This document shows, piece by piece, positions 1 to 47,895 of a stretch of 47,895 nt of DNA; position 1 is the first letter of the stretch, and every line of letters begins with the position of its first letter. The DNA is from a virus, in the IMG/VR virus record IMGVR_UViG_3300035698_006765, positions 1 through 47,895 of that record; one strand, written 5' to 3'. The position numbers and the translations under genes are program-made. Under the pieces are notes generated by a model that made no database searches, was not told the origin of the DNA, and saw only the letters and a program-made list of their open reading frames with translations.

Positions 1-76
1 ATTTTGCGTTTGCGATTGCAGTTTCTCTAACAGCTTTAGCGTCAGCAATTGCTTCTTTTAAAAGGTCTTTTGACAT
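1..76 (-). CDS. Prohead core/scaffold protein, N-terminal fragment
   Basis: Only the first 25 codons lie in the window; the gene runs off the left edge. The translation begins MSKDLLKEAIADAKAVRETA, an alanine- and charge-rich helix. I recognise this from the prohead core (scaffold, gp22-type) proteins of marine T4-like phages. In T4 order this gene lies between the protease (gp21) and the major capsid protein, which fits its place downstream of the protease here. The start is supported by one of the best Shine-Dalgarno sites in the window, AAGGAG, at about 85-90. A strong ribosome site suits a highly expressed scaffold gene. The identity rests on the N-terminus and context only. Confidence 0.6.
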   Translation of the reverse strand, partial: MSKDLLKEAIADAKAVRETAIANAK

Positions 77-131
77 TTTAAATTCTCCTTAATTTAATTT
101 GGAAATATAGCTATTGAGAGCTACAATGGGA

Positions 132-180
132 TAAAAACTGCGATTGATATTATATAAAAAAATAATATATTTTACGCAGT
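132..180 (-). terminator. Long hairpin with U-tract (terminator or 5' leader hairpin)
   Basis: On the minus strand ACTGCG (180-175) pairs with CGCAGT (142-137). Inside it, an AT-rich ATATTAT/ATAATAT inner stem is possible. The second arm is followed by a run of T. It could terminate the bS21 transcript. However, a promoter-like ATACTTATA ends only 5 bases upstream, so the hairpin could instead be the 5' end of the scaffold mRNA. Confidence 0.45.
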
Positions 181-185
181 GTACA

Positions 186-194
186 TATAAGTAT
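186..194 (-). promoter_or_regulatory. Late-promoter-like element ATACTTATA
   Basis: The coding strand reads ATACTTATA between the bS21 gene and the scaffold gene. The same 9-base element recurs at many gene junctions here. By T4 geometry, transcription would begin near 180, at the first base of the hairpin. Confidence 0.4.
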
Positions 195-213
195 ACAGTA
201 TTTCTACAAACCC

Positions 214-498
214 TTAATCATTGGCAAGTAATACAATATACGAATCAGACCAGCAAGTAGACTTTTTTCTGTCTAATTTAATGCGGTCAGCGTCACATTT
301 CTGATAGAATACTGCTCTATTGTTTCGTTCCCTTTTAGATGCAGATTTCTTTTCATAGTATGACTTCTTTTTTAATTTTGTAAATATGTCGCTTTCTTTT
401 GAATTGCGCTTCCATATTTTTAATGCGGTATCTAATCCGCCGGTTGGTACACCAACTGAGTTGGAATTACCATATGTGTTATAACTTTTGTATTTCAT
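214..498 (-). CDS. rpsU-like: Phage-encoded ribosomal protein bS21-like
   Basis: The predicted protein has 94 residues. Residues 21-66 follow the bS21 pattern: ALKIWKRNSKESDIFTKLKK then SYYEKKSASKRERNNRAVFY, that is an ALxxxKR helix, a YEK turn, an SxxKRxR basic stretch and a final helix. bS21 binds the 30S platform beside the 3' end of 16S rRNA and affects start-site selection; phage copies are known from marine and huge phages. The RAVFYQK stretch looks more like Bacteroidetes bS21 (KAIYIQK-type) than the E. coli form. There is an extra 20-residue N-terminus and about 27 extra C-terminal residues. I chose the ATG at 498; a longer frame to 579 would overlap the upstream gene. It sits directly upstream of the scaffold gene. 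Confidence 0.75.
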   Translation of the reverse strand: MKYKSYNTYGNSNSVGVPTGGLDTALKIWKRNSKESDIFTKLKKKSYYEKKSASKRERNNRAVFYQKCDADRIKLDRKKSTCWSDSYIVLLAND

Positions 499-526
499 AT
501 TTTTATACTTTTTGTATTTTATTATT

Positions 527-1531
527 TTAAAATCCGACTGATATACTATCTTCTTTGCCGTCAACCCAACGTATACCAATACTAAGTAATGATTTTAAAT
601 CGCTGGATGCCAGGCGGCCACCTCTTATACCGGTATCGATGACTACAATATGTCCGTGAATACCATCAAATAAATCAAAATCTTTATTGTTGTAAAATAG
701 CTTTACTATTTTTTTAGCTTTTGTTTGTGCTTTTGCTGGTAATTCATTAAGAGATACTTGGGATGCTTCATTAAGTATATCCTTAAGAGTTGGTAATAAT
801 TTATCCATAGATTCAACGGTTATGTTCTTATCTTTTAAATGTTTCATTAGTTCTATCTTCGTATGTTTATTTCTAAGTTCCATGTAATCACCTTCGTAAT
901 CTACAAAATAAAGCTTTTGGGATGCTCTATCCCACCAAATATAATCATTACCAGGCATATACATTTTTGAAAATGACTTTTCTAGTTTGATTTTTTGCAT
1001 TCCCTTTAAAAACTTCTTAGTATCTGATGTGGGAGTGGCTTCGATTAAATTGGCCAACAAAATATTATTTGATTCCTTAATTGGCGTCCATACACCTTTA
1101 TTTACATCAAAATCTACTTTTGGAAAAAATGTAGTTTTAGTTATTAGCTTTTTACCTCTTGGTTCTGTTTGCTTAACCTTATACCCTTTATTGGTAAAAT
1201 CTAAAATTTCAGCAGAATAGCCATCCAAATGCTTATGCTTAAATTTATCACCTATATCTATTTCTGATAAATTGGATTTTTTATTAATAGATTCTTTTAA
1301 CTTAAACTTAGATATAAATTCACGCTCATATTCATTTCCTGGTTTACCAGACAACGCCGATGAAAAATCCATTTTGGCCATAGCTCTTCCCTTTTTGTGA
1401 GGTCCGTTTACTATATAGCTAAATAGTGCTTCAGCATCCAGATTATTATCAACTATAAATTTATTAACAGCTGTAACTCTAGTTGCAGTCATATCAGCTA
1501 TGTGTTTCACAAATCTACTATTAGGTTTCAT
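527..1531 (-). CDS. Unknown protein between protease and scaffold genes
   Basis: This 334-residue protein starts at a TAATG junction with the protease gene (stop and start share one base), so it is probably translationally coupled to it. I do not recognise the family. It is lysine-rich and soluble, with no membrane segment or metal motif. Residues about 95-150 (GDKFKHKHLDGYSAEILDF) look like a small beta domain. Residues about 190-215 contain YMPGNDYIWWDRASQKLYFV, followed by a long helical region. The position between gp21 and the prohead core protein suggests a head-assembly or head-cargo role. T4 has no gene of this size there, so this is placement only. Confidence 0.75.
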   Translation of the reverse strand: MKPNSRFVKHIADMTATRVTAVNKFIVDNNLDAEALFSYIVNGPHKKGRAMAKMDFSSALSGKPGNEYEREFISKFKLKESINKKSNLSEIDIGDKFKHKHLDGYSAEILDFTNKGYKVKQTEPRGKKLITKTTFFPKVDFDVNKGVWTPIKESNNILLANLIEATPTSDTKKFLKGMQKIKLEKSFSKMYMPGNDYIWWDRASQKLYFVDYEGDYMELRNKHTKIELMKHLKDKNITVESMDKLLPTLKDILNEASQVSLNELPAKAQTKAKKIVKLFYNNKDFDLFDGIHGHIVVIDTGIRGGRLASSDLKSLLSIGIRWVDGKEDSISVGF

Positions 1532-2166
1532 TATTTAGTACTCGTTGGTATTGAACATTGGCAAGTTAATTCACATAATATGTCTGACACCAATGTATTT
1601 ATTTTTAAATATCGATCAGTTGCGGAAGATACTACAGATTCAGATATACCATTTGGTGCCATAAATGCACCATGAGTAGATGGATTACTTACGAAATCCC
1701 AACACACAAGGTCAAAATCATCTTTAACAGTTACCGTATCTTGTCGGCCAGTAGCTTCAACCGAACCCATTCCTCTGGAACTAATACCAAGTGCTACTTG
1801 ACTTTTCAATAGTTCTCTTAAAATATTTCCGGATGGAGTTGACAGTACTTCAACTTTACCTATAACATCATTACCTTCCCACCATATATTTCTAAATATA
1901 TGGGATACGTTTTTTAGATTAACTACCGATGATTCCGGATGGTCAAGTTCACCGAGTGCACGATTTTCTTTTATTTCTCTACCAATATATTTGATAACTT
2001 CACGCTCTAATATTCGCTTAGGATATACCCTACCGTTTTGGTTAGGAGCTTCAGCACGTTGGATTACGCCAGTTACTATAACCTTACCATTATTTTTTTG
2101 CTCTGACTCCAACACCATTGCGGGAGATATTTCAAAGGTAGTATAATCAATTAATAAAGTTTTCAT
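1531..2166 (-). CDS. 21: Prohead maturation protease (gp21-like)
   Basis: T4 gp21-type serine protease (peptidase family U9/S80) that cleaves the scaffold and head proteins during capsid maturation. In the 211-residue product the diagnostic motifs are GELDHP with His76 and ALGISSRG with the serine pair at 129-130. They are preceded by the NQNGRVYP stretch (about 42-49) and followed by DFVSNPSTHGAFM (about 157-169), all typical of the family. I chose the ATG at 2166 because it makes an ATGA overlap with the small upstream gene. A second ATG at 2178 would add four residues. Portal, core proteins, protease and scaffold follow one another in T4 order. Confidence 0.93.
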   Translation of the reverse strand: MKTLLIDYTTFEISPAMVLESEQKNNGKVIVTGVIQRAEAPNQNGRVYPKRILEREVIKYIGREIKENRALGELDHPESSVVNLKNVSHIFRNIWWEGNDVIGKVEVLSTPSGNILRELLKSQVALGISSRGMGSVEATGRQDTVTVKDDFDLVCWDFVSNPSTHGAFMAPNGISESVVSSATDRYLKINTLVSDILCELTCQCSIPTSTK

Positions 2167-2300
2167 GGTGTTTTCCATACAGATCGTTTTACATATAAAT
2201 CAAAAAAAACTTCCGCTACTTCCTTTCGTATTATAGCTTGGATTCTTTTTATATCCTTACTTGTCAGTTCTTCTACAATATGAGTTTTCTTTGACTTCAT
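2163..2300 (-). CDS. 45-residue prohead-region protein
   Basis: This short ORF fills the gap between the gene ending at 2302 and the protease. It encodes 45 residues, starting MKSKKTHIVEELTSKDIKRI and ending in FFDLYVKRSVWKTP. It overlaps the protease start by ATGA, which argues that it is translated and coupled. It is basic and helical. Short proteins with an EVAEVFFDLY..RSVW-like end occur between portal and protease in several T4-like phages. A role as a minor prohead core component, comparable in position to T4 gp67/gp68, is inference. Confidence 0.65.
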   Translation of the reverse strand: MKSKKTHIVEELTSKDIKRIQAIIRKEVAEVFFDLYVKRSVWKTP

Positions 2301-2301
2301 A

Positions 2302-3111
2302 TTAGAATTTTCTTAGTTTTTCACTTATTCTATACATCTTTTCAGATATCTTTTTCAAGTTAGATCTAGTTGGCTTCCAATATCCATCTTTACCCACACC
2401 ATCTTCCTTTTTTAACTTTAGATTCTGGTTAATGGTATGTTCTATTTCAAATAATTTTAGATTTATTTCTTTGATTGCAATATTAACTTTTTGCTTTGAT
2501 GATGTTGATTCATCAGATTTATAATCTTTGTATCTGGCTTCATTAACTACTGATTCACTTTTGAATGGATTAAACAATCCCCTCTTAATTATTTCTTTTT
2601 TAGTAGATGGCGCTGCTTTAGCTTTTGATTGGTGGTTAAATTTAATTGGATTAAATTTTTCCAATTCATCTACATTTACATTACCGTCTGCATCGGTTTT
2701 TACTTCACCTGATTTATCATCTGCAAGTCTTACAATACCAATTGTCTTAGTTCTTTTGTTATAAACTAAATCATCAACGCTGAATACGCCAGCGTATTCT
2801 TTAATAATTGATTTAGAATCAATATCATATAGTTCGGCCATCATTCTTTTGTACATTGTCATTGGTGATGTTTCATCATCTTTTCTAAGAGCGGTTTTTT
2901 CTTTTAGTTTTTTCACCTGCTTATATCCGGCAGATTCTATATCTTTTTTCTTAGCCTTACCAAAGGCCTTTGGAGTATTATATGCTCCAGCGCCAGCGGT
3001 TGTACTGATTTCTTCTACTGAATCTTCATCTTCAATATCTTCAACGTCATCAATATCGTCTGCTTCTAACAACAATTTAAATTTAGCGTCTAATGTTTCA
3101 CTTAATTTCAT
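2302..3111 (-). CDS. Prohead-region protein, acidic N-terminus
   Basis: This 269-residue protein starts 14 bases inside the end of the upstream gene. After a very acidic stretch (residues 17-34) it has EEISTTAGAGAYNTPKAFGK. A TTxGxxxYxTPxAF element of this kind recurs in head-region proteins of marine T4-like phages and may be a protease-processed segment. The middle (about 110-150) resembles a small beta-rich domain with a DDLVYNKRTKTIGIV segment. The C-terminus is a lysine-rich coiled helix. Position and composition suggest a prohead core or capsid-processing partner. No catalytic motif is visible and the exact role is unknown. Confidence 0.75.
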   Translation of the reverse strand: MKLSETLDAKFKLLLEADDIDDVEDIEDEDSVEEISTTAGAGAYNTPKAFGKAKKKDIESAGYKQVKKLKEKTALRKDDETSPMTMYKRMMAELYDIDSKSIIKEYAGVFSVDDLVYNKRTKTIGIVRLADDKSGEVKTDADGNVNVDELEKFNPIKFNHQSKAKAAPSTKKEIIKRGLFNPFKSESVVNEARYKDYKSDESTSSKQKVNIAIKEINLKLFEIEHTINQNLKLKKEDGVGKDGYWKPTRSNLKKISEKMYRISEKLRKF

Positions 3112-3949
3112 TATTCAGTTCCCTTAGTAATTCATACGAACACATTACAGATAAGATGTGCTTATCCCTAACAACGTCATCGTCTTTAATATTGTTAAAT
3201 TGGTTTTTGACTTCAGATAATTTTATTTTTAATATATTATCGTCAACTTTATTTATATAATAATTTAGCTTTTTATTTACGTCATTGACGCAGCTATTAA
3301 TATATGTTTTAAGCTTAGTAGTATTGGTTACATTATTAATGTATTCTCTTAAAATCGACTTTTGATTTTCATCTAAATCACCATACTTATCATTAAACTT
3401 ACTTACAAGTATTTTGTATGTTAGGGCCCGTAGGTCTTTATCCTGCTTATTATATTCTTCTATTACAGCATCTTGTACATTATCACTTGCAGGTTGGGTA
3501 CCTGTTATGGTTTCTACTAACGAATATCGAACGTTTATTTTATCCACAGGCGATGAAAACGTATTTTCGAACAGACGGTATGTAGATGCATTTACTTTGT
3601 AATTAGGTATTTTGGTTTTAAAAAATACAATTTCATCAAAGCTATTTCGTATTTCTTTAATTAAATTGTATTTTTGGCGTCGTAACGTACTTTTGTTTAA
3701 TTTACCATATTGTTCCAATACCGCATCGATAAACCGATTGGCTTTTTCTTCTGTATTGAAAGTAGCTTTCTGTAGTGCTTGGTACAATAAGAGTTCTTTT
3801 CTGAGTATATTATCAGATTTAAAGAATTCTCTAACTATACGTATGGCCGGAGAATTATCTACGTTATCAAGTGTGTCATTGGTAATTTGTCTTACCAATA
3901 ACTCAAATAAAATACCAGTATTTTTGTATTTTTTATGCTTTGTATTCAT
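3098..3949 (-). CDS. Conserved T4-like head-region protein
   Basis: This 283-residue protein begins MNTKHKKYKNTGILFELLVR. I recognise that signature from a conserved hypothetical family found between the portal and protease genes of T4-like phages. It is almost entirely helical and rich in Lys, Asn and Asp, with no membrane or metal motif. The gene is preceded by two promoter-like elements (3965-3974 and 3980-3988), so it may head its own late transcript. A prohead core or assembly role is suggested by its fixed neighbourhood only. Confidence 0.8.
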   Translation of the reverse strand: MNTKHKKYKNTGILFELLVRQITNDTLDNVDNSPAIRIVREFFKSDNILRKELLLYQALQKATFNTEEKANRFIDAVLEQYGKLNKSTLRRQKYNLIKEIRNSFDEIVFFKTKIPNYKVNASTYRLFENTFSSPVDKINVRYSLVETITGTQPASDNVQDAVIEEYNKQDKDLRALTYKILVSKFNDKYGDLDENQKSILREYINNVTNTTKLKTYINSCVNDVNKKLNYYINKVDDNILKIKLSEVKNQFNNIKDDDVVRDKHILSVMCSYELLRELNNEIK

Positions 3950-3979
3950 GAAGGTCTACCTTATGTAAGTATACTCTGA

Positions 3980-3988
3980 TATAAATAT
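3980..3988 (-). promoter_or_regulatory. Late-promoter-like element ATATTTATA
   Basis: The coding strand reads ATATTTATA 31-39 bases upstream of the ATG at 3949. A related TATACTTAC lies at 3965-3973. The spacing suits a promoter for the head-region gene below. Confidence 0.4.
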
Positions 3989-3992
3989 AGTG

Positions 3993-5765
3993 TTATACTT
4001 TTTCCAGTATATTGTCTTCGTTTAACATTCCACCTATTTTCTTGTCATCTGATTTTTTATTAAACAATGATTTTGCTATATATCGTTTTTCAGCTTCACT
4101 TATAGAGCGGTCTTTGTTTTTTGCATCCCTTGCCCGTGTTTCATCACCCACTGGGTCTCTGCCACGCGCAGAATCTTGAGTGCCAAACTTAGGGCCTTCT
4201 TTTGGTCTACCACCGAAATCAGTATCATCATTAGGTGTATCGGTTGGGACCGGTGTGGCTGATGTGTCATCTTTAGAAGGATCCATGCCTTCATTTTCAA
4301 TTGAAGTTAGTATAAACTTACGTTTTGTATCTTCAACTACATTGGCCTTTTCTTTGGTAATATCATCATCTGATAATTTCCATATATTTTCATATATCCA
4401 TTTTTCAGACAATAGTTTATTATCACGGAGCGATTGTGCCAAATCAGTTTTTTGTGACCACAATTCAATCATTTCTTGTTCGTGAATTGTAGATGAGTTT
4501 GTCAAATTCAATTCAAAGTCAACCAAATCAGCATCTTTGTATCCCTGAGAATACAAATGTACTATAGCAACTTTGGTTAATTCACTTACCATAATTCGTT
4601 GAATACGCTCGATGGTTCTTGCAAATCGAACATCCATTGCAGCTAAAGTTGCTTTACCGTCAACACCTTCCTCATATCCAATAAATGCCTTTGGTATTTT
4701 AAGAGCCGCAAACATTTTTTCTTTTAGATAATTTATGTCATCAATACCACTCCATTCCATTCCAGGAAGAGTATCTATTTCGGTACCTGTTTGACCGCCA
4801 CGTACTGGAAGATAATAGTCTTCCATCATATTTGATAAATTAAACTTAAGGTCGTATTGGCCTGTATTTTTATCTATGTATGGGGCTTTCTTTGTTTGAT
4901 TAATAATATTTTGCATGTGGGTATCCACTTCATTAGGAGGGATATTACCAATGTCAATTTTAAATATTCGCTTTTCGGGAGCTCTCATAATTCTATGAAT
5001 CATCATTGAATCTTCCATCAATGTGAGCTGCTTCCATATTTTTCTGGCCGGTTCTACCATAGATTTACCATATGGTAAAAAATTGGCGTCTGATAGTAAT
5101 CTAAAATGTGCTACTTCATAGTTTTCAAATCTACGTTGTGACTGTACAAGTGACCTACCCATACCGCCGCCGGCTTGGCCGCCAATAGTTGGGTCTTGTG
5201 TAAACCTAACATATTCAGGGTTATTTGGATCTAAGTCTTCTTCCCTAAGCATTTCATATGTTGAAATTGGAATTACATTAATAATACCAAGTTCTTCTAC
5301 TATTTCTAATTTCAAATAAAAATCACCATACTTACACATGTTTCTACACCAGGGATATAGATTGAATTCAATATTCATTATATTATAAAATAGATTATTT
5401 AACGTTTCTTCTATTTTACTATTCGAACTTTTTATAGTTAGAATATCACCAAATTCATCTCTAAGTGTAGATTCTTCTGAATATATGTCAAGAGCCGATG
5501 ATATGATAGGATCTTGATCCATAGTTTCATAGTCACTAAACAAAATTAATCGTTGTGTATGATAATTAGATTTTTGATTATATCCAAGAGCCTGCGAACT
5601 TTGATGTAATCGATTATATCTGTCAACTAATCTATTGGTGGCTAGCTTATCGGTAGCCTGGACTTTATTAATATCAACTACCTGGAGACCCTCTTTTCCT
5701 TTCACCACCAGAGTTGATGTTGAAAACATTGTTTCGAGCCTACCAAAAAAAGTTTTATCTACCAT
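3993..5765 (-). CDS. 20: Portal vertex protein (gp20-like)
   Basis: This 590-residue dodecameric portal subunit is the vertex through which DNA is packaged and to which the tail attaches. Recognisable T4-type stretches are SSALDIYSEESTLRDEFGD (about 89-107), the LYPWCRNMCKYGDFYLKLE region, the crown/stem segment LPGMEWSGIDDINYLKEKMF, and GKATLAAMDVRFARTIERIQ. The C-terminus is acidic and disordered, as usual. The length is slightly above T4 gp20 (524). The gene follows terminase by 15 bases and precedes the prohead genes, as in T4. Confidence 0.95.
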   Translation of the reverse strand: MVDKTFFGRLETMFSTSTLVVKGKEGLQVVDINKVQATDKLATNRLVDRYNRLHQSSQALGYNQKSNYHTQRLILFSDYETMDQDPIISSALDIYSEESTLRDEFGDILTIKSSNSKIEETLNNLFYNIMNIEFNLYPWCRNMCKYGDFYLKLEIVEELGIINVIPISTYEMLREEDLDPNNPEYVRFTQDPTIGGQAGGGMGRSLVQSQRRFENYEVAHFRLLSDANFLPYGKSMVEPARKIWKQLTLMEDSMMIHRIMRAPEKRIFKIDIGNIPPNEVDTHMQNIINQTKKAPYIDKNTGQYDLKFNLSNMMEDYYLPVRGGQTGTEIDTLPGMEWSGIDDINYLKEKMFAALKIPKAFIGYEEGVDGKATLAAMDVRFARTIERIQRIMVSELTKVAIVHLYSQGYKDADLVDFELNLTNSSTIHEQEMIELWSQKTDLAQSLRDNKLLSEKWIYENIWKLSDDDITKEKANVVEDTKRKFILTSIENEGMDPSKDDTSATPVPTDTPNDDTDFGGRPKEGPKFGTQDSARGRDPVGDETRARDAKNKDRSISEAEKRYIAKSLFNKKSDDKKIGGMLNEDNILEKV

Positions 5766-5780
5766 GTTTTTATTTTTATT

Positions 5781-7802
5781 TTATAATAGCCACTTCAAGC
5801 TTTCTTCGTTTCCGTTCACATTCATATTCAATGAATTATGAGCATTTGCATTGTTGCCGGTGTAAACGCCCGATGGGCCACCTACTTTCTGAAATAATCT
5901 AAGTGAATTTTTATTGAGTTCTATGCCGTCATTACGAAGTTTAAGTGCATAGTCTCTGATATATAATCCTATTGACCATGCCATTGTTAGGTCATCATTA
6001 TACCCACGTTGAGCTTCACATCTTGATCCTTTCCAAATAAACATGTACCATTCATCAACTAATCGTTGAGATTTGATAATACATGATTTTTCTCTACTAT
6101 ACATATCAAGTTTTGATATCAAAAGCGGGCGGGTTTTGCCGGACGTTGTAAATCCTGGCGTCATTTGCGCCTTATCTTTTATATCATATCCTTTTTCCAA
6201 TTGTACCGCGGCGTCCGTAACTCCTTCGTGTCTGTACGTGTAATATAAATTATTATATTCTCTGTCGATTGCAGGTTGTATCGCTGCCCAACCAATATTT
6301 GCATTTTCAATAACCAAAAGCGCATTATTGTATTCGGTGGCCACGTTGACCATCATATTACCGAATTCTTTTGTTCCAATTAGCCCCTTATATTCAGCTA
6401 CCTGCTCACACGCTTCAACATCTACTACGTGAAACGCAGAATAATCTGATGCGTCACCCCTTGCAACGTCAGCTACCAACATATAATCGCGTGAGTAATC
6501 GGGGTCTTTCCATACCCACAATTCACCGCCAGGACCTCTTTTTTCTTTTGGTTCGGAAACTTGGTTATCTTCATACCACTTTATTAATTCACCACGTATA
6601 AGTGTGTTACCAGATGAAATAAAATCACAATTATGAGAAACCACACCATCCACATTAAAGATATTACCATTATCTACTTCAACTATATCATATAATTCAA
6701 TGGATTTATGTATCAATTGTATGTTTACTACGGTTACATATTGTGTATCCGGTACATCGGAATCAATTAGAGATCCTACTTCCAATTTATTTGCTAATAT
6801 TTCCGCGCCATTATACATAAATGGATGCGTAGTAGAACATTTTAAAACGATATTATTGGATAATGATATAACGTAATGAGAAGCTTTTTCTAATTTACGG
6901 ATACCAGTAAATGGCTGATATCCACTTGGCGTTGATATTTCATACTGTAAGTTCTGTTTAAATATCATATTTGTATTATAAAGTTCCGATAATGTAATAT
7001 AAAATTCTTCTTTGGTTTTAGAATCACGTACTTTAATTCGGCTTTCGCCCCACAAACAATCGCATTCTTGAGCTGCCGCTCTTTCACCTAATAATTCGTC
7101 TTGTTCGTCTCTCCAAGATTGGTCTCTATCTGGGTGTACTGACCAATGGAGTCTAAGTGAATTAAACTGGGCTTTGGTTGAACCCTCTTCTGAGAACTTC
7201 CATTGCTTATGAAACCAATTACCAGTACCGTTTGGTGTTGATAATGCAATACACCTACCACCAGTAGCCAATGTTTGTTGCGCTGCAATCCAAATATCAT
7301 CGATATAATCAATGAACGCTGCTTCATCAAAAATAAGAAGCGAAAGCGCTTCCGATCTTCCTGATTGCGGAGTCGATGAAATGGCTTTTATTTGAGACCC
7401 GTTTTTGAATCTAAGCGACAATTTATTATCTGTATCCGTTTGTTCTTTTAACCAAGATGGTAAATAGTCATACATGACACGAACTTTAGTAACCATGTTT
7501 TTTGCTACATCCCTTGATGTAGCAATTACAAGTACGTTAAAGTCTTCTTTGAATGTCATTTGGTGTAATGCGTATCCAGCAACAAGCGTAGATATACCAA
7601 GCTGCCTAGACTTTAATATAATTTCATATCTATGAGATTGAATATCATCTAATGCTTTTTCTTGAAATGGATAAAGATTAAACAGCATTTTGCCCTGTGT
7701 TGGGTGCTGAATATGACAATACTTACGCATAAAGTATATTGGATCAGCTGCACACTTTTTGTACTCCGATGCTATAAGCTGTTTTAAATTAGGATTGCTC
7801 AT
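5781..7802 (-). CDS. 17: Terminase large subunit (gp17-like), intein-containing
   Basis: ATPase-nuclease that packages concatemeric DNA into proheads. The ORF encodes 673 residues, of which 249-391 are an intein; the spliced protein would be 530 residues. The ATPase domain shows the Walker A-like KSRQLGIST (64-72) and Walker B LLIFDEAAF with Asp159-Glu160. The nuclease domain shows LVADVARGDASDYSAF with candidate metal ligand Asp445. The intein separates AAAQECD from CDFISSGNT, near the ATPase-nuclease boundary. It lies 15 bases upstream of the portal gene and directly after the lysis-like genes. Splicing must occur for a normal terminase to form. Confidence 0.95.
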   Translation of the reverse strand: MSNPNLKQLIASEYKKCAADPIYFMRKYCHIQHPTQGKMLFNLYPFQEKALDDIQSHRYEIILKSRQLGISTLVAGYALHQMTFKEDFNVLVIATSRDVAKNMVTKVRVMYDYLPSWLKEQTDTDNKLSLRFKNGSQIKAISSTPQSGRSEALSLLIFDEAAFIDYIDDIWIAAQQTLATGGRCIALSTPNGTGNWFHKQWKFSEEGSTKAQFNSLRLHWSVHPDRDQSWRDEQDELLGERAAAQECDCLWGESRIKVRDSKTKEEFYITLSELYNTNMIFKQNLQYEISTPSGYQPFTGIRKLEKASHYVISLSNNIVLKCSTTHPFMYNGAEILANKLEVGSLIDSDVPDTQYVTVVNIQLIHKSIELYDIVEVDNGNIFNVDGVVSHNCDFISSGNTLIRGELIKWYEDNQVSEPKEKRGPGGELWVWKDPDYSRDYMLVADVARGDASDYSAFHVVDVEACEQVAEYKGLIGTKEFGNMMVNVATEYNNALLVIENANIGWAAIQPAIDREYNNLYYTYRHEGVTDAAVQLEKGYDIKDKAQMTPGFTTSGKTRPLLISKLDMYSREKSCIIKSQRLVDEWYMFIWKGSRCEAQRGYNDDLTMAWSIGLYIRDYALKLRNDGIELNKNSLRLFQKVGGPSGVYTGNNANAHNSLNMNVNGNEESLKWLL
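6630..7058 (-). mobile_element. Mini-intein in terminase (no endonuclease domain)
   Basis: In-frame 143-residue insertion. It starts with Cys (CLWGESRIKV, block A), contains block B with VLKCSTTHPF (TxxH), and has block F/G ELYDIVEVDN...GVVSHN. It ends in His-Asn followed by Cys as the +1 residue. These are the residues needed for standard class 1 splicing. About 143 residues is the size of a bare splicing domain, so the homing endonuclease has been lost or was never present. After splicing the host reads AQECD-CDFISS. Confidence 0.92.
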
Positions 7803-7810
7803 ATTTCTAT

Positions 7811-8323
7811 TTATTCAGCTGCTTCAGCTGCTCTGGCTGCTCTACGTCTACGTCTACGTGTTGGCTTTTTATTAAAATCTTCGTCTGTTAGTTCCATTTC
7901 CATATCTATTTTATCATACACAGACACGTTATTATTCACAGCGTGTGATTTTTCATAGGTTCTACCTGCAAAATATGCACCGTAGACTGTTAACAATAAC
8001 GTTTGATATATTGGCTTATAAGCATCATCCAACGTAAATTGACCTACATTGCCGTCAAAAAACGTAATGAATACAAATACAACCGTTAAGAAAATCAATG
8101 CAACGGGCCGTATGTTTTTTGATAGTTTGTTATCGGATGTCATATCGGCTTCCCAACGAGCAGTTACGTTGTTGGCAGCTTGTGCCTCCGCATTCAATAC
8201 CATCTTCTTAAATTCTGATTTGACTTGTAGTTTTTCTTCTTTAGTAGTAACTACATCGTCTATAATACCACCAACCTTTTCAATTAATTCTGAACCAGCT
8301 GAGGTTAAAAGTCCTCCTAACAT
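7811..8323 (-). CDS. Holin-like membrane protein (3TM holin family)
   Basis: This 170-residue protein has an N-terminal amphipathic region (MLGGLLTSAGSELIEKVGGI). Hydrophobic segments follow near 74-88 (PVALIFLTVVFVFITFF) and 105-120 (PIYQTLLLTVYGAYFAG), separated by FDGNVGQFTLDDAYK. This pattern matches the GTA/phage '3TM holin' family. The C-terminus is very basic (a run of six Arg) and then alanine-rich. A strong Shine-Dalgarno AGGAGAT precedes the ATG. Holins permeabilise the inner membrane at lysis. The genes just upstream encode a TM micropeptide and a coiled-coil membrane protein, which supports a lysis module. Confidence 0.7.
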   Translation of the reverse strand: MLGGLLTSAGSELIEKVGGIIDDVVTTKEEKLQVKSEFKKMVLNAEAQAANNVTARWEADMTSDNKLSKNIRPVALIFLTVVFVFITFFDGNVGQFTLDDAYKPIYQTLLLTVYGAYFAGRTYEKSHAVNNNVSVYDKIDMEMELTDEDFNKKPTRRRRRRAARAAEAAE

Positions 8324-8340
8324 ATCATATCTCCTATTTA

Positions 8341-8418
8341 TTATTGTTTCGTTTGAATGAATAATTCAATGATTACACTTATTATAACCATTACAAATAT
8401 CCATCCAAGTGCATTCAT
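8341..8418 (-). CDS. 25-residue single-pass membrane micropeptide
   Basis: This short ORF exactly fills the gap between two genes. Its product is 25 residues, MNALGWIFVMVIISVIIELF plus IQTKQ, that is one hydrophobic helix with a short polar tail. The start follows the stop of the upstream gene by two bases. Its position between a coiled-coil membrane protein and a holin suggests a lysis accessory peptide. No family is recognised and expression is unproven. Confidence 0.5.
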   Translation of the reverse strand: MNALGWIFVMVIISVIIELFIQTKQ

Positions 8419-8420
8419 TA

Positions 8421-8777
8421 TTAAAACAAATCGTTTGCTATTTTAATAATCATACCTACTATAGCTGCATAAGCTACCCATAGTGCTTTTTGAACACTAC
8501 CTTTCCATTCCGTTACATGGCCCATTTTACTTGTCAGTGTATCAACGGCTTTAAGCTTTTGTACGGTCGTTTCTATGTTCGATGTATTTTCATTCACCTT
8601 TACAATTATACCATCATCAGGATTTAGTAATCGCGTTTCTATCCGCTTTACATCAGATGAAAGAGAGGATAACGAGCGTTGAATGGTTGGGAAGTCATTT
8701 GCTTCCCATTCTCCATTTTCTTTTCTATTATTTATATCGTCATATAACGATTGAATCATTTCTTTTTGTGTAGGCAT
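8421..8777 (-). CDS. Coiled-coil protein with C-terminal membrane anchor
   Basis: This 118-residue protein has residues about 25-80 forming a heptad-like coiled coil (LSSLSSDVKRIETRLL, VNENTSNIETTVQKLKAV). A single C-terminal hydrophobic segment, ALWVAYAAIVGMIIKIA, follows. The architecture is that of XhlA-like phage proteins that accompany holins. It overlaps the upstream zinc-ribbon gene by one base. Membership of the lysis module is inferred from this fold and from the holin-like gene downstream. Confidence 0.65.
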   Translation of the reverse strand: MPTQKEMIQSLYDDINNRKENGEWEANDFPTIQRSLSSLSSDVKRIETRLLNPDDGIIVKVNENTSNIETTVQKLKAVDTLTSKMGHVTEWKGSVQKALWVAYAAIVGMIIKIANDLF

Positions 8778-9328
8778 TATTCAGTTTCCATGTTTTTTAG
8801 TTTATCTTCAAAGTCCGTTAAATTTGACTGCTTGTTGGCCCATTTTTCAACGTGCCCTGCTTCGGAAATATATGACTTTGCTGACGTATCCAACCATTCG
8901 GAATACTCATCTTTAATTTCTGATAACCAAAAATCAAGGTTATCTTTTCTAGTTTGATTTACATATTCATCCCACTTGCCGTCAATCTTAAGTTTAGTAT
9001 GAAATTTGGATACACAACTACCACACATCTGTAGTACATTCCAATAATACTTAGAAATCTGATCATTCATGGAGCCGGTACACTTAGGACATGATACTGG
9101 TCTTTGAATAATACTTCTGGCTTTACTTAATTTAGTAACTGTTTTCTTTATACCATTTTTAATAGTCCACTGCTTTCCTGCCTCGTCCCATACATCACCT
9201 TCAATTCTTGGTGTGTTCTGCCTAATGGCATTATACCCCGTTTGGATTTTAGTTTTGGTTGTATATTTCCCCATAACGATATTTCTCATACGTTCTGCTT
9301 TGTGGGATGGAACTCCTTTAATTGCCAT
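8777..9328 (-). CDS. Zinc-ribbon protein of the packaging region
   Basis: This 183-residue protein is of a conserved T4-like phage family that I recognise by its start, MAIKGVPSHKAERMRNIVMG, and YTTKTKIQTGY. A zinc ribbon is formed by CPKC (about 80-83) and CGSC (about 102-105), spaced as two knuckles. The C-terminal half is an acidic/basic helical region rich in Trp. The function is unknown. Its repeated location near the terminase gene hints at a packaging or late DNA role, but it does not look like the small terminase gp16. Confidence 0.75.
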   Translation of the reverse strand: MAIKGVPSHKAERMRNIVMGKYTTKTKIQTGYNAIRQNTPRIEGDVWDEAGKQWTIKNGIKKTVTKLSKARSIIQRPVSCPKCTGSMNDQISKYYWNVLQMCGSCVSKFHTKLKIDGKWDEYVNQTRKDNLDFWLSEIKDEYSEWLDTSAKSYISEAGHVEKWANKQSNLTDFEDKLKNMETE

Positions 9329-9332
9329 AATT

Positions 9333-9872
9333 TTAAACTTTTGGTTTACCGAATACGGTTTCTTTTATTTTTTTACCACCGGTTAATATACGAATATATT
9401 TTCTTCTATCACCGGTTAGCTTTAGATCTGATTTCGGAAATAATTTTTGTAGAAATGATTCGTCTTCTATATACGAAACACTTGATTTATATAATACATG
9501 TTCTAAGGCATCTGAGGCTTCTACCCAATAACCAGGCTTAGTTAATAACTTTTTAAGTTCAACTAATACTTTATCAATTGCCTTACGAGATCCATCATGG
9601 CCGATACCTTGTATTTTACTTCCTTTCCACGGTTCACCTGATCTATGATTACGGTAAAATATAGTTGCATCTATATCAGGATCATTATCAATGTCAATTG
9701 AATGCCAGTCCGGTTCAGCCAAATCACGCTTGGTGTTAATAAAAGATACCTTTGGAGTTTTACTATAAGCTGTTTGCACAACTGATATTAAATCATCCGA
9801 ATATTTGTCGGAATCCACTTGCATCCATTTGTTCTTTGGAATTTCGTTTAATATGTCTATTAATTTAATCAA
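9333..9872 (-). CDS. Conserved phage protein of unknown function
   Basis: This 179-residue protein starts MIKLIDILNEI, a leader shared by many unrelated marine phage proteins. The central part has IDATIFYRNHRSGEPWKGSK and GIGHDGSRKAIDKVLVELKK. These suggest a small alpha/beta domain, possibly acetyltransferase-like in outline, but no catalytic motif is clear. It overlaps the ligase-like C-terminal ORF by 8 bases and leads into the zinc-ribbon gene, so it is probably co-transcribed. I cannot assign a function. Confidence 0.7.
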   Translation of the reverse strand: MIKLIDILNEIPKNKWMQVDSDKYSDDLISVVQTAYSKTPKVSFINTKRDLAEPDWHSIDIDNDPDIDATIFYRNHRSGEPWKGSKIQGIGHDGSRKAIDKVLVELKKLLTKPGYWVEASDALEHVLYKSSVSYIEDESFLQKLFPKSDLKLTGDRRKYIRILTGGKKIKETVFGKPKV

Positions 9873-11037
9873 AATTCATTAATCCTGCTATTTGATTCAC
9901 GGGGCCGAAGCTGCCGGTTAATTTATAAGTCTTACCATTGGATACAAATACCAATCCTTCGGATGGAATAATAGTATCAAATCCACCAATTGCTTTGATT
10001 CTAGCCAATTGCGTATCTATTCTTTTAAGTTTCTTTAAATCACCACCCTTTCGAACATCTGTAATTGCTTTGGCAACTTGATTGCGTATATTCTGTACAG
10101 CCTTATCTGGATTAACAGCGAGGAAACTCTCTACGTTTTTAAGTACGTCTACGCCGAGTTCAAAAAACAATACTTCAAATGGAAACATATTTTTCTTTAC
10201 TTGATCTGAATGTGACCCTTTATCAAATTCAATTGCTTTCGCAAGAACGGCTTCATCAGGTATATTTTGGCGATTTAACCTAAAACTTTTGTCAAAGAAG
10301 GCCCAGCGATTTACCAATCCTACTTTAATATTATTGTCAAGAGCACCAAATTTAGATTCTATGAAAGCTTCCCACCAAGCTTGATGATATTCAGCGAGGG
10401 TTGACGTATCTAACAATTTAAATTTCTTTCTGAGAGTATCTACTTTAGAAATATAATACGAACTCTTTTCGGCGAAGTCTTTATTTTTAAGAAGCTTCAG
10501 TACATTGGGACCAATGATAGCAAAGTTTTTTTGTAAATTCTTATTTACCTGCTTAATCATACCGGCCAACATACGAGCGCCATCCTTTACTTCGCCATTA
10601 GCTTGGCTACCAGAATACTGTAATACATTGTGGAATTGAAGATATGGTGCATCATATGAAATAACATTTTCAGATGGTGGATAAATGATTTCCATGTTTA
10701 CCCAATTACCACCGTTATCAAATATTTTCTGTCGTTGCTTATCATTTATGGATGATATGGCCGAAGATAAATCTTTCATAGCAAGAGTAAAAGCTTTTTC
10801 TATATTACCACGTCCTGCGAATTTTGCAGCAATTGCTTTATAGTCCATACCACCACGTTTTAAGTCACCGGTATTTCTTGCTGCCATTAACTTACCATTA
10901 GCCCAAGTAATAAATAAATTTTGACCATCAGTATTATGCACTAAAATACCATTAGCATAATAACACTTGCGGCCTTCAACTTGAATATCATATCTAGTTT
11001 GTAGCTTATTTACTTTCGTGATAGATTTTATTTTCAT
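9865..11037 (-). CDS. Ligase-like nucleotidyltransferase, C-terminal part of fractured gene
   Basis: This 390-residue ORF has two parts. Residues 1-35 are a split-intein C-fragment ending ILVHN; residues 36-390 are the C-extein. The extein starts TDGQNLFITW, which completes the motif KxDG with the Lys ending the N-extein (residue 672 of the upstream ORF). Further candidate motifs of the covalent nucleotidyltransferase (ligase/capping) superfamily follow in order: AARN (52-55), MEIIYP (115-120), YDAPYLQFHNV (128-138), SEGLVF (359-364) and YKLTG (371-375). Trans-splicing would give a protein of about 410 residues. The ligase-superfamily call is my inference; relatives in T4-like phages are usually left as hypothetical. 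The ORF overlaps the endonuclease gene by 32 bases. Confidence 0.75.
   Translation of the reverse strand: MKIKSITKVNKLQTRYDIQVEGRKCYYANGILVHNTDGQNLFITWANGKLMAARNTGDLKRGGMDYKAIAAKFAGRGNIEKAFTLAMKDLSSAISSINDKQRQKIFDNGGNWVNMEIIYPPSENVISYDAPYLQFHNVLQYSGSQANGEVKDGARMLAGMIKQVNKNLQKNFAIIGPNVLKLLKNKDFAEKSSYYISKVDTLRKKFKLLDTSTLAEYHQAWWEAFIESKFGALDNNIKVGLVNRWAFFDKSFRLNRQNIPDEAVLAKAIEFDKGSHSDQVKKNMFPFEVLFFELGVDVLKNVESFLAVNPDKAVQNIRNQVAKAITDVRKGGDLKKLKRIDTQLARIKAIGGFDTIIPSEGLVFVSNGKTYKLTGSFGPVNQIAGLMNFD
10933..11037 (-). mobile_element. Split intein C-fragment (ligase-like gene)
   Basis: There are 35 residues from the ATG at 11037: block F YDIQVEGRKCYYANG, then block G ILVHN, with Thr as the +1 residue. 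The short C-fragment with its own start codon, following an endonuclease ORF, is the fractured-gene pattern. Its partner N-fragment is at 11903-12196. Confidence 0.9.
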
Positions 11038-11860
11038 AATTAATCCGTATAAATTTACAATTCAATTCATTCATTATAATATATTGACGTTGAATATTTT
11101 TATCTTTTAATTTACCGTTTCTGAAATGATATTTTTCATCATACTCAAAAACTGTATTAGTTTCTTTACTATACCCATCCACAAAATAGCCACAAATTTG
11201 AAATTCGCCGCCATTTTCAGCGTGTTGTATATCAGTTATTCCGAGTTCTTTAGCTTTGGCTTCAAGAATCGAAATTGAATTTTTGTTATAACAATATTGT
11301 TTACATTTATCCAATGTATTACGATATTTTATATTACTTTCTCTCATTTTCAGTTTGGTAACTGTTGAATGTTTATGTCCTAACGTAGAATGGCCGTTTT
11401 CGTCACGCCAAACTCGAAGTTTTTTCTTTATTTTATCAATAATCACAGGAGCCTTTCTAACATTATCAACACCATATTTAGTTAATACTGTTTTGTTTTT
11501 CGTATGGTATGGTATAGTATTTTTACTTAATGGATTTACTGCCCCATACTTTTCTAAATTAGTAGAGTTTATTCGATCTCTATATAATTTCATATTATTA
11601 GATTCTTTAACCGATCTAGTTGGGATTTCAAATTTACATAGTGCTTTAATAATTGGGTTTACCCCAATTCCGATTTCTTGTGAAATTTGATTAGCAGCCT
11701 TACCAACATTAACATATTCATTATACAGAAATTCTTTAGTTAAGATTCTATTTTTGTATAATTTATATTGATTACAGCTCTTATAATGATTTGATATTTG
11801 TTGTTTATTAATCACACCTATTTTTGCAGAACAATATGTACATTTCCAAAGTTTATTCAT
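11006..11860 (-). CDS. Free-standing homing endonuclease (Vsr/EDxHD-type)
   Basis: This 284-residue protein is encoded between the two halves of the fractured ligase-like gene. The N-terminus has a zinc-finger-like CTYCSAKIG...HYKSC (about 8-29). The middle has an HTH-like KAANQISQEIGIGVNPIIKA and repeated LEKYG/LTKYG motifs with nearby Asn, seen in phage endonuclease DNA-binding regions. The C-terminal part (FEYDEKYHF, then KDKNIQRQYIIMNELNCKF) matches the Vsr-like EDxHD nuclease core. It would cut intein-free alleles and so spread the intein and itself. It has its own promoter-like element and overlaps the C-terminal ORF by 32 bases. Confidence 0.8.
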   Translation of the reverse strand: MNKLWKCTYCSAKIGVINKQQISNHYKSCNQYKLYKNRILTKEFLYNEYVNVGKAANQISQEIGIGVNPIIKALCKFEIPTRSVKESNNMKLYRDRINSTNLEKYGAVNPLSKNTIPYHTKNKTVLTKYGVDNVRKAPVIIDKIKKKLRVWRDENGHSTLGHKHSTVTKLKMRESNIKYRNTLDKCKQYCYNKNSISILEAKAKELGITDIQHAENGGEFQICGYFVDGYSKETNTVFEYDEKYHFRNGKLKDKNIQRQYIIMNELNCKFIRINYENKIYHESK

Positions 11861-11866
11861 ATTATA

Positions 11867-11875
11867 TATAAATAT
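11867..11875 (-). promoter_or_regulatory. Late-promoter-like element before endonuclease gene
   Basis: The coding strand reads GATATTTATATATA, ending a few bases before the ATG at 11860. The identical 14 bases precede the other free-standing endonuclease gene (45.9 kb). Upstream, TCCG/CGGA can form a small hairpin with a T loop. Confidence 0.45.
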
Positions 11876-11899
11876 CTAATTTCCGAAAAACGGATGGTA

Positions 11900-14212
11900 T
11901 CAAATAACAGTTAAATCATCTCCAAGTATTAATTCATCTGCTCGAACAAATCCTCTATTCTTTATATATATTTTATGGTTAGGTGTTACTTGTATAATAC
12001 TATCATCATCAAGTACAATTTCAAGCCATTCATCAGAATCACCGTTATTAAATTTATTAGTTACAGGTCTATACTCAATAGAATCTGTATCCGAGTCATA
12101 TGATAATACATCATCTGTTATACCACTGTCAACAAAATCAGAAATCTTCATTCGGCCGTTGTTTTTCAACTGTAATATCGCGTCTGGATATATACATTTT
12201 TCAGTGGGCATTGTATTCATACTTAAATTACCTTGTAATGATGTAGTTATAATATGCTTCATATCACCGAAGGTTAACTCTTTATCATCAAATGGGTGCG
12301 ACATGTGTCCGTATGCTCCGCCACAAGTGAGTAATTGCTTGATATTACGAGATCCCATTGGATGATTGGATGATTCTATATCAACAATCAATTCTCTTAA
12401 TGATATTGTTGAATTACCCCCTTTACTTTCATTCAACCTACCACACATCATTTCAAAGTTTGTATAATGAGAGATAATTTCAACTGGAATATTTTTATTA
12501 AAGCCATCATGTATTGATAACTTATGGTCTAAATGAAAATCTCTACTCCGCTTTTTAGCATTCGGTATTTCATTGAAATATGTTTGATAGTTTTCATTAG
12601 ATAAACGTCTAACTTTTTCTTGGTAACGTTCAAATGCTGGCTTATCTTCCAATAAAGTCCAATTTCGAGCTTTAGCTATTTTATCTTGTGTCTTACTATT
12701 ACCAAATCCATATTTCTTACCAGTTATCGAACTCTTTTCTCTCAACGATGGTTCTTTCTCATATGATTTCCGAACACCATCCGATACCTTTTTTTTGTTT
12801 TCAGAAGAATGCATCGAATTATTTTCAGACATTTTTTTCTTAGCTTCATCGCTTGCGATTCTGCCAGTAGAACCAATTCTTTGTTTTTTTCGGTATTCAT
12901 CTGTGGTTACACTTTTTTTATGTGTTTCCCTAACAGTGGAATTAGCCATCGGATTTTTATTACCTGTGTTTTTAACGGAGTCTGCTATAAGTGGTGCATT
13001 TGGGTATTTATCTTTATATTCCACCATAGTCATATCATTATGGCTATATTTTAAATGTCTGTATTGAATTTGTTTCATCATACACCCACACACCATACAC
13101 TGTACTTTTCCCTCATCATCATTGGGAAACTCGACAAGGAGCCCCTCAGATACCAAGTCATCGGTCTGAGTGTTTGGCTCCGAATAATCAGTTGACATTT
13201 CAGCGCCAAGGTAATCCAAAAATTGCATTCCCACTGATGACGCAATATTTTTTATATATTTTGCCCATTCTGCAAATGCTTCTACAGATTCAAAGTCGTC
13301 CTGGTTAATTGTAGTTGTCTTTCCAGCTACACCTGCGGGGAAAAATGATGGTGATCTAGTTATATGTGAAAATCTAGATGATAAGTTATTAAGTGACATA
13401 TCAGAATCTCCGGTTATGTAATTTATTACTTTCATTCCGAGCTTTTCTGCTACATGATTTGTTGCCGATTTATATGAATTGGTTGTACGATACCACATCT
13501 GCGGGCCATCATCCACATCACCCAATGATGATAAACTTGATAAACTTGCTTCGGTTATACTATCCGAGAAATCACTATTATTTATAAATTTTTCTAATAA
13601 TTCATTTACACGTAATCTACTTGATATCATTTTATGGATAGAATGGTCGTGCCATCCCATAATACTTTTAAATGTTTTTTTAGCTTCGGGTGTATTCGGG
13701 TCTTGAGCCAAAGCTTGGCGAATTGTAGTACCCGACATTTCACCATAACCAGCAACGTTAAGAGATATATGCGGAGCAATTAATGTATACGCGCCTTTTC
13801 TATATCCTACCGATGCTACTCCCTTCCACGGGGAGAAAAACTTACTGCCAAGCCGTTCCTGATCTTTTTTTCCAACTATAAATACAGCAGCAGTTGTTTC
13901 TGGGTCGTATTTACTTAATAGCTCTGTAGCTTGATATGGATTTTTTACTTGTATAATTTTACGAATACCGTGCTTATTAAATATTTTCTTTTTTTCGTTA
14001 AAATTCATCGGCGACTTCGGCAACTGTACTTTGTCGCTGGTTACTACCCATGCTTCATCAAAAAGGGTTTCTACCCACTTGAATGTTTTAACGTGATGTT
14101 TACCAGCGGGTTGAAATCGGCCTGGGTATATAGCAACTATAGTCTTTATACCATTTGATTTTCTATCCGCTTCAGATAAAATATTATGTGCTATCCATTC
14201 ACCGTAATTCAT
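11900..14212 (-). CDS. Nucleotidyltransferase + HNH endonuclease + N-half of fractured ligase-like gene
   Basis: This 770-residue chimera reads in one frame. Residues 20-205 are an NMNAT/cytidylyltransferase-like domain with GRFQPAGKHH (31-40) and SGTTIR (160-165). Residues 220-360 are an unassigned domain (VDDGPQMWYR...LDYLGAEMS) that I associate with phage nucleotidyltransferases. Residues 368-605 are an HNH-type homing endonuclease. Residues 619-672 (from MGSRNIKQLL) are the N-extein of the ligase-like protein, with GGAYGHMSHPFDD and LTFGDMKHII, ending TEK. Residues 673-770 are a split-intein N-fragment. The start overlaps the kinase gene by ATGA. In relatives I recall the first and last extein parts as separate genes, so the endonuclease appears to have joined them. 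The predicted fusion could instead hide a missed start or a reading error near residue 619. Confidence 0.8.
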   Translation of the reverse strand: MNYGEWIAHNILSEADRKSNGIKTIVAIYPGRFQPAGKHHVKTFKWVETLFDEAWVVTSDKVQLPKSPMNFNEKKKIFNKHGIRKIIQVKNPYQATELLSKYDPETTAAVFIVGKKDQERLGSKFFSPWKGVASVGYRKGAYTLIAPHISLNVAGYGEMSGTTIRQALAQDPNTPEAKKTFKSIMGWHDHSIHKMISSRLRVNELLEKFINNSDFSDSITEASLSSLSSLGDVDDGPQMWYRTTNSYKSATNHVAEKLGMKVINYITGDSDMSLNNLSSRFSHITRSPSFFPAGVAGKTTTINQDDFESVEAFAEWAKYIKNIASSVGMQFLDYLGAEMSTDYSEPNTQTDDLVSEGLLVEFPNDDEGKVQCMVCGCMMKQIQYRHLKYSHNDMTMVEYKDKYPNAPLIADSVKNTGNKNPMANSTVRETHKKSVTTDEYRKKQRIGSTGRIASDEAKKKMSENNSMHSSENKKKVSDGVRKSYEKEPSLREKSSITGKKYGFGNSKTQDKIAKARNWTLLEDKPAFERYQEKVRRLSNENYQTYFNEIPNAKKRSRDFHLDHKLSIHDGFNKNIPVEIISHYTNFEMMCGRLNESKGGNSTISLRELIVDIESSNHPMGSRNIKQLLTCGGAYGHMSHPFDDKELTFGDMKHIITTSLQGNLSMNTMPTEKCIYPDAILQLKNNGRMKISDFVDSGITDDVLSYDSDTDSIEYRPVTNKFNNGDSDEWLEIVLDDDSIIQVTPNHKIYIKNRGFVRADELILGDDLTVI
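11903..12196 (-). mobile_element. Split intein N-fragment (ligase-like gene)
   Basis: 98 residues starting CIYPDAILQL (block A with Cys1), with block B IIQVTPNHKIYI (TxxH-like TPNH) and ending GDDLTVI just before the stop. Together with the C-fragment at 10933-11037 it makes about 133 residues, the size of a complete splicing domain. The insertion point is TEK|TDGQ. Confidence 0.9.
12359..13117 (-). mobile_element. HNH-type homing endonuclease fused in frame
   Basis: Residues about 366-618 of the chimera. It starts with a zinc-finger-like CMVCGCMMKQIQYRHLKYSH, then EYKDKYPNAP, a frequent N-terminal element of phage homing endonucleases. NUMOD3-like SDEAKKKMSENNS repeats follow. The nuclease core is FHLDHKLSIHDGFNKNIP then YTNFEMMCGRLNESKGG. 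I see no intein splicing blocks around it, so it would stay in the translated protein unless it has its own internal start. Confidence 0.75.
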
Positions 14213-14955
14213 TTTATATTTAGGCTCTTCAATTTTAATTCATTTTCAATCCATTGTCTACCTATATTATTATCAATTGGTTTATTAACAAATTTAGTAG
14301 TCAATGATATCTTTCTTTTATGTATTTTATTAAAATCACCTATTTCGGTGTTATCAACTATGTACATATATTTACCAAATAAAGTTTGGAACTTTCCAAT
14401 ATTAGCTTGCGTTTTTTTCCAATAAGCGGCGACCAGGTCATCTTTGATTACGCGTTCGCGCTGTCGGTTTCTTTGTAGTGCTGTCTTTAAATCTGTATTT
14501 ACAAAAACCATAGCAGTATCATACCCAATTGATTCCAAGCGACTTTGTTCGTTAGCTATTTTATTATAATCCTTACCCGTACCATCCAATACCATGCCCA
14601 ATCTACCAAGTTCATAAATCTTTTTTAATTTAGTGACGGTTTCCTTTGCTTTGATGCGGGGTGATTCAGGTCGTGTTGTATAGTACTGAAATAATTTATC
14701 TGTCATTTGTCCTAATTTGGTTGGATCAATGTGTACCTTTTTAAGTAATCGTTCGAACTGTATGTCCGAATTTATTACTTTCAATCCGAGGGTACTTGTA
14801 CCAGACATAATCGTATCAACACCGAATATTTTATCAGCAGCAAATGACTTTCCTGATCCTGGACCTCCAGCCATAAAAACAGCCTTTAATACACCTTTGT
14901 CATTAACGCCTTCAAATAAGAAGTTATTCAATACATTTATGTCAGTTACAATCAC
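14209..14955 (-). CDS. P-loop kinase-like protein
   Basis: This 248-residue protein has the Walker A motif GGPGSGKS at 30-37 and later DGTGKDY and RNRQRERV stretches. These resemble the lid region of small nucleotide/polynucleotide kinase or zeta-toxin-like P-loop enzymes. The N-terminus (MIVTDINVLNNFLFEG) is a typical phage leader. The stop overlaps the nucleotidyltransferase start by ATGA, so the two are coupled. The substrate is unknown. The context of a nucleotidyltransferase and a ligase-like protein suggests nucleic acid end processing or nucleotide metabolism, which is inference. Confidence 0.75.
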   Translation of the reverse strand: MIVTDINVLNNFLFEGVNDKGVLKAVFMAGGPGSGKSFAADKIFGVDTIMSGTSTLGLKVINSDIQFERLLKKVHIDPTKLGQMTDKLFQYYTTRPESPRIKAKETVTKLKKIYELGRLGMVLDGTGKDYNKIANEQSRLESIGYDTAMVFVNTDLKTALQRNRQRERVIKDDLVAAYWKKTQANIGKFQTLFGKYMYIVDNTEIGDFNKIHKRKISLTTKFVNKPIDNNIGRQWIENELKLKSLNIK

Positions 14956-14982
14956 TTATCAATACTCCCGTTTAACTTTGTA

Positions 14983-14991
14983 TATAAATAT
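14983..14991 (-). promoter_or_regulatory. Late-promoter-like element ATATTTATA
   Basis: The coding strand reads GATATTTATATA 28 bases upstream of the kinase ATG (14955), followed by a GGGAG-like ribosome site (GGGAGTATTG). It probably starts a transcript of kinase, nucleotidyltransferase and fractured gene. Confidence 0.4.
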
Positions 14992-14999
14992 CAAAAAAA

Positions 15000-15869
15000 T
15001 TAAATAACATATTCTAGTAAGATAGTTCCCCTATTCGACCCGGTTGCGTCAAAATCGGTACTATCAAACGTTCCAGATGCTTTCCGGAAAATAGTTACAT
15101 TTGTAGCATCATATGACACTACAGAAGCTTCAATATTACCATTAGATGTATTCAGATATGGGAGACAATACCCAATTGTTTGTACATCATTAATTATGGA
15201 CGCATTTGCTGTACGGATACTTGTCACTGCATTACCCAGACCATGTGGGATTGTTACACTTTGCGTCGCGTCCATGTCCCAAATACCAATCGGAATTTCT
15301 TTTGATGATATACCATTAATATCAAGTGATCCAGTTATACTTACTGACCCGCTGATTTGGTGAATATCAGATATATCATTACCCAATTTAGTATTTGCCC
15401 TGAGCTGGACATTGCCCTTAAATGCGGAAGTTGACAACGGGTCCGATGCAAGAAACGCTGATGCTGATACGAATGAATCGGCAGAGCTACTTGCGTTTGT
15501 TACTTGAAGACCGTTATTATTAAATGATAATCGTACGCCGTTTTGGCCGCCATCAGGATTTTCCCTATCATCAGTAAATAGAATATCAAATGTGCCACCC
15601 GCGTACATCGTAAGAGGATATGTATCGCTGGGAACCGTTCCTATACCAATATGACCGGATGAACTCATAACTAGCATCGGTGCCATTTCTCTATTACTTC
15701 CACTTATTGTATAAAATGAAACACTATCTGGTTCGGAACCATATAACATCATGACCGCGCTTGAGGTCTGGGGTACACCTGGCTTACCTGATTCGGTTTC
15801 ATACGTAGTACTTCCATTACTACCGCTCGGTATGAAAAACATTTTATCGTCTGTAAATCTAATTGGCAT
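15000..15869 (-). CDS. Virion structural protein (fibre/tail-like)
   Basis: This 289-residue protein is rich in Ser, Thr, Gly and Asn, with repeated short beta segments such as MSSSGHIGIG, LSFNNNGLQV and SGSVSITGSLDING. This composition is typical of phage fibre and decoration proteins. The SSGHIGIGT phrase is common in phage tail-fibre shafts. There is no catalytic motif or membrane segment. It follows another structural gene by three bases and probably forms part of the same appendage. The specific fibre position is unknown. Confidence 0.7.
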   Translation of the reverse strand: MPIRFTDDKMFFIPSGSNGSTTYETESGKPGVPQTSSAVMMLYGSEPDSVSFYTISGSNREMAPMLVMSSSGHIGIGTVPSDTYPLTMYAGGTFDILFTDDRENPDGGQNGVRLSFNNNGLQVTNASSSADSFVSASAFLASDPLSTSAFKGNVQLRANTKLGNDISDIHQISGSVSITGSLDINGISSKEIPIGIWDMDATQSVTIPHGLGNAVTSIRTANASIINDVQTIGYCLPYLNTSNGNIEASVVSYDATNVTIFRKASGTFDSTDFDATGSNRGTILLEYVI

Positions 15870-15872
15870 TTA

Positions 15873-17546
15873 TTATAGTGTTGGTGGCGGAGTTGGTGGT
15901 AAGCTGGCACCTACCGTAATATCACTGAATGATGCGGTGGCGGCGGAACTAATTTCTCCGTCACCGTATTGAGCGTAATATGTGTTAGACCCTGATATTT
16001 GGAACATTAATTGATTTGTACCAGCTGCTGCTCCGTTCATAAATGAATCTATATTTCCAAGGTACATATTACCTGCTAAAAAGTTATCCGGTCCGTTCAT
16101 ATAAACGTTCGACCCAGTAAAGAATAAACTAGAAGTAAGAAAAGATACATTTGATGGTTCTTTTGTGTTACCTAAAAATTCCAATTTAAAATCTATTCTA
16201 TCGTTTTGTTGATATGACGGAATTCTAATTAATGATTTAAAATGGGTTGGGGTTCTACCATCTAATGTATACGGTTTTATTGAAACATCGGAAATATACC
16301 ACGTACCAGTGTTTAATCTAAATACAGGGGTTACATTTCCATCTTTATCAGCCTTAAACCTATACGCAAGAATGTTCTTTACATCCGTACCATTGACGGC
16401 GTTATTAGTAATATATGATGATTGACTTTGATTTAATGGATATGGGATAATCGCTGGATTATCTACTGTATTATATTCAAATTGGTTTGTAAATATAATA
16501 TTGTTACCATTGATTGATGCTGTCCCAAATGTAGCTGGGTTATATTCATCTATTATTCTACCGTATGTACGGTTTGTATCTCTAATTGCCGAGCCGGATA
16601 ACCAGAAGTCAAGCTTAGGCGATTTAATAATAGTGCCGTCCCAGTCATTAGCAGCATTAGCGGCTAATTTAAAAGAAATAATGTATTCATTATCTTTATA
16701 AATGGCTATGGGATTAGTTGACGTTAATTTAGTAAATACGTCATTTCTGGCAGGCGTTGTAAGCGTAGGAACGGCCATACCAATTTTGTAAGAATTCAAT
16801 ATAATAGAATTATCGATACCATTACTCACATTCGATAGTCCGCCCATTACACTAGAAGTCCAATAATAATTTGCATTGTTTGCGGAAATCATCTGCCCTA
16901 CATTTACAAACTGATTATTACTTGATGTTAAATTAACAAATAATTCTTGGGTTGTTACTTCATCTTCAGATATAACATCGAAATTCCGAAGGCCAGTGGT
17001 TCTCATCGAAGTTCGTATATAAGATACATTTCCAATTACAGGAATCATATCAGCAATTTCAATATTTACATATGATTGAAAATTGAAAGAACCGGTGTTC
17101 GGTGATTCTATGATTGACCTATACGTTATTTCGTATGAACTTCCACTAAATTCCGATGGAAAGAAGTCATATTTTAAAGACGGAACCTGACCATTACTAT
17201 TATATTCAACTTTAAATGTATACGGAGGTGATACTATGGCCAACCTATCATTCAAAATAGAAACAATAGTAGCTTCATATTTTGTATCAAATCCATCACT
17301 AATAGTAGATGATCCGGTGTTGGGACGCATTTCTTGTGGTGAAGCAACAGTAATTCTACCGCCTACATAATTTCGGCCGAAAACCGAGTCGGATGATTCT
17401 ATTATGGGTTGGCCGCCTATGACTCTATAAGCTACATTACCACCTGCTTGTTCGGTGATTTCCGACACGGTGGAAGCAGAATAATACTCAAGCCTTAGCT
17501 CGGATATATTTACTCGTGGTTGATGTGTAAAGGCTGGTCCTGGCAT
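15873..17546 (-). CDS. Virion structural protein (tail/fibre-like)
   Basis: This 557-residue Ser/Thr/Asn-rich beta protein begins MPGPAFTHQPRVNISELRLE and ends in a proline-rich tail, ASLPPTPPPTL. Segments such as WYISDVSIKPYTLDGRTPTH and IDFKLEFLGN suggest jelly-roll or carbohydrate-binding modules. It lies between the gp46/47 fusion and another fibre-like gene, behind its own promoter-like element. It was called structural from composition and neighbours; I do not recognise an exact T4 counterpart. Confidence 0.7.
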   Translation of the reverse strand: MPGPAFTHQPRVNISELRLEYYSASTVSEITEQAGGNVAYRVIGGQPIIESSDSVFGRNYVGGRITVASPQEMRPNTGSSTISDGFDTKYEATIVSILNDRLAIVSPPYTFKVEYNSNGQVPSLKYDFFPSEFSGSSYEITYRSIIESPNTGSFNFQSYVNIEIADMIPVIGNVSYIRTSMRTTGLRNFDVISEDEVTTQELFVNLTSSNNQFVNVGQMISANNANYYWTSSVMGGLSNVSNGIDNSIILNSYKIGMAVPTLTTPARNDVFTKLTSTNPIAIYKDNEYIISFKLAANAANDWDGTIIKSPKLDFWLSGSAIRDTNRTYGRIIDEYNPATFGTASINGNNIIFTNQFEYNTVDNPAIIPYPLNQSQSSYITNNAVNGTDVKNILAYRFKADKDGNVTPVFRLNTGTWYISDVSIKPYTLDGRTPTHFKSLIRIPSYQQNDRIDFKLEFLGNTKEPSNVSFLTSSLFFTGSNVYMNGPDNFLAGNMYLGNIDSFMNGAAAGTNQLMFQISGSNTYYAQYGDGEISSAATASFSDITVGASLPPTPPPTL

Positions 17547-17559
17547 TGTATTTTCCAGA

Positions 17560-17568
17560 TATAAGTAT
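17560..17568 (-). promoter_or_regulatory. Late-promoter-like element ATACTTATA
   Basis: The coding strand reads TTGATACTTATATC about 14 bases upstream of the ATG at 17546. It overlaps the TGA stop of the gp47-gp46 fusion. It would switch from replication genes to structural genes. Confidence 0.4.
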
Positions 17569-20500
17569 CAATATATTACTTTACTAAATCCTTTTATCTT
17601 ATCGATTTCAATTAAGTCATCTGTCATGTCACGCATTACATCAATATGAGATATAATGAATATAAAATCAAATTGGACCTTCAAACAATCGAATAACGTA
17701 TCCAATGATGATATGTTTTGTGAGTCCAAATTTCCAAATCCTTCATCAACGCAAAGAAAGTTAGGCCTTGGTAAGTTAGATATATTAATTAAGGCCACAC
17801 GAATTGCTAATGACGCAACAAATTTTTCCATGCCGGACGTTAATTCAAGAGGCCATTTATCATCACCATACGCAATATGAGTCAATATATTTTTTCCATC
17901 AACATTAAACTCAATTCTAAAATCAACTATCTGAGATAATATTTGATTTACTTCACTTTCAATGTGAGGTAATACATCAGATATTATTGTGTATGGTATA
18001 CCATTACGCTTAACAGCATCGAGATAATATTCATACGCTTTTAATTTCAATTCTAATTGGTGTGCTTGATTTATATGATTATTAATATCGCTTACCTTTG
18101 TAGTCGATACTTTCATATCACTTATTATATCTTGTAATTCTGAATTAATCTTATCATATGCTATATCCAATAAATCAACATTACGTATACACTCATCAAT
18201 CTTTAATTGAACACGTTGGTTATGTATGATTGATTTCTTATGTGTTTCATATAGAGTTATATCAGATACAATTGATTGTATTTTGCTTTTTGATTTTACT
18301 ATATTAGATTCTATAACAGAATAATTAGATTTTATATTCATCAGTACATTGGAATACTTACTTAATTCTGATATTAAATTATTATAATCTTCTATATCAG
18401 AATATCTATTGGCGCATGTATCCAATTTAGACTTTAATATATCTCTGTCCGATAGTAGATTGGAAACAATACCCTTATCATTATCCAAATCCTTTTTGAT
18501 TTTGAATGCACTTTGAACAAACGGTGTATTTTTACAAAAATCACAATCGGGGTCGAATTGACCTATGGCATTCAACTTATCTATTTTAGCTTTAACCGAT
18601 ACTTTTAAAAGTTCGATCTTTTGAATTACGGTATTATGACCTGTGTTATGTTGTTCCCATGCTTTATGTTCGGTTTTTATTTTATCTATATCAATTAAAT
18701 TCAGCTTATCATTGATAACTATTAACTTAGATTCAATGTTAACCTTACTTTCAATTTCGTCTGATAGATGTTCTTCTAATGTTATTAGATTTGCCTCTTC
18801 TAATGATTTATTTTCATTTAGACTATCTATGTCCAATTTAGAAGACAGATTAATAAGATCTTTATTTAAACTAGCTATGGTATCCGTAACAGACTTTATT
18901 TCATCTTTTTTTAATTTAAGCTTATCAGATACATCAATTTTATTAGATGCTAAAGATAAAAGTTTGGTTTCTTGATCTATTAATTGTTCATCATAATCTA
19001 CGTTCTTAAATGTTTTCAGTAAAACCGAAACTTCCTTCACCTCATCGTTTGCAAGTTGATATAATTCCTCGAATATAGATATATCCAAAAACTGAGCAAG
19101 GAGATCTTTCTTTTCTGTTTGTGATTTATCAATAAATCCGGTACTATTATTTTGCACTGAAAGTGATGTTAGTACAAAGTCATCGTATGTTCCAAGTAGT
19201 GATCTAATCGATCTATTAGTATCTCTACGTTGTTCACCATTTAAAGATATTATGTTACCGGATTCTATTGTCCAGAAATTAACAAGTACCTTTACCGATC
19301 CATTTTTTTGCTTCTTTGCTTCTCTTTCTATGAAGTAGTCTTGGCCGGAAATTTCAAATGTAAATTTACACTGGAATGATGCCTTCCTATTGTTCATAAT
19401 ATCAAGAGCAGTACGACCTCTAGAGCACTTATCAAATATACAAAATGATAGTGAATCAAGTATAGATGACTTGCCAGAATGATTGGATGCAAATAGCCCT
19501 ACAATACCGTTAGCCTTCGTAAAGTCTATTTTGTTATTTCCTCCGTAACTAAACATGTTGGAAAATTCAAATAGCTTTGCTTTCCAATTAACATTTCTAG
19601 TTATTTCGATACCGCTTAATCCAGTATTTAGATTTTTATTAATCTTATGAACTTCATCTATTACCGAGTCATCAACGTTGTGATTAGTATATATGTATTC
19701 ATACAGTAATTCATTTTGATAATTAACATCTCTAATATTTCGTGATAATACCTGTGATGTTTTACTTGCGCCCAACGTAGATATTTTATCCATACGAATA
19801 GGAATAACATCGGTAGGTCTACATACAGTTCTAATTTCCTTTACTATTGTTTTTAGTTGGGCCTGCGTTGTATTTGAATGACGAATTCTTATACGTGGAA
19901 ATTTCGGTATATCATTTATACTGGGTAATTTTCCATTGGATATTTCCAATGTATAAAATCCAAATTCATTTTTAATATTAGTGAATTTGGGTGTACGGGT
20001 TTCAACGTCCCATATTGTACAGCCATGATTTTCATATGATTCACCAAAATTCTGCTGTATAAGTGACCCGGGCTGTAATATGGTACTATCATCATTATAA
20101 AATTGGCGCTTGTGAATGTCACCAAGCATAGACATATCATACCCATCAAACATTGATATTGGTAAATCTTTATTGGACACTCTATATCCCGTATCAGTTA
20201 CGGATTTGTCAACAGCGCCGTGAAATAAAGCTACCTTTGTGTCAGCCTCAAAGTCTTTTGATTTTATAAAAGAAGATGGTGAATCAAATATACCAAACAC
20301 AGTAAAGTGAACATTACCTATTTTATAAACGCCCGAATCCTTTAAATAATGTAAATTATCATTATCAATACGTTCTATGATTGGCGACAGTGCATCTAAC
20401 CTTGATAAATTATTCAGGTTGGCATCGTGATTACCAGCGATGACTATAGTAGTTCTACGTGATGCCAGCGCATCCAAAAAATCAGATACAATTCTGATTA

Positions 20501-20708
20501 ATTCCGGTGATATATCAGTCTTACTATGTACTATGTCACCACCGACATACACAATCGATTCAGGAGGTAATTTATCTATTATCGAATATAGCTTTTTAAA
20601 AATGCTTTTATATTCTTTATGGCGCTGATAGTTCCTAATATGAATATCTGCGATATGCAATATCTTATTTACAGTATCAAAACTGTATGGTATTTTATTA
20701 ATTTTCAA
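17568..20708 (-). CDS. 47-46: Fused gp47-gp46 (SbcD-SbcC / Mre11-Rad50) recombination nuclease
   Basis: This 1046-residue single chain combines both subunits of the T4 recombination exonuclease. The N-terminal part is a calcineurin-type phosphodiesterase: HIADIH (18-23), VGGDIVH (55-61), AGNHD (91-95), LFHGAVD (161-167) and GDIHKRQ (196-202). From about residue 375 it becomes an SMC-like ATPase: Walker A ASNHSGKSS (407-415), long coiled coils broken by a CDFC zinc hook (722-725), ABC signature LTSGMEKF (956-963), Walker B FLCVDEGF (984-991) and ISHID (1019-1023). In T4 the two are separate genes; the complex makes 3' single-stranded ends for recombination-dependent replication. Every motif appears intact. 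The stop overlaps a promoter-like element. Confidence 0.93.
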   Translation of the reverse strand: MKINKIPYSFDTVNKILHIADIHIRNYQRHKEYKSIFKKLYSIIDKLPPESIVYVGGDIVHSKTDISPELIRIVSDFLDALASRRTTIVIAGNHDANLNNLSRLDALSPIIERIDNDNLHYLKDSGVYKIGNVHFTVFGIFDSPSSFIKSKDFEADTKVALFHGAVDKSVTDTGYRVSNKDLPISMFDGYDMSMLGDIHKRQFYNDDSTILQPGSLIQQNFGESYENHGCTIWDVETRTPKFTNIKNEFGFYTLEISNGKLPSINDIPKFPRIRIRHSNTTQAQLKTIVKEIRTVCRPTDVIPIRMDKISTLGASKTSQVLSRNIRDVNYQNELLYEYIYTNHNVDDSVIDEVHKINKNLNTGLSGIEITRNVNWKAKLFEFSNMFSYGGNNKIDFTKANGIVGLFASNHSGKSSILDSLSFCIFDKCSRGRTALDIMNNRKASFQCKFTFEISGQDYFIEREAKKQKNGSVKVLVNFWTIESGNIISLNGEQRRDTNRSIRSLLGTYDDFVLTSLSVQNNSTGFIDKSQTEKKDLLAQFLDISIFEELYQLANDEVKEVSVLLKTFKNVDYDEQLIDQETKLLSLASNKIDVSDKLKLKKDEIKSVTDTIASLNKDLINLSSKLDIDSLNENKSLEEANLITLEEHLSDEIESKVNIESKLIVINDKLNLIDIDKIKTEHKAWEQHNTGHNTVIQKIELLKVSVKAKIDKLNAIGQFDPDCDFCKNTPFVQSAFKIKKDLDNDKGIVSNLLSDRDILKSKLDTCANRYSDIEDYNNLISELSKYSNVLMNIKSNYSVIESNIVKSKSKIQSIVSDITLYETHKKSIIHNQRVQLKIDECIRNVDLLDIAYDKINSELQDIISDMKVSTTKVSDINNHINQAHQLELKLKAYEYYLDAVKRNGIPYTIISDVLPHIESEVNQILSQIVDFRIEFNVDGKNILTHIAYGDDKWPLELTSGMEKFVASLAIRVALINISNLPRPNFLCVDEGFGNLDSQNISSLDTLFDCLKVQFDFIFIISHIDVMRDMTDDLIEIDKIKGFSKVIY

Positions 20709-21615
20709 TTTTTAATGTCATAATTTGATAGGAATCCGTTGGCGTGGATGACGTAATAATGTCAGCCATACCTTTCTTTCCAATTTCGTTTGGGTCTTTA
20801 TCCCCAAGGCCAATTAGGTGGACGGATATTCCGTTGTTCATAAAATATTCAGAATGAGCAATAGACCGTTTTATTGCATCGCCGTCAAGTATAATGTTTA
20901 TTCTACTTACATTATTCTGTACTATTTTTAATTTCAATTCTGATAATATATTTGTACCGTATAGCGGTACTGTATTGTCTCCTGTAGATATAGCGTCTAT
21001 AGGTGATTCCACTATGTTTATAGGTTCATTCCAATTAATAAGTAATTCGTTTCCTATTATATCCTTAGTTACATTGGGGAGTTTATGTTTAAACCCAGAT
21101 TCATAATATGCCCTTCCTACAAAAAAATTAACTTTTCCATTTGAATCATATGATGGGAATATTATCATATTCGAATATGCTCCTGTTTCACAATATCCTA
21201 TATTATAACGTAGTATATCGTACTTAGTAATGTTACGTTTTTTTAAATATTTAACTGCATTTCTATAGTTCATTGAATTGTATGACCCGGCGGTAATGGG
21301 TATAAATTCCAATGGGAGGGAAACCGTAGTATTGTTTTCTTTTTTATCACCGTCTATATTATAGGACGTTTTAGGTACTAATTTAATCAGAGCTTTAAGA
21401 TTCGAATCAGATGCTCCAAACTTATAAAACAACGTTGATAATCTGTTACCGGCTTGCGCGCATATCCAACAATGCCACTTATGACTCACAAGGTTAATTG
21501 CTAGCTTCTTTTTTCTATGGAAACAATACGGACAATGAACCATATATTCATCGGCCTTCGGTATTGACGGTTCAATTACCGTTGACAATAAACTTACCAG
21601 TTTTTGTTGCAGCAT
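20698..21615 (-). CDS. 61: DNA primase (gp61-like)
   Basis: This 305-residue DnaG-type primase has an N-terminal zinc-binding domain CPYC (28-31)...HCWIC (48-52). The TOPRIM domain has VESPIDAIS (Glu203) and IILDGDAI (Asp244, Asp246). It makes RNA primers for lagging-strand synthesis with the gp41-type helicase, which is not in the window. The ATG at 21615 was chosen over a TTG two codons upstream. It overlaps the gp47-gp46 fusion by 11 bases, so replication and recombination genes form one unit. Confidence 0.9.
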   Translation of the reverse strand: MLQQKLVSLLSTVIEPSIPKADEYMVHCPYCFHRKKKLAINLVSHKWHCWICAQAGNRLSTLFYKFGASDSNLKALIKLVPKTSYNIDGDKKENNTTVSLPLEFIPITAGSYNSMNYRNAVKYLKKRNITKYDILRYNIGYCETGAYSNMIIFPSYDSNGKVNFFVGRAYYESGFKHKLPNVTKDIIGNELLINWNEPINIVESPIDAISTGDNTVPLYGTNILSELKLKIVQNNVSRINIILDGDAIKRSIAHSEYFMNNGISVHLIGLGDKDPNEIGKKGMADIITSSTPTDSYQIMTLKIEN

Positions 21616-21641
21616 ATACAAATATAAGAAAAAAGAATCGA

Positions 21642-22109
21642 TTATCCAAACATTTCTTTACTATTTTCAGAAATAATTGATTTTTCAGGTGAAGTGTGCT
21701 TAACACCAATAAATTTACGGCTACCTATACTTGAATTATAATATTCCCTCGTACCATTTGAAAGTAATGACGTAAGTACATTTAATTTGTGCTGGTAGTT
21801 TTCTTCTAAATAATTAACTTCACCTTTACTAAATCCAATATGTAGTATTTGAAATGAAAACTTATCAATACCAATCGAATCAATATCAGCCTTAAGTTCA
21901 TCGGACGATGATGTATATTCTTTCCAATTACTTTCAGACCAAGTAACGCGTTTTCTTTTTTTCCCTTTTAACGGTGGACGCGATAACTTCCGAGTAAAAT
22001 ACTTTCTACCTACGTATTTTCTATCGGTAATAGTATTTGTAATTAAATAAACAAACCCATGGGCTCCGGGCGGAACATCAGTAAATGCCGTACTATTAAA
22101 CATCCACAT
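21642..22109 (-). CDS. GIY-YIG nuclease domain protein
   Basis: This 155-residue protein has the GIY-YIG signature as GFVYLITN (18-25) with KYVGRKYF about 14 residues on. A basic GKKRKRVTWSESNWKEY stretch follows, then a candidate catalytic Glu in VNYLEENYQHKL. Relatives occur in many T4-like phages with a conserved place, so it may be a resident DNA-processing nuclease rather than a recent homing endonuclease. It sits between PhoH and primase with tight spacing. Two ATGs (22109, 22103) are possible. Confidence 0.75.
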   Translation of the reverse strand: MWMFNSTAFTDVPPGAHGFVYLITNTITDRKYVGRKYFTRKLSRPPLKGKKRKRVTWSESNWKEYTSSSDELKADIDSIGIDKFSFQILHIGFSKGEVNYLEENYQHKLNVLTSLLSNGTREYYNSSIGSRKFIGVKHTSPEKSIISENSKEMFG

Positions 22110-22112
22110 GTA

Positions 22113-22781
22113 TTATATTCCATTTAGTCTTTCTAATACATCATCAATTGCTTCGTGTCTGTGGTTATCCAGTAGATGTACTATATTAATATATTCCGAA
22201 CCTTTCAATTTAGCCAATTCATTTATAGCTGAATAGTTACGGTCTCTTAAGTCTACTTGTTGCTGGTCGCCTGTAAATATCATGTATGACCCTTTACCAA
22301 GTCTACCCAATACCATTGCTAATTGAGCTTTACTTAAGTTTTGAAATTCATCAATTATGCAAATTGCGTTTTCGAACGTTCTACCTCGGAAGTGGGCAAG
22401 TGATACAAGTTCAATGTCCTCGTTTACTTCCATTTTCTCAAGTACATCAGGCTTATTATACACCTTACGCATGTTACTACGAATTGGTATAAGCCACGGC
22501 GCCATTTTTTCCTTTTCTGTTCCAGGAAGAAACCCATTATCTTCAGTTGATACCGTTGGTCGCGTAATAATTATTTTATCTACTGTACGTTTGAAGAAAC
22601 AATCAAGTGCAATTTGAACGGCAAGTAACGTCTTACCACTTCCAGCCTTACCAATAAGGAATGAAAATGGATGGATTAATACACTGGCCTTTGCAATTTT
22701 TTGTTCGTCCGATAGCTGTAGTGAAAATTTAATGTTGCCTTTGGGCACACGTTTTTCAGAGTTTTGTTTTTTAGGTTCCAT
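22113..22781 (-). CDS. phoH: PhoH-like ATPase
   Basis: This 222-residue P-loop ATPase of the PhoH family is common in marine T4-like phages. It shows Walker A GKAGSGKT (44-51), Walker B CIIDEFQN (141-148), and the family signatures ITRPTVSTEDNGFLPGT and TGDQQQVDL. The biological role in phages is not settled; links to phosphate starvation and RNA metabolism have been proposed. It has no clear ribosome site. It begins the PhoH, GIY-YIG, primase, gp47-46 group after the tail genes. Confidence 0.93.
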   Translation of the reverse strand: MEPKKQNSEKRVPKGNIKFSLQLSDEQKIAKASVLIHPFSFLIGKAGSGKTLLAVQIALDCFFKRTVDKIIITRPTVSTEDNGFLPGTEKEKMAPWLIPIRSNMRKVYNKPDVLEKMEVNEDIELVSLAHFRGRTFENAICIIDEFQNLSKAQLAMVLGRLGKGSYMIFTGDQQQVDLRDRNYSAINELAKLKGSEYINIVHLLDNHRHEAIDDVLERLNGI

Positions 22782-22784
22782 AAT

Positions 22785-24563
22785 TTAAGTATCAAATCGT
22801 ATCATAAATGTTATATCGTAATCAATTGGCTTTTTTACTGCCTGAGCCAATTTACCGATGGCTAATAATTCATTTGAATCATTATATAGTCCTACCGTAG
22901 TGATGTACGGTGAAAATTCTTCTGAGTCAACAAACGATGAACTAATTATACCGAATGAAGATGATGCTGGGTCTAATGTAGTAGGATTTTGAGTTATTGA
23001 GAATTCAGAATCTAGCACCTGGCATAAATAAATATGCTCTGATATGTCATGACTTCCTTTGAATGATAATTCAAATTCAGAATCCTTTATACTGTGATAA
23101 TGGCCAGACGGAATAGAATTAATTGGTGGAGTGATGGTTGCTATACCATGTTCGTAAAACACATTACCTACAATATTTGTTGCACTTTCGGATACATATA
23201 AACTTGATGTAGCCGTACTATCTATAGCAGAATCCCATAATCTAAATTGAGACATTTCGAATTGACCCGGTCGTATTATGTTTCTGTTCTTTTTATATTC
23301 TACATGTTTTGCTAGCCCTGGATCGTAATAGTTATTTTTATATCCATATGGCCTTCCGCCAATATGTACATTGGTTGGTGTTGTTACCGATACGCCATCT
23401 GCGGGATCAGCTACTGTCGAGCTATAGACACCGCCCGTTGATTGTAATCCTATTGTTAAATTGGATCCTGATTTTTGAAATAATACTGAATACCAAGTTG
23501 CAGACGATAATTTTAATGCCGCTGATTCAAACATTTCACCGTTGGTTCTACTCTTTCGCCTAAAAATAATATCTCTATTAGTAGAACCGGATATAGCTAT
23601 TTCAAACGGAATATGTTCGTTGTCAAATTCACGCTTAGTTACAATTATATTTTCTTCGTGTGGTACTAATGTTCGTCTTGTAGCTGAGGGAGAACCAGCG
23701 GCGATGGCTTCGCCGGGCGGGTCTGTATCTATTTCGTATCCACCTTCATAACTTTCTTCGGTTGGTTGGAATATAGGAATTCTAATCATAAACGAAACGG
23801 CGAAGTCTCTATCAAATATAAAGTCCTTTGAATTTTCTATTTCTATAAATTGATTATCAGTTGGGTCTTCAATTGTACCCGGACCGTATGACCCTGTGCC
23901 ACCAAAGAAAGCGTAGCTTCTACTTAATTCAGAACTTAAAGAGTCATCTTTGAATTGAATTCTATACGCAGATGGAACTACTTTATACTTAGATACATAA
24001 TCAACGGGTGTTACATTAACCTGATTATCATTATTATATAAATACCCCTCGTTGAATCCAATATACAAAGATAAATCATCTATACTTTGGTAAGTAGACG
24101 GTGAAGTTGAATCATATAGATTTCCATTACCATCATCTTTAATTACAGTTGAACCGGATGTTATACTAAATGTATTCGGTTGTATGGAATTACCAAAAAT
24201 AACCGACGGAATAGACATAACGGTTATGTCTCTATTTAATTCTTTGTATTGGCCAACACGGGAGCAAAACGTTTTGGGTGGATTATCATATGGATAATCA
24301 ACGTCCTTTGGAGACTGATAATATAGGTTATTAATGGACCTATGAATCAAGTGCTTATATTGACCATTTGATGTTGTTTCTTCAATGGGTGTGTCGCCCA
24401 GTGAAGTATCAATTGTGTTAAAAGACCCTGTTATATATTTCCCTTCATAGAAAACAATCCCATAACTACCAGTTTCTTCGTTTTGAATTACCCAATTTTT
24501 ATGGGCCGTATGGTTAGTTATGTTCTTAGTTTCAGGAAGGAGTGTTTTGAAAACTAGAGACAT
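22785..24563 (-). CDS. Virion structural protein with ConA/LamG-like domain
   Basis: This 592-residue protein is Ser/Thr-rich. Its central part (about 215-440) has the layout of a concanavalin A/LamG-like beta sandwich: FAVSFMIRIP, IIFRRKSRTNG, WYSVLFQKSGSNLTIGL and NVHIGGRPYG. It ends with a module containing YITTVGLYNDSNELLAIGKL that is repeated in the next gene upstream. This suggests a tail or baseplate appendage, with a shared C-terminal docking module. A promoter-like ATATTTATA lies 21 bases upstream of the start. Confidence 0.7.
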   Translation of the reverse strand: MSLVFKTLLPETKNITNHTAHKNWVIQNEETGSYGIVFYEGKYITGSFNTIDTSLGDTPIEETTSNGQYKHLIHRSINNLYYQSPKDVDYPYDNPPKTFCSRVGQYKELNRDITVMSIPSVIFGNSIQPNTFSITSGSTVIKDDGNGNLYDSTSPSTYQSIDDLSLYIGFNEGYLYNNDNQVNVTPVDYVSKYKVVPSAYRIQFKDDSLSSELSRSYAFFGGTGSYGPGTIEDPTDNQFIEIENSKDFIFDRDFAVSFMIRIPIFQPTEESYEGGYEIDTDPPGEAIAAGSPSATRRTLVPHEENIIVTKREFDNEHIPFEIAISGSTNRDIIFRRKSRTNGEMFESAALKLSSATWYSVLFQKSGSNLTIGLQSTGGVYSSTVADPADGVSVTTPTNVHIGGRPYGYKNNYYDPGLAKHVEYKKNRNIIRPGQFEMSQFRLWDSAIDSTATSSLYVSESATNIVGNVFYEHGIATITPPINSIPSGHYHSIKDSEFELSFKGSHDISEHIYLCQVLDSEFSITQNPTTLDPASSSFGIISSSFVDSEEFSPYITTVGLYNDSNELLAIGKLAQAVKKPIDYDITFMIRFDT

Positions 24564-24583
24564 AAAGTGTGTACCTTATTTAG

Positions 24584-24592
24584 TATAAATAT
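24584..24592 (-). promoter_or_regulatory. Late-promoter-like element ATATTTATA
   Basis: The coding strand reads GATATATTTATAC 21 bases upstream of the ATG at 24563, in a 62-base gap. A TAAGG follows it as a weak ribosome site. Confidence 0.4.
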
Positions 24593-24625
24593 ATCAGTGT
24601 CTAGTTAAACACCAATTGTTAATTA

Positions 24626-25696
24626 TCAAAACAAGCCGGCCATGCCGTGCAGTAATCCTTGCAACGTAACGCTGGCAACTGCAAATAGAGCCCAAACGAA
24701 ATCGAGCTTCACCCTAACGGTTGTTTCACGTTCGAAATTCTTAAGAAACGGCTTACTTAATTTAGCTACCGCTAATAATTCATTTGAGTCATTATATAGC
24801 CCAACTGTAGTAATGTATACCTCGGGGTCATCATCCATAAATGAATATCGTAAGTATCCGCCAGAACCGGTAATGAACGTAGGATTATTAGAATAATTTA
24901 GTTCACTATTTCTAAGCCTTACAAAATAATGTGTTGACGAAACATCTTCCTGTGACCTTCCTGTGAAGGAATTACCACCTGTAACAGCCGTCCATATTTT
25001 ATTTATATTATCACCACTTGCGTTACTTCCTGTTTCAAATGTAGAAGCAATACCAGACTGTGACAATAGCGTAGTTGGCATTGCCAATACACCAATTTCA
25101 GGATAAAATACTCCATATTTTGTAGATACCGTGCCGTATACACCGTCAGTAATAGAACCACTTACAATATTATATACGCTTGACCCATTTACAGAATCAG
25201 CAGTTACCCTAGATGATTCATCTATTAATGTAATTGGTGGTAATGTATCTACCGATGCGGACAATGTTAATTCCCACCCGCCAGGGTTCATTTGTTCTTT
25301 GAATCTGGCGCGGTTGACTGATATAAACGCCATATCATTATAATCTGCTCCGTCTACTGTAAATACGCCGTCTGTGGGATTTAATAATAGATTGGCAAAC
25401 TGACTATAAACAGCCTTTGATGGTGTAATACCATCGGTTGCACCTGTCCATTTTGCTGAACCGGAACCAAGCCTATGACCCCAGGCTACGCTGTATTGTA
25501 CAGCGGCAGTTGTATCCGTGTCCGGGTGACCATCGTATACAAACCACTGATAGTTTCCTGAATCGGACCCAGTTTGAGTTGATGATGTATATGCGGCCAT
25601 AAGTGTACTTACTGTACCAGACCACAAATTAGATGTTAGGTCTCTGGATACAAATCCTTCCACTATATCGTCGCTATCAAATGTTTTAAATGACAT
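24626..25696 (-). CDS. Virion structural protein with repeated C-terminal module
   Basis: This 356-residue protein is Ser/Thr/Gly-rich. It begins MSFKTFDSDDIVEGFVSRDL and contains TVSTKYGVFYPEIGVLAMPT. The module YITTVGLYNDSNELLAVAKL is shared with the gene downstream at both protein and DNA level. It ends with a hydrophobic tail, VWALFAVASVTLQGLLHGMA. Such proteins are frequent beside the large tail proteins of marine T4-like phages. Virion location is inferred. Confidence 0.7.
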   Translation of the reverse strand: MSFKTFDSDDIVEGFVSRDLTSNLWSGTVSTLMAAYTSSTQTGSDSGNYQWFVYDGHPDTDTTAAVQYSVAWGHRLGSGSAKWTGATDGITPSKAVYSQFANLLLNPTDGVFTVDGADYNDMAFISVNRARFKEQMNPGGWELTLSASVDTLPPITLIDESSRVTADSVNGSSVYNIVSGSITDGVYGTVSTKYGVFYPEIGVLAMPTTLLSQSGIASTFETGSNASGDNINKIWTAVTGGNSFTGRSQEDVSSTHYFVRLRNSELNYSNNPTFITGSGGYLRYSFMDDDPEVYITTVGLYNDSNELLAVAKLSKPFLKNFERETTVRVKLDFVWALFAVASVTLQGLLHGMAGLF

Positions 25697-25718
25697 ATTC
25701 TTTCAAGTTTATTTTATA

Positions 25719-26474
25719 TTATGCGGTTGCCGTAGAACCAGGACCCGTATCAGTACCAATCGATACACCTTCAATTAAACTATCCACATTTACAGTTATA
25801 GGAATTGTTACCGAACCTCCGGTTTCATTTCCGAAAATAGTAATTGTAGATGTTGTAGTTCTTAGTAATGATTTTCCGGTTATGGTGAATGTTGCGCCGA
25901 ATTTAGTAACCGATATTCTTTCATCACTTGGGTCGCCTGATGTCCCGCCGGTTTCAATTACAGACAAACCACGGTCACCCGAAGAGAATCGGCCGGTTCC
26001 GTCGCCGCCAGTACGTGTTGCGGGGAAAGCAGCGGAAGCGTCGCTAAGAGTAACACCCGATGGGGTAATAGTAGCTATTTTTGAATTATCAAGTGTAATG
26101 GTATATGATTGTCTAATTGTAGTATCATTTGTAACTCTTGGTGTTATAGTAATACTTTCACCTGTTGTTAGACTGATAGATGAAATACCAATACCAATGA
26201 CAGGAAGACGTGTTGTACCGCGAGGAAGCGTAATTAGCTTATGTCTCATCATTTGAGTTTCATCTGCAAATGCTTCCAACATTGGTAATTTTTCAATGGC
26301 TTCACCATAATAGTTACTACCGTTTCCGTGTGACGGATCATACAATCTATAATCCACTTCGTCATCAGATATAGAAAACTTAGTTATATTCAGATTTCCT
26401 CTAGACAAAAGCTGGCGACCTCGTTTAGTCAATATCGCATCGATTGTTAGTGTTGTATTATCAAGATATCCCAT
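25719..26474 (-). CDS. Conserved virion structural protein
   Basis: This 251-residue protein starts MGYLDNTTLTIDAILTKRGR, followed by FSISDDEVDYRLYD and NYYGEAIEKLPMLEAF. I recognise this opening from virion proteins of marine T4-like phages. The C-terminal half is a Thr/Ile-rich Ig-like repeat (TGESITITPRVTNDTT, GATFTITGKSLL), as in phage surface-binding modules. It has a good ribosome site, AAAGGAAAT. The role is probably baseplate or tail-associated. Confidence 0.75.
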   Translation of the reverse strand: MGYLDNTTLTIDAILTKRGRQLLSRGNLNITKFSISDDEVDYRLYDPSHGNGSNYYGEAIEKLPMLEAFADETQMMRHKLITLPRGTTRLPVIGIGISSISLTTGESITITPRVTNDTTIRQSYTITLDNSKIATITPSGVTLSDASAAFPATRTGGDGTGRFSSGDRGLSVIETGGTSGDPSDERISVTKFGATFTITGKSLLRTTTSTITIFGNETGGSVTIPITVNVDSLIEGVSIGTDTGPGSTATA

Positions 26475-26528
26475 ATAAATTTCCTTTTAGTTATTAATAA
26501 ATATACAGTATTTTTGTTTGTAGGTTTA

Positions 26529-29500
26529 TTATAATGGCGATGGTGGTGGTATAATACCAATTGCTACGCTTCCAGATGTTAATGTATTCCATTCAACTAC
26601 CGGGCCGCCGTCTATAGTATCAAAGCTATCAATATTGAAGTCCGCACTAGTTACTTTACTTCCTATGTAAAATGAATTTGGATTATACGGATGAATTCTG
26701 GAAAGTTCCAATGAACTTGAAAATGAATCATCTCTTGACCTACTGTGTGAACTACTATAGAAGTAGTTTTTCTTATATAGAAATTCCGATTGTATTGATT
26801 CAGATATAAACGGCTGTATACCATCTATTGTACGTATATTCAATTTGAATTGAACCGGACCAAAGAAACTACCAGAACCTGCGACGAACCCGCTGGCGAT
26901 AGATAATGAAGTCAATTCATCGTTAGGAGCGCTACCACTATGTACTATTATAGTATTGGCCCGGGGCGAATTCAATGTAGTAAATGAAACTTTAATATTG
27001 CCGCCTCCTAGTGACGAAGCAGATAAAGGAATTTCAATTAATTCGGAATTAGTATTTATTGCATCGCGGAGTGCATTGACCATTGCACCGGCGGTTCCGG
27101 TTGTATTATCAACGTGAATTAAATTTGATGTATCAGTACCGAAGTCGGCTGAACTAGTGTACAAAAATTGTACATTACTACCAACAAAAAACAGTGAACC
27201 AATTGGGGCTACAGATGGAGCAGTAAATTCGAATATAACCGACGAAGTACCGTATAATGCAGTTGATTCATCATACGTATATCTTGACCCAAATCTACGA
27301 TCATAATCACCTATTTCCCACGTTGGAATTGTATCTGTCAACGTAGAAAATATAGAGCTTCCGCCGAAGCGATCTATGTATGTCATAGAATCTGAATCGT
27401 CGGCTGTTATGAATGTAGAATCGGAATATAAATCGATACTAGCCGAATACGTTGGCACTTCTAATGATAACGATGCTTCTGTTACTATCTTAGGACGTTC
27501 GAGTACGGATGGTTTTATCAACACACCTACAATTTTATGGGCTCTAGCTGGCAACAATTGTTCAATTTGCTTGAATATAGCAGAATTGAAAAGACCTATC
27601 AGCCTCAAAAATGCAAAGACGTTGTTTTCTTTGTTGAATTTTTTGAAATAGGTATCACGGAGTATTCTGAGAGAATTATATTCCGACTCAAATCTATCAC
27701 GGGGGTCGCCCACAATATCATCCAATATGATGCCACCGAATTGATATGCAATATCCAAGTCAATATTATCTTGTGGCGAAAATGCCACAGAAATCATATT
27801 AGAATCTAATGGATAGTTATCAAACGAGCTACTTTCATAGCTGTTAAATGGATCCAATACATTGTCATTACTATTATCTTCTATTCTAATCTTAGATGAT
27901 TGAGGTCTTAACCCAATTGAATTAGGAACATGTACATAATATGTGTCATCTACTGTATTCCAACTTGAAGTTGTATACCCATATGCCTTTGATAAATATG
28001 TAGGTGAACCTGCATATTGCATAATTTGACTTGGGTGGCTAGATGTCAAAATCAAACCGCTTTGTGATATAGGAACTAAATTATTGTCCGTTCCAATTGG
28101 AATTCTGAATACTAAATTATCATATGATTCGCTGTACGTAGCTCCATAGTAACTTGTTGGGGCTTGTGTATGACCATCCAATACATGATTAGGAAGTTCG
28201 GTTCTCCATATTTTGAATTCCTGAATGGCGCCATTTAGTGATGTAGTATAATTGGTAATGTTGGCGAACACAGACCCGGATGAATGTACTTCACCTAAAT
28301 GAATACCTTCTATAGATCCATTACCCCATGCGTCAATATACGATTGACTAACTGATGCCAATAAATCGTCCGATTCTATTGATGCGCTGATTGCATGAGT
28401 GATTCTTCCCGAAGCGTGATTCGGGGCCTTCTTTACATCTAATTTCCAAACAACATTTGGACCATCTATAACCGTACCTGATACTTTTATTTTATTTTCT
28501 TGTCTAAGAAATACGCTCCAATAATCATTGTCATATATAGGAGAATAAGTAGTTGACGCTGATACATACCCATCACTACCACTTAATGAAAAGTGCATGC
28601 GACCGTAATTCGAAGTAGCATTGGACGATGAATGTTCCATCCATATACCCCAATCTTCTTCTTTACCAATAATACCCTGAGTAGATTTGGTATTTGTTCT
28701 AAATCTGAATTCTATGGTACGGGGTAAATATAAATTAGTTGTAAATAAAAAGCTACCATCGCCGGAAAATTCTATATTATTCCACGGTGCAGTTATATAA
28801 CTGGCGCTGGTGATCAGTTCATTATTAGCAATTTCAATATATCTAAGTTGTGACCCAGATATTGAATTAATGGGATCAGGGCCCCCAAATTCCTGTATTC
28901 TAAGAATACTGGTTGGTATTCCATAGCATGTAAGGAACGCTTTTATACTTCGTTCCGTACCTTTCGTTTTATAGATGTACGGCAGATTGTTAAATAGTCG
29001 TGAATATGGTTCGAGTTCTAAATCTCTGTACGATAGGGATTCCGTAGCGGCGTAATTTAGGGTTGCGCCGGTTGGATATTCAATAGATGATGTCGATTGA
29101 TAACTACCACTACTATTGTACCCTAAAAAGTAAGACCAAAGTTCTTCTTTGTCCCATCCCGATACAGCTTCCCATCCCATCGATTTAAGTACACTGTATA
29201 GTAAATCTTTGGAAATACCAATATCTACGTTTTCATCTCGTTTATTTATTGATCCTAAATGGTCAATATAATTATACAGTACATCAAAGTGCTGCGCTAC
29301 CATATCCACAAACAATATAAATCCATTGTTTTGTGAATCAAGTCTAACGTGAAATGGTAATAAATCACGTAGTATATTTTGATTTTTGCCATCATATAAA
29401 GATGCCACTTCTATTGCATCTGGATACCAATTAGTGACGGCCGATGATGATATACTTGCGTTCGTATATGGCTTAATAGAAGTTTCCTTTGGCCATGTAG

Positions 29501-30647
29501 TCTGCGAGTAGTTGCCATACGTATCCGATTCAATTGAAGCTGAATCATAATAAAGATAATTTTCATAACTATCGAAGTTACCAATTACTTCATCTACCTT
29601 TCTATCAAACACACTTTTATTATGAATATATTCGTATGATGATGTGGCTCCGGCACCCGATAGTCCGACTAAATCAATTGAAATTGCCTGTGATTGTGAC
29701 GTATACAATTCAATTGACTTCATTTTAGAATAAAAATTTGTCAATCGTTGTTTGGCGGAACTAAAATGTATGAAGTTACTGTAGTCACGGTAATCAATGT
29801 TTAATTCAGCGCCATTTGTATCAATGGAACCACTAAACATTTTATTTATTATTCGATTTCTTACATCAGGAACAGCATTTAATATTAATTCTTCGGTTAA
29901 TACCCCGGTGGCCTTGCCAACTCTACGATTTAAATCTATGTAAAAATCCGGCCCGCGTAGCGCATTATAATCTTCACTTACTTCTACAACGGGCAGCGAT
30001 ATTCTTACACTAAAATTGAATGGATTTAAAACTTGGTCCCAGATTTCAATTTCATCCTTTGGTCTTATATCTCTGGGGAAAGTTAATACATTATCGTGTG
30101 GTGTATGCTTAACTATAAGATATTTTTCTTCAGTGTATTTATCATTAACCCAATTAACAATTGGATATGATTTTTGTGTTGGGACGTGAAAGATATATAA
30201 CGGAATTGGATCAGTACCCAATTCACGTAAATCAACCAACGAATTATTTATTTTAATTTCAGTTTTATTTCGCGATATATCTATCACGGATAAATCTGAT
30301 ATCTTATCTATAATGAACCCTTGTACTTCAAACGTACCTGATGTTAATGATAATTCATTAACTATTATTTCGTATATATCTAACTGTAATGAACCATCTG
30401 CATCAGATAAATATGATTTTGCAATACCTTCAAATGTATCAATTAACGTACCTTCGGAATAAAATTCCAAACGTAATACATCAGTATCTGCAATTGAAAC
30501 CATTGGATATGATAATGCCGTATCACGAGTTCCGCCGGAAGTAATTCTACTTCTAGTTCCACTGATATCAAATCCTGTTGCACCAGATCTTACAATATCT
30601 ACATTAGCTAATCCAACATCTTTTATATTATATACTACAGTTTCCAT
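26529..30647 (-). CDS. Large tail/baseplate-associated protein with ConA-like domain
   Basis: At 1372 residues this is the largest product in the window. It has an N-terminal beta-rich region (1-250), a middle region with DMVAQHFDVLYNYIDHLG (about 448-465), and the conserved segment LFNNLPYIYKTKGTERSIKA (551-570). I recognise that segment from large tail proteins of marine T4-like phages. Residues about 640-850 form a LamG/concanavalin A-like domain (IEFRFRTNTKSTQGII, WSVFLRQENKIKVSG, GAIQEFKIWR). The C-terminus contains a long helical stretch (about 1000-1060) and more beta modules. It probably forms part of the baseplate periphery or fibre base and may contact host glycans. Confidence 0.75.
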   Translation of the reverse strand: METVVYNIKDVGLANVDIVRSGATGFDISGTRSRITSGGTRDTALSYPMVSIADTDVLRLEFYSEGTLIDTFEGIAKSYLSDADGSLQLDIYEIIVNELSLTSGTFEVQGFIIDKISDLSVIDISRNKTEIKINNSLVDLRELGTDPIPLYIFHVPTQKSYPIVNWVNDKYTEEKYLIVKHTPHDNVLTFPRDIRPKDEIEIWDQVLNPFNFSVRISLPVVEVSEDYNALRGPDFYIDLNRRVGKATGVLTEELILNAVPDVRNRIINKMFSGSIDTNGAELNIDYRDYSNFIHFSSAKQRLTNFYSKMKSIELYTSQSQAISIDLVGLSGAGATSSYEYIHNKSVFDRKVDEVIGNFDSYENYLYYDSASIESDTYGNYSQTTWPKETSIKPYTNASISSSAVTNWYPDAIEVASLYDGKNQNILRDLLPFHVRLDSQNNGFILFVDMVAQHFDVLYNYIDHLGSINKRDENVDIGISKDLLYSVLKSMGWEAVSGWDKEELWSYFLGYNSSGSYQSTSSIEYPTGATLNYAATESLSYRDLELEPYSRLFNNLPYIYKTKGTERSIKAFLTCYGIPTSILRIQEFGGPDPINSISGSQLRYIEIANNELITSASYITAPWNNIEFSGDGSFLFTTNLYLPRTIEFRFRTNTKSTQGIIGKEEDWGIWMEHSSSNATSNYGRMHFSLSGSDGYVSASTTYSPIYDNDYWSVFLRQENKIKVSGTVIDGPNVVWKLDVKKAPNHASGRITHAISASIESDDLLASVSQSYIDAWGNGSIEGIHLGEVHSSGSVFANITNYTTSLNGAIQEFKIWRTELPNHVLDGHTQAPTSYYGATYSESYDNLVFRIPIGTDNNLVPISQSGLILTSSHPSQIMQYAGSPTYLSKAYGYTTSSWNTVDDTYYVHVPNSIGLRPQSSKIRIEDNSNDNVLDPFNSYESSSFDNYPLDSNMISVAFSPQDNIDLDIAYQFGGIILDDIVGDPRDRFESEYNSLRILRDTYFKKFNKENNVFAFLRLIGLFNSAIFKQIEQLLPARAHKIVGVLIKPSVLERPKIVTEASLSLEVPTYSASIDLYSDSTFITADDSDSMTYIDRFGGSSIFSTLTDTIPTWEIGDYDRRFGSRYTYDESTALYGTSSVIFEFTAPSVAPIGSLFFVGSNVQFLYTSSADFGTDTSNLIHVDNTTGTAGAMVNALRDAINTNSELIEIPLSASSLGGGNIKVSFTTLNSPRANTIIVHSGSAPNDELTSLSIASGFVAGSGSFFGPVQFKLNIRTIDGIQPFISESIQSEFLYKKNYFYSSSHSRSRDDSFSSSLELSRIHPYNPNSFYIGSKVTSADFNIDSFDTIDGGPVVEWNTLTSGSVAIGIIPPPSPL

Positions 30648-30650
30648 ATA

Positions 30651-31427
30651 TTAAAGTATAGGTCCATCGGGCATTATTACATCTGTTAATGGCGATTGTC
30701 TAGCTGCTTCTGATAACGATTCATCGTTAAATACATTAACATCGAAATCAGTATACTGTCTCAGAGTTCGTCGTAAATTAGAATAATATATATTGTCTTC
30801 TACATTCTGTGTATTACGGCCGCCAGTGCGAGCAGTAAATCTACCATCACCCATACCCATAATGTCATCACACTTGAAATAAGCGCTTTGACGAGTTTCC
30901 CGACCACGGACATCAGTAGCGATGCAGCTAACGTCTACGAGGTCGCCAAACCCTTCGTAGGCACCTTCTAATACATCAGGTGCATTATCATTAAATTCCG
31001 TGTCGATATATACATCAGGAGATAAATTATACAACATTAAAGATGGACCCGTACCCTTTTCCTCACCATTAACTTCCCATTTATACGTAAATAGATTGCG
31101 CTCGGGCTTTAATGTCTTTACGTAAAATAAAGCATGTTCACCAGCCATAAATCCATAAAAGAAATTAGTTGGATTACCATCGGGAAAATAAGGATCTTCT
31201 AACCATCTATACGGATCATCGATGGTATTTGGATATTTACTATTTCCCCTTGTATCATATAATAAATAATAATTAGCTGCCTGAATCCTTAATTCAGACG
31301 GAGCCGGTATAGTTAATAATTGTGATATATCTGTATCAATATTATCATAATATGATTCCGACGCATAACTAGATCGTCGGGATACAATATCGATTCTATC
31401 ACTTATGCTTGATATTACAAATGCCAT
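30651..31427 (-). CDS. Virion structural protein, baseplate/tail region
   Basis: This 258-residue protein is three bases from each neighbour in the structural operon. It contains LFTYKWEVNGEEKGTGPSLM and VDVSCIATDVRGRETRQSAY, the pattern of PKD/Ig-like beta domains. An N-terminal Tyr/Ser-rich stretch and a helical, polar C-terminus flank these. Homologous short proteins sit beside the large tail protein in related phages. Specific function unknown. Confidence 0.7.
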   Translation of the reverse strand: MAFVISSISDRIDIVSRRSSYASESYYDNIDTDISQLLTIPAPSELRIQAANYYLLYDTRGNSKYPNTIDDPYRWLEDPYFPDGNPTNFFYGFMAGEHALFYVKTLKPERNLFTYKWEVNGEEKGTGPSLMLYNLSPDVYIDTEFNDNAPDVLEGAYEGFGDLVDVSCIATDVRGRETRQSAYFKCDDIMGMGDGRFTARTGGRNTQNVEDNIYYSNLRRTLRQYTDFDVNVFNDESLSEAARQSPLTDVIMPDGPIL

Positions 31428-31429
31428 AA

Positions 31430-32491
31430 TTATCTGATTACCTTAAATATGTGGTCATTGTCGAAATATTCAACTTGACCAGTATAAATTCTATCTTCAA
31501 TCTTAAATACTAATCTATAGTATCTTTCAGGTTGTAATCCGTCTAACCATAGATTAACATAGTTTCCGCTGGAATTGCAACTTACTTTAGTATAATTATC
31601 ATCAAATGGGATAACTACGTCTTCGGTCAGCGCGTCTTTTACTGAATAGTATGATGATGATGGTAAGTACTTAATATCCAATTGTGCCGAACTTGTGGTA
31701 TACGTTTTTACTGGATAAGTTTCCCTACCAACTACACCTATTTGAATTCTTGAATTTTCTCTGTAAATACCAGCATTGTCCTTTAGATACAATATGATGT
31801 TACTGGCAGTTAATTCATCAAGACTTCCTGTATTATATACGGAATCGTCCCATAATACTTCTAATTTAGGAACATATATTGTATGTGTGTCTCTTGAAAA
31901 ATACTTAAGGGAACCATATAAATTGGCGTCAGTTTCTTCGGACCCACTACGTAATAATAGGAAGCCATTATTTTCAGTTGTATTTGAAAGCCAATCTGCA
32001 ACGGACTGTGATACGCTCATTCTAATATCAGTCAAGTTATAATTAAATGACTGGGTATGTACATTACCACTTGACCCTGTGGTGCCGCCAGGCGACAACC
32101 ATTCCGTTGCGTCGATTTCACCGAATCTATATTTCCAACTTGCACCCTCAGTTGTAATTGGATTGTTTGTAGTTCTACCAACACCCATACCCCATGATTC
32201 TGATAACGGTATAGCCATAACACCATATTCCAATGGTATTGCTGTAGCTTCCGTTGTGTATAGATTAAGGTAGAATTGAATACCATTGGTTGAATCAATA
32301 GTTCCTGCTGCTAATGATTGTGATACTCCATCCAAATCAAATTGAATGGTAGCTCTGGTATTACTAATACCCGGTTGTAAAGACGAAGATACTATCTTTT
32401 CAATGAATAGAATTTCATCAATACCTGTGTTCATACTTTCCGATACTTCGAATAAAGTAGAATCTTTCGTGGGGAAAATTGAATATATCAT
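31430..32491 (-). CDS. Virion structural protein (DNRLRE-like beta domain)
   Basis: This 353-residue protein starts MIYSIFPTKDSTLFEVSESM and continues IDEILFIEK, FDLDGVSQ and SVADWLSNTTENNGFLLL. This is the pattern of a DNRLRE-like domain, in which 'TKDsTl...N.G....L.v' is followed by a beta sandwich. The C-terminal third (YLKDNAGIYRENSRIQIGV) looks like a second beta domain. It is the first gene of the closely spaced structural run. Tail or baseplate attachment is inferred from context. Confidence 0.7.
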   Translation of the reverse strand: MIYSIFPTKDSTLFEVSESMNTGIDEILFIEKIVSSSLQPGISNTRATIQFDLDGVSQSLAAGTIDSTNGIQFYLNLYTTEATAIPLEYGVMAIPLSESWGMGVGRTTNNPITTEGASWKYRFGEIDATEWLSPGGTTGSSGNVHTQSFNYNLTDIRMSVSQSVADWLSNTTENNGFLLLRSGSEETDANLYGSLKYFSRDTHTIYVPKLEVLWDDSVYNTGSLDELTASNIILYLKDNAGIYRENSRIQIGVVGRETYPVKTYTTSSAQLDIKYLPSSSYYSVKDALTEDVVIPFDDNYTKVSCNSSGNYVNLWLDGLQPERYYRLVFKIEDRIYTGQVEYFDNDHIFKVIR

Positions 32492-32508
32492 AATACTTAA
32501 CTTTTTAA

Positions 32509-32676
32509 TTAGGCATAACCGGCCGCTTTGATGTAGTCTAAAAAGTCGGCTACCAAGGCTTTGTATGAATTAACACCACCTTCATCAAAATCCATAATAT
32601 ATTCGGAAACGGCGTTATCCCAATTGGATTCCAAATCTATTCCTTTTTTCTTTAATTGTGCGACAACCTTTTTCAT
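32509..32676 (-). CDS. Small ORF, 3' part of a possibly frameshifted gene
   Basis: This 55-residue frame (MKKVVAQLKKKGIDLESNWD ... DYIKAAGYA) starts at an ATG overlapping the stop of the preceding small ORF by ATGA. The same frame stays open further upstream (NSNDTVKATVLKKE) and looks protein-like there. The two ORFs may therefore be one 95-codon gene broken by a missing base in a five-base T run at 32719-32723. It lies just downstream of the gp6-like gene. The family is not recognised. Confidence 0.5.
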   Translation of the reverse strand: MKKVVAQLKKKGIDLESNWDNAVSEYIMDFDEGGVNSYKALVADFLDYIKAAGYA

Positions 32677-32795
32677 TTCTTTTTTAAGGACGGTGGCCTT
32701 AACGGTATCATTGCTGTTAAAAATTTATCAGAATATAATTCCGATATAAGGGATTTTAACATTATTTTCTTGGGGGTTTTAGTTTGATTTTTCAT
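32673..32795 (-). CDS. Small ORF, 5' part of a possibly frameshifted gene
   Basis: This 40-residue frame starts MKNQTKTPKKIMLKSLISEL, lysine-rich and helical. After YSDKF the frame becomes less protein-like (LTAMIPLRPPSLKKK) and stops in an ATGA overlap with the next frame. Adding one T to the run at 32719-32723 joins both frames into a 95-residue protein. Two coupled micro-genes are the alternative reading. Confidence 0.45.
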   Translation of the reverse strand: MKNQTKTPKKIMLKSLISELYSDKFLTAMIPLRPPSLKKK

Positions 32796-32818
32796 TTTGG
32801 GGTTTTTTAATTTATAGG

Positions 32819-34699
32819 TTAATAAGTTACTGCTTTACCTCGAATGTCACGTTCTGGGTATTTTATTTCAAATACAGATGGGTCCAATGAAGGATATAAT
32901 ATGCCACTTCTGTTTGCAGCTGTTAGATTATATTTGTTACCTGAGTAGCCTTCACTTTCTCGCCATTTGTTTAGTATTGTTACGTCTATAACAGATTGTA
33001 CACCATCAGTACTAGCCAATGCCAACACAATATCTTTTGTAATTATTGGTTGACGGAACTGCATATTTTCGATATTGAAAAATGCCTTTAATGTGTCGAT
33101 ACATCTTAATATGATTTCTCTCGAATTTCGTCCAGGAAGAACTACAACCTTAAAGTCAACGCCAATATTAATAATATATCCGTTTTTAATATTGACAGCA
33201 TCGGTTAATAATCTATACTGTGATAGATAGTTTCTTAAGTTTTCTTTGGACGCGCGAGAAACGTTGGTTAAATTTTTACTTTGGTTATATCCGATTACAT
33301 ATAAATTCATAGCAAACGGATTTGCTACACTTAAACCGGTGGACGGTAGTACCTGTTGGTCTTGAGTTATATATGCTTTCGCGATTGACCCATACCTAGC
33401 AGGAAGTGAATATGTACGTACAATATAATCTTCTCTGGTTACCGCTCGATTTTGTGTTGAAAAATAAGCCAAAGCATTTTGACGAATTTCTTCTAATGTT
33501 TCGGTTGATTTTCCGCCGGTTGCCGGCGATGGATTATTTACTTGTAAGCTAGCTACAACTGTAGCTAATGTAGTTGAATTTAATAGTTCTTCTGTTGTCT
33601 GTTGTGTAGTTTTACTATTAATTACTACAATCGTATTAGATGGAACGTTACCATCAATACCATATCCAATTGTATAATTTATTGTTAATGTTGTTGATGA
33701 CGGTACCTGACCATATGTTCTACTACGTAGGAAATTAGATGGGTCAAATGCTATATCCAATCCATCGATTGAAGCCGGTAAGTTTGATCCAACATTTTCT
33801 GGATTAGGTAAAATACTGATATCACTGTTCGTTGATATTCCGGAACCAAATTGTAATTCCATATTATTATCCGGCGTAATTCGTGTTATAAATCGGCGGC
33901 CGGTTTTTCTTAATGAAAGTATATATGGTACTGCAACCGAATCAGGTGCAAGTAAAGGATCAAAATCAAAGTTGTTAACTGTTTCTTCAAATATAGTATC
34001 TTGTGCCAAATATGGTACTTCGGTCCAGACATTTTCATCAGTATCCGTTACCGTTTCAATACCAATGATATCATCATCGGTTATTTTTATTTTTAAATTC
34101 TTTTTTGGGTCGGTTACACTTATATTTAATGTTTTAAGTTCGCCGGAAGTTGCCGATACTGTTTTTTTAAGTAGATAGTATTCGGGAATTCCTGTAGTTA
34201 AATTAAGTTGATATACCGTTGTTTCGGTTGGGGATAACGAACTTGATTCTGCGAAATTAACATCTCTACTTGTACGAAATATAGTTCCTGTTTCGGTTTG
34301 TACTTCCATTCCACCTTCAACCAACAACGCATATCTATAATCTGGCTTTGAACTCGAACCATCACCACCAGTATCAGTTGATGGTACTAATTGGTATACA
34401 TCTATATCGGTGGATGAAGCTACCGATAGCTTTGGCTTATATCCAAATGACTGAGCAATATTAAGTAAATTTTTACGTTCACTTGCGTGCTGAATCATGT
34501 TTTCTTTTAACGTATAGTCTGTGTAAAATGAAAGTACGTCACCTACATAAGCAGCCATTTCGATAAACATGGTACCCGGTGATGCATCGGTAAAATCATT
34601 ATACGTATCGGGAAAATAATTCTTAGCATAATCAACAAGATTTTTCTTAAATTCAGGAAAAGTCTTATTTAAATACTTTATTTCTTTTGTAGTAGCCAT
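32819..34699 (-). CDS. 6: Baseplate wedge protein (gp6-like, baseplate J)
   Basis: This 626-residue protein of the baseplate J/gp6 family forms the inner wedge ring of the contractile-tail baseplate. The opening KYLNKTFPEFKKNLVDYAKN then YFPDTYNDFTDASPGTMFIE and MAAYVGDVLSFYTDY is the hallmark of this family in T4-like phages. So are TTQQTTEELL and ALAYFSTQNRAVTREDYIVR in the middle. A GAGGATA ribosome site precedes the start. The gp25-like gene ends three bases upstream, as in many contractile systems where gp25 and gp6 are neighbours. Confidence 0.93.
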   Translation of the reverse strand: MATTKEIKYLNKTFPEFKKNLVDYAKNYFPDTYNDFTDASPGTMFIEMAAYVGDVLSFYTDYTLKENMIQHASERKNLLNIAQSFGYKPKLSVASSTDIDVYQLVPSTDTGGDGSSSKPDYRYALLVEGGMEVQTETGTIFRTSRDVNFAESSSLSPTETTVYQLNLTTGIPEYYLLKKTVSATSGELKTLNISVTDPKKNLKIKITDDDIIGIETVTDTDENVWTEVPYLAQDTIFEETVNNFDFDPLLAPDSVAVPYILSLRKTGRRFITRITPDNNMELQFGSGISTNSDISILPNPENVGSNLPASIDGLDIAFDPSNFLRSRTYGQVPSSTTLTINYTIGYGIDGNVPSNTIVVINSKTTQQTTEELLNSTTLATVVASLQVNNPSPATGGKSTETLEEIRQNALAYFSTQNRAVTREDYIVRTYSLPARYGSIAKAYITQDQQVLPSTGLSVANPFAMNLYVIGYNQSKNLTNVSRASKENLRNYLSQYRLLTDAVNIKNGYIINIGVDFKVVVLPGRNSREIILRCIDTLKAFFNIENMQFRQPIITKDIVLALASTDGVQSVIDVTILNKWRESEGYSGNKYNLTAANRSGILYPSLDPSVFEIKYPERDIRGKAVTY

Positions 34700-34701
34700 T
34701 A

Positions 34702-35106
34702 TTATCCTCGGTTAACATCTATGAGTAATATATCATCGAACCTAAAATCAGGCACAGAATATGAAACATGTATAGACAATGAGTTTCCATTTTCAATTAC
34801 AGATACATCTACAAGTGTAATATATGACATAAATTCAGCAATACTAGTTTTTATAGATGTTTGTATTGAATTTACAAGCGCTGGTGTATTTGGTTCAAAT
34901 ATCTTTTTATATAAATCAGATCCAAATCTAGGATTAAATACTCGTTCACCTTTAATAGTTAATAGTAAATTTCGGAGATTATCTTTTACTTGTTCTTTTG
35001 TTTCATAGTTCAAATTAAAATTATTATTGGTGCCGAACGGCAGACCAATGCCGATTGCTACATCGGGTTCAAAATCAAGTCTATTTATTTTTCTAATTGT
35101 GCTCAT
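34702..35106 (-). CDS. 25: Baseplate wedge protein (gp25-like)
   Basis: This 134-residue protein of the GPW/gp25 family is a baseplate wedge component that helps nucleate the sheath. Typical stretches are VKDNLRNLLLTIKGERVFNP with RFGSDLYKKIFEPN (the conserved GER...P.FG motif) and the final beta strands VPDFRFDDILLIDV. Length matches the family. The start overlaps the upstream gene by ATGA. Confidence 0.93.
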   Translation of the reverse strand: MSTIRKINRLDFEPDVAIGIGLPFGTNNNFNLNYETKEQVKDNLRNLLLTIKGERVFNPRFGSDLYKKIFEPNTPALVNSIQTSIKTSIAEFMSYITLVDVSVIENGNSLSIHVSYSVPDFRFDDILLIDVNRG

Positions 35107-35519
35107 TTAGGTTTATCCATAGCCTTTATCATGGATGAGTAGTCTTTCGTAAGCGCGGTTTGCAAGGTAGCCGGTAATGTATTTATATCAACCGGGCGAC
35201 CATTTACATCCTGCATTGGCATCATAGCGACCGGAGTAGCTGTATCGATATCGGCATTATCATTTAAACTTCGGAAACTTGCATGTAAAGCAGAGCGCGC
35301 AGCCACAGCATCGGGTGATGTTACCGTCTTATTATTTAATGTGGGCCATTCTTCGGTTGTGGATTCTGATAGTGGGTTACTATCATAATCTTCAGTAAGT
35401 ATAGACAATTGTAAATCTACCTGCCTCTTAACTTCCTCATTAATAACTTCACGTAATGAAGCTTTTATTTCTTTTTTGATTACAACCTTAATCAATTTTA
35501 CTAATTTGTCTATTTTCAT
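35103..35519 (-). CDS. Unknown baseplate-region protein
   Basis: This 138-residue protein has a strongly basic amphipathic N-terminal helix (MKIDKLVKLIKVVIKKEIKA) followed by acidic, Ser/Thr-rich, probably disordered sequence. The ATGA overlap with gp25 implies co-translation. Small helical proteins of this type occur in the baseplate operons of marine T4-like phages. No specific role is visible. Confidence 0.7.
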   Translation of the reverse strand: MKIDKLVKLIKVVIKKEIKASLREVINEEVKRQVDLQLSILTEDYDSNPLSESTTEEWPTLNNKTVTSPDAVAARSALHASFRSLNDNADIDTATPVAMMPMQDVNGRPVDINTLPATLQTALTKDYSSMIKAMDKPK

Positions 35520-35555
35520 ATCTGTAATGTTCTTATTGTAATAAATAGTATTATA

Positions 35556-36551
35556 TTAACTTTTCATTCGTTCTAATGATGTCTTTAGGGATGAAATATT
35601 GGACTTTATTCTATTTGTTTGTGTAGAAATAGCCTTAAACGATCCGGCGTTTGTTGGTAAGCCGGAGGGTCCATTGGGTGTAGGTACTATTATCAGCGAT
35701 GTATTTTCTGCTTGTTTTGATAGTTCACCGGCTACTGCATCTAATGCTTTAACCGTATCTAATATCACATCCAATAATGTAGTTATATCTATATTCCATT
35801 TGTCAGTTTTTATACCAACGTCTCTCTTTGAAGACAATATTATATTATCGTCTTTACTATAAAATACAATTCGGTCTGCTCCGATGACAGCCTGCGAACC
35901 TACATATCTGTCGGGTCGTTCATATGTACTATATGATTCATTTTCAATCGGTAATGATTGGTCTGATGTTAAATATAAAAACGAATTATCGTTTGATAAA
36001 CTTTCTTGGTCTCCCTTTCCGTTTCTAACACATATGATAGGAGTTCCATCGGCGCCGTCCAAATTCCATTCGTTACTATTTTCAGCATGCTTGGACCCTA
36101 ACCTAATTGAATTACCAAATCTACCTTGCATTAATACATCGCCCTCGTATTTCTTTAACGATGGTAAGTCATTGGGTATATAGTTTGTTCCAAATGTAAT
36201 ATTACCAGATGCATCAATTATATTGATATCACCGGCTTTACTGTTGGATATGATAGATGTATTATTACTAATTACATCTAAGTATACCCATCCTGTTTCT
36301 CGTTTCTGAACACATAATATATATTCATTAACGAGGGGTAATACAGTTATATTCTTAGCCGCAGGATATACTTTAACGTTTCTTGCACGATCAGGAATAT
36401 ATGCAATGATTTCATCTACACTACCATCATCTTCATTAATGACAACTGAATTAACTATACCATATGATATACTTAAATCAATTACTGGTAATGATTGATT
36501 TTGATTATTAGATAAGGGCGCCTTTATATTTTTATTATTCCAAAAGATCAC
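35556..36551 (-). CDS. Baseplate protein, gp5-like (OB/spike region)
   Basis: This 331-residue protein carries the segment YEGDVLMQGRFGNSIRLGSK followed by DGTPIICVRNGKGD. I associate this with gp5-type baseplate hub/spike proteins of cyanophage-like T4 relatives. The N-terminus has an OB-like part (VNEDDGSVDEIIAYIPDRAR...EYILCVQKRETGW). The C-terminus is helical with KALDAVAGELSKQAENTS. No lysozyme domain is present, unlike T4 gp5. It starts in an ATGA overlap with the upstream gene. Confidence 0.65.
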   Translation of the reverse strand: MIFWNNKNIKAPLSNNQNQSLPVIDLSISYGIVNSVVINEDDGSVDEIIAYIPDRARNVKVYPAAKNITVLPLVNEYILCVQKRETGWVYLDVISNNTSIISNSKAGDINIIDASGNITFGTNYIPNDLPSLKKYEGDVLMQGRFGNSIRLGSKHAENSNEWNLDGADGTPIICVRNGKGDQESLSNDNSFLYLTSDQSLPIENESYSTYERPDRYVGSQAVIGADRIVFYSKDDNIILSSKRDVGIKTDKWNIDITTLLDVILDTVKALDAVAGELSKQAENTSLIIVPTPNGPSGLPTNAGSFKAISTQTNRIKSNISSLKTSLERMKS

Positions 36552-36883
36552 TTACTATTATCCTCCATTTCATGTACCGTATCCAAAATCTGCTTTTTTT
36601 CTATATCACTTAACCCCGTTCCGGCATCTGGTCCTGATACAGCATTCATTGACCTCTGAACAATAGCCGCCATTTTTATTAAGTGTTCATCATTTTTAAC
36701 AGCCACTTCCATATAATCTTTTATCAATGGTACAATTATAGTAGCATCTGATAACGTTTTTATCAATGGCTTCAATTCAAGTATAAGAGATGATATTTGT
36801 AATTCTTTTTTCTTAGAATTAGAATATATATCTTTCATTAAACCTGAGAATGTTTTACCTTTAAAAATTTCTTCTTGATCCAT
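36548..36883 (-). CDS. Conserved T4-like phage protein, baseplate region
   Basis: This 111-residue helical protein begins MDQEEIFKGKTFSGLMKDIY and contains IIVPLIKDYMEVAVKNDEHL. The pattern is conserved in many T4-like phages next to the late sigma factor and baseplate genes. The ATG at 36883 is preferred to a TTG at 36898. A promoter-like ATACTTATA ends four bases upstream, so this transcript would be nearly leaderless or the element would serve genes further on. Function unknown. Confidence 0.75.
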   Translation of the reverse strand: MDQEEIFKGKTFSGLMKDIYSNSKKKELQISSLILELKPLIKTLSDATIIVPLIKDYMEVAVKNDEHLIKMAAIVQRSMNAVSGPDAGTGLSDIEKKQILDTVHEMEDNSK

Positions 36884-36886
36884 ACA

Positions 36887-36895
36887 TATAAGTAT
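36887..36895 (-). promoter_or_regulatory. Late-promoter-like element ATACTTATA
   Basis: The coding strand reads TTGATACTTATATG, overlapping the TGA stop of the sigma factor gene. The same string TTGATACTTATAT occurs at 17.56 kb, also over a stop codon. Confidence 0.4.
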
Positions 36896-37686
36896 CAATC
36901 ATCCAAATTAGATAAAAATATATCATAATAATCATTGAAATCACGCTTGATAACATTAACCACGTTCGTTATGTATTCCGTTTTGGTATCGGTCATTTCA
37001 CGTATCATTATATATAATGCCTTCTTATTATAGTTTTGAATATTTACCCTACTCTTGAAAAGGTCAAGGATGGAATACGCTATATTAATATCACGTTGAC
37101 TTTGAAATTTATTTTCAACTTGGGATTCATATTCTTCTATGAATTTATCAACGAAAGCTTCCTTTAGTAATTCAAAACTTTCATCCAAATCAGTTTCAAT
37201 TGTATCTGAATATCTACTATCAATGTAATTTGGGTCTATACCACTTAGGTGCGTTTTAATAAGACGCTCTTTATACTTTTTGGTATTATTTTGAATGAGA
37301 TAATTTTTTGCAATTATACTGAAATATGAAAATGCTCTACCCTTTCCTTGTGAATATTTATTAAGTTTCTGTAGTATGAAACAAATAACTTCGTGTTGAA
37401 TTTCCTGCGTGGTTCCATCCATGTATGGAAACTTAAACGTGTTAATTATATTTTCTGTCAACTTAAAAAGAGGATAGTATATATATTCATTAAATATTTT
37501 ATTCTTTTTACTATCCGATTCTTCTTCGTTGTAAGCTACAATGGCGTGTTCCGTAATGGGAGTAAAATACATTTTATTCTTTTTCGGTCTGCCTGGCTTC
37601 TTTTTATTGGGGTCCACTATAAGCGATTCTTCTAGGTCGCGTTGATACTGTGGTAAGTTAATATAAAATAAATCTACAGTACTCAT
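36895..37686 (-). CDS. 55: Late transcription sigma factor (gp55-like)
   Basis: This 263-residue divergent sigma factor directs host RNA polymerase to late promoters. The signature is the region-2-like stretch EYIYYPLFKLTENIINTFKF, then QEIQHEVICFILQKLNKYSQ and KGRAFSYFSIIAKNYLIQN. This matches the KG.AFSYFS..AKN motif of T4-like gp55. Preceding it, KKPGRPKKNKMYFT is an AT-hook-like basic segment. It overlaps the upstream membrane-protein gene by four bases and lies just upstream of the baseplate genes. In T4, gp55 reads TATAAATA; the recurrent ATA(C/T)TTATA element here is a candidate target. Confidence 0.85.
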   Translation of the reverse strand: MSTVDLFYINLPQYQRDLEESLIVDPNKKKPGRPKKNKMYFTPITEHAIVAYNEEESDSKKNKIFNEYIYYPLFKLTENIINTFKFPYMDGTTQEIQHEVICFILQKLNKYSQGKGRAFSYFSIIAKNYLIQNNTKKYKERLIKTHLSGIDPNYIDSRYSDTIETDLDESFELLKEAFVDKFIEEYESQVENKFQSQRDINIAYSILDLFKSRVNIQNYNKKALYIMIREMTDTKTEYITNVVNVIKRDFNDYYDIFLSNLDD

Positions 37687-37988
37687 ATATTTGGTTTGTT
37701 TGAATTAAATTTAGTATTCAATCGAGTTATTAAATCTTTCAATGAATTAAAAATAACACCTACGTCATCATCACTTTGAAACATTGCACGTTTATCAACA
37801 TTAACCATTTGATTATATGTGGAATTCACCGATTCGATAACATCAGCCACAAATAATAAATATTCGCGGTTGGCTTCTTCGGCCTGATCCATAATGGATT
37901 CCGTTTTGAATAATAAATTTACTACTGAATATCCCAGACCAACTAATATAATGGCCACGGGTATTAGAATGTATAATGAAATGTACAT
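37683..37988 (-). CDS. Small membrane protein
   Basis: This 101-residue protein has one N-terminal transmembrane segment (YILIPVAIILVGLGYSVV) and a cytoplasmic helical domain (ESIMDQAEEANREYLLFVAD). The stop overlaps the gp55-like start by ATGA. Proteins of this build next to gp55 are frequent in marine T4-like phages. The role is unknown; membrane location is clear. Confidence 0.75.
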   Translation of the reverse strand: MYISLYILIPVAIILVGLGYSVVNLLFKTESIMDQAEEANREYLLFVADVIESVNSTYNQMVNVDKRAMFQSDDDVGVIFNSLKDLITRLNTKFNSNKPNI

Positions 37989-37994
37989 AAAATT

Positions 37995-38735
37995 TTATTT
38001 AAATAAATTATTAAAAATAGCTACGTTCTTAGAATCCGATGTACTCAATACTTTCTTAACATGCTTCGATGGTGGAGCCTTTACAGTGGTACTATCTTCT
38101 TTTTTCCAACGTTCAAATTCAATTCTACTAGCCATTAAATCAGCGTGATGTAAAACCAATGGCATGTTATTTTTGAAACCTCCATTTTTACTTTTGGATT
38201 TATAATAGAACCAATTACCTTCCACATACATTCCGTCATGAGTCATAATTGCAATGTATTCATTTTGTGTTACTTTAACACCATGTTCTTGTAACATCCA
38301 CAGCCCTCTGTGTGGTACTTCCATTGTAACTATATCACTATTATAATCATAGATTTTGCCTTGATTTTTTCTGTGCCATTCCGATGTATTTGGCTCATAA
38401 TATGGATTATCTATATCACCTACTTTTCCAAGGTCATGATTTATAGCAGCGAAGGCAAGTTCTTCAATAGTATATCCGTCCATGTCAGCGCCCATTTCTC
38501 CCCATGTAGTATGTAACTTCATCGCGCATTTGTATACACGTAAAACATGGTCTACATACCCTCCAGGAAATGCGTTATGATAATGTTCGATGGCCGATCC
38601 AGGGGCAAACATTATACGTTCTTCCAAACCGGAATATAATTTAGTTAGTGATTCGCTTCGGGTAGATAATACATTAGTAATTATATCACCAAGCTTTATC
38701 CAATTTTCACTTAATTGGTTGGCTGTAAGGTCCAT
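37995..38735 (-). CDS. HD-domain phosphohydrolase
   Basis: This 246-residue HD-superfamily metal-dependent phosphohydrolase shows the ligands in order: His63 in YVDHVLRV, His100-Asp101 in NHDLGKVGD, THDG (about 165-168) and HHADLMASRIEFERW near 196-210. Family members hydrolyse nucleotides or cyclic nucleotides, including signalling molecules. In phages they are thought to adjust nucleotide pools or counter defence signals, but the substrate cannot be read here. The gene is followed closely by the membrane-protein and gp55-like genes and preceded by a 61-base gap with a partial promoter-like AGTACTTAC. Confidence 0.85.
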   Translation of the reverse strand: MDLTANQLSENWIKLGDIITNVLSTRSESLTKLYSGLEERIMFAPGSAIEHYHNAFPGGYVDHVLRVYKCAMKLHTTWGEMGADMDGYTIEELAFAAINHDLGKVGDIDNPYYEPNTSEWHRKNQGKIYDYNSDIVTMEVPHRGLWMLQEHGVKVTQNEYIAIMTHDGMYVEGNWFYYKSKSKNGGFKNNMPLVLHHADLMASRIEFERWKKEDSTTVKAPPSKHVKKVLSTSDSKNVAIFNNLFK

Positions 38736-38796
38736 CTTTTTGATTTTGTTTAAAACTATTAACTATAGTAGTAAGTACTAATATAGTGAAAATATA

Positions 38797-39303
38797 TCAC
38801 AATACATAATTATCAGGTATCTTTCCTGATATTATCTTATTGTACTTTTTGATTTCTCTGATAAATAATGCTTTGTCTTTTTTAGTAGACGCCTTATTTA
38901 GTTTCTTTTTTAAAGCGTACGCTTTCTGAGATGCATCATCGATGATTTTCCGTTTTTGTGCTTTAGACCGCTTTACCTTTTCTTTTATTTTAGTAGGAGA
39001 AAACTTATCTTTTAAATCAGGAAGCTCCTTACCCTTATTAAAAACATTACCATCCTTATCAACATATTGTTCCATTAAATGCCAACCCCGAGGGCGGCCG
39101 GATGATACTTTCTGTTTAATAACTGGCGGATTACATTTTTCATTTATACATAAAAAACAAATAACGGATACTACAGAATCCGAGGTAGTGGTCATCTGCC
39201 CACATTCACTACATTCAAGATATCGGTATGATTTATCTGGATCTTGATTCCACTTAGTACCTAATCTGAATTCTTCTCTATACGTAACTATTTGCTTTGA
39301 CAT
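38797..39303 (-). CDS. Zinc-ribbon phage protein
   Basis: This 168-residue protein has CSEC (about 31-34) and a second cysteine group CFLC with a nearby third Cys (about 49-57). GRPRGWHLMEQYVDKDGNVF, a signature recurrent in T4-like phages, follows, and then a very lysine-rich helical C-terminus. The layout suggests a nucleic-acid-binding regulatory protein. I cannot assign a function beyond that. Confidence 0.7.
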   Translation of the reverse strand: MSKQIVTYREEFRLGTKWNQDPDKSYRYLECSECGQMTTTSDSVVSVICFLCINEKCNPPVIKQKVSSGRPRGWHLMEQYVDKDGNVFNKGKELPDLKDKFSPTKIKEKVKRSKAQKRKIIDDASQKAYALKKKLNKASTKKDKALFIREIKKYNKIISGKIPDNYVL

Positions 39304-39309
39304 AATTGA

Positions 39310-40059
39310 TTATAGGATATCCGATAATTTATATAAAATAGTATGAATTACAATATCTTCGTTATTAACCTTTTTTCTATAATCATGTAATTTAATATTG
39401 GCATTAATCATTGTTGATTTTATGTAATTCAATTTAATAATGTCACTACAACTGATAGCTAATATTCCATTGAAAGAAGTGATGTTAATAAATTCAGTAT
39501 TAGTAACACTATTCAATATACTTGTTATAAAATCCTGTGCATTAAACTGATATAATGGTTTATTATTTTCTATTCGTAAAATAACATCCGCTAACTTATG
39601 TTCATCTAATTTATCAATCCACTGTACGAACGATTGTATCTTGTTATTGAACAAATAATGTCTATCAGATTCTTTTAATTTATCCCACAAAGCGGCCGTG
39701 TCTAAGCCCGCGGAGTTCGGTAATACTGAATTACCGTTTCCACTCGACAGATGTTTAAGAAAAGTAATAATTTTATTTACGGAATCATCAGTATCAACCG
39801 GTACTTCTTTTACAATTAATTTATTTTCATAATCTAATTTAGATTCGGTTGGTACGTCTGCCGTACTGATATTAGGTATGATCGATGTATCGTCAATATC
39901 AGGAAAAGACCACTTGTACATAGTCAGTCGTTGATTAGAATTCTTCAACTTGTTAATCTGAGCAACTATGATATGTTCTTCCATATCTAAAAGAGAATCG
40001 CTTAACCACATATGGCTGTACCATTTATTAGTAGTTATCTTATTTTTGGCCTTACTCAT
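39310..40059 (-). CDS. Unknown protein
   Basis: This 249-residue protein is not recognised. The ATG at 40059 is chosen because GGAG lies eight bases upstream; a GTG at 40068 is the alternative. The N-terminus contains YSHMWLSDSLLDMEEHII and TMYKWSFPDIDD. The middle is disordered with many Asn and Ser. The C-terminal half is a compact alpha/beta region (IQSFVQWIDKLDEHKLADVI). It sits between a zinc-ribbon gene and a small UVR-like gene, all tightly spaced. Confidence 0.7.
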   Translation of the reverse strand: MSKAKNKITTNKWYSHMWLSDSLLDMEEHIIVAQINKLKNSNQRLTMYKWSFPDIDDTSIIPNISTADVPTESKLDYENKLIVKEVPVDTDDSVNKIITFLKHLSSGNGNSVLPNSAGLDTAALWDKLKESDRHYLFNNKIQSFVQWIDKLDEHKLADVILRIENNKPLYQFNAQDFITSILNSVTNTEFINITSFNGILAISCSDIIKLNYIKSTMINANIKLHDYRKKVNNEDIVIHTILYKLSDIL

Positions 40060-40060
40060 A

Positions 40061-40360
40061 TTATTCACTCCATAAAAGTTTATCTAGCCAATCACTGTCA
40101 TCTTTGACTAGAGTTAATAATTTAACTAATTCAGAACATTTTTCATATTGTTCCATTTCTTCAAAATACAATATCAAATTACCCATGATTTCTTCTGCTG
40201 CTAATTTACTATCGAACGGGTCAAATAGTAATGCTAAAAAGTTATCGTTCTGACTGTACAGTTCAATTATATTCTTTTTACCCGTTAATACATCGAACGT
40301 TTCATTAGCTGCTAAGCTAAGTAGTGAATCATCATCATCTTCGTTTAAATAGAATTTCAT
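40061..40360 (-). CDS. Small acidic protein with UVR-like helical hairpin
   Basis: This 99-residue acidic protein starts MKFYLNEDDDDSLLSLAANE. Near the end it has ILYFEEMEQYEKCSELVKLL, reminiscent of the UVR motif (a helical hairpin used for protein-protein contacts). A second protein with the same feature is encoded at 42.7-43.0 kb (HFERIEDYEKCIELKEF). Proteins like this are common in marine T4-like phages without known function. Confidence 0.7.
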   Translation of the reverse strand: MKFYLNEDDDDSLLSLAANETFDVLTGKKNIIELYSQNDNFLALLFDPFDSKLAAEEIMGNLILYFEEMEQYEKCSELVKLLTLVKDDSDWLDKLLWSE

Positions 40361-40364
40361 TACA

Positions 40365-40373
40365 TATAAATAT
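40365..40373 (-). promoter_or_regulatory. Late-promoter-like element ATATTTATA
   Basis: The coding strand reads TTTATATTTATATGTA in the 24-base gap before the ATG at 40360. Very short distance to the start codon. Confidence 0.35.
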
Positions 40374-40384
40374 AAAGTCAGAAT

Positions 40385-40588
40385 TTAATCCAATAACAAC
40401 TCCGGCTGAATTGGTTTGGATTTATCAAGTCGTTCGGTTTCAATTAATCTAAACTGTAATAAATTAATTACAATGTTCTTGTCAGTTATGGTACGTTTTA
40501 GTATATCCCGTTTGGCACTAATAAACGCAATTACCAGCAACAAAATTAATATTATTACCAATAATAATATCATTATTAAATAATTCAT
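40385..40588 (-). CDS. Small single-pass membrane protein
   Basis: This 67-residue protein has one long N-terminal transmembrane helix (MNYLIMILLLVIILILLLVI) and a short basic then polar tail. It begins directly after the stop of the upstream gene. No family recognised; possibly a membrane-targeted regulator or lysis/exclusion factor, with no further evidence. Confidence 0.65.
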   Translation of the reverse strand: MNYLIMILLLVIILILLLVIAFISAKRDILKRTITDKNIVINLLQFRLIETERLDKSKPIQPELLLD

Positions 40589-40589
40589 T

Positions 40590-40868
40590 TCAATATTCTC
40601 TGTATGTACCGTTATTGGATTCTAATTGGCCAAGTGAACGTGCCACTTTATATTTATGCTTTCCATCTTCCAATGTTTCACATATTCTATTAGCTTCTGA
40701 TTCTGTAATTTCGAATCGTCTGTTACCTATAATCAAGAAACCAATCGTAGGCTTAACATCTTGATTTGGTCTTGAATCCGGGTCGCCTGTTTGCGGTAAT
40801 TCGAAATCAATTGAATTCCAAAATTTGCCATATTTGGCTCCGTTGAAACTTTCACTACTTCTATTCAT
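40590..40868 (-). CDS. Small conserved phage protein
   Basis: This 92-residue protein starts MNRSSESFNGAKYGKFWNSI. Its conserved-looking core is GFLIIGNRRFEITESEANRI, followed by a helix CETLEDGKHKYKVARSLG. Small proteins with the IIGNRRFEIT-type beta hairpin plus helix occur in T4-like phages. A promoter-like element lies 29 bases upstream. It is the first gene after the palindromic GATC region. Confidence 0.7.
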   Translation of the reverse strand: MNRSSESFNGAKYGKFWNSIDFELPQTGDPDSRPNQDVKPTIGFLIIGNRRFEITESEANRICETLEDGKHKYKVARSLGQLESNNGTYREY

Positions 40869-40896
40869 AATAACGTTTATTTTAAGTGTTATATAA

Positions 40897-40905
40897 TATA
40901 AGTAT
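40897..40905 (-). promoter_or_regulatory. Late-promoter-like element ATACTTATA
   Basis: The coding strand reads AATACTTATATTATATAAC 29 bases upstream of the ATG at 40868. Good spacing for a promoter of the gene run that continues to 38.8 kb. Confidence 0.4.
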
Positions 40906-41098
40906 TATTCTTTGGATAAACAAGTAAATCACCATGTTTATTATTCAAAATCAAAAATAAATATTGAAAACGTACCTGGTTTTAAATTACTGGACGATAT
41001 GTATTAATACACTGATCATGTGATTAATTGATCAATATTGATCATGATCAAATTTGATCATTATTAATTAAGTTAATTAGATTAATAGATCAATAGAT
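40906..41098. other. Gene-free region upstream of the small-gene run
   Basis: No ORF on either strand looks real. It holds an AT-rich stretch with a further promoter-like variant (AATATTTATTTT on the minus strand near 40970) and the GATC palindrome cluster listed separately. It separates the lysozyme gene from the small genes below and is the best candidate in the window for an operator or replication-origin-like element. Confidence 0.5.
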
Positions 41099-41108
41099 CT
41101 ATAGATCT
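41012..41108. repeat. GATC palindrome cluster
   Basis: Eight GATC sites fall in 97 bases. They lie in perfect palindromes: 10 bp at 41027-41036, 14 bp at 41038-41051, 18 bp at 41044-41061 (ATGATCAAATTTGATCAT) and 14 bp at 41095-41108 (AGATCTATAGATCT). The last one extends into the end of the lysozyme gene. The stretch between is TTAATTA-rich. This density cannot be explained by coding and suggests a protein-binding or methylation-sensitive site. Confidence 0.75.
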
Positions 41109-41608
41109 TTAACTCGGTTTAACGATAGTTCAACACGGTTCCAATATGATAAAGTCACGGTTTTTTTCATTCCTTTTGGACCTCCATTCCAACACCGGGC
41201 GATATCTTCGTAGCTATGAAGGTTATAATGATTTATATAAATTTTCAGCATTTCAATTGAGGATGTCCGGTTCCACCTATCCTCTAATTTATAGTTTATA
41301 GTTTTCAATATTCGGTTAATGTCTTTGACCATACATGGTCTTATTTGTAGACAACCAACAGCATTTTCTTTTTTACAGTAAGCAGAATCATTATTACTTG
41401 ATTCTACCCATATTAATGCTTCAATTATATAATGTATTGAGTCAATAATATCAGCGCTATTATTATATAATAATTGGGTATCAGCTCGGCAGTTTATATT
41501 TTGGGTATCAGTTCTGACTGAAATCTGATGTATTGGTACTGTGAGAGGCTCTATACGTAGCGTTCCGCTCAGGGCCCACACTACCATTAGTATTACGTAC
41601 TTAATCAT
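41099..41608 (-). CDS. SLT-type lysozyme / lytic transglycosylase-like endolysin
   Basis: This 169-residue protein has a hydrophobic N-terminus (MIKYVILMVVWALSG) that looks like a signal or anchor sequence. The catalytic core follows the soluble-transglycosylase pattern: ALIWVESSNN with candidate catalytic Glu69, NAVGCLQIRPCMVKDINRI, and IARCWNGGPKGMKKT. The GPxGxKK ending is typical of a lysozyme family in Bacteroidetes phages. It would cleave peptidoglycan for lysis. It is separate from the holin-like cluster at 8 kb. Its 3' end contains part of the GATC palindromes. Confidence 0.75.
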   Translation of the reverse strand: MIKYVILMVVWALSGTLRIEPLTVPIHQISVRTDTQNINCRADTQLLYNNSADIIDSIHYIIEALIWVESSNNDSAYCKKENAVGCLQIRPCMVKDINRILKTINYKLEDRWNRTSSIEMLKIYINHYNLHSYEDIARCWNGGPKGMKKTVTLSYWNRVELSLNRVKDL

Positions 41609-41630
41609 GTTAGAATGGGTCTAGTTAGCT

Positions 41631-41662
41631 AAAATAAGAATGGGGAAGCCGAAGCCTCCCCA
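41631..41662 (-). terminator. Intrinsic terminator with UUCG tetraloop
   Basis: On the minus strand GGGGAGGC-TTCG-GCTTCCCC forms an eight-pair stem (one G-U) capped by a UUCG loop, followed by TTCTTATTTT. It ends the structured RNA described at 41663-41880 and stops entry into the lysozyme gene. Confidence 0.85.
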
Positions 41663-41880
41663 TAATAACCTTTACCGGCGGTCATACCGGGAACCGTAAC
41701 GTAATCCTTTCGGATCAGGCTGCGATTGCAAACTGAGTGTCGCTGTTTAAGCGTGTGTAACCTCATAATGTCCGTTGTATGCTGTCAATACCGGTCTACC
41801 CCGTTTATCACTTACCTAGTGGAGTAGCCCGCATCCGAGAGCGGGGTCCAGACATATCGTATACATTAATCATCGGTTGC
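41663..41880 (-). ncRNA. Structured non-coding RNA, unknown family
   Basis: This roughly 220-base stretch has no real ORF and is far more GC-rich than its surroundings. Read on the minus strand it has a chain of compact hairpins: CCCGC/GCGGG (41831-41848 region), CACT/AGTG, CCGGTAT/ATAC..CGG, CGCT/AGCG, ATCC-GAAA-GGAT with a GNRA loop, and CGGT/ACCG. It ends in the UUCG terminator and is preceded by ATACTTATA at 41885-41893. T4 late-promoter spacing would start the RNA near 41880. It lacks the conserved ends of tmRNA, 6S RNA and RNase P RNA as I know them. I do not recognise the family. Confidence 0.65.
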
Positions 41881-41884
41881 GTCT

Positions 41885-41893
41885 TATAAGTAT
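41885..41893 (-). promoter_or_regulatory. Late-promoter-like element before the ncRNA
   Basis: The coding strand reads GTATACTTATAAGAC, about five bases before the inferred 5' end of the structured RNA. A second copy in the opposite orientation (GATATACTTATG on the plus strand) lies at about 41902-41913, making a small inverted arrangement. Confidence 0.45.
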
Positions 41894-41929
41894 ACCCGTT
41901 TTGATATACTTATGTGTTTTTTATAGATA

Positions 41930-42145
41930 TTATACCACATCGGGCATAGTAACTAATTCAACGTCTTTAAATGACATTTGAAACATACCTCTGATACCAG
42001 GCATGGTGAAAAATCCGTTTCCATCATGCATGTCATACGTCAATACAACTGTGTCGCCTTTTGCTGGATGGCCAAAAGCACCAAACGGTGGAGTATGATT
42101 TTTAACTACGTAAGTTACATTAATAACTTCGCTTGAATCTTTCAT
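41930..42145 (-). CDS. Small unknown protein
   Basis: This 71-residue, beta-rich protein begins MKDSSEVINVTYVVKNHTPP and contains FGAFGHPAKGDTVVLTYDMH. It reads as a compact beta domain, perhaps SH3-like. It begins at the stop of the GP88-like gene (one-base overlap) and precedes the ncRNA. No family assigned. Confidence 0.65.
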   Translation of the reverse strand: MKDSSEVINVTYVVKNHTPPFGAFGHPAKGDTVVLTYDMHDGNGFFTMPGIRGMFQMSFKDVELVTMPDVV

Positions 42146-42740
42146 TATTTTTGTTTTATGTTGTTATCAAGTAAGTAGAAACTTACATTTGGTTTTCGTG
42201 CCTCATCGTCGTTATAATCAATTGGTAAACCAATTGCGTCATCTTTACTTTTGATGACTATTGTATGCTTCAAATTAAATTCGGAAATTAATTCATCACT
42301 TCGCCCACCATAACTGGCGGTCAATACCAGATTATCTGGAATGTCATTAATTCTCTTAACCCAATATTTCAAGCTTTTAGTATAAGCCCAGAATTCAACA
42401 TTTGGATTATCTCTACATAATTGTAACCACATATCGAAATAAGCCTGAGAAAAAAGTCACCAGCTGAATGTATTCTAACTGATGTTGCTTTGTTAGGTAT
42501 AGTTGGTATACCACCGTCTTTAGCAAATTCAAAGTTATTCCATCTGTGTTGTCTTACACCAGGAAAACGTTCTGCACTTGCTGCGTAACATCGATAAGCT
42601 TTACTTTTGTTTTCAAACTTTCCTGTTATTCTATCTACCTTAACTAAACATTCATCGGCAAATGGACATGTAAACCCAGTAGGTAAATTCCATTCGTATA
42701 CGATTCCTGTATAGTAGGTTGTTTTCTTAACAAACTTCAC
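42145..42740 (-). pseudogene. GP88-like protein, interrupted by a one-base frameshift
   Basis: Two frames together form one protein. The first (42369-42740) has CPFADECLVKVDRITGKF, RCYAASAERFPGVRQHRWNN and VRIHSAGDFF, then drifts into unlikely sequence. The second frame continues SQAYFDMWLQLCRDNPNVEF and WAYTKSLKYWVKRI, ending near DNNIKQK. The order matches the phage 'Gene product 88' family, of unknown function with a conserved Cys-rich start. The break is at a six-base T run (42450-42455, A on the plus strand); one added T restores a reading frame of about 198 residues. It could be a sequencing error, a real mutation or a -1 ribosomal frameshift. The start overlaps the upstream gene. Confidence 0.7.
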
Positions 42741-43029
42741 TACGAAATTCTTTAAGTTCTATACATTTTTCGTAGTCTTCAATTCGTTCGAAATGAATGA
42801 TAGCGTTATCTACCATATCAACCCAATCGCTTTTAAATAATTTTACATCATATGTATCTTCACTTCCGTTGTCAATAATGGCATAATGAATAACATCGAT
42901 ATCATTCGTAATATTTTCTTTGATTGCTGATATAATTTCATCAAATACGTTTGATTTGTTATCATCATCATCTGTATCAAAATACGATTTCATATCGTCG
43001 ATACTTTTAAAAGTAATTGTTTTAAACAT
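42727..43029 (-). CDS. Small acidic protein with UVR-like C-terminus
   Basis: This 100-residue protein starts MFKTITFKSIDDMKSYFDTD, continues with an alpha/beta middle (DVIHYAIIDNGSEDTYDVKL) and ends AIIHFERIEDYEKCIELKEF. That ending is the same UVR-like hairpin as in the protein at 40.1-40.4 kb. It overlaps the GP88-like gene by 14 bases. Function unknown. Confidence 0.7.
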   Translation of the reverse strand: MFKTITFKSIDDMKSYFDTDDDDNKSNVFDEIISAIKENITNDIDVIHYAIIDNGSEDTYDVKLFKSDWVDMVDNAIIHFERIEDYEKCIELKEFRSEVC

Positions 43030-43222
43030 AGTATGCTAATTTAAGTGTTGTAATTATAAGTATAGGAATGAATAGCCAGAAGGCATGCCACATCCCACAC
43101 ACATTAAATTTAGTTGAAAATTTTGGCATATCCATATGGAGTAGCCAAAATCTTTTAGACCTATTATAGTAAATGATAAGTAGACCTACGTATGGAATCC
43201 AAGGAAGGATTTTATGATTCAA
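43022..43222 (-). CDS. Possible small membrane protein (TTG start)
   Basis: This frame of 66 residues starts at a TTG inside the end of the RNA ligase gene and overlaps the next gene by eight bases. It has two hydrophobic segments (WIPYVGLLIIYY and MWHAFWLFIPILIITTL) around a basic loop. The filling of the gap and the hydrophobic pattern suggest a real two-pass membrane protein. The start is uncertain, since no ATG occurs before residue 30. Confidence 0.5.
   Translation of the reverse strand: MNHKILPWIPYVGLLIIYYNRSKRFWLLHMDMPKFSTKFNVCGMWHAFWLFIPILIITTLKLAYYV
43055..43063 (-). promoter_or_regulatory. Late-promoter-like element ATACTTATA
   Basis: The coding strand reads TATACTTATAATTAC 26 bases upstream of the ATG at 43029, inside the small membrane-protein frame. 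Confidence 0.35.
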
Positions 43223-44252
43223 CTTTATCCATTTCTTTAAAGAAAATTGTACGGGCTTGGTTAGAAACCTCTTTTGCCACTTGTGTCCATTCTAATCCGT
43301 TGGCCCGTAACACATCAATTTCTTCTTTAATAATATCGTTGGCCACCCATCGGAGTACATCAGGTGTATTTCGTTTTTCAGTTGCACCCGTTTCATGGAT
43401 AGCCTGTAATACACGATTGGACGTACATGCATATGAAACAAATTCATAAATAGAATTTAATACTTCTGGGTCAGCACTGGCCAGCTTCTTAACTTTAGAC
43501 GTACTGTGCTTTTCACCTTTTACTTTGAAAATATATCGTTCGCCTTCCCAAAATGTTGTCCATACGATACCTTCACCAATTCCGTTTTCAATTCCATGTG
43601 CTAACGTTACAGGACATTCAGCCTCAACAGCTTCAGTCAATTCAATCAACTTGTTTTGTGATAAGCCTGGCTTATTAAAGTCAATTTCGATTTTGAATGT
43701 TGGGAAACTATAGATACTGAAAACAGAATCATTAGGAGGAAAACAAATATCAGAAATATCTATCCATGTAGTTTCATCGTTCATTGTATCAGCCACACGT
43801 AGCCCAAAGATATAAAATGCTTTTGGTACTTGAGAAATACCTACGCCTTTTTGTACACCTTCCCCGGCCCATTCACCGTATAGTGTAATATATTGTGTAG
43901 TAGCGATTGCCGGATTTGATGCTGTAACTGTATCCCAATACGTTGACATTAAATTTTCAAAGTAAACACTATGCGTATAATTTACAAATTCATTAAATCC
44001 AAAATGGCCACCTTCAGACGGATTTAACGTATTACTACGTGACTGTGCTTGAAGTCCGATTTGAGGGCACCACCGAATACCAGCATTAGTACCATGTAAT
44101 TTCACAGTACCAGTAAAAGTTAACGTAGGTTTAGTAGATGACTCGTAAATCGGGTCGCCATCGGCATCCCTACCTTTGTAGTCAGCCCGTGACGTAATTG
44201 TTCGAACTACATCTTTGAATTGACCTGTGTCTCCGTATTTATTGAATTTCAT
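43212..44252 (-). CDS. rnl2-like: RNA ligase (T4 Rnl2-type)
   Basis: This 346-residue ATP-dependent RNA ligase has the nucleotidyltransferase motifs in order. Motif I is TVKLHGTNAG with Lys51 as the adenylation site, motif III YGEWAGEG near 125-132, motif IV EGIVW with Glu227, and motif V FKVKGEKHS with Lys243 and Lys245. It seals nicks in RNA duplexes; T4-type phages use such enzymes to repair tRNAs cut by host defence nucleases. Length is close to T4 Rnl2 (334). The neighbouring tRNA-like sequence and tRNA gene fit an RNA-repair theme, but no kinase/phosphatase partner is adjacent. Confidence 0.9.
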   Translation of the reverse strand: MKFNKYGDTGQFKDVVRTITSRADYKGRDADGDPIYESSTKPTLTFTGTVKLHGTNAGIRWCPQIGLQAQSRSNTLNPSEGGHFGFNEFVNYTHSVYFENLMSTYWDTVTASNPAIATTQYITLYGEWAGEGVQKGVGISQVPKAFYIFGLRVADTMNDETTWIDISDICFPPNDSVFSIYSFPTFKIEIDFNKPGLSQNKLIELTEAVEAECPVTLAHGIENGIGEGIVWTTFWEGERYIFKVKGEKHSTSKVKKLASADPEVLNSIYEFVSYACTSNRVLQAIHETGATEKRNTPDVLRWVANDIIKEEIDVLRANGLEWTQVAKEVSNQARTIFFKEMDKVES

Positions 44253-44273
44253 TATAGTTACGTATTAATTTTG

Positions 44274-44350
44274 TACTCCAGGTGGGACTCGAACCCACGT
44301 GTGACCAGCTACCCTTTCTACAAGATATAAGCTTGAGGGGATACAGGAGC
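44274..44350 (-). other. tRNA-like remnant (T-arm and acceptor end)
   Basis: Read on the minus strand, the 3' part is canonical: GTGGG-TTCGAGT-CCCAC (T-arm), then CTGGAGT-A as acceptor strand and discriminator. The 5' strand GCTCCTG pairs six of seven positions, one by G-U. The total of 77 bases is tRNA-sized. However, no good D-arm or anticodon stem can be drawn; GGGTAGCTGGTC looks like a D-arm fragment joined to the T-arm. It is best read as a decayed or rearranged tRNA gene. A tRNA-derived attachment core is less likely without an integrase. Confidence 0.5.
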
Positions 44351-44437
44351 ATGTAATTTGTGTTATCATCACCAACAATACTAAGATACGTCATTGACCT
44401 GATATAGCCAAATTATTTGGTAACTTTAACAAATCTT

Positions 44438-45034
44438 TTATTTTATCAAATGAGCATTAGCTTCTCTGATACCTGAATTGGTTACATATACACAGTCGGG
44501 ATAAAATTCTTCAATATTTGGTGCACCACAATATGATAGTGCAGATCGTAATCCATCCAATATATCACTTATAATGTATTTAACTCCGCCCTTATATGGT
44601 ATTAATGCTGATTCACCTTCTACGTTACGTACAACACCGCTGGTGGCTGTTTTAACTTCAGCGGAAGCCGAACCCCTATATCGCTTGTATAGTCCGGTGT
44701 CGGTCTGTACAATCGTCCCCGGTGATTCTTCGGTTCCGGCTAACATAGAACCTAACATAACACACTGAGCACCGACAGCGAGCGCCTTAGCTATGTCACC
44801 ACTTGACCTAATGCCACCATCAGCCATAATTGGAACGCCGGGAGCCACCGTAGATATTTCATCTATACATGTTACGTTGGGTACTCCGAATCCGGTTTTG
44901 ATTCTTGTTGTACATAAAGAATTATGGACAATCGTTCCATTTATGTTGTATGTAAAATTATCATCTACTGCCAAATCAAAAACTTGTCCAGAATATGATT
45001 TTTTTTCAATTTTATTTATTCTTTTTAGTTTCAT
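44438..45034 (-). CDS. guaB (3' part): IMP dehydrogenase, C-terminal part of fractured gene
   Basis: This 198-residue ORF has residues 1-38 as a split-intein C-fragment and residues 39-198 as the C-extein. The extein starts SLCTTRIKTGFGVPN, the IMPDH active-site loop with the catalytic Cys (SxCxTR). It continues PIMADGGIRSSGDIAKALA, VMLGSMLAGTEESPG and KRYRGSASAEV, all IMPDH signatures. Trans-splicing with the N-part gives a 367-residue enzyme oxidising IMP to XMP for GTP synthesis. It starts in an ATGA overlap with the endonuclease gene. Confidence 0.93.
   Translation of the reverse strand: MKLKRINKIEKKSYSGQVFDLAVDDNFTYNINGTIVHNSLCTTRIKTGFGVPNVTCIDEISTVAPGVPIMADGGIRSSGDIAKALAVGAQCVMLGSMLAGTEESPGTIVQTDTGLYKRYRGSASAEVKTATSGVVRNVEGESALIPYKGGVKYIISDILDGLRSALSYCGAPNIEEFYPDCVYVTNSGIREANAHLIK
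44921..45034 (-). mobile_element. Split intein C-fragment (IMPDH)
   Basis: 38 residues with their own ATG: block F VFDLAVDDNFTYNINGT, block G IVHN, +1 Ser. Insertion is between GGG and SLCTTR in the IMPDH catalytic loop, the same site as the published IMPDH-1 split intein. Confidence 0.93.
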
Positions 45035-45867
45035 AAAGTTTTTAATTTGTTTTTGAATTTTCCATTATTAATTTCGTCTTCCCATATTCTAATTAACTTA
45101 AACCCACGAGATATAGCCCATTCTTCTTTTTCTTTATCTCTTTTTTGTTTAGATAACTGTATTTCATTGAGAACTTTCTTTCCACCCGAACCATCTAAGT
45201 TATACATATTCGGATTCCCGTGCCAATAATCACCATCAACTTCAATTAATATTCTTTTTTTTCTGATGATAAAATCATACTGATATGATGCCAATATTGC
45301 TGAGTAATCAAAATGTATATTCAACGACTTTAGATAATCATATATAATAGTTTCTATCTTATTCATCTTACAATTCATGAATTGTGACTTATGAGATTCC
45401 CTGGCTGCCTTTGCTTTTTCCCTACGATACCCAATTGGGTCTTTTTTCATTCTGTTTTTCTCTCTTATAGATGCTCTTTTACTCCAATCGTCGCGAGTAT
45501 TATCATCCATAGTTTCCCAATATACTCGGAGTTTTTCTTTAATAGTAATCATTGTTTTCTTTGTATGAGTTTTTCCATAGAAACCATTATTTTCACCCGA
45601 TACCAATTCACTCATATTTTTACGATATTCATCCGACTTCACAATACTATCATGCTTATCTTTAACTTTTGGACTATACATTGGATTTTTATATTTCATT
45701 ACACAATTTTTACATTCATACTTTTTTTCAAAAACCGATTTATCATACCATTTTCTTGAAATAAATTTATTGCAAGAAATACACTTAATTTTGTACCCAT
45801 CTTTAAGTGTATTTCTAGGCATGGCATCCGTAATTACTAAATCATTAACTAAAATTTCATTAATCAT
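45031..45867 (-). CDS. Free-standing homing endonuclease (Vsr/EDxHD-type)
   Basis: This 278-residue protein lies between the two IMPDH halves. The N-terminus has two CxxC knuckles (CISC and CKNC, about 30-60), then NUMOD3-like segments (GENNGFYGKTHTKKT and WSKRASIREK). The C-terminus carries a Vsr-like nuclease core: YDFIIRKKRILIEVDGDYWH, then EWAISRGFKLIRIWEDEI. This is the type described with fractured genes. I chose the ATG at 45867; the longer frame begins with TTG. The stop overlaps the start of the IMPDH C-part by ATGA. Confidence 0.85.
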   Translation of the reverse strand: MINEILVNDLVITDAMPRNTLKDGYKIKCISCNKFISRKWYDKSVFEKKYECKNCVMKYKNPMYSPKVKDKHDSIVKSDEYRKNMSELVSGENNGFYGKTHTKKTMITIKEKLRVYWETMDDNTRDDWSKRASIREKNRMKKDPIGYRREKAKAARESHKSQFMNCKMNKIETIIYDYLKSLNIHFDYSAILASYQYDFIIRKKRILIEVDGDYWHGNPNMYNLDGSGGKKVLNEIQLSKQKRDKEKEEWAISRGFKLIRIWEDEINNGKFKNKLKTL

Positions 45868-45887
45868 ATTTATACATTTTATCAAAG

Positions 45888-45905
45888 GGAATCACCACCG
45901 ATTCC
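45888..45905 (-). promoter_or_regulatory. Leader hairpin before IMPDH endonuclease gene
   Basis: GGAATC and GATTCC form a perfect six-pair stem with a six-base loop, directly after the promoter-like GATATTTATATATA and about 20 bases before the endonuclease ATG. It would be at the 5' end of a transcript started there and could modulate translation or stability. Confidence 0.45.
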
Positions 45906-45909
45906 TATA

Positions 45910-45918
45910 TATAAATAT
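45910..45918 (-). promoter_or_regulatory. Late-promoter-like element before endonuclease gene
   Basis: The coding strand reads GATATTTATATATA, identical over 14 bases to the element before the endonuclease in the ligase-like fractured gene. It lies 43 bases upstream of the ATG at 45867. Confidence 0.45.
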
Positions 45919-45932
45919 CATATAAATAAATT

Positions 45933-46856
45933 TTAATCTAATTCTATCAAAAAATATTCACCCGTCAAATCTTCTGCTTTAACCCATTCGGCATAATCGT
46001 GAATGTTATCATCCGTAACTAAATCAGTTTTACTTTGATGAACAACATAGAATTTATGATTAGCAGTTGCTTCAATACCATCTATATCATATACTTCATC
46101 AAAATTACCATATTCAAATTTATTGATAACAGGTTTCAGTTCACCTGTATGAGTATATACTTCATCACCTATTTCAACATCTTTAATTTTCTTCAATCCA
46201 TCAGATGTTTTAACTTTCATATTAGGCGTAAAACAGCCTCCGCCGATACCAACTCGAATACCATCAACTCCGTATTTAATAAGACGCTCGGCTGCTTGTG
46301 GTGTGGCAACATTACCAGCTATAACATCAACGTGCCCAAATTCATCTGTTTCTTTAATCCATTTAATCATGGCATGTACCTTTACATGATCTCCGTGTGC
46401 AACGTCAATTAAAATGACATTTACGCCAGCAGCGATTAAATCTGATGTTCGTTTTTTATCATCAATCGAAATACCAATAGCTGCCATTACCGGAGGCTTT
46501 ATATCAATCATTTCACTGGATGGACCTGAAGTATAATGATTCGTGTATCTATGAAACCTCCAAATTTTAGATGGGTTATGTACTATGTAATCAACTACCT
46601 TTATTACTTCATTACATTGCTTTTCAATAGACATAAATCTATGAATACATCCAACACCACCAACTTTATATAATTCGATTGCCATAACTGAATCACATAC
46701 TGTATCCATAGGTGACGCTACAATTGGAATTGCTAAATTATATCTCCGACTTAACTTGGTAGATAAATCCACATCTTTCCTACTATTAATTTCCGAATAC
46801 GATGGTACAAGTTGAATGTCATCGTATGTTAAATAAGGTGTTCTATTGATATCCAT
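45933..46856 (-). CDS. guaB (5' part): IMP dehydrogenase, N-terminal part of fractured gene
   Basis: This 307-residue ORF has residues 1-207 as the IMPDH N-extein: LTYDDIQLVPSYSEI, IPIVASPMDTV, GGVGCIHRFMS, NVILIDVAHGD, DVIAGNVATPQAAERLI and DGIRVGIGGG. Residues 208-307 are the intein N-fragment. Only about 35 residues (KVVDYIVHNPSKIWRF...) lie where cellular IMPDH has its tandem CBS regulatory domains, so this is a CBS-less, probably unregulated enzyme. It would raise the guanine nucleotide supply for replication. The upstream membrane-protein gene is head to tail with it. Confidence 0.93.
   Translation of the reverse strand: MDINRTPYLTYDDIQLVPSYSEINSRKDVDLSTKLSRRYNLAIPIVASPMDTVCDSVMAIELYKVGGVGCIHRFMSIEKQCNEVIKVVDYIVHNPSKIWRFHRYTNHYTSGPSSEMIDIKPPVMAAIGISIDDKKRTSDLIAAGVNVILIDVAHGDHVKVHAMIKWIKETDEFGHVDVIAGNVATPQAAERLIKYGVDGIRVGIGGGCFTPNMKVKTSDGLKKIKDVEIGDEVYTHTGELKPVINKFEYGNFDEVYDIDGIEATANHKFYVVHQSKTDLVTDDNIHDYAEWVKAEDLTGEYFLIELD
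45936..46235 (-). mobile_element. Split intein N-fragment (IMPDH)
   Basis: 100 residues starting CFTPNMKVKTSDGLKKIKDV (Cys1, block A), with block B IEATANHKFYVV (ANHKF) and ending FLIELD at the stop. Layout, insertion point and ending closely resemble the published IMPDH-1 N-fragment as I remember it. Confidence 0.93.
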
Positions 46857-47072
46857 TTAATAAAGTTTAAATCCTGATTTTGTATTACCTATCAATATTG
46901 CTATTAACAATCCAATCACACCCAATATACTGCCATATGCCATAGCAGCTATAACATCTTTTGTATAATAATAATGCGCGCCACCAATATCTGAATTCTG
47001 CAAGTGTGCTAGATTAAATCCGTAGGATATAAATCCTCCGATTATATGTAATATGATGTATGCTATTAACAT
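46857..47072 (-). CDS. Small membrane protein
   Basis: This 71-residue protein has two hydrophobic segments (MLIAYIILHIIGGFISYGF and IAAMAYGSILGVIGLLIAIL) joined by a polar loop with HYYYTKD. It sits directly upstream of the IMPDH N-part. No family recognised; membrane location is clear. Confidence 0.65.
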   Translation of the reverse strand: MLIAYIILHIIGGFISYGFNLAHLQNSDIGGAHYYYTKDVIAAMAYGSILGVIGLLIAILIGNTKSGFKLY

Positions 47073-47073
47073 T

Positions 47074-47244
47074 TTAAGGTTTGATTGTTATTTCTAATAC
47101 GTGTAGTTTCGTATTTACTTTTGATAACGCAGAACTTTTCAGAAATTTAGCCTTAGCCCTATCCAATGAAATAGCTTTCAATGTAAGGATGGGATTTTTA
47201 AAAGTCTTTCCATTTCTTAACTTTTTTCTAAATTCGAATTTCAA
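47074..47244 (-). CDS. Possible small basic protein (TTG start)
   Basis: This 56-residue frame, starting at a TTG, fills the gap between tRNA-Leu and the membrane-protein gene: KFEFRKKLRNGKTFKNPILT ... LEITIKP. It is basic and protein-like but has no ATG. The frame is open to the tRNA end. It may be real with an unusual start, or a chance frame. Confidence 0.3.
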   Translation of the reverse strand: MKFEFRKKLRNGKTFKNPILTLKAISLDRAKAKFLKSSALSKVNTKLHVLEITIKP

Positions 47245-47287
47245 AATTTTTTCTTTTTTGGTAACTTTAACATTCTTTAAATTTATG

Positions 47288-47373
47288 TACCCCAGACGGG
47301 ATTCGAACCCGTACGGCCCTTACGGGCCAAGGGATTTTAAGTCCCTCATGGCTACCAGTTTCATCACCGGGGC
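47288..47373 (-). tRNA. tRNA-Leu (anticodon UAA)
   Basis: The cloverleaf is complete: acceptor GCCCCGG with CTGGGGT, D-arm around AACTGGTAGCC, anticodon stem AGGGA/TCCCT with loop CTTAAAA (anticodon TAA), long variable arm GGCCC-GTAA-GGGCC typical of Leu, and T-arm ACGGG-TTCGAAT-CCCGT. CCA is not encoded. It reads UUA (and UUG by wobble), the preferred Leu codon class in this AT-rich genome. Confidence 0.95.
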
Positions 47374-47378
47374 AGCGA

Positions 47379-47693
47379 TTACTTTTCTATACTTGTCAAA
47401 TATTCTTCATAGGTTCCGCCCTTTACACCACCATGACCATCTGAACGGGTTTGCCAATCTTGAAAGCTTGACTGATGGTTATTTAATCGTTCATAAAGAT
47501 TAAGTTCATCCACTTCTATGGCGATAAAGCCAAAGTTAGTAGTCAAATTATCAAATGTAAAGTGACTTCTAGCATTCGGCCGAAGGCCGTTGGAATCCAC
47601 GATATTCCTTATAAGATAGGAACGATAGCAATTATTACTTTCGTCCACTTCAAAGATATGAAAGTCTCTTGTTCTAACTAAGTATTTAGACAT
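47379..47693 (-). CDS. Small unknown protein
   Basis: This 104-residue protein starts MSKYLVRTRDFHIFEVDESN; the ATG at 47693 is preferred to a TTG at 47720. It ends DGHGGVKGGTYEEYLTSIEK. Mixed alpha/beta, no motif recognised. Its stop is six bases from the 5' end of tRNA-Leu, so tRNA and mRNA are probably on one transcript. Confidence 0.65.
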   Translation of the reverse strand: MSKYLVRTRDFHIFEVDESNNCYRSYLIRNIVDSNGLRPNARSHFTFDNLTTNFGFIAIEVDELNLYERLNNHQSSFQDWQTRSDGHGGVKGGTYEEYLTSIEK

Positions 47694-47700
47694 ATTATAA

Positions 47701-47895
47701 TCATTCAATAACCTTGACAATTCGAGTCGAAGCCGCTGATTTTACTTCCCATTCATGGGGATATGTTTCGAATTCCTTTGTAGTTTTTGCTTCCGCATCG
47801 GTAACAGATATAGCAGAAACAAGATATGATTCTACACCTGTTTTTACTTTTCCATTATCGGTTTCAAATTCTACTTTTACTTTCACTAAATAAAA
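47701..47895 (-). CDS. DUF4494-like protein, C-terminal part
   Basis: The frame is open to the right edge, so the N-terminus is outside the window; 64 residues are visible. FYLVKVKVEFE then ESYLVSAISVTDAEAKTTKE and EWEVKSAASTRIVKVIE match the layout of DUF4494 (VKVxxE, E.YLVdA.S.TeAEA, then a V.. strand). I know this family mainly from Bacteroidetes and their phages, so it is evidence on host range. Function unknown. Confidence 0.65.
   Translation of the reverse strand, partial: FYLVKVKVEFETDNGKVKTGVESYLVSAISVTDAEAKTTKEFETYPHEWEVKSAASTRIVKVIE

Follow-up and report, generated by a model that had tools for sequence, protein, structure and literature searches.

The window analysed here, a 47,895-nt stretch of viral DNA (IMG/VR record IMGVR_UViG_3300035698_006765, positions 1 to 47,895), carries on its minus strand a GC-rich, gene-free block (41893-41631) with the character of an RNA gene, having a UUCG terminator and the promoter-like element ATACTTATA (Table 1). 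GC content is 50% in 41640-41868 against 34% for the whole window, and 41609-41929 is filled by no credible ORF; a listed 45-aa ORF there extends into the terminator. Folding energy of the minus strand beats that of dinucleotide shuffles (z -2.46; 2/200 shuffles), and the plus strand was rejected as the RNA-coding strand by the same measure (z 0.08). The first-pass annotation had described a GC-rich, gene-free, hairpin-rich block with a GNRA loop and a UUCG terminator; these features are present on the minus strand, the GNRA loop as the hairpin AUCC-GAAA-GGAU at 41715-41704. Also supported is its proposal that the phage encodes a discrete, structured RNA equipped with a promoter-like motif of its own and a terminator.

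Table 1 Features of the RNA gene and its flanks, in order of transcription
Feature	Position	Strand	Basis or remark
Promoter-like element ATACTTATA	41885-41893	-	Among the 21 ATA[CT]TTATA copies on the coding strand
3' strand of helix P2 plus GGAC, first part of tRNA-like domain	41846-41868	-	Start of RF04321 match; UAAUGU..UAUG-U-CUG-GAC, bulged U
P2 3' strand proper	41868-41849	-	
T-arm, CCCGC / GCGGG stem with unusual 8-nt loop UCUCGGAU	41828-41845	-	
Acceptor 3' strand CUACUCC, discriminator A (A73), then CUA	41817-41827	-	Holds U70 of G3-U70
Intervening spacer between halves, 14 nt	41803-41816	-	Position between acceptor strands
Acceptor 5' strand GGGGUAG	41796-41802	-	7/7 pairs with 41827-41821, G3-U70 included
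D-arm region ACCGGUAUUGA (tmRNA signature GGUNUUGAC)	41785-41795	-	RF04321 and model R1 alignments
P2 5' strand	41766-41784	-	Covariation and reading of sequence
Tag frame AGC GAC ACU CAG UUU GCA AUC GCA GCC UGA (SDTQFAIAA, stop)	41715-41744	-	Frame and stop in sequence
Hairpins 3' of tag, AUCC-GAAA-GGAU and CCGG-N8-CCGG	41675-41716	-	Folding and sequence of window alone
Intrinsic terminator ATGGGGAGGC-UUCG-GCTTCCCCAT with T-rich tail	41631-41663	-	Hairpin z -4.1

Transfer-messenger RNA (tmRNA) is the bacterial RNA that rescues stalled ribosomes, and several lines of evidence identify the block, very probably, as a phage-encoded circularly permuted (two-piece) tmRNA (ssrA) gene. A whole-window Rfam scan at gathering scores returned tRNA-Leu only, with no family reaching its gathering score in the block, and ARAGORN, run on the whole window, likewise called tRNA-Leu and passed over the block. 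The tmRNA surfaced only with a permissive Rfam scan of the block, which gave a full-length match (41868-41715) to RF04321 (tmRNA_permuted) at 43.0 bits (E 2e-7) and beta_tmRNA as the second-best family. The first-pass annotation had named an Rfam scan as a check on its proposal of a new ncRNA class; the scan did in substance return a known family, albeit 4 bits under the cut-off of 47 bits. RF04321 is a merger of RF01849 (alpha), RF01850 (beta) and RF01851 (cyano), and no sequences other than alpha, beta and cyano ones went into its model (PMC11915505). A covariance model made from the permuted tmRNAs of six other contigs, leaving out the window's own sequence, matches 41861-41773 at 56.1 bits (E 9e-12), and its next-best site in the window, at 17.4 bits, overlaps the tRNA-Leu gene.

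The architecture is that of a permuted tmRNA. The gene runs from the T-arm and acceptor 3' half through a 14-nt spacer to the acceptor 5' half and D region and then the tag, so that within the tRNA-like domain the T-arm and acceptor 3' strand precede the acceptor 5' strand and D region. Its 7-bp acceptor stem, followed by A73, includes G3-U70, the alanine (AlaRS) identity element. In P2, UAUG-CUG of the 3' strand pairs with CAG-CAUA at 41784-41778, where covariation is seen, and UAAUGU can pair with ACAUUA at 41771-41766, as read from the sequence. CCA is not encoded, as is common in the relatives described below and in Bacteroidota one-piece genes. By analogy with known permuted tmRNAs, the spacer would be expected to be removed by processing; its length varies in the relatives from about 22 to 199 nt, counted from the acceptor-strand end. 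The T-loop UCUCGGAU is the feature that could limit function: its 8 nt depart from the 7-nt pattern with A58 that is usually seen, so this copy may be weakened or in decay, or a sequencing error may be responsible.

The tag frame ends in Ala-Ala followed by the stop UGA. We place the resume codon AGC after CUUAAAC, on the model of relatives in which UUUAAAC or AAUAAAC precedes GGC; in G001 the corresponding context would be AUUAAA before GUA, giving VKDNFAFAA. Inferred tags of the window and its relatives end in -AA or -VA before the stop. Folding around the tag covered the hairpins only.

The promoter-like element belongs to a recurrent motif, ATA[CT]TTATA, often found as TGATATTTATAT and resembling the reverse complement of T4's TATAAATA. 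Across 72.5 kb of this virus, consisting of the window and G004 (a record of the same virus, with 99.96-100% identity across 35.4 kb), the coding strand has 21 copies of the motif and the opposite strand one (p 1e-5); of the 21, 17 fall in non-coding DNA, which makes up 4.4% of the sequence, and most are 13-60 nt ahead of gene starts. The tmRNA's copy ends 16 nt ahead of the first P2 base. ATA[CT]TTATA is likely a phage promoter, and may be a late one. The suggestion of a promoter in the first-pass annotation was right in substance, because the motif is strand-specific, mostly non-coding and ahead of genes, but its label of a T4-type late start is inexact: the late box TATAAATA is not enriched (15 copies vs 15.6 expected) and occurs within 60 nt upstream of none of the 50 gene starts tested. 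A perfect 9-bp inverted repeat, ATAAGTATA-N10-TATACTTAT, surrounds the promoter-like element (41886-41913). Terminator-like sites number 4 in the 2.1-kb region, against 0.9 expected.

Relatives were sought by pattern and protein searches of viral contigs and by a scan of 296 genomes from Bacteroidota, the phylum of a Prevotellaceae MAG. These yielded further permuted tmRNAs in G001 (L002/L032), G008 (L012), G002 (L016), L040 (identical in sequence to L045), L034, L055, L072, L073 and a prophage, L075. Those of G001, G002, G008 and L040 pass the RF04321 cut-off (53.7-68.1 bits), and ARAGORN independently reports L075, L072 and L016 as tmRNA (starred) with tags. Annotated phage records, searched with the nucleotide sequence of the block, returned only short, insignificant matches, many of them to the terminator hairpin, and two matches from a pattern scan of bacterial genomes, both in protein genes without tmRNA, were discarded. 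No convincing one-piece or permuted tmRNA was found in the isolate relatives immuto and Mel-JY01. No second copy of the window's tmRNA locus was found, G004 ending before the tmRNA.

Comparison of seven sequences yielded the covariation that the first-pass annotation had suggested looking for among homologues. The proposed helices are paired in 94.7% of cells, the T-stem and acceptor in 100%, and changes on both sides occur at 10 pairs (24 cells). The T-stem pairs in 7/7 sequences, with double changes at all five pairs, and the U-G at columns 40/49 (G3-U70) is likewise present in 7/7, its G side being fixed by the search pattern for some relatives and its U side not. For several relatives the search patterns had fixed part of the acceptor 5' strand, but they left the T-stem and most of the acceptor 3' strand free. 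In P2, the inner three pairs hold in 100% of cells and the next four in 75%, sequences without the P2 bulge not fitting the register of those four. In pair-count controls, 0/500 shuffles were as good, and slid controls were 46-55% paired.

Seven of the relatives (G001, G002, G008, L040, L072, L073 and L075) share the window's architecture with CCA unencoded, most have the bulged U in P2, and several have UUAAA(C) or UAAAC before the tag, the latter in G002 and L040. They differ from the window in having a normal 7-nt T-loop throughout (usually UUCGANU) and, for the most part, tags of 15 or 16 residues (GKTIQMFNQPLRMVA, GKSIKMSDQSLRMAA, GKVIQMNNAPVRLAA and GKTIQMPERAQVNMAA; that of L040 was read by eye); G001 is the only relative with a short tag like the window's. 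Gene context is also shared. The tmRNA of G008 lies just downstream of a GP88-family gene, the same gene that adjoins the tmRNA in the window, and the G008 protein is 76-77% identical to the window's two GP88 pieces. The genes of G001 that match 36.5-38.7 kb of the window are in the same order, and its tmRNA sits inside a cluster of more than 20 tRNA genes.

Other features of the window were recorded in passing. The GP88-family gene (42145-42740, minus) consists of two overlapping ORFs with a one-base shift in a T run near 42440, where there are six T and seven would hold the frame, reflecting either an assembly error or a broken gene. At 44274-44350 (minus) there is a sub-threshold tRNA-like sequence (26.9 bits vs a cut-off of 29) that ARAGORN does not call. 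Its anticodon loop is CUUAUAU, it lacks a clear D-arm, and a long insert precedes its T-arm. An IMP dehydrogenase gene (44438-46856, minus) is split by an intein-like element, with Hint/intein matches at both edges and another ORF between, and the terminase gene (5781-7802) also seems to contain a small intein.

These results decide against two other readings of the locus. The first-pass annotation had been unable to match the block to tmRNA and saw in it a good candidate for a new, unrelated structured RNA class, in keeping with the lack of any Rfam family at gathering score inside it. That judgement was mistaken: RF04321 (E 2e-7), the independent model (E 9e-12), the covariation and a tag frame ending Ala-Ala-stop all point to tmRNA, and the full-length tmRNA architecture, with compensatory changes relative to other permuted tmRNAs, refutes a new class by comparison and leaves it virtually no probability. 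Hardly more credible is the notion that the locus is no true phage gene but a scar or captured fragment from integration at a host tmRNA gene. It is complete and permuted, has the virus's own promoter motif as well as a terminator, and sits among T4-like phage genes, and in other contigs its homologues adjoin these phage genes too. It is a divergent phage permuted tmRNA, a new example of an already known type of gene.

Phage tmRNAs, two-piece ones included, have been described before: in a 2021-2022 survey, 402 phages yielded 133 tmRNA structures, of which 53 were two-piece and for the most part aquatic (PMC9004378). A 2025 tmRNA database contains 79 phage sequences (PMC11915505). The window's gene resembles the RF04321 family in its permuted order, G3-U70 acceptor, T-arm, D-region signature, P2 and tag frame, and differs from it in its score (43.0 vs the cut-off of 47), in having GGUAUUGAC in place of GGUUUCGAC, in its 8-nt T-loop and in the lack of an encoded CCA. 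Like the window, Methylophilales phage Melnitz and other marine phages (PMC9004378) are T4-like phages with a phage-encoded permuted tmRNA, and the T4-like cyanophage S-CAM1 (L127) has a permuted tmRNA-like locus. The Melnitz gene is described as alphaproteobacterial in kind and as associated with a glutamine riboswitch and an early promoter (PMC9004378), whereas the window's gene has the virus's own promoter motif and its relatives point to Bacteroidota; unlike in Melnitz, no Rfam riboswitch was found in the window (whole-window scan at gathering scores). Among the viral contigs, L058 (10744-10824) and L052 (1356-1438) have very short tmRNA genes with no room for a tag (RF00023, 63 and 59 bits), resembling the tRNA-like-domain-only tmRNA reported for mycobacteriophage DS6A. 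LR756508.1, a 484-kb uncultured phage with related portal and baseplate, has a one-piece tmRNA at 92434-92880 and, at 414804-414915, a further tmRNA match of much smaller length.

We consider it probable that the window's gene works in full trans-translation, its function being, we infer, ribosome rescue with host SmpB. The established tmRNA route comprises a precursor, spacer removal by tRNA enzymes, alanylation, SmpB-dependent entry, tagging and release (PMC11915505, PMC9004378). For this phage, transcription from the ATA[CT]TTATA copy would give a precursor of ~240 nt, from which host tRNA-processing enzymes would cut out the spacer, leaving a tmRNA in two pieces that the acceptor and P2 helices keep together. 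A host enzyme would add CCA, host AlaRS would charge the tmRNA, and with SmpB it would enter ribosomes stalled on mRNAs without a stop codon, adding the tag (Ala)SDTQFAIAA and freeing the ribosomes. A search of the phage records found no SmpB gene, so host SmpB would be used. The benefit to the phage would most likely be that ribosomes are kept available while mRNA is broken down during infection and that truncated proteins are sent to proteolysis. The 8-nt T-loop and the below-threshold score would also suit a permuted tmRNA by descent that is decaying or does not tag, either because the T-loop change cost it charging or SmpB binding or because the RNA titrates SmpB from the host tmRNA; in phage DS6A a tmRNA consisting of the tRNA-like domain only is reported to inhibit host tmRNA (PMC4131195, PMC11915505). 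Given an intact acceptor stem with G3-U70, and an equally intact P2, tag frame with its stop, promoter motif and terminator, we regard such a loss as unlikely and favour a working, tagging tmRNA.

Among isolates, the portal, baseplate and PhoH proteins have their best matches in Flavobacterium phage immuto and Microcystis phage Mel-JY01. Bacteroidota is no more than a lead for the host of this virus. Of the 296 Bacteroidota genomes, one has a permuted tmRNA above the cut-off (prophage L075); it adjoins helicase, polymerase and exonuclease genes of phage type on a contig of 1.6 Mb, in a genome that also has a one-piece tmRNA with the tag GEDNYALAA. In the phage-like region L081 of genome G250, the permuted tmRNA has the tag GKVIQMNNAPVRLAA and the host's own one-piece tmRNA the tag GEDNYALAA. 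One-piece tmRNA was present in 39 of 41 sampled genomes of the phylum, and CUGGUUUUGACAGC and UUGUUUGGAC are common to the phage genes and a subset of Bacteroidota one-piece tmRNAs. In a tree of tRNA-like domains (66 columns, one loop base of the window left out), the phage permuted genes and this subset, which was picked after the shared sequence had been seen, fall on one side of a branch with weak support (76/83); the tree does not reject a single clade of all permuted tmRNAs (p 0.127). Because of this weak grouping with one-piece tmRNAs, a permutation independent of the alpha, beta and cyano ones is possible. We offer only tentatively, as somewhat less than an even prospect, the view that Bacteroidota phages carry an independently permuted tmRNA lineage, derived from their hosts' one-piece form and with its own tags, of which the window would be a divergent member using a phage promoter.

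Bacteroidota normally use an unpermuted tmRNA, and the occurrence of related permuted genes in their phages is the main unusual point of these results. They extend permuted tmRNAs to T4-like phages that have Flavobacterium phage immuto among their best isolate matches, and they show that standard tools (ARAGORN, Rfam cut-offs) overlook some permuted phage tmRNAs. The gene offers a test case for asking what leads a phage to supply a ribosome-rescue RNA and tag of its own. An independent permutation, if real, would add to the three bacterial lineages in which permuted tmRNA genes are recognised at present.
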